From: Ruminococcaceae bacterium YAD3003
GTDB lineage: Bacteria > Bacillota > Clostridia > Saccharofermentanales > Saccharofermentanaceae
Direction of reading: 5' to 3'
DNA length: 48,764 nucleotides
Assembly: GCA_900107185.1 (NCBI GenBank)
Contig: FNPA01000017.1
Location: 1 to 48,764, forward strand
Part shown: piece by piece, positions 1-48,764 of the stretch
Layout of the letters: each line of letters opens with the position of its first letter
How positions within the stretch are numbered: position 1 is the stretch's first letter
Position numbers and translations under genes: made by a program
The notes under the pieces: generated by a model
The model's database searches: none
The model's input: the letters and a program-made list of their open reading frames with translations, nothing else
What the model was told of the DNA's origin: nothing

Positions 1-261
1 GGATAATCCTAAATCGACTGCAACAGATTTAGAAGATTCATGTCCAATTAAGACTCTATTAATAGCATTCAATTTAAACTGATTGGAATATGTCTTTTTC
101 TTGCTGCGCCTGAGAATGTCTGTACCATGTCTATCAGCCAAATTACAAAAATGTCTAACGGTAGTTTTGGCCAAGTGATATTCATCTGCTAAATAATTTA
201 AACTGTATCCCGCTAGATGTTTCTCATAAATCTCAAGTTTTAATTCAAAAGATAGTTTCAT
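1..261 (-). CDS. IS3-family (IS150-like) transposase OrfA, partial
   Basis: The ORF starts at ATG 261 on the minus strand and is open through position 1, giving the first 87 codons. The product begins MKLSFELKLEIYEKHLAGYS and continues with a helix-turn-helix pattern (YSLNYLADEYHLAKTTVRHF) and a second basic block (RRSKKKTYSNQFKLNAINRV). This resembles the DNA-binding OrfA proteins of IS3-family elements of the IS150 group, which bind the terminal inverted repeats and are joined to the OrfB integrase by programmed frameshifting. The matching element end lies just upstream at 269-299. OrfB and the other end are outside the window, so activity cannot be judged. Family assignment is by eye. Confidence 0.75.
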   Translation of the reverse strand, partial: MKLSFELKLEIYEKHLAGYSLNYLADEYHLAKTTVRHFCNLADRHGTDILRRSKKKTYSNQFKLNAINRVLIGHESSKSVAVDLGLS

Positions 262-268
262 ATATAAA

Positions 269-299
269 CCCCCGAAGTTTGTCCAACTTCAGGGGTTCA
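269..299 (-). repeat. Terminal inverted repeat (left end) of the IS3-family element
   Basis: Read on the minus strand the end begins TGAACCCCTGAAGTTGGACA, with the terminal TG and a GTTGGACA-like core as in IS150-type ends. It sits 8-38 bp upstream of the OrfA start, the expected place for the left end. The end is itself an inverted repeat (CCCCTGAAGTT / AACTTCGGGG), so RNA crossing the boundary can fold into a hairpin, which could limit outside transcription reading into the transposase. The partner repeat is outside the window, so a target-site duplication cannot be tested. Confidence 0.65.
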
Positions 300-331
300 C
301 TTCATAAGAAGAGCTTTTTAATTGATTTGCT

Positions 332-1915
332 TTACCTCAGCATATGGCGGCCGTGACCTTGCTTTTCGAATTCAGTTGCATTTTCATCGTTATGCTTTTC
401 AGCTTCAGGTTTTGCTGATCTGAAATCGAAATTCGTTTCTTCGCCGTATTTCCAGCCTTTTTCGAGTGAGACGAAATCCTTTGTGGTCTCATAAGCAGTA
501 ATGGGAAATGAAGAGTCATAATAGAGCTCGACACCGGGTTCAGGTGCAAGTTCGTGCGGGCTGGATTTTGAGAGCATCTCAAGATCATGCTTTTCTCTGC
601 CTCTCATTATCTTTGGAAGAATTTCAGCACATAAATAAGTAGCTCCACCAATGGCGATTGCCAATATGAGCAGTTCAAACGGGTGTTCATAGATAAACAT
701 CATGACTTTAGATGAATTGCTGATCTCTGCAACACCTCTGAGAATTCCCAATAAAATTGCAGGTGCTAAATACATCAGTGCACGAAGAGCAACATTCCAA
801 CTGACTGCTTCTAATCTTGCTTTTCTTCCTGCACGTTCTATTGTTTCCCAGCCTTTTGCATAAGGAAATTCGCCTGATACTTTACCGGTTTGTCCGTTAA
901 CGATGTACTGGTAATTCCTACCATCGTAATTAAAGCTTAAAAACCAGCAGGGAAGAAGCGTATATTTAATGTCCTGATTGTTATACCTTGTTATACTTCC
1001 GCCGGATTCAGGCACAAAATCATCAAATCCAAAAGAAACTTCATCGCATACAGCCAGAGAATACTTATCCAGACGCTTGTAGATCCTTTCGGTCATATCC
1101 ATGGGAAGCTCATCATATTTTTCTGCGAAAAATCCCTGTAAATATTCTGGTTTAAATTTGACGAGTTCAGAAAAATCGAACGGTTCGGCAGCAGCCATTA
1201 AACGGTTGGCAATTTTGACCTCACCATCGAAGGGAACATTCTTAAGTCTGAACTTAACCTTACCGAAAACCAGTTGCTGGTAATTCTTGGAATTGGCTGA
1301 ATGGTTTACTGCATAGGCATCATCAGCCATTTTTCCCATCATGCCTCTTCCTTGAACATTTACTTCGACTTCGGTTGAAATAACCCATGTCGGAACATAA
1401 AGACCTGTCATCTTGTTAAGAAGCTTCTTTGATTTAAAGTCCTTAGGAAGATGATCGATTCCGGCACAATGCTCTTCGAAGATGCTTATAGCTTTTTCCT
1501 TATCAAACTTAAATGGAATGATGTAGTCTGGTTTAAATTCACGAGTAAGTCTTCTGGTTACCAAAGCAGGTGAACCGCAAAAGGCGCAGAATGTTGAAGC
1601 GGTGTTTTTATCCGTAATGATTTCAGCACCACAGGCATTACAAACTACTTCCTGACGGCTCTCGTCATCTTTGCTGACTTCGATTGTTCCATCGTAGTTT
1701 TTCTCTGGTGTTGCAAAACCGAATGAACCGACTTTGTCCAGAGTTTCAGGTTCAAAAAGACCGCCACAGTTTTTGCACAACAGAGCTTCATGCTCCAAAT
1801 TGTATGTCAGATTTGAAGCACAATTCGGACACTTGGCTGAGTCAGCTGAGAATCTTTTAATACGGGAAGGACTGTATTTCCCGTTGTTTTCCATTGGTGT
1901 ATCCCAAATAGCCAT
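332..1915 (-). CDS. Membrane-anchored double zinc-ribbon protein
   Basis: 527 aa. Two CxxC...CxxC zinc ribbons lie at the N terminus: C29/C32/C47/C50 and C92/C95/C110/C113. A long mixed alpha/beta middle region follows, then two hydrophobic helices at about 375-395 and 410-435 and a charged C-terminal tail rich in E, K and H. This arrangement matches proteins annotated as TFIIB-type zinc-ribbon-containing proteins in Clostridia. Their function is unknown; the ribbons may be structural or bind a partner at the membrane. ATG 1915 is preceded by a GAGGGG Shine-Dalgarno. It follows the Lgt-like gene in the same direction after 64 bp. The IS element lies 33 bp beyond its stop and does not interrupt it. 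Confidence 0.7.
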   Translation of the reverse strand: MAIWDTPMENNGKYSPSRIKRFSADSAKCPNCASNLTYNLEHEALLCKNCGGLFEPETLDKVGSFGFATPEKNYDGTIEVSKDDESRQEVVCNACGAEIITDKNTASTFCAFCGSPALVTRRLTREFKPDYIIPFKFDKEKAISIFEEHCAGIDHLPKDFKSKKLLNKMTGLYVPTWVISTEVEVNVQGRGMMGKMADDAYAVNHSANSKNYQQLVFGKVKFRLKNVPFDGEVKIANRLMAAAEPFDFSELVKFKPEYLQGFFAEKYDELPMDMTERIYKRLDKYSLAVCDEVSFGFDDFVPESGGSITRYNNQDIKYTLLPCWFLSFNYDGRNYQYIVNGQTGKVSGEFPYAKGWETIERAGRKARLEAVSWNVALRALMYLAPAILLGILRGVAEISNSSKVMMFIYEHPFELLILAIAIGGATYLCAEILPKIMRGREKHDLEMLSKSSPHELAPEPGVELYYDSSFPITAYETTKDFVSLEKGWKYGEETNFDFRSAKPEAEKHNDENATEFEKQGHGRHMLR

Positions 1916-1979
1916 AATCTACCCCTCGATTGTTAAAGCCTTATTCCTAAAATAATATACATTAAGGGTTTATATGGTG

Positions 1980-2684
1980 TCAACGATACTTGATTTTTAG
2001 AACCTTCTGCCAAATAAATATAAGACCGACAGCAATAACTCCGGCTAAGAGAACTTTGAGCTGGCCGGATTCGATAATGTGCCCTTCGTGGTAGTACTTA
2101 AGATACTCCAAAGCATATCTGACAGGTATAAGCATCGCGAAAGTAATATAGATTGCCTTGAGTTTGTTTTTCAATTTGAAAATAAGAATAGATGAAATGA
2201 CAAACACAATAATGAAAAATGCCATATCAATAAGCTGAGTCGGGAAATAGGAACCTGCATTGGCACCGTGATATACAATCGCCATAGGACCTGTGTATTC
2301 TTTTCCGTGACAGCATCCCGCAAAAAGACATCCGAACTTTGCAAGTCCGTACATTAACGGAGCAGAAGCTACAAAAGATGCCATTACATAGTCAGGCTTG
2401 TCTTTGATTACCAATCCGGAAATAAAGATACCTGCAACCAGGCCGACCGCAGCACCAAGACCTGAAAAACCCATTTCCAAACCATCAGGTGTAATTCTGA
2501 TAACTACAAGTACCGACGTAACCAGTGTACAGACAAGTGTGAGTAAACTGGTGTATATCATGGTCTGTTTTGCCACTCCGAATTTGCGCATATATATGAG
2601 CGCAACAACAAAGCCCACAACAACAGCTGTAATTACAGCTAACCCGTATGGTGACCAAGTAAACGAGGGAATGTTAATTTGCAT
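1980..2684 (-). CDS. Lgt-like (prolipoprotein diacylglyceryl transferase family) membrane protein
   Basis: 234 aa with about seven transmembrane helices. The signature KFGCLFAGCCHGKE (116-129) corresponds to the Lgt motif R-x-G-C/N-F-x-x-G...G, and FPTQLID (147-153) to the conserved PTQL segment. Lgt moves a diacylglyceryl group from phosphatidylglycerol to the lipobox cysteine of prolipoproteins. Here the arginine of the signature is replaced by Lys116 and the protein is shorter than typical Lgt (about 260-300 aa), so it may be a divergent paralogue and not the housekeeping enzyme. Its stop lies 64 bp before the zinc-ribbon gene, and its start is 3 bp after the stop of the upstream Q/P-rich gene, so translation is probably coupled. 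Confidence 0.7.
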   Translation of the reverse strand: MQINIPSFTWSPYGLAVITAVVVGFVVALIYMRKFGVAKQTMIYTSLLTLVCTLVTSVLVVIRITPDGLEMGFSGLGAAVGLVAGIFISGLVIKDKPDYVMASFVASAPLMYGLAKFGCLFAGCCHGKEYTGPMAIVYHGANAGSYFPTQLIDMAFFIIVFVISSILIFKLKNKLKAIYITFAMLIPVRYALEYLKYYHEGHIIESGQLKVLLAGVIAVGLIFIWQKVLKIKYR

Positions 2685-2687
2685 TTA

Positions 2688-3266
2688 TTACATACCCTGA
2701 CACTCTCTGCTTATATAAGCGCACATAGCTATCAGAATGACAAATGCGATTACCGACGCAATCAGTAATCCGATATAAATCCACATGAGAACCTTAGAGA
2801 ATGTATTCTTATACTTTACTCTTGCAATGATCATACAGACCCAAGATCCGATATAAGATCCACCCACAAGAGTGGAAAGAATGGTAGATACTATTGATGT
2901 TGATTCATAGCTGTCAGCAATGCTGCCCACGTTCTCGACAATACCACCCAAAATTCCGGTAGAAATATACGGGAGGAGCATCAGGCCAAGCGAAATAAAA
3001 CAGAGGATATTACCCTTTTTGTTGTTTTCTTTCTTGATGCGCTCTTCTTCTGTGGGAATAGGGGTACCCAACACAGGATCTACAGGATAAACAGGAGCAG
3101 CATACTGACCGGGAACCTGCTGGTATTGAGGATACTGCTGATAAACAGGTTGAGGTGCCTGCTGATAAGTGGGCTGTGGTGCCTGCTGATAAACAGGTTG
3201 CTGAACGGGCTGGGTCTGAGGTTCTGCGGGCTGCTGAAAATTATTAATGTTGTTATTGTTATCCAT
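2688..3266 (-). CDS. Membrane protein with Q/P-rich repeat N terminus
   Basis: 192 aa. Residues about 10-60 are low complexity, with near-tandem units of the type QQAPQPxY. A short charged linker (EEERIKKENNKKGN) follows and then four hydrophobic segments that look like a small DUF4190-type integral membrane domain. The Q/P/Y-rich tail probably lies in the cytoplasm and could bind partners; no catalytic motif is visible. ATG 3266 has a GGGAG Shine-Dalgarno. It is the first gene of the minus-strand group that continues into the Lgt-like and zinc-ribbon genes. Function unknown. Confidence 0.65.
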   Translation of the reverse strand: MDNNNNINNFQQPAEPQTQPVQQPVYQQAPQPTYQQAPQPVYQQYPQYQQVPGQYAAPVYPVDPVLGTPIPTEEERIKKENNKKGNILCFISLGLMLLPYISTGILGGIVENVGSIADSYESTSIVSTILSTLVGGSYIGSWVCMIIARVKYKNTFSKVLMWIYIGLLIASVIAFVILIAMCAYISRECQGM

Positions 3267-3358
3267 TTCAAATCTCCCTTAATCACAACTGAAATTGTGT
3301 TTCCGTTCGTATTCTATCATAAGTTTAAAGTTAAAAATTAAATGATATTGCTTTATAA

Positions 3359-3469
3359 GTCGAGAAAAACGTAGACAAGAGACCGGTTGTTCCGTTTCTT
3401 AAGAAAAACATCGCAAAACTTAAAGGTAAGAAACTGGCTGTTTTAGCTGTGCCGCTTTGGAACCGCTGA
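3359..3469 (+). pseudogene. Gene remnant, C-terminal 36 codons only
   Basis: An open frame without a start codon runs from just after an in-frame TAA (3356-3358) to TGA 3467-3469. Its last part reads KKNIAKLKGKKLAVLAVPLW and uses the same codons as the neighbouring genes, so it looks like a real protein end and not random sequence. The pattern FLKKN-x5-KGKK-hydrophobic strand recalls C-terminal parts of flavodoxin-like proteins, but that is a guess. No upstream coding part is visible. It is probably what is left after a deletion. Confidence 0.35.
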
Positions 3470-3489
3470 TCAAATGGATAAATAATTGA

Positions 3490-3525
3490 AAAAGGCTTCC
3501 TGTGATAACCACGGGAAGCCTTTTT
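3490..3525 (-). terminator. Rho-independent terminator after tRNA-Leu
   Basis: AAAGGCTTCC and GGGAAGCCTTTTT form a strong stem around a 12-nt loop. On the minus strand it directly follows the CCA end of tRNA-Leu and ends in a T run. It can also act on plus-strand transcripts. Confidence 0.85.
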
Positions 3526-3526
3526 C

Positions 3527-3609
<83 letters not shown>

Positions 3610-3621
3610 GTATCGCGGAAC

Positions 3622-3650
3622 ATTATAGCAAAAAAATAAAGAAGTGATAA
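3622..3650 (-). promoter_or_regulatory. Promoter of tRNA-Leu
   Basis: On the minus strand TTATCA (3650-3645), a 17-bp spacer and a perfect TATAAT (3627-3622) end 12 bp before the tRNA 5' end. This is a standard sigma-70/SigA arrangement. Confidence 0.7.
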
Positions 3651-3695
3651 GATTGACTGGTAAGTTGTGAAAGTGACAAAACAAGGAGTTTTTTG

Positions 3696-4679
3696 GTGTC
3701 TGACAAAAGAAAGCGTAAAGAAAATATCGTTACGGCTCTCCTTATTGCCGGAATGGCTATCGTTATCGGTGGCACCATCATTTTCATTGTTAAGTTTTCA
3801 AAAGATGGTGGTGGTATTCTGCAGTTAACAGCAGGTATGACTGAGGCATCTGACTGGTCATCTGATAGTCAGACAGAATCTGAAACCACTTCTGAAACAA
3901 CTACAGAACCTACGAACACACCTGAACCGACTGCAACTCCGGAGCCTACTCCGACTCCTGAACCGACACCCACACCAGAACCGACAGCTACACCTGTCCC
4001 TGAAAAGCTTACCAGTCTTTCAGGATATGCTCCGGGTGACGTTATAAGCAGCGATAAGATAGACAGAGATAATCTTTCACAATATTTCACTTCGCACATG
4101 ATAGAAGAAGGCGACAGCATTTTTAACAGGATTTACGGTCAGTCCTACGTTGATAATGACAACATCTATCTTTCGGATCTCAGATATCTGAAAATGCTCC
4201 ATATTAATTTTGACGGACAATATCAGGTAGGTGAGATGATTGTAAATGAAGATGTAGCCGGTGAAGTGTTGGAGATCTTCGAGATCCTCTGCGCTGAAGG
4301 CTATCAGATCTATTCGATGTATCTTATTGATGATTTCTGGGCAGGTAATCCCGACGATTCAGATTGGTATTCGATAGATGCGAATAACACTTCGTGCTTC
4401 TGTTATCGAACAGCTACTGGTTCAGGAAATCTTTCTAAACATGCGCTCGGCAGGGCAATCGATATCAATCCTCAGCAGAATCCCTATGTAAAGTATTATG
4501 ACGGTGAAGCGCATTATTCACATGATAATGCGTCAGCTTATGTTTATGACAGAGATAATTACGATCACATGATTACAACTTCTGACAGGGCTTATGATCT
4601 GTTTACCGCTTACGGATGGGAATGGGGCGGAAACTGGAGCAGTCCTAAGGATTTTCAGCATTTTCAGAAATCCTGGTAA
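3696..4679 (+). CDS. Membrane-anchored M15-family D-Ala-D-Ala carboxypeptidase
   Basis: About 327 aa. The best start is GTG 3696, seven bases after AAGGAG; TTG 3693 is too close. A basic N terminus is followed by one membrane helix (about 14-35), then a linker of PEPTPT/PEPTAT units (about 70-105) that would span the wall. The C-terminal part is an M15_4 (VanY-like) domain: SKHALGRAID supplies zinc ligands H249 and D256 and DFQHFQ supplies H322. Such enzymes trim the terminal D-Ala of peptidoglycan stem peptides outside the cell. It lies between tRNA-Leu and a DeoR gene and no partner is evident. There is no vanR/vanS next to it, so it is more likely a housekeeping enzyme than a resistance gene. 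Confidence 0.85.
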   Translation: MSDKRKRKENIVTALLIAGMAIVIGGTIIFIVKFSKDGGGILQLTAGMTEASDWSSDSQTESETTSETTTEPTNTPEPTATPEPTPTPEPTPTPEPTATPVPEKLTSLSGYAPGDVISSDKIDRDNLSQYFTSHMIEEGDSIFNRIYGQSYVDNDNIYLSDLRYLKMLHINFDGQYQVGEMIVNEDVAGEVLEIFEILCAEGYQIYSMYLIDDFWAGNPDDSDWYSIDANNTSCFCYRTATGSGNLSKHALGRAIDINPQQNPYVKYYDGEAHYSHDNASAYVYDRDNYDHMITTSDRAYDLFTAYGWEWGGNWSSPKDFQHFQKSW

Positions 4680-4690
4680 ATGAAAGAAAT

Positions 4691-4719
4691 TTGACTATGT
4701 GATTTTCACTTGATAAGAT
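4691..4719 (+). promoter_or_regulatory. Promoter of the DeoR gene, probably giving a leaderless mRNA
   Basis: TTGACT (4691-4696), a 17-bp spacer and TAAGAT (4714-4719) end 6 bp before ATG 4726. Transcription should start at or within a base or two of the A of the start codon, and no Shine-Dalgarno is present. Confidence 0.65.
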
Positions 4720-4725
4720 TTGAGC

Positions 4726-5502
4726 ATGAATAATCCTGACAGAAGAAAACAAATCCTGGACATACTTGCAGAAGAGGGCGAGATCAATACGACCGTTCTC
4801 TCCACAAGGCTCGGTGTAACCGGAGCTACCATCAGAACTGATATTAGAGCACTCGAGAGAGAAGGCGCTATTATAAGGTTCCACGGTGGTATTAAGCTGC
4901 CTCACAAGATGTCTTCATACAGCGGCGAGAACTATATGGTCAGAGCCGTTACACACGTTGATCTCAAGAATGCAATCGGTGCAAAGGCTGCGAGCCTTGT
5001 AGGCAGCGGCAACACCATTTTTATGGATGCGAGCTCTACGACTTTTCACATGATTCCGTACCTCAAAAAGGTTAAGGATGTAACGGTCATTACTAATGGT
5101 ATCCATACTGCGATGGAGCTCCAGAGAAACAGCAATTTCAAATCCATCATTATCCTCGGAGGCATGTTAAGACCGCACTCCGGTGCAATTGAAGGACTCT
5201 CATCCAAGGAGATGATCGGAAGATTGTCAGCTGAGTTTTATTTTGTTTCAGGTAACGGCTTTTCAGCTGAAGCAGGACTTTCAGGTGATAATTTCTTTGA
5301 ACTTGAGCTCAAGCGTCTTTGCGCTGACCGTGCCAAGAAAATCGTTGCGCTGATAGATTCTACTAAGCTCGGTACTGATTCAGCATCATCATTCATTCCT
5401 GCGGACAGGATCGATTATCTTGTTACTGATTCCGGAGCTTCTCCCGAGAGCGTTGCTTTGTGCCGCGCTAAGGGAATCGAAGTCCTCATCGGAGAAGTTT
5501 AA
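4726..5502 (+). CDS. DeoR-family transcriptional regulator
   Basis: 258 aa from ATG 4726; a TTG two codons upstream is less likely given the promoter position. Residues about 3-57 form the DeoR winged helix (RRKQILDILAEEGEINTTVL, then the recognition helix VTGATIRTDIRALE) and GGIKLPHK ends it. The C-terminal DeoRC domain (about 75-235) has the sugar-phosphate sensor pattern (IGAKAASLVGSGNTIFMDAS, VTNGIHTAMEL, LGGMLRPHSGAIEG). These regulators usually repress carbohydrate operons and are relieved by a phosphorylated sugar. No kinase or transporter gene is adjacent; the sialate-esterase-like gene downstream is a possible target. The transcript is probably leaderless. Confidence 0.9.
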   Translation: MNNPDRRKQILDILAEEGEINTTVLSTRLGVTGATIRTDIRALEREGAIIRFHGGIKLPHKMSSYSGENYMVRAVTHVDLKNAIGAKAASLVGSGNTIFMDASSTTFHMIPYLKKVKDVTVITNGIHTAMELQRNSNFKSIIILGGMLRPHSGAIEGLSSKEMIGRLSAEFYFVSGNGFSAEAGLSGDNFFELELKRLCADRAKKIVALIDSTKLGTDSASSFIPADRIDYLVTDSGASPESVALCRAKGIEVLIGEV

Positions 5503-5528
5503 GCATTTTTAAGGCAAATTCTAAAAAT

Positions 5529-5557
5529 TTCTTTTTATATTTAATTTAATGTATAAT
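5529..5557 (+). promoter_or_regulatory. Likely promoter of the esterase-like gene
   Basis: A perfect TATAAT at 5552-5557 follows a 17-bp spacer from a weak -35 (TTCTTT, 5529-5534), in an AT-rich gap after the DeoR gene. The start would be about 35 nt before ATG 5598. Confidence 0.5.
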
Positions 5558-5597
5558 ACTCGGATAAAGTCATTCTCACTTGGCCGAGGTAAGAAAG

Positions 5598-7856
5598 ATG
5601 CAAATTAATCCGATTATTTTGCCCAGCTGGCTCACGAGTAAATGTGTTTTCCAGCAGGGAGTAGAACTTAAGATCGAGGGTGTAGCTGCACCTAGTGCTA
5701 CCATCACACTCGAAGTAGTCAAGGATCCTACTGACGGTCGTAAGGTCAGTAAGCTTGATACAGACTACGGTGTAATCTTAAGCCGTGAAGTTACAACTTC
5801 TTCGAAGGGAAAGTTCAGTTTTACCATTCCGCCTTATAAGGCTTCAGGCGACGCTTATACGTTTACGTTTAAGTGCCTTACTGACCAGACTGTACTTACG
5901 GATATCCGATGCGGTGATGTCTGGGTTTTCTTAGGTTCTGATTTCCTCTCGATTCCTATGAAGGAAGCTAATGCGACCAAGGCGCCTCTGAAGCGTAAGG
6001 TCATGAATTATCTGAGATTCTTCTCACCTGTAAGATCAGGTCTTGAAGAGGGTGAAGAGGTTTATCCTGCAGATGACAAGGAATACTACAAGAATGCTGA
6101 GTGGATCAAGGTTACAGAAACCAAGAAACTCGCTGAAGTTTCATCTTCCGCTTTTGCTTTTGCATACCGTTTGAGTGACCAGATCTCATATCCTGTAGGT
6201 ATTGTTGATCTCTCATACAACGATTCCACTATCCTTAACTGGATAGCTCCTTTCGCTATGGACAGAGTAGAGGCATTGAAGGATGTTGTTGAATCAATGG
6301 GCCTGTATCTGGACAAAGAGGGATATGAGAAGCTTCTTTGGATAGATAAGCGTAAAAAGATGGTCGTTGAACTCAAGGAAGAATTCGAAAAGACCAAGGA
6401 AATAGGTGATATTGATATCGGCATGCAGGATGAACTCAAGCAGTTGCAGGGTGAAGATCCTGATGACATCCAGCCGCTTGATATTGACTTCCCGACAGCC
6501 GGCGACAGTTCACTTAATGATGCTAAGGGACACAAGGAGAATATTTCTTTCTCAAGTGCAAGTCAGCTCGACTTCAATATGATTCCTGAGAAAAAGGAGA
6601 ACCCCGGTAAGCTCAGTGAGGAAGACGAGAAGAAGTTTATCAAGCTCAAGTACAGAATGTCCATCCTCTACAGAACAAAGCTGGTTCCTCTTAAGAATCT
6701 TGCAGTAAGAGGATTCTGTTTCTCACCTGATAAGGGCGAGCTCCTCTTCGAGAGATATGATCTGTTCCTCATGGGACTTCTTACAACTCTTGCAGAAGTG
6801 TTTGAACCGAAGGAAGTTTTCGATGAAGCAGTTATGCCTTCGATCCTCTTCGTAACGATGCACCCTGATGATGTTGATTTTGAGAATCCTTACAGTGTTC
6901 TCGAATTCAATGAGAACTTCACAGCATTTACGAAGCTTCTTTCGATGCCTTCAGGAATTGTAAGCATGCACGATATGCTCCTTCCTGATAAGACAATCAG
7001 CTTCATCCTCGGTACGAGACTTGCAACCATTGCTTTGGGAACACATTTCTCACCTAAGATGAGTAAGTCTTCACCTGAACCTAACGATATAGAGATTGCA
7101 GGAAATAAGAGAATCATTAAGTTCAACAATCTCGGTTCAGGACTTAATGCACAGGATGCAACAGGTGAGATCACAGGATTTGCAGTTGCCGGTGCTGACC
7201 GTATTTTCTATCCGGCTCATGCAAAGAGTCTGTATGGCATGTGCATTATGGTCTGGAGAGACGATATCGAAGAACCGCAGTCAATTACTTACGGTTTTAC
7301 TCCTTTCCCGCACGATGCAACTCTCAAGAACGGTGAGGATCTTCCTATTCTTCCGTTCAGATTCGACAGGGAGCCTGCATATTTTGCACCTGATCTGAGC
7401 TTTACTCATTGTGATAAATTGGAATTTGTCGGTAAGAGAACGCCTGAGTCTGAATTCGAGACGCTCGAAATGTACAGAACATTTAAGGGCAAAGGAATCA
7501 TTTCCCAGGATAACATCCACAAGCTCACAGGCAGTGCTTCATTAAGGATCCGTTATGAGACAGATAAGTCACTCTACGGATTCGAACCCTGCCTTGAATA
7601 CGCATCGCTTTTCGCTCCTATTGAGATTTACGGCAGATCGAGGATCCAGTTGTCGATCTTCAATCCTGACCAGAAAAAGAAGAAGCTCATTGTTGAAGAT
7701 TTCGGTGAGGCCGAGATCAGACAGCAGCTTACCTGGCAGACGATTACTCTTGATTATTCAGAAGACGGTCCTATCAGACTCAACAGTCTCAGGATCTATA
7801 TTGAAGACAAGGAACGTAACGGCGAGATCTATATTGATGCGATCAACTTTATCTGA
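5598..7856 (+). CDS. Sialate O-acetylesterase-like protein with replaced catalytic residues
   Basis: 752 aa from ATG 5598 (GAGGT Shine-Dalgarno 8 nt upstream; TTG 5580 is an alternative). No signal peptide, so cytoplasmic. The N terminus follows the sialate O-acetylesterase pattern: LPSWLTSKCVFQQGVELKIEG, then GKFSFTIPPYKASGDAYTFT and GDVWVFLGSDFL at 106-117. In active members this last motif is GEVWLCSGQSNM, so the nucleophilic serine position is Asp115. The WYQGESN segment is replaced by FCFSPDKGE (373-381), and the D-x-H-P-x3-K-x3-G-x-R-L-A region reads DKTISFILGTRLA (464-476), without the catalytic histidine. An extra charged stretch (about 240-340) and a C-terminal beta-sandwich-like domain (about 620-752) follow. 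It may be a binding or sensory protein. The AraC gene starts 15 bp later. Confidence 0.7.
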   Translation: MQINPIILPSWLTSKCVFQQGVELKIEGVAAPSATITLEVVKDPTDGRKVSKLDTDYGVILSREVTTSSKGKFSFTIPPYKASGDAYTFTFKCLTDQTVLTDIRCGDVWVFLGSDFLSIPMKEANATKAPLKRKVMNYLRFFSPVRSGLEEGEEVYPADDKEYYKNAEWIKVTETKKLAEVSSSAFAFAYRLSDQISYPVGIVDLSYNDSTILNWIAPFAMDRVEALKDVVESMGLYLDKEGYEKLLWIDKRKKMVVELKEEFEKTKEIGDIDIGMQDELKQLQGEDPDDIQPLDIDFPTAGDSSLNDAKGHKENISFSSASQLDFNMIPEKKENPGKLSEEDEKKFIKLKYRMSILYRTKLVPLKNLAVRGFCFSPDKGELLFERYDLFLMGLLTTLAEVFEPKEVFDEAVMPSILFVTMHPDDVDFENPYSVLEFNENFTAFTKLLSMPSGIVSMHDMLLPDKTISFILGTRLATIALGTHFSPKMSKSSPEPNDIEIAGNKRIIKFNNLGSGLNAQDATGEITGFAVAGADRIFYPAHAKSLYGMCIMVWRDDIEEPQSITYGFTPFPHDATLKNGEDLPILPFRFDREPAYFAPDLSFTHCDKLEFVGKRTPESEFETLEMYRTFKGKGIISQDNIHKLTGSASLRIRYETDKSLYGFEPCLEYASLFAPIEIYGRSRIQLSIFNPDQKKKKLIVEDFGEAEIRQQLTWQTITLDYSEDGPIRLNSLRIYIEDKERNGEIYIDAINFI

Positions 7857-7871
7857 AGAGAGGATCAGTAA

Positions 7872-8864
7872 ATGGCAAACAAGCTTTTATCTGCTATTGA
7901 AGATGACGTTTTCTTATCTGAAGGTTCAGTGCCGATAGTTATTGAAGGCCTTGAACACTCTTACGATACCAAGGATTCACTGCCTGATGACAGCATGCAC
8001 AATTCACATGAGCTGTTGTATCTTCGTGAAGGTAAGATCGAGGCTGTTATCGGAGGTGAGACAGTTCAGCTCACAAAAGGTTCTGTTGTAGTTATCAGAC
8101 CTCTTGTCAGACATAAGCTGATCATCAAGAGCGGTAAGGCCGATATGCTGAATCTGTATTTCGGTTTTGTACACGATACGACAGATCTTAAGCTCACAAA
8201 AGAAACAGGTAATAGCAAGAGCGTTCAGGCTAAGACAAATAGCGCCGGACCGAGCGTATCCATTCCCGGTTCACTCGCGAAAATTTCACTTGAGAGTTTT
8301 TTGAAGTTTGCTGATCTCGGTATCACAGAAGATAACGAGATGACAAGACTTCCTTTCTTCGTCATTAAGGGCAACGAGAAAAAAGAGATCAACCAGCTCG
8401 CTGAACGTATCGTTACGGAGAATGCCGAGAACCGTTATGCAAAAGATCTCATGGTTCATACGCTTACAGTTGAGCTCATGATCATTCTCTCAAGAGCATT
8501 AAGAGGCGAATGGGAAGAAAATCTCAGAGTTAAGAATGGAAAGGCAAAAGAGCTGGTAGCTATTGCAAAGCAGTTCATGGATGAGAATTTCGATCAGGGA
8601 ATCACCGTTTCAGAAGCTGCTGCATATGTATTCCTGAGCCAGGGTTATTTCACCCGTGCATTCAGAGATGAAACAGGAATAAGCCCTATGAACTATCTGA
8701 TGAAGAAGAGAATCGCGAAGGCATGTGCACTTCTTCAGAACAACGAGATCAAGGTGTCTGCTATTTCTTTGCAGTCAGGATTCTCGTCTCCGCAAAGATT
8801 CAATGTCGCATTCAGAAAACAGATGGGCATGACACCTATGGAATACAGAAAGAAATACCTTTGA
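7872..8864 (+). CDS. AraC-family transcriptional regulator
   Basis: 330 aa. The N-terminal part (about 15-105) is a cupin-like sensor (HNSHELLYLREGKIEAVIGG, GSVVVIRPLVRHKL). The C-terminal 100 residues hold the two AraC helix-turn-helix motifs (GITVSEAAAYVFLSQGYFTR and VSAISLQSGFSSPQRFNVAF), ending in the usual GMTPMEYRKKY. These proteins commonly sense sugars. A GAGAGG site precedes ATG 7872. The gene follows the esterase-like gene by 15 bp and precedes folE by 19 bp, so the three are probably co-transcribed, and the esterase-like protein may be its functional partner. The middle region (about 105-150) is poorly conserved linker. Confidence 0.9.
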   Translation: MANKLLSAIEDDVFLSEGSVPIVIEGLEHSYDTKDSLPDDSMHNSHELLYLREGKIEAVIGGETVQLTKGSVVVIRPLVRHKLIIKSGKADMLNLYFGFVHDTTDLKLTKETGNSKSVQAKTNSAGPSVSIPGSLAKISLESFLKFADLGITEDNEMTRLPFFVIKGNEKKEINQLAERIVTENAENRYAKDLMVHTLTVELMIILSRALRGEWEENLRVKNGKAKELVAIAKQFMDENFDQGITVSEAAAYVFLSQGYFTRAFRDETGISPMNYLMKKRIAKACALLQNNEIKVSAISLQSGFSSPQRFNVAFRKQMGMTPMEYRKKYL

Positions 8865-8883
8865 GAAGGGGATGAACAGTTAA

Positions 8884-9504
8884 ATGTACGATTACGCTAA
8901 TGACAACTCAATACCTGAGGAGAGCCGTCAGAATATGGATCTCCCGAAGATCGAGAATGCTGTAAGACAGATCCTCGAAGCAATTGGAGAAGATCCTGAC
9001 AGAGAAGGTCTCCAGGAAACACCTCAGAGAGTTGCAAGAATGTATGCAGAAGTCTTTGCAGGACTTCACAGAGATATCAGCAAGGATATTAAGACTTTCC
9101 ACGGTGAAGGAAATGATGAGATGATCCTTATAGGTGATATCCCGTTCTATTCAATGTGTGAACATCATCTGCTTCCTTTCCACGGAAAAGCACATGTTGT
9201 TTATATTCCCAAAGACGGAAAGATCTTCGGCCTGTCAAAGGTTGCGAGAATAGTAGATACTCTTTCCAGAAAACCCCAGTTGCAGGAAAAACTCACTTCA
9301 GAGATCGCAGATGCCATCGAGAAGGCTGTTGATGCCAGATCAGTATGCGTAGTCCTCGAAGCAGAGCACCTCTGCATGACAATGAGAGGTATCAGGAAGC
9401 CTGGTTCAAAGACGGTTACATCTGCTATGCGTGGCGGATGCCGTTCAGATATAAGAACCAGAAACGAAGCGCTCGCTCTGATCAACAGACAGCGTTCCGT
9501 ATAA
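8884..9504 (+). CDS. folE: GTP cyclohydrolase I
   Basis: 206 aa. Converts GTP to 7,8-dihydroneopterin triphosphate, the first step of folate synthesis. The zinc and substrate motifs are intact: [15 protein letters not shown] (Cys and His ligands), the [17 protein letters not shown] stretch, [20 protein letters not shown] and TSAMRGG. Length is normal for the bacterial type-I enzyme. The start at ATG 8884 lies 8 nt after AAGGGGAT. It heads a folE-folP-folBK run with gaps of 15 and 22 bp. Nothing unusual is seen in the protein; the association with an AraC gene directly upstream is uncommon. Confidence 0.97.
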
Positions 9505-9519
9505 AGGAGATAATGGGAA

Positions 9520-10398
9520 ATGAACGCTACTGACGGAAGATTTTGCGGAATTTATAAATGTGGTAACCGCCAGCTTGAGATAGGTAAAAAGACGCTCATA
9601 ATGGGTATCCTTAATCTTACGCCTGATTCTTTTTCTGATGGCGGAAGATACAACGATGTAGATGCTGCTGTAGACAGATGCTCACTCATGATCCGTGAGG
9701 GCGCAGATTGTATTGATCTCGGCGCTGAAGCAACAGGTCCTAATTCTGTTCCGATTTCTGCAGAAGAAGAGCTCGAAAGACTCATTCCCGCATTAGAAGC
9801 TATCAGAAGCAGATTTGATATTCCACTTTCCGTAGATACGTTTAAGGCAGAAACAGCAAATGCTGCTATCACCGCTGGTTGTGACATCATTAATGACATC
9901 ACCGGTTTCAGAGGTGATCCGGAGATGGCTAAGGTTGTTGCTGATAACGGCGTAGGCGCCATCCTGATGTTTAACAAGAGAACCAACGGCGAGAATCCTA
10001 TAGCTTACGAGCCGATCAGCAGACGTGCCGTAAGAGAACTCACGGAGAGCGTTGAGATTGCAAAGAAGGCCGGCATTCCCGATAACATGATAATGACCGA
10101 TCCCGGTATCGGTTTTGGAACCAACAGGATTGAAGATGCCGAGCTCACGGCTGCAACATTATCTATGGGTCTTCAGGGTAAATACCCGGTTCTTTATGCT
10201 GCTTCCAGAAAACGCTATGCGAGAGTATTTGCAGGCGGTGACCAGGCTACAGAAGCAATGCTCGATAATGCGACAGCTGGCCTGTCCATGACAGCTGCTT
10301 CTCTTGGCGCAGCAATGGTAAGAGTTCATAATGTGGCAGCTTCCAGACAGGTGCTCGATGTTTTTGATACGTCGTTCTACGCATTTGCTAACATCTGA
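9520..10398 (+). CDS. folP: Dihydropteroate synthase
   Basis: 292 aa. Joins 4-aminobenzoate to hydroxymethyl-dihydropterin pyrophosphate; target of sulfonamides. Motifs are intact: IMGILNLTPDSFSDGGRY (diphosphate loop), IDLGAEATGPNS, LSVDTFKAETA, INDITGF, DPGIGFG and, near the C terminus, RVHNVAASRQVLDVF. ATG 9520 is preceded by AAGGAG 10 nt upstream. Residues about 1-25 before the TIM barrel include a short GIYKCGNRQLEIG strand as in other clostridial enzymes. It is the second gene of the folate run. Confidence 0.97.
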   Translation: MNATDGRFCGIYKCGNRQLEIGKKTLIMGILNLTPDSFSDGGRYNDVDAAVDRCSLMIREGADCIDLGAEATGPNSVPISAEEELERLIPALEAIRSRFDIPLSVDTFKAETANAAITAGCDIINDITGFRGDPEMAKVVADNGVGAILMFNKRTNGENPIAYEPISRRAVRELTESVEIAKKAGIPDNMIMTDPGIGFGTNRIEDAELTAATLSMGLQGKYPVLYAASRKRYARVFAGGDQATEAMLDNATAGLSMTAASLGAAMVRVHNVAASRQVLDVFDTSFYAFANI

Positions 10399-10420
10399 GT
10401 TTTCGAAAGGATAATGGAAA

Positions 10421-11233
10421 TTGGATAAGATAACACTCTCGAAAATGGAATTTGACGGGCATACCGGTTGTCTGGACTTTGAGAAGAAGGACGGCCAGAA
10501 ATTCATCGTTTCTCTTGACCTTTTTGTTGACAGGATCAAGGGATGCTATACAGATGAACTGTCCGACACTGTTGATTATGCAAATATCTATGAAGCAGTA
10601 AAAGAAGTTGTAACAGGCGATAAGGGAAATCTCATAGAGAGTCTGGCACAGAAGATATCTGACAGGGTCCTCTCTGAAGATAAAAGAATATCAAGGATGA
10701 AGGTTACGGTAACCAAGCCCAATGCACCGATAACCGGCGTGTTTGATGCTATGGAAGTTACTATCGAGAGAAGACGCAAGGAGTATGTGATCCTTTCACT
10801 GGGCAGCAATCTTGGAGACAGGGAAAACAATATCCTTACGGCTGAAGATGCATTGGAAAAGATTCCGGGCATTACGGAATTCAAACGTGCTTCGATTTAT
10901 GAGACCGAGCCGGTGGGATTAGAAGACCAGCCGTATTTCCTGAACACCTGTGTTGGTTTTTATACGGATATTGAGCCTTTTGATCTGCTCGATAAAATTC
11001 ATGTAATCGAAAATGACCTGTTAAGGACCAGAGAGATTCATTGGGGTCCCAGAACGATAGACATTGACATTATATTCTATGGCGACCAGGTCATCATGAA
11101 ACCTGAGCTTACGATTCCTCATCCGAGGTGGAATCTCAGGTCGTTTGTAACAGTTCCGCTCAGGGAACTGAAGGATGTAGGACAGGATCACCCTGACGAT
11201 AAGGAAGTGTCCCTATATCGGAAGCGTGAATAA
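10421..11233 (+). CDS. folBK: Dihydroneopterin aldolase / HPPK fusion
   Basis: 270 aa with two domains. Residues about 1-122 are dihydroneopterin aldolase (FDGHTGCLDFEKKDGQKFIV, later a YEAVKEVV...LAQKISDRVL stretch and VTVTKPNAPI). Residues about 125-260 are 6-hydroxymethyl-7,8-dihydropterin pyrophosphokinase (VILSLGSNLGDRENNI, YETEPVG, QPYFLNTCVGF, HWGPRTIDIDIIFYGD, LTIPHPRWNLRSFVTVPL). The two catalyse consecutive steps between FolE and FolP. The start is TTG 10421 with AAGG 10 nt upstream; an overlapping ATG at 10414 gives only four codons. The fusion is known in Bacillota. It ends the folate run; a 62-bp gap follows. Confidence 0.95.
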   Translation: MDKITLSKMEFDGHTGCLDFEKKDGQKFIVSLDLFVDRIKGCYTDELSDTVDYANIYEAVKEVVTGDKGNLIESLAQKISDRVLSEDKRISRMKVTVTKPNAPITGVFDAMEVTIERRRKEYVILSLGSNLGDRENNILTAEDALEKIPGITEFKRASIYETEPVGLEDQPYFLNTCVGFYTDIEPFDLLDKIHVIENDLLRTREIHWGPRTIDIDIIFYGDQVIMKPELTIPHPRWNLRSFVTVPLRELKDVGQDHPDDKEVSLYRKRE

Positions 11234-11295
11234 TTGAGTTATCAGATACCTTTGTTTATAATTAATTGCCATATATAGGAAGGATGGAAGAATTT

Positions 11296-11769
11296 ATGTC
11301 AGAGAACAATTCGGGCGCGAACATTCAGCAGAATGATAATCGCAATAACGAACAGAATAAGGATAAGCGCCAGAAGTTTGATCCTGCAAAGCAGGATGCC
11401 CGTAAGTATAACAATAACCGTAACAATAACCGCAGAAGAAGAAATAACGGCGGCAGACAGGGCGGATACGATAATAAGCGACGTGATAACGCTGAGATCT
11501 CTCCTGAAGGAAAGAACCAGAACCAGAGCAGACAGCCTCAGCAGAATAATAAGTTCAAGCGTGAGCAGAATCAGGGCGGTGAGAAGAGAAACCAGCAGTT
11601 CAATTCAGAACGTAAGCCTAAGAATAAGCGTCCCAGAGAGATTGATGCTGAAGTCGCTAAGAACGTTAAAAAGGTTGAGACAATTGACGATATCAGAAGC
11701 GATAATGCCAGAATAACAAAGGAAATATATCTTGAGATCGCATCCCTCAAGAATATTAATCTCAACTGA
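11296..11769 (+). CDS. Asn/Gln/Arg-rich low-complexity protein
   Basis: About 157 aa from ATG 11296 (GGAAG 5-6 nt upstream). Residues about 5-120 are almost only N, Q, R, K, G and D with clusters such as NNNRNNNRRRRNNGGRQ; they should be disordered and strongly basic, and probably bind RNA or DNA. The last 40 residues are different (EIDAEVAKNVKKVETIDDIR then a helix rich in I, E and L), so a short folded segment may sit there. Its stop is 2 bp before the tmk start, so it probably belongs to the tmk-holB-ricT operon. I do not recognise a family. Confidence 0.7.
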   Translation: MSENNSGANIQQNDNRNNEQNKDKRQKFDPAKQDARKYNNNRNNNRRRRNNGGRQGGYDNKRRDNAEISPEGKNQNQSRQPQQNNKFKREQNQGGEKRNQQFNSERKPKNKRPREIDAEVAKNVKKVETIDDIRSDNARITKEIYLEIASLKNINLN

Positions 11770-11771
11770 TC

Positions 11772-12392
11772 ATGAGTGGAATGTTTATTACTTTTGAAGG
11801 AATAGACGGGTGCGGTAAGAGCACTCAGTGTGAACTTCTTAAAAAGCATCTTGAAGATAACGGTAAAGATTTCATTTTCGTCAGAGAACCCGGCGGAACG
11901 GTAATTGGTGAGCGCATAAGAGAGATCCTTCTTGATAAGAAGAATACTCAGATGACACCCAGAACCGAACTTCTTCTTTTTGAGGCTGCCAGAGCCCAGA
12001 TAACAGATGAAGTTATCAAGCCTGCTATTGAGGCCGGTAAGATCGTTATCTGCGACAGATTTTTCGATTCGTCTTCTGCATATCAGGGAATGGCCAGAGG
12101 CATGGGTATGGGTTTTGTTGCGAATCTCAACATGGCAGCAACTGGTGGTCTTAAGCCCGATATCACTTTCTTCTTTGATCTAACTGCTGAAGAAGCTTTG
12201 GCTAGAAGAGGTAAGAGAGGCGAGGCTTCTGACAGAATCGAACTCGCGGGTTTGAAGTTCCAGGAAGATGTAAGAAGCGGATATCTCGAACTCGCCAAAA
12301 ACTCAGAAGGTAGGATCATTACCATCGATGCGATGCAGAGTCCGGAAGAGATTTTTGAACAGATAAAGAAAACTTTAGAAGGTAGGATTTAA
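11772..12392 (+). CDS. tmk: Thymidylate kinase
   Basis: 206 aa. Phosphorylates dTMP to dTDP. Motifs: P-loop FEGIDGCGKST (8-18), REPGGT, the DRF motif with SSSAYQG, and a LID region RRGKRGEASDRIE with arginines for ATP. Length is typical. The ATG lies 2 bp after the preceding stop and the gene overlaps holB at TAATG, so tmk, holB and ricT are translationally coupled. The order tmk-holB-ricT matches Bacillus, but the small genes darA (yaaQ) and yaaR found between tmk and holB there are absent. Confidence 0.96.
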   Translation: MSGMFITFEGIDGCGKSTQCELLKKHLEDNGKDFIFVREPGGTVIGERIREILLDKKNTQMTPRTELLLFEAARAQITDEVIKPAIEAGKIVICDRFFDSSSAYQGMARGMGMGFVANLNMAATGGLKPDITFFFDLTAEEALARRGKRGEASDRIELAGLKFQEDVRSGYLELAKNSEGRIITIDAMQSPEEIFEQIKKTLEGRI

Positions 12393-13402
12393 TGGCATTT
12401 TCTGCTATTACAGGTCAAAAGCAGATTAAGATCAGATTAGCTGCCGAAGCTCAGAGAAGAGGCAGTGGTGCTTATATGCTTACAGGACCTGTAGGTACAG
12501 GTAAGAGAATGCTAGCCGAAGAATTTGCCAAGGCACTGATGTGTTCCGATGCCGGTGCTGACGGAGCGTGCGGAGTCTGCAGTAACTGCAAGTATTTCGA
12601 GAACTATACGACACCTGATGTCACCAGAGTTTACGAACCATCTGAGACCAAGAACGTAAAAGTTGATTTCATTAAGGATAATGTAGTAGCTGAGTCTTAT
12701 CTTAAGCCTCAGTTCGCGAGAACAAAGACTTTCATCATTGATTTCGATTATCTCGGAGTAGAGAGCCAGAATGCTCTTCTTAAGTCTTTGGAAGAACCCA
12801 GAAAAGATGTTGTTTTCATCCTCACGAGTTCTAATACCGATGCAGTTCTCGATACGGTTATGTCCAGAGTTACCGAGATTAAGCTCGAACCTTATTCTGA
12901 TGACGAATTAATTCAGATTGTAAGGGATAATTGCCCTGACCTTGATGATGCGAAAATCAAGAGCGCTGTATATAACAGCGGAAGAATTCCCGGCAAAGCA
13001 ATAAGCCTTGCCAAGGAGGACTCGGGAATCAGCCTGCGTCACGAGATAAACAGCATAATGATAGCAATGCCCACAAGTTCATACATTGATGTGCTTGAGG
13101 ATTATGTTGAAGTATTAACCGGATTTAAGGATGATGCGAAGATAATTGCTTCTTCGATTTTATTGTTCCTTGATGATGCCGGAAGGCTCATTAATTATCC
13201 GGATTGCCGTAAGATCAATAATGAATTGGATAGAGATGCAATTGAAAATTTCGTTGCTGCTAATAAACACATAACTACACTTAAACTGGGAAGATGCACT
13301 GAAGCAGTAAATACTTTTTTGAGGGCTTTGGAAGTTAATTCGAACTTCGATGCCTCAGCTTCTGCCATGCTTCTTCGAATACATGAGGAGTTAAAGAAAT
13401 GA
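12392..13402 (+). CDS. holB: DNA polymerase III delta' subunit
   Basis: 336 aa. Part of the clamp loader that opens the beta clamp in replication. The P-loop position reads GPVGTGKR (27-34). A zinc module follows (C-x8-C-x2-C-x2-C around residues 50-65: CSDAGADGACGVCSNC). Later come IIDFDYLGVESQNALLKSLE, which is the usual delta'/gamma D-x3-AxNALLKxLEEP block, and the sensor-1 FILTSSNTDAVLDTVMSR. It overlaps tmk by 1 bp and ricT by 4 bp. Confidence 0.93.
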   Translation: MAFSAITGQKQIKIRLAAEAQRRGSGAYMLTGPVGTGKRMLAEEFAKALMCSDAGADGACGVCSNCKYFENYTTPDVTRVYEPSETKNVKVDFIKDNVVAESYLKPQFARTKTFIIDFDYLGVESQNALLKSLEEPRKDVVFILTSSNTDAVLDTVMSRVTEIKLEPYSDDELIQIVRDNCPDLDDAKIKSAVYNSGRIPGKAISLAKEDSGISLRHEINSIMIAMPTSSYIDVLEDYVEVLTGFKDDAKIIASSILLFLDDAGRLINYPDCRKINNELDRDAIENFVAANKHITTLKLGRCTEAVNTFLRALEVNSNFDASASAMLLRIHEELKK

Positions 13403-14316
13403 AGATTGTTAATTTAAGAACCAGAGATGCCGGTGTCACATTAAGATACCGTTGTGACGGCTTATCACTTGCTTTAGGTGATGCCGTTATGATCGATACC
13501 GAGACATGTGAAGAGATAGCTTTCGTTGCTCAGGAACCTTATACGGATGACAGCAGTGAAGAGATTCCGTTCGTAAAGAGAATGGCCAGCGAAAAGGAAC
13601 TCGAGAAATATTATGAGATCTGCGCGAAAGAGAAGGAAGCATTCTTTAAATGCAAAGAGCTCATTGCTGCTCGCGGTATTGAAATGAATCTCGTTGATTC
13701 CGAATACTCTTTTGACGGCAAGAAGCTTACATTCTATTTTACGGCTGACGGCAGAGTCGATTTCAGAGAACTGGTCAAGGATCTGGCTTATACGTTCCGT
13801 ACGAGAATTGAATTAAGACAGATTGGTTCCAGAGACCAGGCAAAGCTCGTCGGAGGTATAGGAATGTGCGGAAGAGAGCTCTGCTGCTGCTCTTTCTTAA
13901 ATCATTTTGCTCCTGTAAATTTGAAACTTGCGAGATCACAGGGACTCTCACTTAACCCCGGCAAGCTTAATGGCGCGTGCGGAAGACTTATGTGCTGTCT
14001 GCAGTTTGAGAAAGAAGCTTATGACGATGCCCACAGAAGACTACCGGAAACAGGTGCACGTGTTAGAACTCCTGTAGGTATGGGTGTTGTTACTGATGTT
14101 AACTATATTGAAGAGACTTTGAGCGTTAAGTTCGTCACTGAGAGTGAGACTGAGATTGAGAAGTATAACTGGGCTGATATTGAGGCTTTGAACCACGATA
14201 TGGCTAAGCGCAATCACAAGGATGGCAATAAGGGCAACGGTTCCAACGGAAACAAGGCTGATAGTGACTCTGACGGTGATTTTGATTTCGATGGTGAAGG
14301 GGAATCAGATAACTGA
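13399..14316 (+). CDS. ricT: RicT (YaaT) PSP1-domain protein
   Basis: 305 aa. RicT is part of the RicA-RicF-RicT complex that carries Fe-S clusters and supports RNase Y-dependent mRNA processing in Bacillus. The PSP1 core (about 1-225) has the cysteine set in GMCGRELCCCSFLNHF and GACGRLMCCLQFE and the conserved KLVGGIG and DGRVDFRELVKDLAYTFRTR. After about residue 270 the tail is low complexity (N/G/K-rich, then D/S-rich and acidic), which is not part of the family core. It overlaps holB by 4 bp (ATGA) and is followed by a terminator at 14362-14396. ricA and ricF are not in the window. Confidence 0.92.
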   Translation: MKIVNLRTRDAGVTLRYRCDGLSLALGDAVMIDTETCEEIAFVAQEPYTDDSSEEIPFVKRMASEKELEKYYEICAKEKEAFFKCKELIAARGIEMNLVDSEYSFDGKKLTFYFTADGRVDFRELVKDLAYTFRTRIELRQIGSRDQAKLVGGIGMCGRELCCCSFLNHFAPVNLKLARSQGLSLNPGKLNGACGRLMCCLQFEKEAYDDAHRRLPETGARVRTPVGMGVVTDVNYIEETLSVKFVTESETEIEKYNWADIEALNHDMAKRNHKDGNKGNGSNGNKADSDSDGDFDFDGEGESDN

Positions 14317-14361
14317 TTGGTTTTCGACTGATGTCGGTAATTCGGTCAAAAACGAGTATAG

Positions 14362-14396
14362 AAAAGGGTGTTTTTTGTAAAACACCCTTTCTTTTA
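14362..14396 (+). terminator. Terminator of the folate/tmk/holB/ricT run
   Basis: AAAGGGTGTTTT and AAAACACCCTTT pair around TTGT, followed by CTTTT. It ends the plus-strand run and insulates the ferredoxin promoter next to it. Confidence 0.85.
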
Positions 14397-14426
14397 CTTG
14401 TCGACAAGTAACTTTTATGGAATAAT
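14394..14426 (+). promoter_or_regulatory. Ferredoxin promoter with an 18-bp perfect palindrome over the -35
   Basis: TTACTTGTCGACAAGTAA at 14394-14411 is a perfect palindrome. It contains the -35 TTGTCG (14398-14403), which is 17 bp from the -10 AATAAT (14421-14426). The position is typical of a repressor operator. Confidence 0.6.
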
Positions 14427-14458
14427 CAACTCATTATTCTAATAGGAGGATAATTAAT

Positions 14459-14629
14459 ATGGCATATGTAATTTCTGACGCTTGCGTTTCTTGCGGAACA
14501 TGCGCTGATGGCTGCCCCGTTGGAGCTATTTCTCAGGGTGATACACAGTACAACATCGATGCTGATGTTTGCGTATCCTGCGGTGCTTGCGAAGCTTCCT
14601 GCCCTACAGGCGCTATCGCTGAAGGCTAA
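14459..14629 (+). CDS. 2[4Fe-4S] ferredoxin
   Basis: 56 aa, a small electron carrier of the clostridial type. Both cluster motifs are complete: CVSCGTCADGCPVGAI and CVSCGACEASCPTGAI, each C-x2-C-x2-C-x3-C-P. The eight cysteines, the acidic composition and the length match clostridial ferredoxins used by pyruvate:ferredoxin oxidoreductase and hydrogenases. ATG 14459 has AGGAGG 10 nt upstream. The gene is monocistronic, with a terminator on each side and its own promoter carrying a palindromic operator candidate. It lies where Bacillus has yabA, between ricT and trmN6. Confidence 0.96.
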   Translation: MAYVISDACVSCGTCADGCPVGAISQGDTQYNIDADVCVSCGACEASCPTGAIAEG

Positions 14630-14662
14630 TAGATCGTAAGTTGTTAATCGATTAGCAAACTA

Positions 14663-14694
14663 AGGAACTGTCTCTTTTGGGGACAGTTCTTTGT
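14663..14694 (+). terminator. Terminator of the ferredoxin gene
   Basis: AGGAACTGTC and GACAGTTCTT pair around TCTTTTGGG and are followed by TTGTTTT. It lies 34 bp after the ferredoxin stop. Confidence 0.82.
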
Positions 14695-14708
14695 TTTATA
14701 ACGATAAG

Positions 14709-14864
14709 ATGTCCGAGAATTATAAAGATGATAAAGACCGGCTTAATTTGCAGTAAAGTGCCTTTTTTGGCAACTTGGCACACGCAAATGGCAACTCAAT
14801 GCGCCTCGAAGAAAACGCCGAGAACAAAAAGATGCAGGAAGCGCTGAATAAGTATAAGAAGTGA
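14709..14864 (+). pseudogene. Small ORF broken by an in-frame TAA
   Basis: From ATG 14709 the frame reads MSENYKDDKDRLNLQ, then TAA at 14754-14756, and continues in the same frame as SAFFGNLAHANGNSMRLEEN and AENKKMQEALNKYKK to TGA 14862-14864. Both halves use the codons and amino acids of real genes here (charged, helical C terminus), so the stop looks like a point mutation in a protein of about 51 aa. There is no clear Shine-Dalgarno at ATG 14709. The second half could in principle be translated alone from ATG 14793 (22 codons). I do not recognise the family. Confidence 0.35.
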
Positions 14865-14927
14865 CAGCGCACTCTGCAAATAATTGTATAATATCTTGTA
14901 ACTCATAAAGAACGGCGGTAGTGATAT

Positions 14928-15734
14928 TTGTCTGATCAATTTGTAGTAAATATCGAAGGCGAAAACATCGTGCCTGAAGAGCTCGGGCGCGACGGTCTTA
15001 AGCTTTTGCAGCACAAAGACTGTTACAAGCTCGATACGGCCAGCGTTCTTTTGGCATGGTTTGCAGCATCGTTCGTACGTACCGGTAAACCTTGCGAAAT
15101 GCTAGAGTTAGGAAGCGGTACAGGCGGTGTATCCCTTCTTGTTTCTGCCAGATCCCCAAACGCCCATATCGATGGCGTTGAGTTGGTAGAACTCGCGTAC
15201 AAAGTATTCTGCGAAAACATAAAACTCAATGGACTGGAAGAACGCATATCAGCATTTAATTGTGATCTGCGAGAACTTCCTTTCGATATTAAGAACAAAG
15301 CCTACGATGTTGTCTTTATGAATCCGCCTTTCTATGATGGCACAAAGGGTTCAGTCACCGATACAAGCGTTAAATCTCTTCATGAGTCGACGGCAAGATT
15401 CTCTTTGCAGGGCGGCCTTGAAGATTTTGTCCGCGTGCAGTCCCTTAGGACGAGGACGAGCGGCGGCTATGCAGTTATGTGCATCAGCCCTGACAGGGTG
15501 CCTGAATGCTTTGCCCTTTATGAGAAATATAAGATTACTCCGGTCCGTCTTCTCACGGTCCATGCCAATGCTGAAAAGCCTGCGTTCCTTGCGCTGATTG
15601 CAGGGAAGAAGGGTGCGCCAAACGCGGAATTTAAAGTTCTTGCACCGCTCTTTATCAACGAAGAAGGATCTTCGGCTCTTACCAAGAGAGCTATCCATAT
15701 ATATGAGGAGGAACACTCAGATTGCTTTATCTAG
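14928..15734 (+). CDS. trmN6: tRNA1(Val) (adenine37-N6)-methyltransferase
   Basis: 268 aa, YfiC/YabB type. Uses SAM to methylate A37 of tRNA-Val. The SAM loop is LELGSGTGGVSLL (about 60-72) and the N6-adenine methyltransferase motif is NPPF (about 129-132, FMNPPFYDG). The N-terminal LLQHKDCYKLDTASVLLAWF block is characteristic of this family. The start is TTG 14928; a TATAAT lies at 14887-14892. The last 13 bp overlap rsmI, whose Shine-Dalgarno GAGGAGG lies inside this gene, so the two are coupled. In Bacillus the same pair (yabB, yabC) follows ricT/yabA. Confidence 0.9.
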   Translation: MSDQFVVNIEGENIVPEELGRDGLKLLQHKDCYKLDTASVLLAWFAASFVRTGKPCEMLELGSGTGGVSLLVSARSPNAHIDGVELVELAYKVFCENIKLNGLEERISAFNCDLRELPFDIKNKAYDVVFMNPPFYDGTKGSVTDTSVKSLHESTARFSLQGGLEDFVRVQSLRTRTSGGYAVMCISPDRVPECFALYEKYKITPVRLLTVHANAEKPAFLALIAGKKGAPNAEFKVLAPLFINEEGSSALTKRAIHIYEEEHSDCFI

Positions 15735-16540
15735 TCGGTACACCTATAGGAAATCTTGATGATATGTCGCCCAGAGCATGCGAAGTGCTTAAAAGTGTTG
15801 ATGTAATTGCATGTGAAGATACAAGAGTAACGGGAATTCTGCTGTCTAATCTGGGCATCACGGGTAAGCGCCTGATCGCTTACCACGAGCACAACAAGGC
15901 TGCTAGCGGCAACGGCATCCTGGATCTTTTGAAGCAGGGACTCAATGTCGCCGAAGTGTCCGATGCCGGCATGCCCGCGATAAGTGACCCTGGTGCCGAT
16001 CTGGCATCACTTGCTGCTTTAAACGGTATTGAGGTATCGGTTATCCCGGGACCGTCAGCTGTTACAGCTGCTTTGAGCATTTCGGGACTTGATACAAGAT
16101 ATTTCCACTTCGAAGGGTTTTTGCCCTCTGAAGGATCCAAGAGAAGAGAACGTCTTAAGGCTTTGACGCTGATAGGGGAGACCATTGTTCTTTACGAGGC
16201 TCCGCACCGCCTGAAGAAACTTCTTGATGAACTGGTTGAAACAGGTTTTGCTGACAGCAGTATCGCTTTGTGCCGCGAGCTTACAAAGAAATATGAAGAA
16301 GTTCTCAGGATGACGGTCTCTGAAGCTGTGGAGTATTACAAGACAAACGAACCGAGAGGCGAATTCTGCATCTGCCTTGAACCTTTAGAACAGAAGACCA
16401 TGGTTGCGGCAGGAGACGGGGCAGAGCTTATCGCTCTCCTGAAAGCAAAAGGTATGTCTTCCAAGGATATTGCTTCTGTTGTATCGGAATACACGGGAAT
16501 GAACAAGAAAGAGGCTTATAAGATCGCATCTGAAAGCTGA
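15722..16540 (+). CDS. rsmI: 16S rRNA 2'-O-ribose C1402 methyltransferase
   Basis: 272 aa, TP-methylase (SIRT) fold. It methylates the ribose of C1402 in the decoding centre of the 30S subunit. Motifs in order: LYLVGTPIGNLDDMSPRA at the N terminus, IACEDTR, SDAGMPAISDPG, VIPGPSAVTAALSISGL, FHFEGFLP and EAPHRL. The start is TTG 15722 with GAGGAGG 10 nt upstream, inside the trmN6 end. The C-terminal 40 residues form a helical tail with a GMSSKDIASVVSEYTG helix. A structured hairpin and a terminator follow. Confidence 0.95.
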   Translation: MLYLVGTPIGNLDDMSPRACEVLKSVDVIACEDTRVTGILLSNLGITGKRLIAYHEHNKAASGNGILDLLKQGLNVAEVSDAGMPAISDPGADLASLAALNGIEVSVIPGPSAVTAALSISGLDTRYFHFEGFLPSEGSKRRERLKALTLIGETIVLYEAPHRLKKLLDELVETGFADSSIALCRELTKKYEEVLRMTVSEAVEYYKTNEPRGEFCICLEPLEQKTMVAAGDGAELIALLKAKGMSSKDIASVVSEYTGMNKKEAYKIASES

Positions 16541-16546
16541 GTTTAT

Positions 16547-16617
16547 AGCACCTGCTGCGCAATTAGCCGTCAAGGGACGCTGGCGCTTGAACCCTTGACT
16601 GCATGCTTGCAGGTGCT
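16547..16617. repeat. Nested inverted repeat (71 nt)
   Basis: The outer arms AGCACCTGC (16547-16555) and GCAGGTGCT (16609-16617) are perfect complements. Inside them GTCAAGGG (16569-16576) pairs perfectly with CCCTTGAC (16592-16599). The two stems are separated by internal loops, giving a long two-stage hairpin that can form in either strand's RNA. It lies between the rsmI stop and the terminator at 16629, so it would be in the 3' UTR of rsmI. Confidence 0.6.
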
Positions 16618-16628
16618 TATTTGTGTTC

Positions 16629-16655
16629 AAGGCGGGTTTAAGCCCGCCTTTTATC
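16629..16655. terminator. Terminator between rsmI and the convergent nuclease gene
   Basis: AAGGCGGG and CCCGCCTT pair around a short TTTAAG loop, followed by TTATC on the plus strand and a run of A/T on the minus strand. It probably serves both convergent genes. Confidence 0.75.
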
Positions 16656-16668
16656 AAAGATAACAGGC

Positions 16669-17445
16669 CTATCTGTAGTTCTTTTCGATGAAGTCATCAA
16701 GGACTTTCACATCTAGAGGACATTCTGCTGACTCAAAGGTGTAGAAAAGCTTGTCCCCTTGAAATATTCCGCTTCGCGTATATTTGATAGCTCGTTCGGG
16801 TATTTCTTTGGTGTATTCAGGATCAGACATTTTCCCGCAATGCTCATGGTAGAGTACTTTACGGTCACTTATCCTGAGAATCGTGAAATCCGGGTGAATG
16901 ATTTCTTTTCCTACCTTGAGTGGGCATTCGTATTTGTAGGGAATTCCCTTGGCATATAGTCTGTCCGCTATTATGACTTCAGATTTTGACCTGACGCGTT
17001 CGCCCTTAAGCGTATAGTATTCAGGCGCACCCTTTTTGAAAGGTTTGGGCTTGAAGGGCTCTGCCTGCCATTTAGCTGCATACTGTTCGTCATCCCGAAC
17101 AAGGGGTATGGCGTGTTTCTTAAGTTCTGAAGGAAGATCATCATAAACATTTTCCATTCTTGTCCTGGGATAGAGTTTAATTGTCTTGCTTAGTGCTTCA
17201 GCCTCTTGCTTTGCGGCTTTTTGGACCAACTTCAGATACTTTTTCTGAATCAGGCTTTTAATTAGACTCTGGTCTTTCTTGCTCAGGTATTTGGTTTTCT
17301 GATTGCCTTTGTAATATATGAAATGTGATGTCCCATTATGGTGTTTAACCAAAATGCTTCCTTCAGGCAGGGAGGCAATCTTTTCGGCAAGTCTGTCAAT
17401 CGTTCTGGAAAGCAATTCTTTTCGACTTTTAATAGCATCCAGCAT
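16669..17445 (-). CDS. Putative PD-(D/E)XK-type nuclease
   Basis: 258 aa. The N-terminal half is helical and lysine-rich with a KGNQKTKYLSKKDQSLIKSL segment. The C-terminal half looks like a PD-(D/E)XK endonuclease core: RSKSEVIIADRLYAKGIPY (helix with Glu), YECPL, then HPDFTIL (PD) and VLYHEHCGKMSDPEYT (ExH-G). This pattern is seen in small endonuclease-like proteins of clostridial phages and genomes; the target is unknown. ATG 17445 has AGGAGG 9 nt upstream. It sits alone on the minus strand between rsmI and metG, where Bacillus has abrB, so it is probably an insertion into a conserved block. Confidence 0.6.
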   Translation of the reverse strand: MLDAIKSRKELLSRTIDRLAEKIASLPEGSILVKHHNGTSHFIYYKGNQKTKYLSKKDQSLIKSLIQKKYLKLVQKAAKQEAEALSKTIKLYPRTRMENVYDDLPSELKKHAIPLVRDDEQYAAKWQAEPFKPKPFKKGAPEYYTLKGERVRSKSEVIIADRLYAKGIPYKYECPLKVGKEIIHPDFTILRISDRKVLYHEHCGKMSDPEYTKEIPERAIKYTRSGIFQGDKLFYTFESAECPLDVKVLDDFIEKNYR

Positions 17446-17784
17446 ATTCAGTTGCCTCCTTTAGTAACATCATATGAAGTAGTTTGCGGTTTGTGCGCAT
17501 GAATTCACTGAAAATGAAAAAAGGGGCCTGTATTTGAGACTTTTGGGCAAAAATTGAGACTGGGTTTTGTTTGAAATAGTGTGGTATACCATTTTTCTGT
17601 TTTTCAAGGAAATTGGTATGCTTTTTCGCGGTTTTATAGTCCATTTTGCGAAAAAAAGAGCATTTTGGCATATTTTGCGTGTCAGTGAGTTGGGCATTCA
17701 GCCCTATTCTTGAAAACTCGCGGATAAATAACTATAATCTTTTAGTTACGCGCACCTATTAATATACGCGCGAGGAGGAACATC
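17446..17784. other. Intergenic region between the nuclease gene and metG
   Basis: This 339-bp divergent gap holds the nuclease Shine-Dalgarno at its left end and the metG promoter (17710-17738) and 5' UTR at its right end. A perfect 10-bp palindrome, TGGTATACCA, lies at 17582-17591. In the 5' UTR of metG a short stem CGCGC/GCGCG (around 17750-17774) touches the Shine-Dalgarno. Open frames on the minus strand here have no Shine-Dalgarno and atypical composition, so I see no gene. There is no T-box: the leader is only about 40 nt. Confidence 0.5.
17710..17738 (+). promoter_or_regulatory. Promoter of metG
   Basis: TTGAAA (17710-17715), a 17-bp spacer and a perfect TATAAT (17733-17738). The start should be near 17745, giving a 40-nt leader with GAGGAGG before ATG 17785. 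Confidence 0.75.
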
Positions 17785-19722
17785 ATGGCTGAAAAGAAGA
17801 CATTCTACATCACGACACCGATCTACTATCCGTCGGGCAATCCGCATATCGGACATTGCTATTCGACTCTTGCTTGCGATGCTATCGCCAGAATGAAGCG
17901 AATGCAGGGCTATGATGTAATGTTCCTTACAGGTACTGACGAGCATGGTCAGAAGATCGAGAAGAAGGCTCTTGAAATGGGCACAACTCCTAAGGCTTAT
18001 GTTGACGACATCGTTGCCAACTTCAAGAAGCTTTGGGCAACAATGGGCATCAAGTACGACAGATATGTCAGAACAACTGATGACTACCACATCAAGACCG
18101 TTCAGAACATGTTCGAGAAGCTCTATAACGACGGTTACATCTACAAGAGCGAATATAAGGGCAAGTACTGCACACCCTGCGAATCTTTCTGGACAGAGAG
18201 CCAGCTCGTAGACGGCAAGTGCCCTGACTGCGGAAGAGACGTTATCGAGGCATCCGAAGAGGCTTATTTCTTCAAGCTTTCACAGTTTGGTCCCAAGCTT
18301 AAGGAACTCCTTTTGGATCCCGAGAAAAACTTCCTTGAGCCTAAGTCCAGAGTAAATGAGATGATCAACAACTTCATCGAACCCGGTCTGCAGGATCTCT
18401 GCGTATCCAGAACAAGCGTTAAGTGGGGAATCCCCGTAACATTTGACGAGGGCCACTATGTATACGTCTGGATGGACGCGCTTACAAACTATATCTCTGC
18501 ACTGGGCTTCATGAACGATACATACAACGACTATGAGAAGTACTGGCCTGCAGACATGCACGTAATGGCTAAGGAGATCGTAAGATTCCACTCACTTATC
18601 TGGCCTGCATTCCTCATGGCATTGGGTGAACCCCTTCCTAAGAAGGTTTACGGCCACGGCTGGATCACATTCGACGGCGGCAAGATGAGTAAGTCAAAGG
18701 GTAACGTTATCGATCCTTTCGTACTTTGCGAGAGATATGGCGTTGATGCTCTGAGATATCACCTCTTAAGAGAAATGGTATTCGGTTCTGACTGCCCTTA
18801 TTCAAATGAGCAGATGTTCGCAAGAATCAACTCTGACCTTGCCAACGATCTCGGTAACCTCGTATCCAGAACAGTTGCAATGGCTATCAAGTATTTTGAC
18901 GGCACACTTCCTGAAGAGAAGGAGTTCACTGATGCTGATAACGATCTTTTAGAGCAGCTCGATCAGCTTCCTGACTTCGTTTCAGAATCTTTTGAGACAA
19001 TGCGTTTCTCAGAAGGCCTTGCAAAGATCTTCAGTGTTATTGCAAGAGCTAACAAGTATATTGATGAGAATGAGCCCTGGAAGCTTGCAAAGGATGAGAC
19101 TGCAAAGCCCAGACTCGCTGCAGTTCTCTATAATCTCCTTGATGCGATCAGACGTGTTGCAGTTCTCTTAGACCCTGTAATGCCTCATACGTCTCCTAAG
19201 ATCTATGAGCAGATCGGTGCGGATGCTTCCAACACTACATGGGAATCAACAAAGGTAAGACACGCTCTTGCTGCAAACGTAACAGTTACTAAGGGCGATG
19301 TTCTCTTCCCGAGAATCGACATCGAAAAGGAAATCGATGAGCTTAACAAGCTTTTCCCTGCTGAAGAAGAGAAGGGCAAGGATCTTGAGCCTTTGAAGCC
19401 TCTTACCAAGTTTGATAACTTTGCGGCTCTGGATCTCCGTGCTGTTAAGGTTCTCGAATGCGAGAAGGTTCCTAAGTCAGACAAGCTCTTAAAGTTTAAG
19501 GTTGATGACGGATTCGGCGAGAGACAGGTTCTCTCCGGAATCGCTAAGTACTATAAGCCGGAAGATCTCATTGGCAAGACACTTGCTATGATTGTTAACC
19601 TGGAACCCAGAAAGATGATGGGTTACGAGAGTAACGGCATGATCCTCTCCGTTAAGTACGGCGATGGTTATCGTGTAGTTGAGTTCGACGATTCTGTATT
19701 GCCTGGTTCTGATATTTCCTGA
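17785..19722 (+). CDS. metG: Methionyl-tRNA synthetase
   Basis: 645 aa. Charges tRNA-Met with methionine. The HIGH motif is at 21-24 (GNPHIGH) and KMSKS at 300-304. The zinc knuckle has CTPCESFW and CPDCGRD. The anticodon-binding helices follow, and the C-terminal domain (about 545-645; FDNFAALDLRAVKVLECEKV) is the OB-fold tRNA-binding domain that dimerises the enzyme. Strong Shine-Dalgarno (GAGGAGG), ATG start and very regular codon use suggest high expression. tatD follows after 6 bp as in Bacillus (metS-yabD). Confidence 0.97.
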   Translation: MAEKKTFYITTPIYYPSGNPHIGHCYSTLACDAIARMKRMQGYDVMFLTGTDEHGQKIEKKALEMGTTPKAYVDDIVANFKKLWATMGIKYDRYVRTTDDYHIKTVQNMFEKLYNDGYIYKSEYKGKYCTPCESFWTESQLVDGKCPDCGRDVIEASEEAYFFKLSQFGPKLKELLLDPEKNFLEPKSRVNEMINNFIEPGLQDLCVSRTSVKWGIPVTFDEGHYVYVWMDALTNYISALGFMNDTYNDYEKYWPADMHVMAKEIVRFHSLIWPAFLMALGEPLPKKVYGHGWITFDGGKMSKSKGNVIDPFVLCERYGVDALRYHLLREMVFGSDCPYSNEQMFARINSDLANDLGNLVSRTVAMAIKYFDGTLPEEKEFTDADNDLLEQLDQLPDFVSESFETMRFSEGLAKIFSVIARANKYIDENEPWKLAKDETAKPRLAAVLYNLLDAIRRVAVLLDPVMPHTSPKIYEQIGADASNTTWESTKVRHALAANVTVTKGDVLFPRIDIEKEIDELNKLFPAEEEKGKDLEPLKPLTKFDNFAALDLRAVKVLECEKVPKSDKLLKFKVDDGFGERQVLSGIAKYYKPEDLIGKTLAMIVNLEPRKMMGYESNGMILSVKYGDGYRVVEFDDSVLPGSDIS

Positions 19723-19728
19723 TATATC

Positions 19729-20574
19729 GTGAGAGACCCCGTCTATTACAGCGGAAGCGCCAGTTTCTTTGACACTCACGCACATATCTACGACAGAAAA
19801 TTTGACGCAAATAACACCACTACGGAAGATATCTTGCAAAGATGCAAATCTTCCGGTGTTACGAGCGTGCTTATTCCTGCTGACAGCGAAGAAACCAGCA
19901 GACTCGCTGTTGAGATGGCCGGAAAATATGACGGCTACGAAGGAATTTCTTTATACGCGTCTGTAGGCGTTCATCCGCACGAGGCGAAGACTTACACCAA
20001 AGAAGTAGAAGGATATCTCAGAACGTCCTTAGACCGCCATACAGAGCTCAAAATAATGGCTGTTGGTGAGATAGGTCTGGATTATTATTACGATCTGTCT
20101 GAGAGATCTGTTCAGCGTGAAGTTTTTGAGAAGCAATTAAAACTGGCAAAAGAATATGATCTTCCGATCATTCTGCACGAGAGGGATGCTACGGGAGATT
20201 GTCTGGATATCCTCAGACGATTTTACAAAGAGGGAAGACTGAGAAATGTTCCCGGAGTATGTCATTGCTGTTCATGCTCTCTGGAGGCCTCGCAGGAGCT
20301 CGTAAAGATGGGTTTTTATATCGGCTTCGACGGACCGCTGACGTTCAAGAATAATAAGAAAACACCCGAAGTGGCACTTAATACACCATGGGACCGTATC
20401 GTAATAGAGACGGACAGTCCTTATTTGACTCCTGAACCTAACAGGGGATTGGTAAATGAACCGTGCCATGTGGCATATGTATGCGCGAAACTCGCAGAGA
20501 TAAAGGGCGTAACTATTGATGAAGCGGCGCAAATAACCTATGATAACGGCAAGAAATTATTCGGAGTGAATTAA
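19729..20574 (+). CDS. tatD: TatD-family metal-dependent hydrolase
   Basis: 281 aa, TIM-barrel amidohydrolase-like fold. Members act as DNases or D-aminoacyl-tRNA deacylases; the exact substrate here is unknown. Metal ligands: FFDTHAHIYD (two His near residue 20), GEIGLDYYYD (Glu), ILHERDA (His), VCHCCSCS (His) and ETDSPYL (Asp). GTG 19729 is the start; the Shine-Dalgarno is weak, and coupling to metG 6 bp upstream is likely. The first 12 residues before FFDTHAH are an extension. The next gene starts 1 bp after the stop. Confidence 0.92.
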   Translation: MRDPVYYSGSASFFDTHAHIYDRKFDANNTTTEDILQRCKSSGVTSVLIPADSEETSRLAVEMAGKYDGYEGISLYASVGVHPHEAKTYTKEVEGYLRTSLDRHTELKIMAVGEIGLDYYYDLSERSVQREVFEKQLKLAKEYDLPIILHERDATGDCLDILRRFYKEGRLRNVPGVCHCCSCSLEASQELVKMGFYIGFDGPLTFKNNKKTPEVALNTPWDRIVIETDSPYLTPEPNRGLVNEPCHVAYVCAKLAEIKGVTIDEAAQITYDNGKKLFGVN

Positions 20575-20575
20575 C

Positions 20576-21049
20576 ATGAAGAAAAAGTCAGATATTGTTT
20601 TGGTTGTAGTTACTATTATTTTGGTATTAGTCCTTATCGGAGGATTTATTTACGACAGAAACGATGCCTTAATAGACAGAACAAGTTATTTCCCGATTAC
20701 ATCTGACGATAATCTTAAGGTAGTTAAGATGGAAAAAGCAGGTTTCTTGTATATGCGTGCATATTATGAAGCCAAGATTGAGATTTTGGATAAGAACCCT
20801 GATAAATATATTATTGGAATTGCATCTACTTACGAGAGCCAGGGCCAGATGTTTGACTATGAACAGTATAAGGAATATGAGTCTAAAGTATTAGATAAGG
20901 TTTCTCTGAAACCGGAACCGCGCGAAGATTCCTTTGTCTGGGTTCTGGCTGTACCGCTCGAAGAAAATTCTTCTAAGAGCATTGTTTATATAGTGTCCGT
21001 AGAAGGAACCGGAGAGGCCTATATTTATTTGTATTACTCACGAAAATAA
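20576..21049 (+). CDS. Small single-pass membrane or exported protein
   Basis: 157 aa. A lysine start and one hydrophobic helix (about 6-24, IVLVVVTIILVLVLIGGFIY) are followed by a soluble part of about 130 residues with charged strands and a VYIVSVEGTGEAYIYLYY beta C terminus. No cysteine lipobox. ATG 20576 is 1 bp after the tatD stop, so it is translationally coupled to metG-tatD. I do not recognise a family; it probably faces the outside, anchored by the N-terminal helix. Confidence 0.65.
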   Translation: MKKKSDIVLVVVTIILVLVLIGGFIYDRNDALIDRTSYFPITSDDNLKVVKMEKAGFLYMRAYYEAKIEILDKNPDKYIIGIASTYESQGQMFDYEQYKEYESKVLDKVSLKPEPREDSFVWVLAVPLEENSSKSIVYIVSVEGTGEAYIYLYYSRK

Positions 21050-21076
21050 AGATTTTAAAAAATTAGAAAATCGTTA

Positions 21077-21106
21077 TTGACATATCTTCGGTATTTGTTT
21101 TATAAT
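21077..21106 (+). promoter_or_regulatory. Promoter of the tRNA-Val/Asp/Phe operon
   Basis: A perfect TTGACA (21077-21082) and a perfect TATAAT (21101-21106) with an 18-bp spacer. This is the closest match to consensus in the window, as expected for a stable-RNA operon. Confidence 0.88.
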
Positions 21107-21138
21107 TCATTCGCGCTTTGAATAAAGGTGTGGCTAAC

Positions 21139-21214
21139 GGAAGCTTAGCTCAGCTGGGAGAGCATCTGCCTTACAAGCAGAGGGTCACAGGTTCGAGCCC
21201 TGTAGTTTCCACCA
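21139..21214 (+). tRNA. tRNA-Val (anticodon TAC)
   Basis: Acceptor arms GGAAGCT and AGTTTCC pair (one G-T). The anticodon stem TCTGC/GCAGA holds CTTACAA, giving TAC. The D arm, GGTTCGAGCC T arm and encoded CCA are all present. Confidence 0.95.
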
Positions 21215-21221
21215 ATGGTAC

Positions 21222-21299
21222 GGCGCAGTAGTTCAGCCTGGTTAGAATGCCAGCCTGTCACGCTGGAGGTCGAGGGTTCGAGCCCCTTCTGCGTCGCCA
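21222..21299 (+). tRNA. tRNA-Asp (anticodon GTC)
   Basis: Acceptor arms GGCGCAG and CTGCGTC pair (one G-T). The anticodon stem CCAGC/GCTGG holds CTGTCAC, giving GTC. The T arm GGTTCGAGCC and encoded CCA are present. It lies 7 bp after tRNA-Val. Confidence 0.95.
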
Positions 21300-21305
21300 T
21301 TATTT

Positions 21306-21339
21306 TTAGGCCGGACACTTTAAAAGGTGTTCGGCCTAA
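21306..21339 (+). other. Hairpin spacer between tRNA-Asp and tRNA-Phe
   Basis: TTAGGCCGGACACTTT and AGGTGTTCGGCCTAA form a long stem with a tiny loop. No T run follows it, so it is more likely an RNase processing or attenuation structure inside the tRNA transcript than a full terminator. Confidence 0.55.
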
Positions 21340-21344
21340 CTCTT

Positions 21345-21420
21345 GCTCAGATAGCTCAGTCGGTAGAGCAGGGGACTGAAAATCCCCGTGTCGGCAGTTC
21401 GATTCTGTCTCTGAGCACCA
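21345..21420 (+). tRNA. tRNA-Phe (anticodon GAA)
   Basis: Acceptor arms GCTCAGA and TCTGAGC pair. The anticodon stem GGGGA/TCCCC holds CTGAAAA, giving GAA. T arm and encoded CCA are present. Confidence 0.95.
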
Positions 21421-21430
21421 AAGCGTTGGG

Positions 21431-21476
21431 AACTCTTTCTTTTGCCTCAATATACTGCAAAAGAAAGAGTTTTTTA
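21431..21476 (+). terminator. Terminator of the tRNA operon
   Basis: AACTCTTTCTTTTGC and GCAAAAGAAAGAGTT form a perfect 15-bp stem around CTCAATATACT, followed by TTTTT. It lies 10 bp after tRNA-Phe. Confidence 0.9.
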
Positions 21477-21492
21477 CTTAACAGGAGAAGGT

Positions 21493-22164
21493 ATGACAGC
21501 TAAAAAGAAATTAACGCCTGCTTTGGCTACAACTTTGTTTCTGCTCTCTGCAGTAGCCTGCCAGGTAGTAGTTCTTAAGATATTTGATGTTTCGGGTTTT
21601 GCTATAACCCAGGATAACGCTTACATACTCACAAGAGTAATGGAGGGTTATCTTATTGTTTTATCTCTTCTGTTTTTTGCATTTACAAAATTCAATATCA
21701 ATTTCGGATGTTTTAAGCCCGGCAAGGCTAATTTTAAGAAAGATATGAAGATTAGTGGTATCCTGACTGCTGTTCTTCTTGTTCTTCTTGTTATTATCCG
21801 TTTGGTAATGAACCAGCTCGATCCTGAAGTAGCTGCGAGACCTTATTTCGGTCTGTATCTTACAAAGTACCTTCGTTGGTTCTATTTCTTCAGTGCGATT
21901 TTGCAGGAGTTGTTTGTAAAGGGTATTGTTGAAGACAATATCACTGCATCCTGCAAAAAGTACAACATGCATTTTTCTGTATGGATGACATCTTTGTTCT
22001 TCTTTGTACTTCATATGGGCTATGATCTGCCCATGATGTTTGGTGCAGCCGTTCTCTGCGCTGTAACCGGCTATGTATATGAGAAGACAAAATCCGTATA
22101 CGGCAGCATACTTCTTCACTTTGTAGTCGGCTTTGTTCCGACCATGATTGGCATCATAGCCTAA
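21493..22164 (+). CDS. CPBP-like membrane protein with altered motif 1
   Basis: 223 aa, about six membrane helices. The start is ATG 21493 with AGGAGAAGG upstream; longer forms would begin inside the terminator. The C-terminal half follows the CPBP (Abi/CAAX-like) intramembrane protease pattern: LQELFVKGIVEDN in place of EExxxR, FFVLH (motif 2, F-x-x-x-H) and SILLHFVVG (motif 3 His). The first Glu and the Arg of motif 1 are Gln and Lys, so proteolysis is doubtful, although the second Glu and both His remain. CPBP proteins process peptides or give bacteriocin self-immunity. It follows the tRNA terminator with no promoter I can see, so it may depend on readthrough. Confidence 0.6.
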   Translation: MTAKKKLTPALATTLFLLSAVACQVVVLKIFDVSGFAITQDNAYILTRVMEGYLIVLSLLFFAFTKFNINFGCFKPGKANFKKDMKISGILTAVLLVLLVIIRLVMNQLDPEVAARPYFGLYLTKYLRWFYFFSAILQELFVKGIVEDNITASCKKYNMHFSVWMTSLFFFVLHMGYDLPMMFGAAVLCAVTGYVYEKTKSVYGSILLHFVVGFVPTMIGIIA

Positions 22165-22268
22165 ACAATTTCATTAACATTGTTACAAATCTTGTAAAGT
22201 CCTGTAATTTCGGCATATTACAGTTTGTTGACATTGCGTTTTCGCGTGCCTGTGATTCAAAACCCTTA

Positions 22269-22277
22269 TGCTATACT
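22269..22277 (+). promoter_or_regulatory. Extended -10 promoter of the NAGPA gene
   Basis: TGCTATACT is a TGn extended -10 about 50 bp before GTG 22330. A separate TTGACA lies at 22228-22233 with a poor -10 (TGTGAT) 17 bp on, so two starts are possible. Confidence 0.45.
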
Positions 22278-22329
22278 CCAAATTAACCAGTCAAGAATTA
22301 TATATTATTAAAGCAAATAAGGGGTTAAC

Positions 22330-23901
22330 GTGGAGACTGATAATCTTGCAAAATTTAAGAAGATAGTTGCAAGCCTGCCGCAGGAAAAGCGTATGCAGAT
22401 CCGTGACAAGATGAAGGGCATGTCCCAGGAAGAGCGCATGGCTGCAATTGACCGTATGGTCGAGATTTCCGAACAGCGTAAGATTGAGATTACAGCAAGA
22501 CCTAAGGTTCTCGCTGGAAGCGGACGTGTTCCTTATGCTCCTGCTACTGATTACGAAGTTAAGACTCCGCGCACATGGATCGAGAAGCCTGTTTCTGACG
22601 ATTCAAAGATTGAGATCGTTAAAAATCCGGGCAATAAAAAGTCTGTCAATAACAAGCCTGTTCGCAAGACTAATGATCCCAAGGCTGCAAGGCCTCAGCA
22701 GAAGCCTATTAAGAAGGCAGAACCTTCCGTTGCCAGAGCAGGACGTGATCTGGTAGCAAAGCAAATTGAACAAAAAGAGTTAGCTGCTATTGAGGCTGAA
22801 CTGAAAAAAGAGAAGACTAAGGCTACAGTTAAGAAGGCTGCAAAGATTACTTTTTCTGTTTTAGGCCGTGTTCTTGCTACAGTAGTGTGCACTCTGGCTA
22901 TTGCCGTTGCAGGATTCTATGTATTCCTTCAGATAATAATGAGAGGTCCTTCTGCTCATTTGAGAGACCAGTTCGTACCTTCCGTTATGGAATCTTCTGC
23001 AGGTGGCGTTCTCGCAAAGTGGATCCTCTCTGATGAAGAGATCGAAGCTATCATGAACAGCAATAAAACCAAAGAGTTTGATGAGATCACAGATATTACT
23101 CTCGTTAATGCTATGGCAGCTGATCAGAACAACAAGAATGCAAACGGTGCAGGTGAGGCTGTTAATGAATTAGATCCTGATGGTGACGGAGTCGAAGTTC
23201 ACGATATCAGTGGCCCGATGTATCACGGCAAGATGCTCGTTATTTATGATCCTTCCAGAATCATGGTAGCAACTATTGATAACTACAATCACAATGGTGC
23301 AGGCCTTACACTCAAGGAGCTTATTGATAAGTACGGAGGTGTCGGTGGAATCAATGGAGGCCAGTACGAAGATACAAACGGTATGGGTATTGGCGGATGG
23401 CCTGAAGGAATCGTTATTTCCGAAGGTGAACTCAGAATGGGTTATCCCGGTGGAACATACGATGTTTACGGCCTTACAAAGGAAAACGTTCTCGTAGTCG
23501 GAAGAATGACCGCACAGTATGCACTCGATATCGGCGTAAGAGATGCTGTTTCATTCGGACCTGCACTCATCGTTAACGGTGTACCTGCAAACTACAGTGG
23601 TTCAGGTGGCGGACTCAATCCTAGAACGGCTATCGGCCAGAGAGAAGATGGAGCTATTCTCCTCCTCGTTATCGAAGGAAGAAAGACATCTTCAATGGGC
23701 GCAACAATGGCTGATCTTATCGATGTAATGCTCGATTTCGGTGCTGTTAATGCGGCTAACCTCGATGGCGGAATGTCATCAGCTATGTGGCTTAACGACG
23801 AAGAACTCGTATCAAGTTCATCAATCAGAGTTTCAAGACAGATGCCTACAGCATTTATTATCCTGCCTCAGGGCACATCAGCCGGATCTGTGGAGGAGTA
23901 A
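22330..23901 (+). CDS. Membrane-anchored phosphodiester glycosidase (NAGPA domain) protein
   Basis: 523 aa from GTG 22330 (AAGGGGTT upstream). A cytoplasmic Lys/Pro/Glu-rich region (about 1-170) precedes one membrane helix (about 178-200), and the C-terminal 250 residues are a NAGPA domain outside the cell. Recognisable blocks are GGVGGINGGQY, GGWPEGIVISEGEL, FGPALIVNG, LNPRTAIGQ and AANLDGGMSSAMW. The human homologue removes GlcNAc from GlcNAc-phosphodiesters; bacterial members are thought to act on exopolysaccharide or wall-polymer phosphodiesters. The next gene starts at the following base, so they form an operon. The long cytoplasmic tail is unusual and might bind a cytosolic partner. Confidence 0.85.
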   Translation: METDNLAKFKKIVASLPQEKRMQIRDKMKGMSQEERMAAIDRMVEISEQRKIEITARPKVLAGSGRVPYAPATDYEVKTPRTWIEKPVSDDSKIEIVKNPGNKKSVNNKPVRKTNDPKAARPQQKPIKKAEPSVARAGRDLVAKQIEQKELAAIEAELKKEKTKATVKKAAKITFSVLGRVLATVVCTLAIAVAGFYVFLQIIMRGPSAHLRDQFVPSVMESSAGGVLAKWILSDEEIEAIMNSNKTKEFDEITDITLVNAMAADQNNKNANGAGEAVNELDPDGDGVEVHDISGPMYHGKMLVIYDPSRIMVATIDNYNHNGAGLTLKELIDKYGGVGGINGGQYEDTNGMGIGGWPEGIVISEGELRMGYPGGTYDVYGLTKENVLVVGRMTAQYALDIGVRDAVSFGPALIVNGVPANYSGSGGGLNPRTAIGQREDGAILLLVIEGRKTSSMGATMADLIDVMLDFGAVNAANLDGGMSSAMWLNDEELVSSSSIRVSRQMPTAFIILPQGTSAGSVEE

Positions 23902-25047
23902 ATGAAATCTCAGGAAGGCACAACCGAAAACAATAAAAAGGCTAAGAAGAACGGGAAGAAATTGGATTTCTTCCTCGTTTTTCTGATTTCCTGGCTTATT
24001 GTAGTTACCGGTTTTGTAGCATGGTTCCTGTTGAGATTTAATGATTTTGCTGCCAGCTATGAGGAACAGTATCAGCTGTCTCTTCCGTATCATTTAGCAG
24101 ATGAGATCCTGGTTCATTTTAATGATCACGATGTTGATTACATCATGAACAACATGAAGGAGAAACCTGCTCTGACAAGTTTCGAAGATGAGACAGTCAT
24201 AAGAGAGTACATTGAATCTTTGATCGAAGATAAACAATTCATTTACGACGAGACAGACAGTTCCAGAGAAGATGCTCCGGAATATTATATAAAGACTCAG
24301 GATGGTCTTATCGTTGCACGTGTTCTTCTTACAGAGGACAAGACCAAGAATCTCCCTTATGGTTTTAAGGCATGGCAGGAGAGCAACATTGAGTTCTATA
24401 CTGTTGCTTCGCATGAGTTCAATATAACAGCTCCTGAGACCTATAAAGTTTTCGTTAATGGTGTAGAACTTAACGCAGTTAACTGCACATACGATATAAC
24501 CGAGTCTGAACTTAATCAGTATGTACAGCCTTATGCGACGATTCCTAATGACGTTCATTATCAGGGCAAGGGCCTTTATGCGGCTCCCGTAGTTACTGCA
24601 GTTGATTTTGCTGGTAATGAGTGTGAGATGGTTTACGATGAGACTACTGATTCTTACACAGTTGGGTTTGCCAATAACTTTGATGGTTATGATGAGCTCG
24701 CTGAGTTTGCTATCTCGTTTACATCTACTTTCGCGAATTATATTTCACAGGATGCCGGCAATTATGCTCTGGATAAGTATTTCCCGAGCGGCAGCCAGGC
24801 ACTCAGTTACATCAAGAGAAACTCTTCAAGAGAACTCTATACAAGACACGGAAGTGTATCAATTCATAACGAAGAGGTCCGTGACTGCATCGTGTTCTCT
24901 GAAGATGTTGTTTACATGGAAATCTATGTTGAGCAGTGGATGGAAATGTACTGGGGATCTGATGAACCCGAAGTCATTCCTACTGATGCACACGTATACT
25001 TTGTCAGAGTTGACGGCAAGTGGCTCGTAGGCGGAATTCAGTATTGA
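23902..25047 (+). CDS. Exported membrane-anchored protein paired with the NAGPA gene
   Basis: 381 aa. The N terminus is lysine-rich (KKAKKNGKK), then one membrane helix (about 23-44), then about 335 extracellular residues with acidic, Tyr-rich strands and no Cys cluster. The last 80 residues (CIVFSEDVVYMEIYVEQWME, then VYFVRVDGKWLVGGIQY) recall an NTF2-like/SnoaL closing strand, but this is weak. ATG 23902 directly follows the NAGPA stop with GGAGGAG upstream. Topology and pairing suggest a partner in wall or exopolysaccharide processing. I do not recognise a family. Confidence 0.65.
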   Translation: MKSQEGTTENNKKAKKNGKKLDFFLVFLISWLIVVTGFVAWFLLRFNDFAASYEEQYQLSLPYHLADEILVHFNDHDVDYIMNNMKEKPALTSFEDETVIREYIESLIEDKQFIYDETDSSREDAPEYYIKTQDGLIVARVLLTEDKTKNLPYGFKAWQESNIEFYTVASHEFNITAPETYKVFVNGVELNAVNCTYDITESELNQYVQPYATIPNDVHYQGKGLYAAPVVTAVDFAGNECEMVYDETTDSYTVGFANNFDGYDELAEFAISFTSTFANYISQDAGNYALDKYFPSGSQALSYIKRNSSRELYTRHGSVSIHNEEVRDCIVFSEDVVYMEIYVEQWMEMYWGSDEPEVIPTDAHVYFVRVDGKWLVGGIQY

Positions 25048-25195
25048 TTTTCTGGTTCCACGAGACTTTGTAATTCCGCATTTTTACCACAGAAATACTT
25101 CGTTTTTGTAACGCTCCTGAAACTTTGTCCTTTATTTAAAATGATACAATCAGGATAGACTATTATCGGACAATTATCTGAAGGGGGTACGCGTC

Positions 25196-28100
25196 TTGGA
25201 ATTTACTTATTCGAATGACAGCTTTTTGCCGTACGATTCTTTTGACTATATTTTTAACGAACGTGAAATGCCGGAATTCGGTAAAGTTGCTTCTCCTTAC
25301 ATGAAGCCTCTTAATACGTGGAGATTCTATCTTGCGAACGGACAGAATGAGATTCCGTTTGGCGTTATGAATTCTTCTTTTGATGATTCCGACTGGCCTC
25401 TTGTTAATTGTCCTTCAACATGGCAGACAGAAGGATTCGGTCTGCCTCAGAACCTCATTTATGATTATCCGATAAGACTTGCTGAGAATGCCGCTCGAAA
25501 GGAAGAGACAATCAGCGATAAATACATTATGAAGTCTACAGGAAATGAGGACGACGAAGTCGGTATTTACAGAACGACAGTTGTTTTCACTCCTCAGGAA
25601 ATTGAGAGAGCTATTTATATTGAAGCATCAGGCATCAGCGGAAGCTTTAAGGTGTTTATCAATGACAAACTCCTTTGCAATTCACATGCTCTGTTCACCA
25701 GAAAGCGTCTTCTTATTTCCGGACTCGTACAGGCGGGTGTTAACCACATAACGATTATTGTTAACCGTTATGACAGAGATGATGACGGCCATATCATTCT
25801 TGATATGATGAACTACGGTTTCTCAGGAATCTTCAGACCCATTATGATCGTTGAAGATTCATTGCTCGAGTTATCCAATCTTCATCTCAAACTCGAATAT
25901 GTTCCTTCAGCTTATATTTCTGAAGTTGCGAAGATGGATGCGCTCGCAGTCCGCGAAAATGTTTCCCGTGTTCCTCACGGTGATTTCATGATCAAGGTCG
26001 ATTTCTCTTTGCGCAATCATACGAACTACATGATCCCATATTCTGTAAGAATCTCACTTCTTGAGGCCAGGGCAGAGTACGATCCTTACAAGCTCCCGTT
26101 CGTAAATATCAAGGGACAGAGCGAGCCTGTAGTTGGTGTTGTTGATGCACTCAAAGAGACACGTGCGAGCACAGACTTTGTTGCTCTCGATGTAGCTCAG
26201 TGGTCTGACTGCACACCTGTCCAGTATGACATTATTTTCGAGGTCATGGATTCAGAGAATAAAGTCATCTGCGCTAAAAAGAAGAGATTCGGTTTCAGAA
26301 CAACTGAGATCGTTCAGGATAAGCTTAATATCAATGACCGCCGCGTTAATCTGATGCTCGTTAAATACTACGAGTTCGATCCTCAGGGCGGTATTGCTGT
26401 TCCGCAGGATCGTATGCGTCAGGATATCATCCTCATGAAGCGTGCCGGCATTAACGGCGTTATAGCTGACGGTATGCCTTTATCAGATGAATTCCTTAAC
26501 CTATGTGACCAATATGGCATGTATGTAATTGCGACTTCAGCTGATTTCTATCTGAGAGATTATGTTGAGAGCTGTATGAACCATCCTTCCATTGTCATGT
26601 GGGGTGTGCAGAAGTATAACTTCAATCCTGAAACCGCATTAAGAGTTAAGCATGAGTGTATCCTCATTGACGATACCAGACCGTGGTATTGCGAGGTCGT
26701 AAAGCCTGTTAATGCCAATGGTAAGAAGGTGAGATCTCAGGGTAAGGTTTCTGATTTGAGACCGCTTCCGAGTGATGCCGGTGCTATATTCGGACCTTGG
26801 GAAGATCTCTGTCTCGACAGAAAGAAGATTTTCGGTCTTAACAGAACAGGAAGAAATCTTTTCGAGACGATTCCGGGCAGAACCAGATTTACAGATGATG
26901 ACACCATGTATAAGTGGATCCATCACGCAGATCTTGTTGGCGGTAAACAGAAAGAGAACTCATGTATCGGCCAGGGTATCGTTGATGCTGAACGTAACCC
27001 GCATCCGATCTACCTTGATATTAAGAAGCAGTGCCAGACAATAGCTATCTTTGCTACTGCAGATGACCCTGCAAATCTTACAATGCGTAATTCCAACCAG
27101 TTCGGTTATACCGAAGAATTGGATCTCGAATGGAAGATACTTCTCGGCGGCAGAGCAATCATGTCGGGCAGAGGCGTCATTCCTGAAATTGAACCGTTTG
27201 GTTCCAGAACATTGAGATTCCCGTTCTCAACAGAAGTATTCACTACACCGGGTTGGGCACAGGGCAAGGCTGAATTTATCGAGATGTACATGAATGCTCT
27301 GTCAAAAGAGCTCGTATTCGATATCACATTAAAGCTGCACAAAGATACTTACTATGCAAAGGCAGGATATGAAGTTGCTTTCTATCAGGATGTTCTTACT
27401 GATAACATCGCCAGTCCTGTTGGTAAGATTACAATTTCTTCGGGTCTTGGCAGTGGTGAGAAACCTGTCGAAAACAACGCTATGCAGTTGGGTTCAGGTA
27501 AGACAGCAGCCGGAAATGAATTGGGTTCAGGTATGGAGGATGAGAATCTTCCCGGTATTATCGAAGACCAGTCTTTGCTTACAGAAGAAGATGCAGGCAG
27601 AGTTGAACGTATCGAAAACAATGGCCAGCTCGCTGAACTTAATGCTGAGTATGCAGACGGATCTGCACCTGTAGAAGAAACGATCAGTTCTGTAATCACT
27701 AAAAATGCTGTTTCAACCGTATCTCACGGATTATTCGTAGGAAAGGGCAATCTTAAGATCGGATTCTCCAGAGATCCCGGAAGCCTCGAGGCCCTCGAAA
27801 TTGCAGGATATAACTTCCTTAAGGGACCTCTTGCACCGAGTTTCTACCGTTGTCCTTCCAATATCGACAGAACGGACAGGAGCTTTATCCTCGCGAGAAC
27901 AGTATTCTCTAAAGAGAGCGACTACGAACAGATCCAGAATTCAATCAAGTTCGTAGGTTCTGAATACAGCTGCAGAGACGGTGAGTTCACCATGATCTCA
28001 AGATATAAGTCTTTCGCGATGCACGGTGAAGTAATCGTTTTCTATGAAGTTCCTAAGGCTGATGTGATCAGAGTTACTCTGGAATTCAAGCCTAAGTACG

Positions 28101-28588
28101 ATATGGTCAGATACGGAATCAGATTTCCGATCGTTAAAGACGATTGTGTATGCTCATGGTACGGCAGAGGACCTGGTGAGTCATATGTTGACCGTAAGAA
28201 TGCTGCAAGACTTGGAGTTTATTCAGCAGGCGCAGGTAAGATCTACCATCCTTATGCAAGACCTGCCGAGAATTCATCTCATACGGATACCCAGATCGTT
28301 AAGCTTACAAACGGTGATGGTGATGCAATTGAGATCAGAAGAATTGGTGCTAATCCGAGGTTCGATTTTACAGTCCTTCCGTACACTCCTGAGCAGATGA
28401 ATGAGTTCCTCCACGAAGAGCAGCTCATGAATAACGATTTCTGTGAATTCTTCTGTGACTTTGCAGCAAAGGAAATTGAGCGTACACAGGATAACATTAC
28501 AACACAGCCCGTTAAGAAGGATGTTAAGTATCGTGAGACATTTGAGATCCGTCTGGTTCCGAGACAGGGCTATGTTGAAGAGGCTTGA
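25196..28588 (+). CDS. LacZ-like GH2 protein lacking recognisable catalytic residues
   Basis: 1130 aa from TTG 25196 (GGGGG 8 nt upstream); no signal peptide, so cytoplasmic. The domain order matches a LacZ-type GH2 beta-galactosidase: a sugar-binding sandwich (LNTWRFYLANG, DDSDWPLVNCPSTWQTEGFG), MMNYGFSGIFRPIMI, a barrel part, domain 4 and a C-terminal small-chain domain (YGIRFPIVKDDCVCSWYGRGPGESYVDRK...HPYARPAENSSHTD). The barrel keeps INDRRVNLMLV and NHPSIVMW (462-469) but loses the active site: NRHE reads KYYE (390-393), DEANIETH reads ATSADFYL (446-453), and the acid/base Glu of WSLGNE is Tyr474. No CEYAHAMGNS nucleophile block is present and that half of the barrel is short. An acidic, Gly-rich insert lies at about 755-830. 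Confidence 0.75.
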   Translation: MEFTYSNDSFLPYDSFDYIFNEREMPEFGKVASPYMKPLNTWRFYLANGQNEIPFGVMNSSFDDSDWPLVNCPSTWQTEGFGLPQNLIYDYPIRLAENAARKEETISDKYIMKSTGNEDDEVGIYRTTVVFTPQEIERAIYIEASGISGSFKVFINDKLLCNSHALFTRKRLLISGLVQAGVNHITIIVNRYDRDDDGHIILDMMNYGFSGIFRPIMIVEDSLLELSNLHLKLEYVPSAYISEVAKMDALAVRENVSRVPHGDFMIKVDFSLRNHTNYMIPYSVRISLLEARAEYDPYKLPFVNIKGQSEPVVGVVDALKETRASTDFVALDVAQWSDCTPVQYDIIFEVMDSENKVICAKKKRFGFRTTEIVQDKLNINDRRVNLMLVKYYEFDPQGGIAVPQDRMRQDIILMKRAGINGVIADGMPLSDEFLNLCDQYGMYVIATSADFYLRDYVESCMNHPSIVMWGVQKYNFNPETALRVKHECILIDDTRPWYCEVVKPVNANGKKVRSQGKVSDLRPLPSDAGAIFGPWEDLCLDRKKIFGLNRTGRNLFETIPGRTRFTDDDTMYKWIHHADLVGGKQKENSCIGQGIVDAERNPHPIYLDIKKQCQTIAIFATADDPANLTMRNSNQFGYTEELDLEWKILLGGRAIMSGRGVIPEIEPFGSRTLRFPFSTEVFTTPGWAQGKAEFIEMYMNALSKELVFDITLKLHKDTYYAKAGYEVAFYQDVLTDNIASPVGKITISSGLGSGEKPVENNAMQLGSGKTAAGNELGSGMEDENLPGIIEDQSLLTEEDAGRVERIENNGQLAELNAEYADGSAPVEETISSVITKNAVSTVSHGLFVGKGNLKIGFSRDPGSLEALEIAGYNFLKGPLAPSFYRCPSNIDRTDRSFILARTVFSKESDYEQIQNSIKFVGSEYSCRDGEFTMISRYKSFAMHGEVIVFYEVPKADVIRVTLEFKPKYDMVRYGIRFPIVKDDCVCSWYGRGPGESYVDRKNAARLGVYSAGAGKIYHPYARPAENSSHTDTQIVKLTNGDGDAIEIRRIGANPRFDFTVLPYTPEQMNEFLHEEQLMNNDFCEFFCDFAAKEIERTQDNITTQPVKKDVKYRETFEIRLVPRQGYVEEA

Positions 28589-28605
28589 TCATGGAGGTTG
28601 ACATA

Positions 28606-29220
28606 ATGACTCAAAAAGAAAGAATGCTCGCTAATCTTCCATATAAATCATGGATGGACGGACTCAGCGAAGATCGCATGGAATGCAAGAAAAAGATCTA
28701 TAAGTACAATAACCTTGAGCCTGATAAACAGGCAGAGAGATCCGCTCTTCTCCGTGAGATCTTAGGAAAGACTAAGGACGGTTATCTCTGCATAGAATCT
28801 CCTTTCCACTGTGATTATGGTTATAACATTGAGGTAGGTACTGATTTTTTTGCCAACTACAATTTCATTGTTCTTGATGTCGGCAAAGTAAAGATCGGTG
28901 ACAGCTTTATGTGCGGTCCTAATGTTCAGATCTGCACGGCAGGCCACCCTCTGCATCCTGAATCACGTAATTCCGGATACGAATACGGAATCGACATCAC
29001 GATCGGTGATAACGTATGGATAGGCGGTAATGTTCTTGTTTGTCCCGGTGTTCACATCGGCAACAATGTTGTTATCGGCGGTGGTAGTGTTGTTACAAAA
29101 GATATTCCTGATAACATGCTCGCATACGGTAATCCGTGCCGTCCTGTAAGAGAGATAACAGAAGCAGACAGGGATTATTATTTCAAAGACAGAAAATTCG
29201 ATGTCGAAGATTATAAGTAA
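28606..29220 (+). CDS. Maltose/galactoside-type O-acetyltransferase
   Basis: 204 aa from ATG 28606 (GGAGG 8 nt upstream; ATG 28591 would overlap that site). The left-handed beta-helix of hexapeptide repeats covers about 60-185, with the catalytic His in TAGHPLHPE and the N-terminal MAT helix (YKSWMDGLSEDRMECKKKIYKYNNL). It transfers acetyl from acetyl-CoA to a sugar hydroxyl, usually maltose, glucose or galactosides. The gene follows the GH2-like gene by 17 bp, so they are one operon; in Escherichia coli lacA follows lacZY, which makes this pairing suggestive. A terminator lies at 29252-29284. Confidence 0.92.
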   Translation: MTQKERMLANLPYKSWMDGLSEDRMECKKKIYKYNNLEPDKQAERSALLREILGKTKDGYLCIESPFHCDYGYNIEVGTDFFANYNFIVLDVGKVKIGDSFMCGPNVQICTAGHPLHPESRNSGYEYGIDITIGDNVWIGGNVLVCPGVHIGNNVVIGGGSVVTKDIPDNMLAYGNPCRPVREITEADRDYYFKDRKFDVEDYK

Positions 29221-29251
29221 ATAATTTTAAGTGCCATAAACATATTAGAAG

Positions 29252-29284
29252 AGCACGGGTGACAGATGTTCCCGTGCTTTTCTA
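29252..29284 (+). terminator. Terminator after the acetyltransferase gene
   Basis: AGCACGGG and CCCGTGCT form an 8-bp stem around TGACAGATGTT, followed by TTTCTATTT. Confidence 0.85.
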
Positions 29285-29343
29285 TTTGCTGTTTAATTAA
29301 TAATATTGAATGGAAAGATGTATTGTATTCTTGATTCCCAATG

Positions 29344-29361
29344 AAGAGTTCCCGAACTCTT
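29344..29361. promoter_or_regulatory. Operator-like inverted repeat before the PHP gene
   Basis: AAGAGTTC-CC-GAACTCTT is an 8+2+8 inverted repeat with perfect arms. Its right end overlaps the -35 box (29360-29365), so a bound protein would block polymerase. Confidence 0.5.
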
Positions 29362-29388
29362 GATTTGATTTTTCGCAAGTGTTAGCAT
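29360..29388 (+). promoter_or_regulatory. Promoter of the PHP gene
   Basis: TTGATT (29360-29365), 17 bp, TAGCAT (29383-29388). The start near 29395 leaves a short leader with AGAAGGGAG before ATG 29418. Confidence 0.55.
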
Positions 29389-29417
29389 TTTCGCGGTATC
29401 AATAGAAGGGAGCAACT

Positions 29418-30188
29418 ATGGGCTTTTTATACGAGACACATCTGCATACATGTCAGGCCAGTGCCTGCGGCCGTGTAAACGGTGAAGATTATATCCGCTA
29501 TATGATGGACAAAGGTTACAATGGAATAATCGTTACTGACCACTTTTTTAACGGCAACACATGTGTCCCTGAAGATCTCCCCTGGAAAGAAAGAGTTGAT
29601 ATTTACGCGTCTGGCTACGAGCGTGCATTAAAGGCTGCTGAAGGTTTGGATTTCACAGTAATGTTCGGTGTTGAAGTCAACTTCTGGAAAGATGAGTATC
29701 TCCTCTACGGAATTGATAAAGAATGGATAAAAGATCACGAAGAGATGATGGACATGACACGTCATGAACTTCACGATGCAATCCGTGCTGCCGGAGGAAT
29801 CATGATCCAGGCTCATCCGTACAGAGAAAGAGATTATCTTACTGATATCAAGCTTGTTCCTGCTTCTGCCATTGATGGTGTTGAGATATATAATGCCGCA
29901 AATAAGGCCAACATGAATGCGCTAGCCTTTGAATATGCATTAGGTCTTGGTCTGCCTGTGACTGCAGGATCAGACATTCATTTCTATAACGATAATGATA
30001 TGGGCGGAATGCTTTTCGAGAAGAAGATCAAATCGATTGCTGATTATGTTGAGGCGATCAAATCCAATTCCGGTATTCCTGTAAGACGCAGTCCGGATGG
30101 TACGATTACTCCTGTATCAGAGATTAAGGAACAGACTGTTCCTACAGAACTACCGACACTTCCTGTACTTTATCCTGAAGGTAAATAA
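29418..30188 (+). CDS. PHP-domain phosphoesterase
   Basis: 256 aa. The metal-binding motifs of the PHP family are all present: ETHLHTC, IIVTDHFF, FGVEVNFW, MIQAHPYRERD and TAGSDIHFY. Stand-alone PHP proteins include histidinol phosphatases and nucleotide or RNA phosphatases; the substrate cannot be told here. ATG 29418 has a good Shine-Dalgarno. It is monocistronic, between a terminator and a convergent lipoprotein gene whose stop is only 5 bp away. An inverted repeat overlapping its -35 suggests specific repression. The last 20 residues are a Pro/Thr-rich tail. Confidence 0.88.
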   Translation: MGFLYETHLHTCQASACGRVNGEDYIRYMMDKGYNGIIVTDHFFNGNTCVPEDLPWKERVDIYASGYERALKAAEGLDFTVMFGVEVNFWKDEYLLYGIDKEWIKDHEEMMDMTRHELHDAIRAAGGIMIQAHPYRERDYLTDIKLVPASAIDGVEIYNAANKANMNALAFEYALGLGLPVTAGSDIHFYNDNDMGGMLFEKKIKSIADYVEAIKSNSGIPVRRSPDGTITPVSEIKEQTVPTELPTLPVLYPEGK

Positions 30189-30193
30189 GCCTT

Positions 30194-32470
30194 TTACTTA
30201 TTCTCGTCTATTACTGTCTGGATACGCTTTTCCATAACAGGTATTACGTCATCAAGAGATTTGCTTCCTGAGAAATAAGAGGCTGATTCTTCTCTTAATA
30301 TGATCTCTATATTGCCGCCGGCATTCATTCCCATATAAGGTGAAGACATCAGATCAATATACTTAGCGATCGTTTCCTTAGACAGTGGATTTGTGTTCGG
30401 GAGTCCGTCATCAGTAACTGATTCGTTGTAGTAGTTTAATTCTGATTCCGTAATTGTCATTAATGCTTTGCAGTTGATCGGGTTAGCATAATTGGTTTTG
30501 CATTGAGCCTCGTAAGACATTATGTACTTAACAAATTCGGCACATGCTTCAGGGTATTTAGAATCGGCCATTACACTTACGAATTCGGTTGAAACAGTTT
30601 GCGGACCTCTGCCGTCAGGTGAGGGGAGACCGTAAATTCCAAGACCTTCACCGTAGTCTTCATAGCAATCGATATAACGATCAAAACTATAAAAGGTACC
30701 GTAAACTGCGCCGAGTTTGCCTTCCAGATTAGCATTGTGTTCTTCAATACTGCTTACAACATCTGAAACCATGCTGTTATGACCTGTTTCATCAGGAACT
30801 TCGTTGTCGACACCATATTCATCGACAAATGAGATGAGTTGTCTGAAATTGTCGTTGTTAAGATCGACTTTGCCGTCTCTGATATACAAATCGCTCATCG
30901 TCAGAAACAGTTTCGTGAAGCATTCAGCTTTGCCCATTTTATAACCGGGTGTGTTGTACAACGGATCGGTTCCATTGCATATATCATCGACAAATTCCAG
31001 GTACTGCTCATAAGTAAATCCGACCTGGCCTTCAGGCACATTTACAGATGCGGTTATTATTCCTGATACCGAAATATCAAGAGGAACACGGTACAAAGAA
31101 TTACCGGTCATGGAAGCATCAATTGCATTGGTGAAGAATTCTTCCTTAAATGCTTCGCTGTTAATATCAAGATACGGAGCGAGATCGACATATTTGATGC
31201 TGTCTGATGGGTCAGCCTTAGGATTGCTGAGAATAAGAATATCAGCCTCTGTATCTATATATTCGCCTGAAGCATCGTAAGGAATAACGTATTTAACGAA
31301 GAAAGAAGCATTCTGTTCATTAAACAGCTTCATTGCATAGAAATCGGAATTACTGGGTTCTGCTCCGTCATCATTTGACAGAGTTAATACAGTCTTACCG
31401 GCATTGGGATTTGTATCGCATTTTGTAAGATGTACCAGTTCATAATCAAATGAGCCTAGCGAATTATAGATCTCATGGGCGAGGATAATTTCATCTCCCG
31501 AATCACTGATGAATAATAGCTGTGACTCAATCAGTTCATCCAAAGGCATATTGATATCAGAATACTCGCAGATTTTTGTGAGATCTCCTGTTTGCTCATT
31601 GACGAAATTGAAACCCGTAAGATCTCTTGAAATTGACTTGCCGGAGGCAGTATCGATCTGTGTGTCGAAGCTTCCCAACAGACCGGTAAGCTCCGTTGTT
31701 TCGCCCGTTTTCAGATTAAGAGAGGCATAAACCATCTCATAATCGTCATATCCAAACAGGATAATATTGTCTTCTGAACCTTGCAATATTCCATATAGAT
31801 CTACATATCTATTGAAGACATCGGAAGGATAAGTCTCATAAAAAGAACCGTCGGGAGACTCAACTGAAATAGTCTGTCCGTATTTTGGATTGATTATGCA
31901 GATAGTGTACCCGCCTGTTGTATACATGTTTGTAAGACGCAAAGGCTCGTCATATCGGTTGTATACAGGAGGAAGAGTAAAGAGTTCACCATTTAAGTAG
32001 TAGTCAACATATTTACCATTCTCGGTGTCCAGTGTAATCTCAAGTGTATTAAGTTTGCCGTCAGAGACCCATGCATTCACAAGGAACCTGTAATAGCCTT
32101 CCGGCGTAAAGTTTACATAATCCGTTTTCTCTATGAGTTCACCTTGTAAAGAGAGTTTCAGAATCGACTGCTCATAGTACTTCAAATAATCAGTATCTTT
32201 TAAATTGCGCTCTTCTTTTGGAATCTTCTTCGAAGCATCGACTGATACAAAGATGAATTCATCGTACGTTCCGATAGTATTAAAGGAAATATATTCATAA
32301 TCCTTCTTTGAATACAGATCAGATACCATAAAACTCTCGCACTCATACCATGGATCATCAGCCTTAATGACTTCATATTCTTTGTTTTTGGATGCACATG
32401 AAGCAAGAGGTGCCATTAATGACACTGCGAGAAATATGGAAATAATCTTGTCTCTTAAGCTGGTTTTCAT
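30194..32470 (-). CDS. Large lipoprotein with a solute-binding-like C-terminal domain
   Basis: About 758 aa from ATG 32470. The signal peptide MKTSLRDKIISIFLAVSLMA ends in a lipobox with Cys (LASC, then ASKNK), so the protein is lipid-anchored outside. Residues about 40-370 are beta-rich, with repeated strand patterns that could be a propeller. From about 370 the sequence resembles an ABC sugar-binding protein (DADILILSNPKADPSD, later YPEACAEFVKYIMSYEAQCK). No permease or ATPase gene of the sugar type is adjacent. The gene is divergent from the response regulator and has TATAAT exactly 6 bp before ATG with no Shine-Dalgarno, so its mRNA is probably leaderless. It may sense the signal of the adjacent two-component system. 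Confidence 0.75.
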   Translation of the reverse strand: MKTSLRDKIISIFLAVSLMAPLASCASKNKEYEVIKADDPWYECESFMVSDLYSKKDYEYISFNTIGTYDEFIFVSVDASKKIPKEERNLKDTDYLKYYEQSILKLSLQGELIEKTDYVNFTPEGYYRFLVNAWVSDGKLNTLEITLDTENGKYVDYYLNGELFTLPPVYNRYDEPLRLTNMYTTGGYTICIINPKYGQTISVESPDGSFYETYPSDVFNRYVDLYGILQGSEDNIILFGYDDYEMVYASLNLKTGETTELTGLLGSFDTQIDTASGKSISRDLTGFNFVNEQTGDLTKICEYSDINMPLDELIESQLLFISDSGDEIILAHEIYNSLGSFDYELVHLTKCDTNPNAGKTVLTLSNDDGAEPSNSDFYAMKLFNEQNASFFVKYVIPYDASGEYIDTEADILILSNPKADPSDSIKYVDLAPYLDINSEAFKEEFFTNAIDASMTGNSLYRVPLDISVSGIITASVNVPEGQVGFTYEQYLEFVDDICNGTDPLYNTPGYKMGKAECFTKLFLTMSDLYIRDGKVDLNNDNFRQLISFVDEYGVDNEVPDETGHNSMVSDVVSSIEEHNANLEGKLGAVYGTFYSFDRYIDCYEDYGEGLGIYGLPSPDGRGPQTVSTEFVSVMADSKYPEACAEFVKYIMSYEAQCKTNYANPINCKALMTITESELNYYNESVTDDGLPNTNPLSKETIAKYIDLMSSPYMGMNAGGNIEIILREESASYFSGSKSLDDVIPVMEKRIQTVIDENK

Positions 32471-32476
32471 AGATTC

Positions 32477-32482
32477 ATTATA
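32477..32482 (-). promoter_or_regulatory. -10 box of the lipoprotein gene, leaderless arrangement
   Basis: On the minus strand TATAAT (32482-32477) is followed by GAATCT and ATG 32470. The -35 at the expected place (CTATTT) is poor. Confidence 0.55.
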
Positions 32483-32536
32483 AATCAATATCACCGATAA
32501 AATAGTTAAGATACAGGTAACATTTGTGCCGTAACC

Positions 32537-32565
32537 TTGATTTGAAAAAGGTTTAGAAATAAGAT
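32537..32565 (+). promoter_or_regulatory. Promoter of the response-regulator operon, leaderless arrangement
   Basis: TTGATT (32537-32542), a 17-bp spacer and TAAGAT (32560-32565) end 6 bp before ATG 32572. No Shine-Dalgarno lies before the start. Confidence 0.65.
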
Positions 32566-32571
32566 TTTTAC

Positions 32572-33240
32572 ATGAGCAGAATACTTATTGTTGAAGATGA
32601 TGAAGATATCGGTGCAGTCCTTCAAAAAGAGCTGTTGAAGGATGGTTATGAGGTCCTGCGTGCTACAACGGGGACTGAAGGCCGTATAATGCTCGGTCAG
32701 AGTCCTGACCTGATCCTTATGGATCTTATGCTTCCCGGTCTGTCCGGAGAGGAACTCCTGACACATATTCCTGAAGATACGCCTGTAATAGCTGTAAGCG
32801 CGAGGTCTTCGATCGACGATAAGATATCTCTTTTGTCAAAAGGCTGTGTTGATTATATAACCAAACCTTTTGATATCAGGGAGCTCAAGGCGAGAGTTAC
32901 TGCAGCTCTCCGTACCACATCCCGAAAGGAACACCCTGGAAGGATCTCATGTGGTGAAATGCTGATAAATACAGATAAGCATGAGGTTACTATTGAAGGC
33001 AAAGAGTTAAAACTCACGAGGACCGAGTATGCAATATTGAAGATGCTGGCATCTGCCGGCGGACGTGTCATCTCCAAATCTGAACTGTTGGATCTTATTA
33101 AGAGTGAGACACCTGATTGTACTGACAGCTCGGTAAAGGTTCATATAAGTAATCTCAGGAAGAAAATAAAGACACTTACGGAAACAGAATATATAGAAGC
33201 AGTCTGGGGAATAGGGTTTAAGCTTAAAGGAGATCAGTGA
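32572..33240 (+). CDS. OmpR-family response regulator
   Basis: 222 aa. The receiver domain (about 1-115) has the acidic pair LIVEDDEDIG, the phosphorylated Asp in LILMDLMLPG, and the Lys in YITKPFD. The winged-helix DNA-binding domain (about 125-220) has LTRTEYAILKMLASAGGRVI and VKVHISNLRKKIK. Its kinase is the last gene of the operon (36091). It ends by 1-bp overlap (TGATG) with the ABC ATPase gene. ATG 32572 has no Shine-Dalgarno but lies at the expected transcription start. Confidence 0.95.
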   Translation: MSRILIVEDDEDIGAVLQKELLKDGYEVLRATTGTEGRIMLGQSPDLILMDLMLPGLSGEELLTHIPEDTPVIAVSARSSIDDKISLLSKGCVDYITKPFDIRELKARVTAALRTTSRKEHPGRISCGEMLINTDKHEVTIEGKELKLTRTEYAILKMLASAGGRVISKSELLDLIKSETPDCTDSSVKVHISNLRKKIKTLTETEYIEAVWGIGFKLKGDQ

Positions 33241-34157
33241 TGGAAAACGTAGTCTCTATAAACGGAATCAGTAAGAAATACGGTAAAGCGCTTGTTCTGG
33301 ATAACGTCTCTCTTGAGATACCCAAGGGATCTATTTTCGGACTTGTAGGAAGAAACGGTGCAGGAAAGACTACACTTATGAGGATCATTACGGGTCTGTC
33401 TGAACCTACGTCAGGTTCTTATTCCATCAGCGGTGTATCAAGTAGCAATAAGAACATCTTGAGTGTAAGAAGAAGGATGGGTTCAATTATCGAGAGCCCC
33501 GCTGTTTTTAGGAATCTGTCTGCCTATGACAATTTAAAACTGCAATACATTAATCTCGGAATGACTTCTTTCGATAGTATTCCTGAACTGTTGGAACTGG
33601 TCGAATTAAAAGATACCGGAAGAAAGACAGCAGGCAAGTTCTCTTTAGGTATGAGACAGAGACTCGGAATTGCCGTGGCATTATGCGGTAATCCCGATAT
33701 TCTTATTCTGGACGAACCTATTAACGGTCTTGACCCGCAGGGCATTATCCAGATGAGAGAGATTCTTTTGAAGGTAAACAGAGAAAAACATACAACAATT
33801 CTTATTTCAAGTCATATCCTCGAAGAATTGTCAAAACTCGCGACACATTATGCCTTTATTGAGGGTGGAAAGATCCTTCAGACTCTGAGCAGTGAGGAAC
33901 TCATGAGCAAAGTCAGGAAGTCCTCAAGAATTAAAGTATCAGGAACAGAATCGTTATGTCCCGTATTTGACCGCGAAAAGATCGATTACAAACTGGAAGG
34001 AGAAGATACTATAGATATCTTTACTGATATTGCCGCCTCAAAGATTGTGTCTCTTGCAAATGAAGCGGGAGTTGAAGTTATTTCAATCAATGAGAACAAC
34101 GAGAGTCTCGAAGGATACTTCATGAACCTTGTAGCACGGAAGGAAGGACTCGCATGA
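33240..34157 (+). CDS. ABC transporter ATP-binding protein
   Basis: About 305 aa from ATG 33240. Walker A GRNGAGKTT, Q loop, signature FSLGMRQR, Walker B ILILDEPINGLD and H loop SSHIL are intact. The C-terminal 80 residues are the extra domain typical of BcrA/LanF-type ATPases. Together with the two short permeases it forms an exporter or flippase like those conferring bacitracin or lantibiotic resistance. AAAGGAG lies before the start; the 1-bp overlap with the regulator and 4-bp overlap with the permease indicate coupled translation. Confidence 0.94.
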   Translation: MENVVSINGISKKYGKALVLDNVSLEIPKGSIFGLVGRNGAGKTTLMRIITGLSEPTSGSYSISGVSSSNKNILSVRRRMGSIIESPAVFRNLSAYDNLKLQYINLGMTSFDSIPELLELVELKDTGRKTAGKFSLGMRQRLGIAVALCGNPDILILDEPINGLDPQGIIQMREILLKVNREKHTTILISSHILEELSKLATHYAFIEGGKILQTLSSEELMSKVRKSSRIKVSGTESLCPVFDREKIDYKLEGEDTIDIFTDIAASKIVSLANEAGVEVISINENNESLEGYFMNLVARKEGLA

Positions 34158-34987
34158 AATGCGCTCTGAACTCAGCCTTTTTCCGTTTCTTCAGAACTAA
34201 AGCATTTCTTTTAGTTCTGATTATCTCTTTGATCATTGGTGCAGGGATTATTTTTGATACCTGCACATATGTCATTTCCACGTCTGTTTTCGGCAGACCG
34301 AGAGCAATCGCCAATGATTTCCTCGCATATTGCATTGCAAAACTGGCGGTAGTAATTCCTGTTGCCGGAGCTGTTTTCTGCACTGCTTTTACAGGTTCAG
34401 ATATATCGTACCGTTCGATTAATAATAAGATTTCCACTGGAATAAATAAAGTACATATATATCTTGCAGATTATATTGTTACTGTGATTGCCTTAGTTAT
34501 GTCTAGTGTAATTAATCTATTAATGTTTTATGCTTTTGCGAAATTTGTTCCGCAAAGAAGTTATATTAAGATAAACAGCATGATTACCGGATTGGTATTG
34601 AAGTCTTTTATTATCTGCCTTGCTTATGTTTCTTTGTATCTTTTGTTCCAATATTTCATAAGCAGAAAAATGCTTGCTATCATCATGTCACTAATGCTGA
34701 TTCCGGCTGTTTATATGGGTACTTTCTTATTTGAGGGCATTCTTGAGGAGCCGTACAGAAAATCAGTTAAAAATGAACAGACTGAACAGGTTGAGTGGGA
34801 ACTCAATTCTAAATACGTCGGAGGTACAACCAGAGAAGTGATCGATTATGTATATAAGTCGAGCATTTTCTATGTTATGGATTCTGAGGATTTCACATGT
34901 GATAACTCTTATGCCGTCGCCGGCTCTGTTATCGCTTTATCTTCTGCGTTAGGGCTTGTTGCAGTTAACAAGAAGGAGTACACATAA
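34154..34987 (+). CDS. ABC-2 permease (LanE/LanG-like), first subunit
   Basis: 277 aa, about six membrane helices, with an extracellular loop (about 195-240: EEPYRKSVKNEQTEQVEWEL) before the last helix. Small permeases of this shape work as heterodimers with the ATPase before them. The start overlaps the ATPase gene (ATGA) and the stop overlaps the next permease (TAATG). No other function is suggested by the sequence. The substrate is unknown; the co-operonic two-component system points to an antimicrobial peptide or another envelope stress signal. Confidence 0.82.
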   Translation: MKCALNSAFFRFFRTKAFLLVLIISLIIGAGIIFDTCTYVISTSVFGRPRAIANDFLAYCIAKLAVVIPVAGAVFCTAFTGSDISYRSINNKISTGINKVHIYLADYIVTVIALVMSSVINLLMFYAFAKFVPQRSYIKINSMITGLVLKSFIICLAYVSLYLLFQYFISRKMLAIIMSLMLIPAVYMGTFLFEGILEEPYRKSVKNEQTEQVEWELNSKYVGGTTREVIDYVYKSSIFYVMDSEDFTCDNSYAVAGSVIALSSALGLVAVNKKEYT

Positions 34988-36057
34988 TGAAAAAGATACT
35001 TACGGGAATATTATTCCGGTTCTTTAGAAGTATCGAGACATGGGTGCTCGTGGTTTTGTTGTTGGTTGCAACTTCTTATATAAGTTATGTAGAGTACGTG
35101 AATACCAACAATGAGTTTATATCTGATCATTCATTGACGAGGTATGAAGAGCTCGATGTTACCGTTTACGATGTATATGCATTCGGTTGTGAGACCCTTC
35201 CTGAAGATACATTTAATACTTTATTGGGAGAAAATGTCTGTGTATTTGATGAGTCAAAGCTAGTGTTCAGCATTCTTAATGACATTCCCATGGTTCCGGT
35301 AATCCTGATGGCGATTTTTATTCCTGTCTTTTTCGGAAGATTATTCAGTGACGGAACTATAAAGAACCTAATCTCGAGTGGACATAGCAGAAGCAGGATC
35401 TATTTAGCATCTATGCTGTTCAGTTTTGTTTTGAATTTCATTGCTTTGGTGTTGAATACTTCTGTTTATGCCATTTGGTGTCTTATCATAAAATGGCATC
35501 CACCGGTATATCTTCCGGTTATTCTTGTTATGCTACTTATTGATCTGCTGTTTTCTTTTACGATTTCTTCCTGGTGTCTGGCAGTTTTGTTTATCAGCAA
35601 AAAGAGGACTCTGGCTTTTGTAGCAAGTTTCCTTCTGGCAATGTCAATGTTTATTTATCCGACAGCGGTACCTGAGACAATTTTGCTTATGACGGAAAGT
35701 ATTAATGTCGAGAGTGAAGATCTCGAAATGATCAGGAAGGCAAATGAAGAAGCACCTTATGCATTGGAAGAATACTTTGATCTGTCACAGTTTTCTCCCA
35801 AATACAGATATAAGGGAGAAACGCTCAGTATTACCATGGACAGTTCGTTGCCTGATGGTGTCAGGAATGCATTACTGTTCTGGATCTACAGTGATCCGGC
35901 ACTGATCATGCACTTCGGAGAGTCTATGTCATCATTCTCTCCTTATGTCTTTTACAGAGACGGTCTGATGACAATTAATGTAGCAAGTAATGTTATCTGG
36001 ATATTTGCAGGCAACTTACTGGGTGTGGCATTATTTAAGAAGCGGGAAATCAAGTAA
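34987..36057 (+). CDS. ABC-2 permease, second subunit
   Basis: 356 aa, about six membrane helices (first at about 15-33; later ones between 105 and 230 and at the C-terminal end). Two large outside segments, about 40-100 and 235-320, are rich in Asp/Glu. The pattern FFGRLFSDGTIKNLISSGHSRSRIY in the middle is typical of ABC-2 permeases related to LanG and YthQ. TAATG overlap with the first permease. It is longer than its partner, so the pair is asymmetric. Confidence 0.82.
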   Translation: MKKILTGILFRFFRSIETWVLVVLLLVATSYISYVEYVNTNNEFISDHSLTRYEELDVTVYDVYAFGCETLPEDTFNTLLGENVCVFDESKLVFSILNDIPMVPVILMAIFIPVFFGRLFSDGTIKNLISSGHSRSRIYLASMLFSFVLNFIALVLNTSVYAIWCLIIKWHPPVYLPVILVMLLIDLLFSFTISSWCLAVLFISKKRTLAFVASFLLAMSMFIYPTAVPETILLMTESINVESEDLEMIRKANEEAPYALEEYFDLSQFSPKYRYKGETLSITMDSSLPDGVRNALLFWIYSDPALIMHFGESMSSFSPYVFYRDGLMTINVASNVIWIFAGNLLGVALFKKREIK

Positions 36058-36090
36058 TAGGTTTCCTGGTGTAATATTGTTCATATCGAA

Positions 36091-37017
36091 ATGGAAAATA
36101 CAGCGTTGAAGATTCTTATACTTCTTTGTATAGTTCTTGTTATTGCACTTGTTGTAGCGGTCGTAAAGATCGTGCTGCTGAGACGCGGGTTTGATGAGTT
36201 GACCGAAAATATCGAAGATCAGGTTAACGGAAAGACACAGGTTCCCGTTACTCTTACCACAACTGATCCTCATGCCAAAAAGACAGCCGAGACTCTTAAC
36301 AGGGAATTAAATAAGCTTCATCAGGAGAGAAATGAGTACATAGAAGGAAACCGTAAGGTGTCGGAAGCGGTAACGTCCATTTCTCATGACATCAGGACTC
36401 CGCTTACGGCAATTAATTCCTATCTGGATCTCATTGAAGATGAGGAAGATGAAGAAATAAAAAAACAGTATCTCGAGAGAATAAAGAACCGGACATTATC
36501 TTTGGGTGAACTGGCGGATGAACTCTTTAAATACAGCACTTCAACCGATCAGGCAAAATATCCTGTTTCTGAGAAGACCTCTTCGACAGAAACGATAGAT
36601 GTATGCCGCGTTCTTGAAGAATGTATGCTCTCATTCTATGCAGCTTTTACAGACAGGGGAATAGAACCTCAGATTGAAATACCCGAGCACCCTGTTTATG
36701 TTGAGTGTGATATGAAGAGTGCGAACCGTATTTTCGAGAATATCATCAGCAATGCTCTGAAATATGCAGATAACGCATTTGTTGTAAAACTCGATGACAG
36801 TGCAACAGCAACATTCAGTAATCCCGCTCCGGATCTTACGCCAGTATCTGCAGCTAAGCTTTTTGACAGATACTTTACTGTTAAAGAGGGCAGTGAATCT
36901 ACAGGATTGGGATTTTCTATTGCCAAAGAACTCATTACCAGAAATGACGGTTCAATAGATGCGGATCTGGTTGATGGAGTTTTATCGATTACTGTCAGCT
37001 TCAAAAAACAGGATTAA
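36091..37017 (+). CDS. Sensor histidine kinase
   Basis: 308 aa. One N-terminal helix (about 6-28) anchors the protein and there is no extracellular sensor domain, as in intramembrane-sensing kinases that listen to an ABC partner. The phosphoacceptor is in SISHDIRTPLTAINSYLDL; the ATPase domain has RIFENIISNALKYA (N box) and STGLGFSIAKELI (G2 box). ATG 36091 lies 33 bp after the permease stop and has no clear Shine-Dalgarno; a TAATAT is seen at 36072-36077. Last gene of the operon. The order regulator-ATPase-permease-permease-kinase is a known arrangement. Confidence 0.9.
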   Translation: MENTALKILILLCIVLVIALVVAVVKIVLLRRGFDELTENIEDQVNGKTQVPVTLTTTDPHAKKTAETLNRELNKLHQERNEYIEGNRKVSEAVTSISHDIRTPLTAINSYLDLIEDEEDEEIKKQYLERIKNRTLSLGELADELFKYSTSTDQAKYPVSEKTSSTETIDVCRVLEECMLSFYAAFTDRGIEPQIEIPEHPVYVECDMKSANRIFENIISNALKYADNAFVVKLDDSATATFSNPAPDLTPVSAAKLFDRYFTVKEGSESTGLGFSIAKELITRNDGSIDADLVDGVLSITVSFKKQD

Positions 37018-37078
37018 TCAAATATATAAGATGTTTTCTCAAATGCCGAGGTTTTCTCACAAGATTTAAGACCTTGTT

Positions 37079-37087
37079 TGTTATAAT
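37079..37087 (+). promoter_or_regulatory. Extended -10 promoter of the transglutaminase-like lipoprotein gene
   Basis: TGTTATAAT is a perfect TGn extended -10; the -35 is poor. The start near 37094 leaves about 15 nt with GGAGG before ATG 37109. Confidence 0.6.
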
Positions 37088-37108
37088 CCTCCGGTGGAGG
37101 AAATAGGA

Positions 37109-38185
37109 ATGAAAGGTATTAAGTTAATCAGCGCCCTTATGGTTGCAGCGGTTGTTATATCCGGATGCAGTACTAATAAGGATACTGATATTTCTGTTGA
37201 TGATTTACAGCCGGAAACTACGGATATTACTACAGAGAGTGAGACTACATATATCCGGATCACTTCGTCAGAAACGCAGCCTGCCACGTATGAATTCAAT
37301 CCTCACGTTTATTCATCAACGCTGGCTGTGGAGATTCCACAAGACTATTGGGATTCCTTTTACAATATGTGTGATGCGTTAAGAGCAGGTGAGTCCACAT
37401 TCAGCTGCTCCAGTCAGGAAGCATACGATTTCTGCATGAAGGACAGTACTACTGCCAATTTGTTTCCGGCAGCATGCCTGAAGATATCCGGTGAAAGTAA
37501 TGACGGTACTACCCCTTATGAGAATGGAGTAGGAAGAATTTACTACAAGATGCCGGTTGAGGATTTTGTAGTAAGACAGGCAGAATTCGAAAATCTTATT
37601 ACAGACATTCTTAACAGTACGCTCGAAAACGATGACACTGACTTTGAGAAGTGCTTAAAACTCTATCTCTATATAGCCGAAAACTACGATTACGAAGATG
37701 ATGACGGGGAACTCACCGGTGAATGTTCCTTTTACCAAACCTTTATGACCAAAAAGGGCATTTGTGTTGATTATGGTGCAGTTTATGGTTATCTGTTGCT
37801 GCAGGTTGGAATTGATGCTTTGGATGTAGGTTGTTTCGAACCTGATATGTGTCATGCATGGACTTATGTTGTCCTTAACGGGCAGGGTTATCACGTTGAT
37901 ACTACATGGGCATTATCTTCCTGTTATGGTATGCAGGAAGTATATCTGGATTATTTCCTTATGAGCGATGAAGACAGAAACGAGGACGGATGCCTCGTCA
38001 GAGATCTTACGATGCAGGCCCTTCCGCAGTTTTTCTTAAGCAATTCGAATATCAAGCTGTCTGCAACGGATGAGACGTATTCATTTCCCGATTTTTCGAC
38101 ATTCGTATCTCTGGATGAGGAGAATAAGATCCTCTACTACAAAGATATGTATGGCCAGATGTATGAGATGAATTACGATATCTGA
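37109..38185 (+). CDS. Transglutaminase-like lipoprotein
   Basis: 358 aa from ATG 37109 (GGAGG 9 nt upstream). The signal peptide ends in the lipobox VISGC, followed by a Ser/Thr/Asp-rich linker (about 25-60). The C-terminal part contains a transglutaminase/protease-like core with the triad in KGICVDYGA (Cys), DMCHAWTYV (His) and GYHVDTTWA (Asp). Such extracellular proteins can act as peptidases, cross-link proteins or modify the wall; which applies is unknown. It is convergent with the YhaM-like gene, whose stop is 12 bp away. It is the first gene after the kinase and has its own promoter, so it is probably independent. Confidence 0.85.
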   Translation: MKGIKLISALMVAAVVISGCSTNKDTDISVDDLQPETTDITTESETTYIRITSSETQPATYEFNPHVYSSTLAVEIPQDYWDSFYNMCDALRAGESTFSCSSQEAYDFCMKDSTTANLFPAACLKISGESNDGTTPYENGVGRIYYKMPVEDFVVRQAEFENLITDILNSTLENDDTDFEKCLKLYLYIAENYDYEDDDGELTGECSFYQTFMTKKGICVDYGAVYGYLLLQVGIDALDVGCFEPDMCHAWTYVVLNGQGYHVDTTWALSSCYGMQEVYLDYFLMSDEDRNEDGCLVRDLTMQALPQFFLSNSNIKLSATDETYSFPDFSTFVSLDEENKILYYKDMYGQMYEMNYDI

Positions 38186-38197
38186 TCGATCCGGTTT

Positions 38198-39229
38198 TCA
38201 GTTGTAATTGCTGAATGAGTTCTTATAGATGACCGCTTTGCCTTCGCCTGCTATACCGAAAATAGGATCGCTGGAAGATCCCGGATGCATATCTGCAAAG
38301 TTCTCTTCATACATATACATACGGGAATCGATCATGTCGAGCTCGTGAAGGATCATAGCCTCGGGAGTAGATGGAACTCTGATAGCGCCCCATTCAGGCT
38401 GGCCGTGGTGTGATGCGATCATATGCTTAACCATAGTGATCTGCTCACCGTTATATGTTGAGATGCCTTTAGCCTGATTCTGTTTCCATACCTCTTTGTC
38501 GATCATCTCTATGCCGAGCATTAAATGTCCGCAGAGATTGCCCATGTCGGTGTATGTTGCTATGCCCGTGTCAGATGTTTTCATCTCAAAGAGCTTTCCG
38601 ATGTCATGAAGAGCAGTGCCGCAAACGAGGAGTTCACGGTCTAAGAGTGTATATACCTCGCAAACTTTATAAGCGGAGAGAAGCATTCTGTATGTGTGGT
38701 ATGCGAGTCCGCCGTAGATGTTGTGATGCATTGTTTTTGCTGCTGAAGACTTTGTGAATGCCTTGATGTTGTTGCCAATCAGTCTTACAGCCAGAGCGGT
38801 AAGCGAGAAATCATCAGCAGGGACATCTGTAGTTGTAAGGTCATAAGGCCTGCCTGAAGACTGTTTGATCAGGGAAATGATATCTCTTACGAGCTCCTCG
38901 GGTTCGATCGGAGGCATCTTAACCAGCTGCTTTAACTCCTCTTCAGGGAGCTTAACGGGATTGATATTAGTGATCTTGTAGCTTCTGTTACCCTTATAAT
39001 CCGTTACTTCGAGAGTGATAAGGGCAGTAGAGCCTTCCTCAATACCGATAGCGTTTAAATCTTTTTTAGTGGAATCAAACATCAATGCCGAGATACTCTC
39101 TTCACCGTCGCTGATGGTGACCTTAAGCATTGGCTTATTGTTTGCTGTGTTTGTTTGATTAATGGAAGAAACAACGATATCGGTTTCATAAGTGCCGAGA
39201 TCCATAGTGTTGAATTTAATAACAGACAT
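38198..39229 (-). CDS. YhaM-like OB-fold/HD 3'-5' exoribonuclease
   Basis: 343 aa. Residues about 12-95 form an OB fold (TYETDIVVSSINQTNTANNK, then SALMFDSTKKDL). The HD domain (about 160-310) has MHHNIYGGLAYHTYRM, GTALHDIGKL (the HD pair), GHLMLGIEMI and VKHMIASHHGQPEWGA. This order is that of YhaM, a 3'-5' exoribonuclease of Bacillota. The start ATG 39229 has AGGAG 8 nt upstream. It is a single gene, divergent from the HAD gene and convergent with the lipoprotein gene. Confidence 0.88.
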   Translation of the reverse strand: MSVIKFNTMDLGTYETDIVVSSINQTNTANNKPMLKVTISDGEESISALMFDSTKKDLNAIGIEEGSTALITLEVTDYKGNRSYKITNINPVKLPEEELKQLVKMPPIEPEELVRDIISLIKQSSGRPYDLTTTDVPADDFSLTALAVRLIGNNIKAFTKSSAAKTMHHNIYGGLAYHTYRMLLSAYKVCEVYTLLDRELLVCGTALHDIGKLFEMKTSDTGIATYTDMGNLCGHLMLGIEMIDKEVWKQNQAKGISTYNGEQITMVKHMIASHHGQPEWGAIRVPSTPEAMILHELDMIDSRMYMYEENFADMHPGSSSDPIFGIAGEGKAVIYKNSFSNYN

Positions 39230-39422
39230 AAAATACTCCTGATTTCTTATTATTTTAAACTCAATGTTAGCAATAAATCCGGCTTAATTCTACAATTTGA
39301 TTCTTGATTAAGAATAGTAGAGTGATATATATATGCTAATTGTCCTAAAATTTTACCTATACAATTAGTAGGAAAATGATAATATATCTTAAAACTTTCG
39401 AAAGGGCTTAGTTTAAGGCGTT

Positions 39423-40079
39423 ATGAAGTACAAACTGGCATGCTTTGATCTCGATGGTACTCTCCTGGATACTCTGGGCGGGTTAACCTATAGTCTCAAT
39501 GCTGCCAGAAGGATGAATAATCTTGCTCCACAGACACCGGATGAAGTGAAGACTTTTATCAACAATGGCGTAGTTAAGTTTATTGAGAGAAGTCTTTTGG
39601 CAGATCCCGGAGTGTTTAGCGAGGAGTTAAAGCAAAAGCTTCTTAAAGATAATGTTTCATATTATGATTCACATTATCTGGAGAACACCCATCCTTATAA
39701 TGGTATTACCGAAGCGCTGATCAGACTTAAATCTGAGGGAATGCTGCTCGCATGTGTTTCAAATAAGAATGATGAGCCTGCTCAAAAGCTTATAGATCAC
39801 TTTTTCCCGGACCTTTTTGATTATGTCAGCGGTTCTGTCGAAGGAGTAGAAAGGAAACCGTCTTACGAACCCATGGAACGATGTCTTAACTCGTTAGGAG
39901 TTGATAACAGTGAAGCTGTTTACATTGGGGATACTGATACCGACATTTTGACTGCAAGAAACAGCCGAATGTGCTCTGTCAGTTGTACCTGGGGTTATAA
40001 GACCCGCGAATTCCTGGTTGAGAACGGAGCAGAGACAATTTGTTCCGATCCGATCGATCTAATAAGTTTATTGAGGTGA
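39423..40079 (+). CDS. HAD-superfamily phosphatase (phosphoglycolate phosphatase-like)
   Basis: 218 aa. Motif I CFDLDGTLLDT supplies the nucleophile Asp, motif II is in LACVSNKND, motif III the Lys in ERKPSYEPM, and motif IV YIGDTDTDILTARN. A helical cap of type C1 lies at about 20-85 (NLAPQTPDEVKTFINNG). These are phosphatases of small molecules such as phosphoglycolate, sugar phosphates or nucleotides; the substrate cannot be read from the sequence. AAGG precedes ATG 39423. Its stop is 5 bp before the ECF S-component start, whose Shine-Dalgarno (GAGGTGA) overlaps the stop, so the two genes are coupled. Confidence 0.9.
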   Translation: MKYKLACFDLDGTLLDTLGGLTYSLNAARRMNNLAPQTPDEVKTFINNGVVKFIERSLLADPGVFSEELKQKLLKDNVSYYDSHYLENTHPYNGITEALIRLKSEGMLLACVSNKNDEPAQKLIDHFFPDLFDYVSGSVEGVERKPSYEPMERCLNSLGVDNSEAVYIGDTDTDILTARNSRMCSVSCTWGYKTREFLVENGAETICSDPIDLISLLR

Positions 40080-40084
40080 TTAAT

Positions 40085-40600
40085 ATGTCAGAAAATGAGA
40101 AAAAGAATAATAGATCCAGTCTTAAGGTAATTGCTTTGTGCGGTATTTTTGCTGCACTGGTATTCATCGGAACGGAATTAAAGATTCCTACTGCCATTGG
40201 TTATATGAACCTAGGTGACGGTGTTATCCTTATAGCTTCGTATTTTATTGGCCCGGCTGCATTTTTCCCTGCAGCAATCGGATCAGCGTTAGGTGACCTT
40301 ATAGCCGGTTACCCTGTATATATTGCTCCTACATTTGTTATCAAGGGCCTGATGGGACTTACGGCTGCTATTATTATGGCAAAGTCAAATGGCAAAAAAG
40401 CAATAGGTTTTCTGTTGAGATTGTTAGCAGGTGTTCTGGCTGAGCTCATCATGGTTGGCGGATACTTTGCTTTTGAGGTCTTTATGTATGGCAAAGAAGC
40501 CGCTCTGGGTTCAGTAGCATTTAACTTTATTCAGGCGGGTGCCGCAATCGTTATAGCAATTCCTCTTACTTACGCTATCAGAATCAAGAAGCAGAAATAA
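40085..40600 (+). CDS. ECF transporter S component (riboflavin-transporter-like family)
   Basis: 171 aa from ATG 40085, six membrane helices. The N terminus SLKVIALCGIFAALVFIGTE with PTAIGYMNLGDGVILIASYF (Asn/Leu-Gly-Asp loop) and the PAAIGSALGDLIAGYP segment are typical of ECF S components of Pfam ECF-ribofla_trS. These small proteins bind a vitamin or related compound and dock to the shared EcfAA'T module encoded elsewhere. The substrate cannot be predicted, and no riboswitch is present upstream. Coupled with the HAD gene. A terminator-like hairpin follows at 40615. Confidence 0.88.
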   Translation: MSENEKKNNRSSLKVIALCGIFAALVFIGTELKIPTAIGYMNLGDGVILIASYFIGPAAFFPAAIGSALGDLIAGYPVYIAPTFVIKGLMGLTAAIIMAKSNGKKAIGFLLRLLAGVLAELIMVGGYFAFEVFMYGKEAALGSVAFNFIQAGAAIVIAIPLTYAIRIKKQK

Positions 40601-40614
40601 TAAGCCACAGGTTT

Positions 40615-40673
40615 AGTCTCCCGTATCTAATTTGTTATAATAGTCAACATAATTAGATATAGGGAGACTTTTT
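40615..40673 (+). promoter_or_regulatory. Terminator-like hairpin with a promoter in its loop and the next gene's Shine-Dalgarno in its 3' arm
   Basis: AGTCTCCC-g-TATCTAATT (40615-40632) pairs with AATTAGATA-ta-GGGAGACT (40651-40669), followed by five T. The 18-nt loop contains the extended -10 TGTTATAAT (40633-40641). The Shine-Dalgarno GGGAG (40662-40666) of GTG 40675 lies in the 3' arm. Confidence 0.6.
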
Positions 40674-40674
40674 C

Positions 40675-41433
40675 GTGGATTCATTACATTCGTTTTTGTA
40701 TTTTTTATATTACTTTGGCAGTCCGGTAGTTCTATTAGCCGGTTTGATCTTATCAATCGTAATTATCTGCACAAAAGACAAATTGACAAAACTGATTGGC
40801 ATCTGGATGACAGCTAGTTCTACCGGCGCTTTGTTAAATGCAATATATGTCTTATTACTGCGTTACTTTGGCAGTGATGTTATTATCAGGCTTTCTATGT
40901 TCAACAATATCGTTTCTGTTTTTTTCATGACCGTGTGCGCGGTTATGATTGTCATATATGCAAACAAAAAATACGGATTTAAACTTTATTTGGGCATAAT
41001 CCTGATTGCTGGAAACAGTGTGGCAGGTGTGCTTTTGAGATTGGTATTCAATAACATTTTGAAACCAAGTGATTATGTCTCTGCGATTCAGTATAACAAT
41101 CTATTGTCATTGATTGCTGCAGTCCCAAATTTAGCGGTATCCATAATCTGGTTTATCGTATTCTTTAAGAATAGGCATAAAGAGAAGGAATTAAATCTTC
41201 TTTGGCTCATAACTTTGCATAATCTGGTTCAGATAATGTTTAGTATGATATTGAATTTGTACAGTTTCATTTTTGCAGCCAAAGATGCTGACTTGGCCCA
41301 GTATAGCCAATTGACAGTACAACTTGGTGCCTTTGCAGTCTCAGTAGTTATAACGTTGTTGTTTGACATTTATGTGCTTGTAAAGGGCCGTAAGGCGTCA
41401 GAAGACAATAAACTCATTATTGTCGATGAGTAA
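40675..41433 (+). CDS. Polytopic membrane protein, unknown function
   Basis: 252 aa from GTG 40675, eight bases after GGGAG. About seven membrane helices, starting outside or with a very short N terminus (DSLHSFLYFLYYFGSPVVLL) and ending in a charged tail (VKGRKASEDNKLIIVDE). The second half has LLWLITLHNLVQIMFSMILN. No catalytic motif is visible; the helix count recalls seven-helix sensor domains but no family is recognised. Its ribosome site can be sequestered by the upstream hairpin if the RNA begins further upstream, so expression may depend on the internal promoter. The gene after it starts 14 bp later, suggesting co-transcription. Confidence 0.7.
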   Translation: MDSLHSFLYFLYYFGSPVVLLAGLILSIVIICTKDKLTKLIGIWMTASSTGALLNAIYVLLLRYFGSDVIIRLSMFNNIVSVFFMTVCAVMIVIYANKKYGFKLYLGIILIAGNSVAGVLLRLVFNNILKPSDYVSAIQYNNLLSLIAAVPNLAVSIIWFIVFFKNRHKEKELNLLWLITLHNLVQIMFSMILNLYSFIFAAKDADLAQYSQLTVQLGAFAVSVVITLLFDIYVLVKGRKASEDNKLIIVDE

Positions 41434-41447
41434 ACGGGGATAATGCC

Positions 41448-41819
41448 ATGGATAACGAAGAAAGAGCAGAGAGGCTGATCCAGGAACTTGGGTTCGATTT
41501 TGACAGTATTCCTAAATCATTCATCATCTCACTTTTGGAACGTGAGGTTGCTGATTTCCAGGAAGGCAGCTCAGAGTATATAAGACTGCTTTGCGGTTAT
41601 CTGTATTGTTTGGGAGATAAATCTGATTCTGAACTCATCAGAAGAGCAAAGTACAATATCAGTTTTGATGTCGGTTGCATGATCGATGAAGAATGGATCA
41701 AGAGTCTTGAGAACGGCGGAGTTGCAGAAGAGAATGTCAGAGACAGAACGGCCGTTATTGATGATTTTGTAAATTACTATCAGAACTATTTCAAAGTTGA
41801 CGATCTGGATGATTTCTAA
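41448..41819 (+). CDS. Small acidic helical protein, unknown
   Basis: 123 aa, acidic (pI probably near 4), mostly helical, no membrane segment. Patterns such as DSIPKSFIISLLEREVADFQ and AVIDDFVNYYQNYF suggest a small helical bundle. It uses ATG 41448 with GGGGAT upstream, lies 14 bp after the membrane-protein gene and 7 bp before the methyltransferase gene, so the three are one transcription unit. I do not recognise the family. Confidence 0.6.
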   Translation: MDNEERAERLIQELGFDFDSIPKSFIISLLEREVADFQEGSSEYIRLLCGYLYCLGDKSDSELIRRAKYNISFDVGCMIDEEWIKSLENGGVAEENVRDRTAVIDDFVNYYQNYFKVDDLDDF

Positions 41820-41826
41820 TTGATTT

Positions 41827-42579
41827 ATGGCACAACAGAACATATACGATAACGATAATTTTTTTGAGTCATTTAAGGGACTTCGGGCAGATGAGATCAA
41901 TTTCAATGATCTCATAGAGACACCGATACTGCTTGACATGATGCCTGATCTTAAGGGCAAGCGTATTCTTGATGTAGGATGTGGAATGGGCCAGCATGCA
42001 AAACAATATTCTGACATGGGCGCTCTGTCTGTGCTCGGAACGGATATATCTGAAAAGATGCTCAGGTTTGCCCGCGAAAACAATTCTGCAGACAATATCG
42101 AATATATGAGACTTCCGTTTGAAGATCTCGAGAAGCTTGACGGCCGGTTTGATGTGGTAACGAGTTCTCTTGCTTTCGATTATGCTGAAGACTTCTGTGA
42201 TGTACTTAAAAAGATCAATACTCTTCTGGTACCCGGAGGTAAGCTTGTCTTCTCAACGTCACATCCGATATCAACAGCCTATGACGGAGTATATGACAGA
42301 TATACCAGGACAGAAGATGGCGTGAGGCTCTATGCCAATCTGCATAACTACAATATTGAAGGGCTGAGAAAGTTTAAGTGGTGTGTGGATGACTATGAAG
42401 TCTATCACCGCAGATTCTCAACTCTTGTAAACAACATAGTATCTGCAGGATTCATTATTGAAGAGTGTCAGGAATCGAATCTTCCCAAAGAGATTATCGA
42501 GAAGTATCCGGATAAGTTCGGCGGACTCTACCATCATCCTGATTTCATATTCTTCAGGTGTGGTAAGTATCCTTCTTAA
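41827..42579 (+). CDS. Class I SAM-dependent methyltransferase
   Basis: 250 aa. Motif I ILDVGCGMGQHAKQYSDMGA, motif II GTDISEKML, motif III region FDVVTSSLAFDYA and a LLVPGGKLVFSTSHPIS block are those of UbiE/type-11 small-molecule methyltransferases. The C-terminal part (about 165-240) has HRRFSTLVNNIVSAGFIIEE as in other members. The substrate is unknown. ATG 41827 has a poor Shine-Dalgarno and follows the small acidic gene by 7 bp, so it is probably coupled. No ubiquinone or menaquinone genes are nearby. Confidence 0.9.
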   Translation: MAQQNIYDNDNFFESFKGLRADEINFNDLIETPILLDMMPDLKGKRILDVGCGMGQHAKQYSDMGALSVLGTDISEKMLRFARENNSADNIEYMRLPFEDLEKLDGRFDVVTSSLAFDYAEDFCDVLKKINTLLVPGGKLVFSTSHPISTAYDGVYDRYTRTEDGVRLYANLHNYNIEGLRKFKWCVDDYEVYHRRFSTLVNNIVSAGFIIEECQESNLPKEIIEKYPDKFGGLYHHPDFIFFRCGKYPS

Positions 42580-42583
42580 GTAT

Positions 42584-42611
42584 TTGAAAGAATTGCCTGT
42601 TAACTTATAAT
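42584..42611 (+). promoter_or_regulatory. Promoter of the FAD oxidoreductase gene
   Basis: TTGAAA (42584-42589), a 16-bp spacer and a perfect TATAAT (42606-42611). The start near 42618 leaves about 28 nt with AAGGAG before ATG 42646. Confidence 0.7.
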
Positions 42612-42645
42612 GTAGTAGTAATCCTTTGCATAAGGAGTTTTTGTT

Positions 42646-44022
42646 ATGAACAATTATGATGTAATCATTATCGGTGCAGGTCCTGGCGGAATATTCTCTG
42701 CTTATGAGCTTATTAATTTGAGACCTGATCTTAGAGTTGCTGTTTTCGAAGCTGGAAAGCCTCTCGAAGAACGTAAATGTCCGATTGACGGAGATAAAGT
42801 AAAGAGCTGCGTTAACTGCAAGTCATGTGCGATCATGCGTGGCTTTGGCGGAGCAGGCGCTTTCTCAGATGGCAAATATAACATCACTAATGATTTCGGA
42901 GGAACCCTGTACGAGCATATCGGCAAGGAGAAAGCTCTGGAACTCATGAAGTATGTTGACGGCATTAATCTTGCCAACGGCGGTGAGGGAACCAAGCTCT
43001 ATACGACCGCAGGTTCATCATTTAAGAAGATCTGTCTGGAAAATAAGCTCCATCTGCTCGATGCTTCTGTAAGACATTTGGGAACAGATAAGAATTATCT
43101 GGTTCTCGGTAATATTTTCAATATGCTTAAGGATAAGGTCGATTTCTTCTTTAATTCGCCTGTAGGTGACCTTAAGGTGTTGGAAGACGGAACATATGAG
43201 GTCGAGTGCTCGGGCAAATCCTATACATGCAAGAAATGTATCGTGTCCGTCGGACGTTCAGGCAGTAAGTGGATAGAGAAGGTATGCAGTGAACTTAATA
43301 TCGAAACGTTCTCTAACAGAGTTGATATCGGTGTTCGTGTTGAGATACCGGCAGTCGTTTTCTCAGATCTGACATCCGAACTCTATGAGAGCAAGATCGT
43401 TTACCGTACAGAGAAGTTCGAAGATAAGGTCAGAACATTCTGTATGAATCCTTATGGCTACGTCGTAACTGAAAATACAAACGGTATTGTCACTGTTAAC
43501 GGTCACAGTTTTGATAATCCGGAACTCCAGTCTGAGAATACAAACTTTGCTCTTCTCGTATCAAAGCATTTCTCAGAGCCTTTCAAGGATTCCAACGGTT
43601 ATGGTGAATCAATAGCAAGACTTTCCAATATGCTCGGAGGCGGTGTAATCGTCCAGCGTTTTGGAGATCTCACTCGTGGAAGAAGATCGAATGCTTCCAG
43701 AATTGAAGAGTCAACGGTAAGACCTACATTGAAGGCTACTCCGGGTGATCTCTCGCTCGTTTTGCCGAAGCGAATCCTGGACGGAATCATCGAGATGATC
43801 TATGCGCTCGATAAGATCGCTCCCGGTACGGCAAATGACGACACATTGCTCTACGGCGTTGAAGTAAAGTTCTACAACATGGAAGTTGCTATTAACGACA
43901 GACTGGAGACACGTTATCCGGGATTGTTCGTGATAGGCGACGGAAGCGGCGTAACGCACTCGTTGTCACACGCATCTGCTTCGGGTGTGTTTGTTGCAAG
44001 AGAGATTGCAGAAGAAGCGTAA
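42646..44022 (+). CDS. FAD-dependent oxidoreductase (COG2509-like)
   Basis: 458 aa. An N-terminal Rossmann motif IIIGAGPGGIFSAYEL and acidic FEAGK bind the FAD. Next comes a cysteine-rich block CPIDGDKVKSCVNCKSCAIM (about 45-66), then GFGGAGAFSDGKYN, characteristic of the uncharacterised FAD-dependent dehydrogenases (COG2509). The C terminus carries VIGDGSGVTHSLSHASASGV, the second FAD-contacting motif. The substrate is unknown; the cysteines might bind metal or serve redox. It is a single gene with its own promoter and a bidirectional terminator shared with the convergent permease-CPBP gene. Confidence 0.88.
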   Translation: MNNYDVIIIGAGPGGIFSAYELINLRPDLRVAVFEAGKPLEERKCPIDGDKVKSCVNCKSCAIMRGFGGAGAFSDGKYNITNDFGGTLYEHIGKEKALELMKYVDGINLANGGEGTKLYTTAGSSFKKICLENKLHLLDASVRHLGTDKNYLVLGNIFNMLKDKVDFFFNSPVGDLKVLEDGTYEVECSGKSYTCKKCIVSVGRSGSKWIEKVCSELNIETFSNRVDIGVRVEIPAVVFSDLTSELYESKIVYRTEKFEDKVRTFCMNPYGYVVTENTNGIVTVNGHSFDNPELQSENTNFALLVSKHFSEPFKDSNGYGESIARLSNMLGGGVIVQRFGDLTRGRRSNASRIEESTVRPTLKATPGDLSLVLPKRILDGIIEMIYALDKIAPGTANDDTLLYGVEVKFYNMEVAINDRLETRYPGLFVIGDGSGVTHSLSHASASGVFVAREIAEEA

Positions 44023-44025
44023 ATA

Positions 44026-44057
44026 AAAACGGATCACTGATGTGGTCCGTTATTTTT
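44026..44057. terminator. Bidirectional terminator between converging genes
   Basis: AACGGATCAC (44028-44037) and GTGGTCCGTT (44042-44051) pair with one wobble, flanked by AAAA and a TATTTTTT run. It overlaps the stop codon of the minus-strand gene. Confidence 0.8.
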
Positions 44058-46380
44058 TGGCTTTGATTGTTTTTCTCGCCAGCAGGATGCTCACGATTAT
44101 TATGCACGCCGCCGTTACAATAGTGACTGCCAGTCCGCCTTCAGGTCCGAAGTCTCCTCCGGTGATAAGAGCTGAATAGTTTTTGTCGTAAACAGTCATG
44201 ATGACTGAATTGGCCGCATTGTTACCGGAAACCTGCAAACCGTAGATATTACCCTGAGTAAGGTTCCACGCGGTATGGATGGCAGAAGTCATCCAGATGT
44301 CGTCTGTAAGGAAATAGATCAGTGCGAAAAGAACCGCTATAAGAGCAAGGTTAACTGAAGCCAGTGGTGTATAACCCTTGTTCAGAGAGTGGAACGCAGA
44401 GAAAAGTATAGAAGATACTGCAACTGCAACTACTCGCTTATAACGGTTTGCAAAGGCAGGAATCATGTAACCTCTGAACATAATCTCTTCAGAAGCCCCC
44501 TGAGGTATCCACATAAGAAGATTGAGCAGGAAAACACCGATTCCTGACATGTTCAGGTTGAAACCTGCAAATGTGATCTGACCTGTGGCATACATAATGC
44601 CGACAGTAGCAGAGAGCATGGCAAACCCGATAACCAGGCCTGAAAGATAATGTGTTGCTATTCGCTTTCCGCTTGTAAGAGGATAGCCGACTTTGGCACA
44701 TGTATCTTTGAACTTCTTTATCTTGAAGAATCTCTTCGAGTGGACAATGTAGTGGATAATGATCGCAACATAGCCAACTGTCATCAGACCGAGATAGAGC
44801 GGATCAGTAAAGAATATACTGATTACCTCAAACGATTTGGTAATGATATCTGATACGGTGCCAACATTTGCCAGGTCCTGAATGTAAGATGAATACTCAG
44901 CCTTGCGCATATAAGAAACGACAACAGGTATCATGGCAAGGAACTGATAGAAAGACAGTGTAAACAGGGGATAGAAAATCTCTGTGATAATGTAGTTGAA
45001 GTGATCTGTGCTCTTATTAAGCTTTTCTATGAAATATCCGATACCACGCTTCGACATATCTCTGTCCTTGATTGTTTCGACTGAAACAGTGTAGCGCTCA
45101 CTGTAGAGCAATCTTACAGCTACAACAATTGCTATAACCGCAATGATCAAGGTTAAGAATGAGCTTGATGCTAATGCTGCCGGGTCAACGGTACCGTTGT
45201 ATGCATCGCCTATTCCGTAGAACTGGCCGTGAACGGGGAGATAGAGGTAGAACTCTAATCTGTCCTGGGCTGACTGAATGCAGGTAACACATACAGATAC
45301 CAGTACGAGGAATATCGGCAGGAAAGCAGTCTGGGCAGATACAACCGTATCATTGATAACGGAGATCATTATAGTTAATGATGCGATGAAAAGTTCCAGC
45401 ACCAACAGATACAGCATGATAGCCAGTAAACATGTAATGCTGAAATTAAATGTAAGAAGTTCAATGATAAATGCAGCGATGCCAGCCGGTATCATGGCCT
45501 TGAGAACTACTCCCAGGAGATAACCCAAAACGATGTTGTATCTCGGCATTGGAGTTAAAAGAATTCCGGTAAATGTTCCGCGTTCTTTTTGTCCTGCGAT
45601 TACATTTGTACCGATACTCATTGAAGTGTACAAAAGAATAATGAAGAGCAGGATTGGAACAAAAGTCCTGTTCAGATTCTGTGTTACGGCCTTGAAACCA
45701 TATTCCATGTCTCTTGTTGCTATAGGGTAATCCAGAATCTCAGAATCTTCTACGGATGTGATGAGGAGTCCGTAGTCAGCACGGATCTGGCTCTGATATC
45801 CTGAAAGATATTCGTTAATGAAACCGTCCTTCATGGCGGAATATTCCATGGAGTTCGTACGATAGTAAGTTAATATCTCAGGCTTAATATCCGTAAGACC
45901 GTTTTGACGGTCATCGATCAATTTATCAAAATTACTGGGGAAGACAACAGTCAGATATGCATCGTTGTCTCTCATCCATTCGCCGAAGGTAACGAAATCA
46001 TACAGGGCATCTGTTTCCTTATAAACAAATTCAGTCCATCCATAACCATCGTAACTATACTCAAAAGAAGTAATATTACTGTTTCTAAAATAATTATACC
46101 GGTCACCGTAATCCTGGGCTTCCTGATCTCTGGCAGCCTGAGTGCTCTCGTTATACTTAACAAATGATTCCGGAGCATTAACTACAACGATGTTATATAC
46201 TTCGTCACTGAAAAGATGATAAGGGAACCACGGGATGATCCATGAAGAGAACACACTGAATATAGCTATTACAAAACCGATCGTGGTGAAGAATGACGCC
46301 ATAGATGCCTGGGCGCCCAAATCTCCTCTTTTGCGGAAGAAACTTCCGACTATAGCTTTAATTCCACGTAACGATTTCAT
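44050..46380 (-). CDS. ABC-2 permease fused to a CPBP intramembrane protease
   Basis: 776 aa. Residues about 1-420 are a NatB/ABC-2-type permease: a helix at about 26-48, a large outside domain (VVVNAPESFVKYNES onward, about 65-220), then five or six helices. The C-terminal part (about 530-776) is a CPBP domain with all motifs: EEIMFR (EExxxR), FSAFHS (FxxxH) and HTAWN. The protease may process a peptide that the ABC system exports or detoxifies. It is the third gene of an operon whose first gene is a paralogous permease, with a 10-bp gap to the ATPase gene. The fusion is seen in other Clostridia and some archaea as NatB-like transporters. Length alone suggests no truncation. Confidence 0.88.
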   Translation of the reverse strand: MKSLRGIKAIVGSFFRKRGDLGAQASMASFFTTIGFVIAIFSVFSSWIIPWFPYHLFSDEVYNIVVVNAPESFVKYNESTQAARDQEAQDYGDRYNYFRNSNITSFEYSYDGYGWTEFVYKETDALYDFVTFGEWMRDNDAYLTVVFPSNFDKLIDDRQNGLTDIKPEILTYYRTNSMEYSAMKDGFINEYLSGYQSQIRADYGLLITSVEDSEILDYPIATRDMEYGFKAVTQNLNRTFVPILLFIILLYTSMSIGTNVIAGQKERGTFTGILLTPMPRYNIVLGYLLGVVLKAMIPAGIAAFIIELLTFNFSITCLLAIMLYLLVLELFIASLTIMISVINDTVVSAQTAFLPIFLVLVSVCVTCIQSAQDRLEFYLYLPVHGQFYGIGDAYNGTVDPAALASSSFLTLIIAVIAIVVAVRLLYSERYTVSVETIKDRDMSKRGIGYFIEKLNKSTDHFNYIITEIFYPLFTLSFYQFLAMIPVVVSYMRKAEYSSYIQDLANVGTVSDIITKSFEVISIFFTDPLYLGLMTVGYVAIIIHYIVHSKRFFKIKKFKDTCAKVGYPLTSGKRIATHYLSGLVIGFAMLSATVGIMYATGQITFAGFNLNMSGIGVFLLNLLMWIPQGASEEIMFRGYMIPAFANRYKRVVAVAVSSILFSAFHSLNKGYTPLASVNLALIAVLFALIYFLTDDIWMTSAIHTAWNLTQGNIYGLQVSGNNAANSVIMTVYDKNYSALITGGDFGPEGGLAVTIVTAACIIIVSILLARKTIKAKK

Positions 46381-46390
46381 AGCTTTCTAT

Positions 46391-47122
46391 TTATTCAACA
46401 TGATTTTCAACGTATATCTTGAAGAAAGCCTGTTCGAAGCTTTCAGTTTCTGTTAGCGCGATGAGTTCTTCAACACTGCCTTGTGCCGCGATCCTTCCGT
46501 CAACTAATACAGCGATATCATCGCAGAGTTCTTCTGCTACGGAGAATATGTGTGTTGACAGGATGATTGCGTGTCCCTGTTCTTTGAGTTCTTTGAGATA
46601 ATCGGTAACCTGTTTGGATGTAAGAATATCCAGACCGTTTGTAGGTTCATCGAAAATAATGATCGGCGGATTGTGAATAAGACTTATGGCAATAGAGATC
46701 TTTTGCTTCATTCCCGTTGATAATTCATGGATCTTTTTGTCTGCAAAAGGTCCGATGCCGAATCTTTCGAAACTCTCCTGTTTTCTTGTATCGAGTTCTG
46801 CTTTGGGTATGTCGTAAAGTTCAGCAAAGAAATCAAACAATCTGTTAGGAGTAGATAGGGGATCCAATTTGATCTCATTTGTAAGGAATCCGATCTTCTT
46901 GTGAATCTCCAACAGATCCTTATCTGAAGTTAAACCGTCTATAACAATACGGCCTGATGTCGGTTTCATCAGTGTCGAAATCATCTGCATCAGTGTTGTC
47001 TTTCCGGCACCGTTAGGTCCTAACAGACCGAAAATCTCACCTTCGTGAACATCAAAACTGACACCCCTGATCGTTTCTTTATCTTTTGTATAACTCTTGT
47101 GAACGTCGATTACACTGATCAT
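46391..47122 (-). CDS. ABC transporter ATP-binding protein (NatA-like)
   Basis: 243 aa. Walker A GPNGAGKTT, signature LSTGMKQK, Walker B IIIFDEPTNGLD and H loop STHI are intact. A short C-terminal tail (VEELIALTETESFEQAFFKI) resembles NatA. It overlaps the permease gene before it by 4 bp and is followed by the permease-CPBP gene after 10 bp, so one ATPase serves both permeases. NatA drives Na+ efflux in Bacillus, but the same architecture is used for peptide or drug export, so the substrate stays open. Confidence 0.94.
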   Translation of the reverse strand: MISVIDVHKSYTKDKETIRGVSFDVHEGEIFGLLGPNGAGKTTLMQMISTLMKPTSGRIVIDGLTSDKDLLEIHKKIGFLTNEIKLDPLSTPNRLFDFFAELYDIPKAELDTRKQESFERFGIGPFADKKIHELSTGMKQKISIAISLIHNPPIIIFDEPTNGLDILTSKQVTDYLKELKEQGHAIILSTHIFSVAEELCDDIAVLVDGRIAAQGSVEELIALTETESFEQAFFKIYVENHVE

Positions 47123-48378
47123 TTCTGTTCCTCTTTTCTGAAAGTAACGGTGAAGACAACGATTGCAATAGAAATATTCATCAGATATATCAATATCGTA
47201 TGCCAGGCCTTATTTTGAGACATGAATGTTTCGCCTATTAATGCAAGGGAATTATGCAGAGGTATAAAGTATTCAAAAGTTACCGGTCTTGTGCTTCTGA
47301 CCATCTGAAGGAAGAATTCACCAAGGAAATAAACCAATGGTAACTGAAGATTTACTGTTATATCCTGCATGCGGTTCAACGTAAATACAGTAACAATACA
47401 TATAGCTGTCATGAGAAGAACCGTAATGGGAATCGTACAAAGAACAATTAACAGCTCTGAAGGTGTCAGCATCATTCCGAAAGGAAGAAGTGACATAGCA
47501 TCATTACTCCGGTTCAGCCATGACGAGAAGAACAGGAGCAACATGGTAACGCATGTAGAAGCTGTAACGATAACATTAATTGCAAGGATCTTTCCAATGT
47601 AAATATGTTTTGGTTTTACAGGAGTCATCAGGAGTTTTGCCATGAAGCCACGGTCTCTCTCTGATGCAAACATATCACTGACCAGGGAATATACGCAGTA
47701 GTACATCATTATCATCAATACGCCGGGAACTACTCTTGATGCGGAAGTATTGGCAACTGTTCTGTAATCCAGAAAATCAGTAACAGGATTAAAGTTATCT
47801 GTTTCGAACAAAGAACTACCTACAACAGAATAATCACCACCCAATCTATCTATAAGGGTTCTCTGATAATCTTCGATGATTGCTTCTCTGAACTGTCCGG
47901 CTCTTGTTTGTGAAGTGATCGAATAAGCATCATAAGCAACTAAAACTTTTGCTGAACTCTGTGCGTAAACCTGATCGTTGGAAATAAGGTCATAATATCT
48001 TCTGACTTCATCGTCGAAATTAATGTTTTCTTTACCTGTACTGAACAGGCAGATAATAGTTCCTTTGCGGAGTCGTTTGTTTATCTCTTCCTGATCTTCG
48101 TTGAGTACATCGAAATCACTTTTTGACATGAAAGTATAAGTGAATGCTCTTGATTTTGCTGTGTTGTCGAGATATTCAATAAATGAATCAGGAGCGTTAA
48201 CAACAGTTACTGCCTGCTTGTTAAGAGATCCTGTTGATAAGTAATTGATGAGAAGAGGAAAAACGTTTATAGCACCCATAAGAAGAACAGCCGGTAAAAG
48301 AAACAATGTAGCTGCTTTTTGCCAACTGGAGAACAGTTTGGATATCTCCCATTTGAATACTGAATATATTTTTCTCAT
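47119..48378 (-). CDS. ABC-2 permease (NatB-like)
   Basis: 419 aa. One helix near residues 18-42, a large outside domain (about 55-215), then five or six helices to the end. The start of the outside domain, VTVVNAPDSFIEYLDN, matches IVVVNAPESFVKYNES in the permease-CPBP protein of the same operon, so the two are paralogues from a duplication. It is the first gene and has a 4-bp overlap with the ATPase gene. ATG 48378 has no Shine-Dalgarno but TAAAAT lies exactly 6 bp upstream, so the mRNA is probably leaderless. Confidence 0.88.
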   Translation of the reverse strand: MRKIYSVFKWEISKLFSSWQKAATLFLLPAVLLMGAINVFPLLINYLSTGSLNKQAVTVVNAPDSFIEYLDNTAKSRAFTYTFMSKSDFDVLNEDQEEINKRLRKGTIICLFSTGKENINFDDEVRRYYDLISNDQVYAQSSAKVLVAYDAYSITSQTRAGQFREAIIEDYQRTLIDRLGGDYSVVGSSLFETDNFNPVTDFLDYRTVANTSASRVVPGVLMIMMYYCVYSLVSDMFASERDRGFMAKLLMTPVKPKHIYIGKILAINVIVTASTCVTMLLLFFSSWLNRSNDAMSLLPFGMMLTPSELLIVLCTIPITVLLMTAICIVTVFTLNRMQDITVNLQLPLVYFLGEFFLQMVRSTRPVTFEYFIPLHNSLALIGETFMSQNKAWHTILIYLMNISIAIVVFTVTFRKEEQK

Positions 48379-48384
48379 GGCTGT

Positions 48385-48390
48385 ATTTTA
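48385..48390 (-). promoter_or_regulatory. -10 box of the ABC export operon, leaderless arrangement
   Basis: On the minus strand TAAAAT (48390-48385) is followed by ACAGCC and ATG 48378. A -35 match (TAGAAT) is poor. Confidence 0.45.
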
Positions 48391-48545
48391 ATTTAATAGC
48401 AGTAGTAATTCTATGAAATAAACGGTAAATTTTGTGAAAACGGGATGTATAAAACTCTGCAAACGGCTTAGTTTACTGTGTGTAAATTGAACAAATAGAT
48501 TCTTGAACCAAAAAATAAGTTTGCAAAAATTATAAAAAATGTTTG

Positions 48546-48574
48546 TTGACACAAATTATAAAGAAATGTAGATT
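48546..48574 (+). promoter_or_regulatory. Promoter of the Ala/Lys/Pro-rich gene
   Basis: A perfect TTGACA (48546-48551), 17 bp and TAGATT (48569-48574). The transcription start should be near 48581, at the beginning of a tandem repeat. Confidence 0.65.
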
Positions 48575-48578
48575 TAAT

Positions 48579-48619
48579 ATATCCAAACAAGGAAAAAGTT
48601 ATATCCAAACAAGGAAAAA
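48579..48619 (+). repeat. Tandem direct repeat in the 5' UTR
   Basis: ATATCCAAACAAGGAAAAA occurs twice, at 48579-48597 and 48601-48619, with a 22-bp period. Each copy contains AAGGA, a Shine-Dalgarno-like core. The true ribosome site CGGAGG follows at 48623-48628. Confidence 0.8.
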
Positions 48620-48638
48620 ACACGGAGGTTCTTTTAGT

Positions 48639-48764
48639 ATGGATACAGAAAAGAAAGATGTTAAGGTTGTTGCTCCTGTAGCTGCTCCTGCTGCTGCACC
48701 TGCACCTGCTAAGGCTGAGGCTAAGAAGCCCGCTGCTAAGAAGCCTGCTGCAAAGAAGGCTGCT
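48639..48764 (+). CDS. Ala/Lys/Pro-rich protein, 5' part only
   Basis: The frame from ATG 48639 (CGGAGG 10 nt upstream) is open to the end of the window, 42 codons. It reads MDTEKKDVKVV and then a run of APAAAPAPAK followed by KKPAAKKPAAKKA repeats, as in the basic tails of histone-H1-like or HU-like DNA-binding proteins. In Clostridia such N termini also precede the DUF6465 domain. The strong promoter and leader suggest high expression. The rest of the protein lies outside, so the family cannot be decided. Confidence 0.7.
   Translation, partial: MDTEKKDVKVVAPVAAPAAAPAPAKAEAKKPAAKKPAAKKAA

Follow-up and report, generated by a model that had tools for sequence, protein, structure and literature searches.

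A LacZ-type protein without catalytic glutamates, a candidate glycoside hydrolase family 2 pseudoenzyme conserved in a bacterial family

LacZ proteins and the architecture of the present protein

The beta-galactosidase LacZ is a textbook enzyme. In E. coli LacZ, the acid/base is Glu461, the nucleophile is Glu537 within the CEYAHA block, and Glu416 and His418 are ligands of Mg. Non-hydrolytic glycosidase folds are also known; klotho (GH1), YKL-39 (GH18), and CyRPA (GH33) are described, in the accessible part of one source, as being used for binding (PMC7828330). These proteins are animal or protozoan and belong to other GH families, whereas the protein described here is bacterial and of LacZ type and, compared with them, is also without constant sugar contacts. 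A literature search, with most subscription papers outside its reach, found no paper on a bacterial GH2 pseudoenzyme.

The window that we analyzed is the whole stretch of 48,764 nucleotides from contig FNPA01000017.1 of Ruminococcaceae bacterium YAD3003. On its forward strand, positions 25196-28588 hold an intact open frame of 1130 codons with a TTG start, encoding a putative LacZ-type GH2 pseudoenzyme of 1130 aa, and a ribosome-binding site, AAGGGGG (25181-25187, same strand), stands 8 bases 5′ of the start. No signal-like N-terminus was recognized by eye in the protein, in agreement with the cytoplasmic location assigned to it in a preliminary description made from the sequence alone. The Pfam matches above cut-off, namely GH2_N, GH2_C (positions 3-78 of 302 only), LacZ_4, and Bgal_small_N, stand in LacZ domain order. 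The cut-off of the NCBIfam beta-galactosidase equivalogs (999) was not reached, the best match scoring 308.4 bits. For comparison, an alignment was made of 105 full-length orthologs, 12 LacZ proteins from the same order, eight LacZ proteins from viral contigs, and E. coli LacZ. When LacZ-invariant positions were defined as those identical in at least 20 of 21 LacZ proteins, 91 were found, of which 40 are retained (by 95 or more of the 105 orthologs), 35 are lost (retained by 10 or fewer, and some of them falling in the uncertainly aligned stretch 503-596), and 16 lie between. The domain order, a fold match, and the 40 retained positions are shared with the LacZ proteins of E. coli and T. maritima, and the derivation from LacZ that had been proposed on GH2 domain order is borne out by the Pfam matches and these positions. 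Unlike both enzymes, the present protein has lost the two catalytic glutamates, the Mg site, and most of the constant pocket residues; the nucleophile block is absent and the counterpart of the mobile loop is changed. The only other GH2 barrel of the genome (contig C10, 807 aa) is of a different type. It likewise has GH2_N, GH2, and GH2_C domains, but its barrel match covers positions 6-297 of 302, matches to LacZ_4 and the small chain are absent, and it reads NHPSIILWGVRINES, with a glutamate at the acid/base strand.

All parts of the protein are given here by residue and forward-strand position. Domain 1 (GH2_N, residues 30-220, 25283-25855), delimited by Pfam and the alignments, has lost the columns of LacZ Asn102 and Asp201 and carries a new, invariant Tyr89. 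The immunoglobulin-like domain 2 (GH2, residues 221-370, 25856-26305) was placed by a Pfam match below cut-off (PF00703, 20.6 bits against 23), and its new invariants are E225, N274, Y295, D296, and Y298. Barrel strands 1-5 (residues 371-500, 26306-26695) were recognized by alignment and were built in the predicted model. The remainder of the barrel (residues 501-625, 26696-27070) is shortened and rebuilt in the alignment, with a family motif around GPWEDLCLDR and invariant H576, Q593, and C613. Domain 4 (LacZ_4, residues 626-740, 27071-27415, by Pfam) is followed by a linker (residues 741-845, 27416-27730) that has no invariant column. Repeated LGSG motifs and acidic stretches were noted in this linker, the length of which varies. 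In domain 5 (Bgal small chain, residues 846-1121, 27731-28558, by Pfam and the alignments), the counterpart of the mobile active-site loop of LacZ bears a family motif (residues about 889-914), and the GGDD loop preceding Trp999 is shortened.

Structure prediction was consistent with this layout. A first model, from genus-only sequences, reached a pLDDT of 46.3, and a second, with eight viral-contig LacZ rows added, a mean pLDDT of 65.7 and a pTM of 0.61. The eight rows were taken from nine loci found by scanning viral contigs with a LacZ alignment; scans of these contigs with the family alignment or with one LacZ gave nothing usable. The second model has five barrel strands built, and residues 503-516 and 523-596 fall below pLDDT 50. 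It matched T. maritima LacZ 6sd0 (Z 32.7, 850 residues, 4.9 Å) and E. coli LacZ (Z 31.5), a match that the eight LacZ rows favor and that we treat as supporting evidence only. The best 50 rows of each fold search were LacZ or other GH2 chains, which has no bearing on chemistry. By sequence, the closest solved relatives are T. maritima LacZ and two Bacteroides GH2 structures.

The former active site

The catalytic, Mg-ligand, and sugar-contact roles given here are those of the aligned LacZ columns. In the query protein, NRHE of LacZ reads KYYE (residues 390-393), DEANIETH reads ATSADFYL (446-453), NHPSIVMW lies at 462-469, and the acid/base glutamate is replaced by Tyr474. These readings, and the absence of the catalytic residues, had been put forward in the preliminary description, and the alignment of 105 orthologs agrees with them. 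The acid/base column contains no Glu in any ortholog (0/105); it holds Tyr in 70, Arg in 12, Lys in 12, Trp in three, Phe in three, and five single residues, and the sole Asp occurs in one ortholog (L073). The CEYAHAMGNS nucleophile block has no counterpart in any of the 105, the stretch that follows DE..LET being a gap throughout, and the Glu537 column is kept in none, the alignment at this position being uncertain. The loss extends to the Mg site, with Glu416 kept in a single ortholog and the His418 column a gap in all 105. Asp201, His357, Arg388, and Tyr503 were replaced or deleted in every ortholog. Met502 is likewise kept in none, its column and that of Tyr503 being gaps in 105/105, and neither is Trp568, where the alignment is uncertain. 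His391 persists in 25 and Asn460 in eight of the 105, and Phe601 is not lost in every ortholog. Columns about 530-590 align differently in two alignments, and the single-position replacements of Glu537, His540, and Trp568 are uncertain. All 12 LacZ proteins of the same order, on the other hand, keep Asp201, His357, Arg388, His391, Glu416, His418, Asn460, and Glu461, as well as Met502, Tyr503, Glu537, and Trp568. Asn604, Trp999, and Asn102 carry less weight, since they are kept in six, four, and nine of these 12, respectively. The barrel is shorter than that of LacZ, as had also been proposed, because the span between Arg495 and Gly594 is reduced to 80-100 residues in the 105 orthologs vs. 111-146 in the 12 LacZ proteins. 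Near the eighth strand, the orthologs read AGxxFGxWxDLCLDR.

It could be argued that the protein is still an active glycosidase and that its catalytic residues were misplaced by sequence alignment. Residues 501-600 are uncertainly aligned and 503-596 are without a confident model, which leaves some room for this view. Since the other GH2 of the genome reads WGVRINES at the acid/base strand, we also counted the columns adjoining 474 as a check of register. Glu occurs in 10 of the 105 orthologs at 473, in three at 475, and in three at 476, and column 477, three residues past the acid/base column, holds Glu in 16 and Asp in 45 (either acid in 61/105); no consistent acid was found at 473-477 among the 105 orthologs. 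The acid/base strand itself is clearly aligned on NHPSIVMW and has no Glu, the Mg ligands are gone too, and no C-E-Y-like motif is shared by the 105 orthologs within the 140 residues after the acid/base strand. A loose C-E-Y pattern matched in 32/105, at sites unlike that of LacZ and mostly as AEYKWIHH or VEY. We therefore consider residual activity very unlikely, and hydrolysis by the GH2 mechanism appears excluded to the extent that sequence allows. Control LacZ regions from 20 genomes of the class outside the family, picked from the best-scoring hits rather than at random, all keep both catalytic glutamates (20/20 vs. 0/105 orthologs). A motif pattern alone found the acid/base in 18 and the nucleophile in 19 of these 20 controls; it missed both motifs in one (L203) and one motif in another (L206), and both glutamates were present in each upon alignment to E. 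coli LacZ.

The extent of these losses suggests that the old sugar site has been taken apart and not just switched off. Its columns are now mixed, Y89, Q593, and R1096 being nearly invariant and 451, 473, and 474 variable. The protein had been proposed to bind or sense a galactoside, and a sensor or lectin working through the former sugar site would have parallels in other pseudoglycosidases, which retained glycan binding according to the part of PMC7828330 that was available; His391, kept in 25/105, could also be taken in its favor. With the old site dismantled, a galactoside sensor is nevertheless unlikely. The four contacts Asp201, His357, Arg388, and Tyr503 are gone from all 105 orthologs, and here the earlier proposal is not supported. 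A sensor kinase gene does recur among the neighbors (in 42 of 73 loci across the family, as does a pseudouridine synthase gene, both convergent), but in each of these 42 loci it lies on the opposite strand. Binding of a sugar other than a galactoside is possible.

Distribution, descent, and selection

The gene is present in 113 of the 115 genomes of a family that we take to be Saccharofermentanaceae, including 84 of 85 genomes of the query's own genus and 29 of 30 others. It is missing from two (G074, 90% complete, and G091, 78% complete). In a sample of 391 genomes of the class, the whole barrel region was matched 11 times at 377-400 bits, each time in a family genome, and the next best match (78.5 bits) covered the first third only. 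Among 398 genomes sampled across the phylum, no full-length match was found beyond the query's own genome. A tree built from 21 LacZ proteins and 55 of the 105 orthologs groups the orthologs as a single clade (support 0.968), the stem of which measures 1.40 substitutions per site. The genera come out as one clade each, with a support of only 0.48 for the branching order of g2, g3, and g4. The simplest reading would be a single loss before the family split, with vertical descent since. The loss can accordingly be placed at the family stem, and intact relatives are available for comparison. With a LacZ relative lacking the catalytic residues kept in 113 of 115 genomes, the family offers a clean natural case of the reuse of an enzyme fold. 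Annotation by similarity could easily label these orthologs beta-galactosidase. Named records that bear an ortholog come from ruminant and horse gut. One of them, Ruminococcaceae bacterium AB4001 (L038), has a record without a MAG label and is apparently an isolate open to tests.

A few observations could point to a decaying relic: G074 and the incomplete G091 are without the gene, and eight of the 113 copies are split or truncated, several of them at contig ends. The copy from a red-deer MAG (L053:8001-11391) has no single-frame read-through and falls into two pieces, possibly through an assembly fault. However, a long open frame is found in 105 of the 113 genomes that bear the gene, and the gene is under strong constraint. 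Of the 435 pairs among 30 orthologs from the closer part of the genus, 67 had a dS below 1.2, and these gave a median dN/dS of 0.065 and a maximum of 0.089. By region, the median was 0.058 in the barrel, 0.035 in the small chain, and 0.242 in the linker (27416-27730), where alone among the regions compared selection was clearly relaxed. The presence of the gene in nearly all family genomes and the selection result contradict decay, which we regard as hardly credible; that the gene is maintained, as the preliminary description held from its open frame and ribosome-binding site, is upheld. Descent from a glycosidase family, loss of catalytic residues, and a gene under selection, sequence-level marks of a pseudoglycosidase, are found together here.

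Rebuilt residues, genomic neighbors, and possible roles

New constraint accompanies the lost residues. We counted 53 polar positions that are newly invariant (shared by 102 or more of the 105 orthologs and by less than half of the LacZ proteins), some of which fall in the uncertainly aligned stretch 503-596. Domain 5 holds 21 of them, near the mobile-loop counterpart and elsewhere. Relative to the old pocket their placement is mixed by inspection, several standing beside LacZ pocket columns. The strength with which new residues are conserved in domain 5 and the remnant of the barrel calls for a new ligand, partner, or chemistry. One possibility, which we consider doubtful but not negligible, is a neofunctionalized enzyme with a different chemistry in the rebuilt groove, and with the same reserve its working residues may be sought among Tyr391, Lys485, Tyr498, Cys539, His576, and Arg1096 or in the 889-914 loop. 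The new polar invariants, the occurrence of the gene in almost every genome of the family, and the invariant carboxylates D381, D395, and D537 of the barrel part, which could serve, speak for it. Against this, the invariant carboxylates D410, D438, D492, and D579 are common to LacZ, as is D537 in one of the two alignments, and with most barrel carboxylates thus shared, a new acidic pair is not clearly evident. It is for this reason that we place binding or scaffolding ahead of a new enzyme; the preference is a slight one, and D381 and D395 would remain candidates.

We favor a reading in which the protein is a GH2 pseudoenzyme specific to this lineage, with a binding or scaffold function in the cytoplasm, and we give this reading about an even chance of being right. 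An ancestral LacZ-type GH2 beta-galactosidase of the family would have lost its hydrolytic machinery and been kept for another task, so that an old enzyme body would apparently now serve a new purpose. The present protein would then be a large, non-hydrolytic binding or scaffold protein of carbohydrate metabolism, its rebuilt groove between barrel remnant and domain 5 holding a ligand or partner. More tentatively, and short of what we would call probable, one may picture a new cytoplasmic machine without which the family would hardly be viable, galactoside hydrolysis having been dropped in the ancestor. Its groove site, ligand-binding or catalytic, might, with the same caution, be made up of Y89, Y391, K485, Y498, C539, H576, Q593, the 889-914 loop, and R1096.

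Genomic context points to the likeliest field of action. All 29 loci of the four sister genera have a GH3 gene upstream in the same orientation. In g5 it ends 67-135 bases before the open frame (23/23 loci), and in g2 to g4 it stands at 165 bases to 4.2 kb. In six long GH3 copies the [ST]DW nucleophile motif and the KHF motif are present, and by eye their N-termini do not look like signal peptides. This pairing makes carbohydrate metabolism the likeliest field, and the GH3 beta-glucosidase retained upstream in the sister genera was probably linked to the protein in the ancestor. The partnership is not general, since the own genus has lost the neighbor: among its 44 wide loci there is one distant GH3 on the same strand (L089, 28% identity) and three further loci with a more distant GH3 on the other strand, and in the query genome the GH3 homologues are all diverged, with 38% for the best long match. 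No fixed operon partner was found among the neighbor loci of the own genus.

The sugar O-acetyltransferase gene that the preliminary description took to be co-transcribed is indeed directly next at the query locus. This Mac/hexapeptide gene (28606-29220, forward strand) probably starts at an ATG 17 bases past the stop, the longest frame running from a TTG at 28585. It is found in 22 of 35 loci of close relatives, six of them with other genes between and some loci ending at contig edges, but in none of the 73 wider loci. It is a recent neighbor, not a conserved partner, and the proposed link is weak. In four close relatives (L034, L036, L053, and L059), the pseudoenzyme gene and the acetyltransferase gene are separated by two ORFs, which are about 30% identical to the gene at 46391-47122 of the window.

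Upstream, the own clade carries metG, tatD, an NAGPA-domain gene, and a gene without a Pfam match. The last is a 381-aa ORF at 23902-25047, which has no Pfam match at E 0.01 and adjoins the NAGPA-domain gene at 22330-23901; the pair is still upstream in close relatives, and also in some members of the 69%-identity clade. Farther downstream, a 766-aa ORF on the reverse strand (30194-32494) gave only a below-cut-off match to a solute-binding protein, and it is 43-52% identical in close relatives where the adjacent gene is 79-88% identical.
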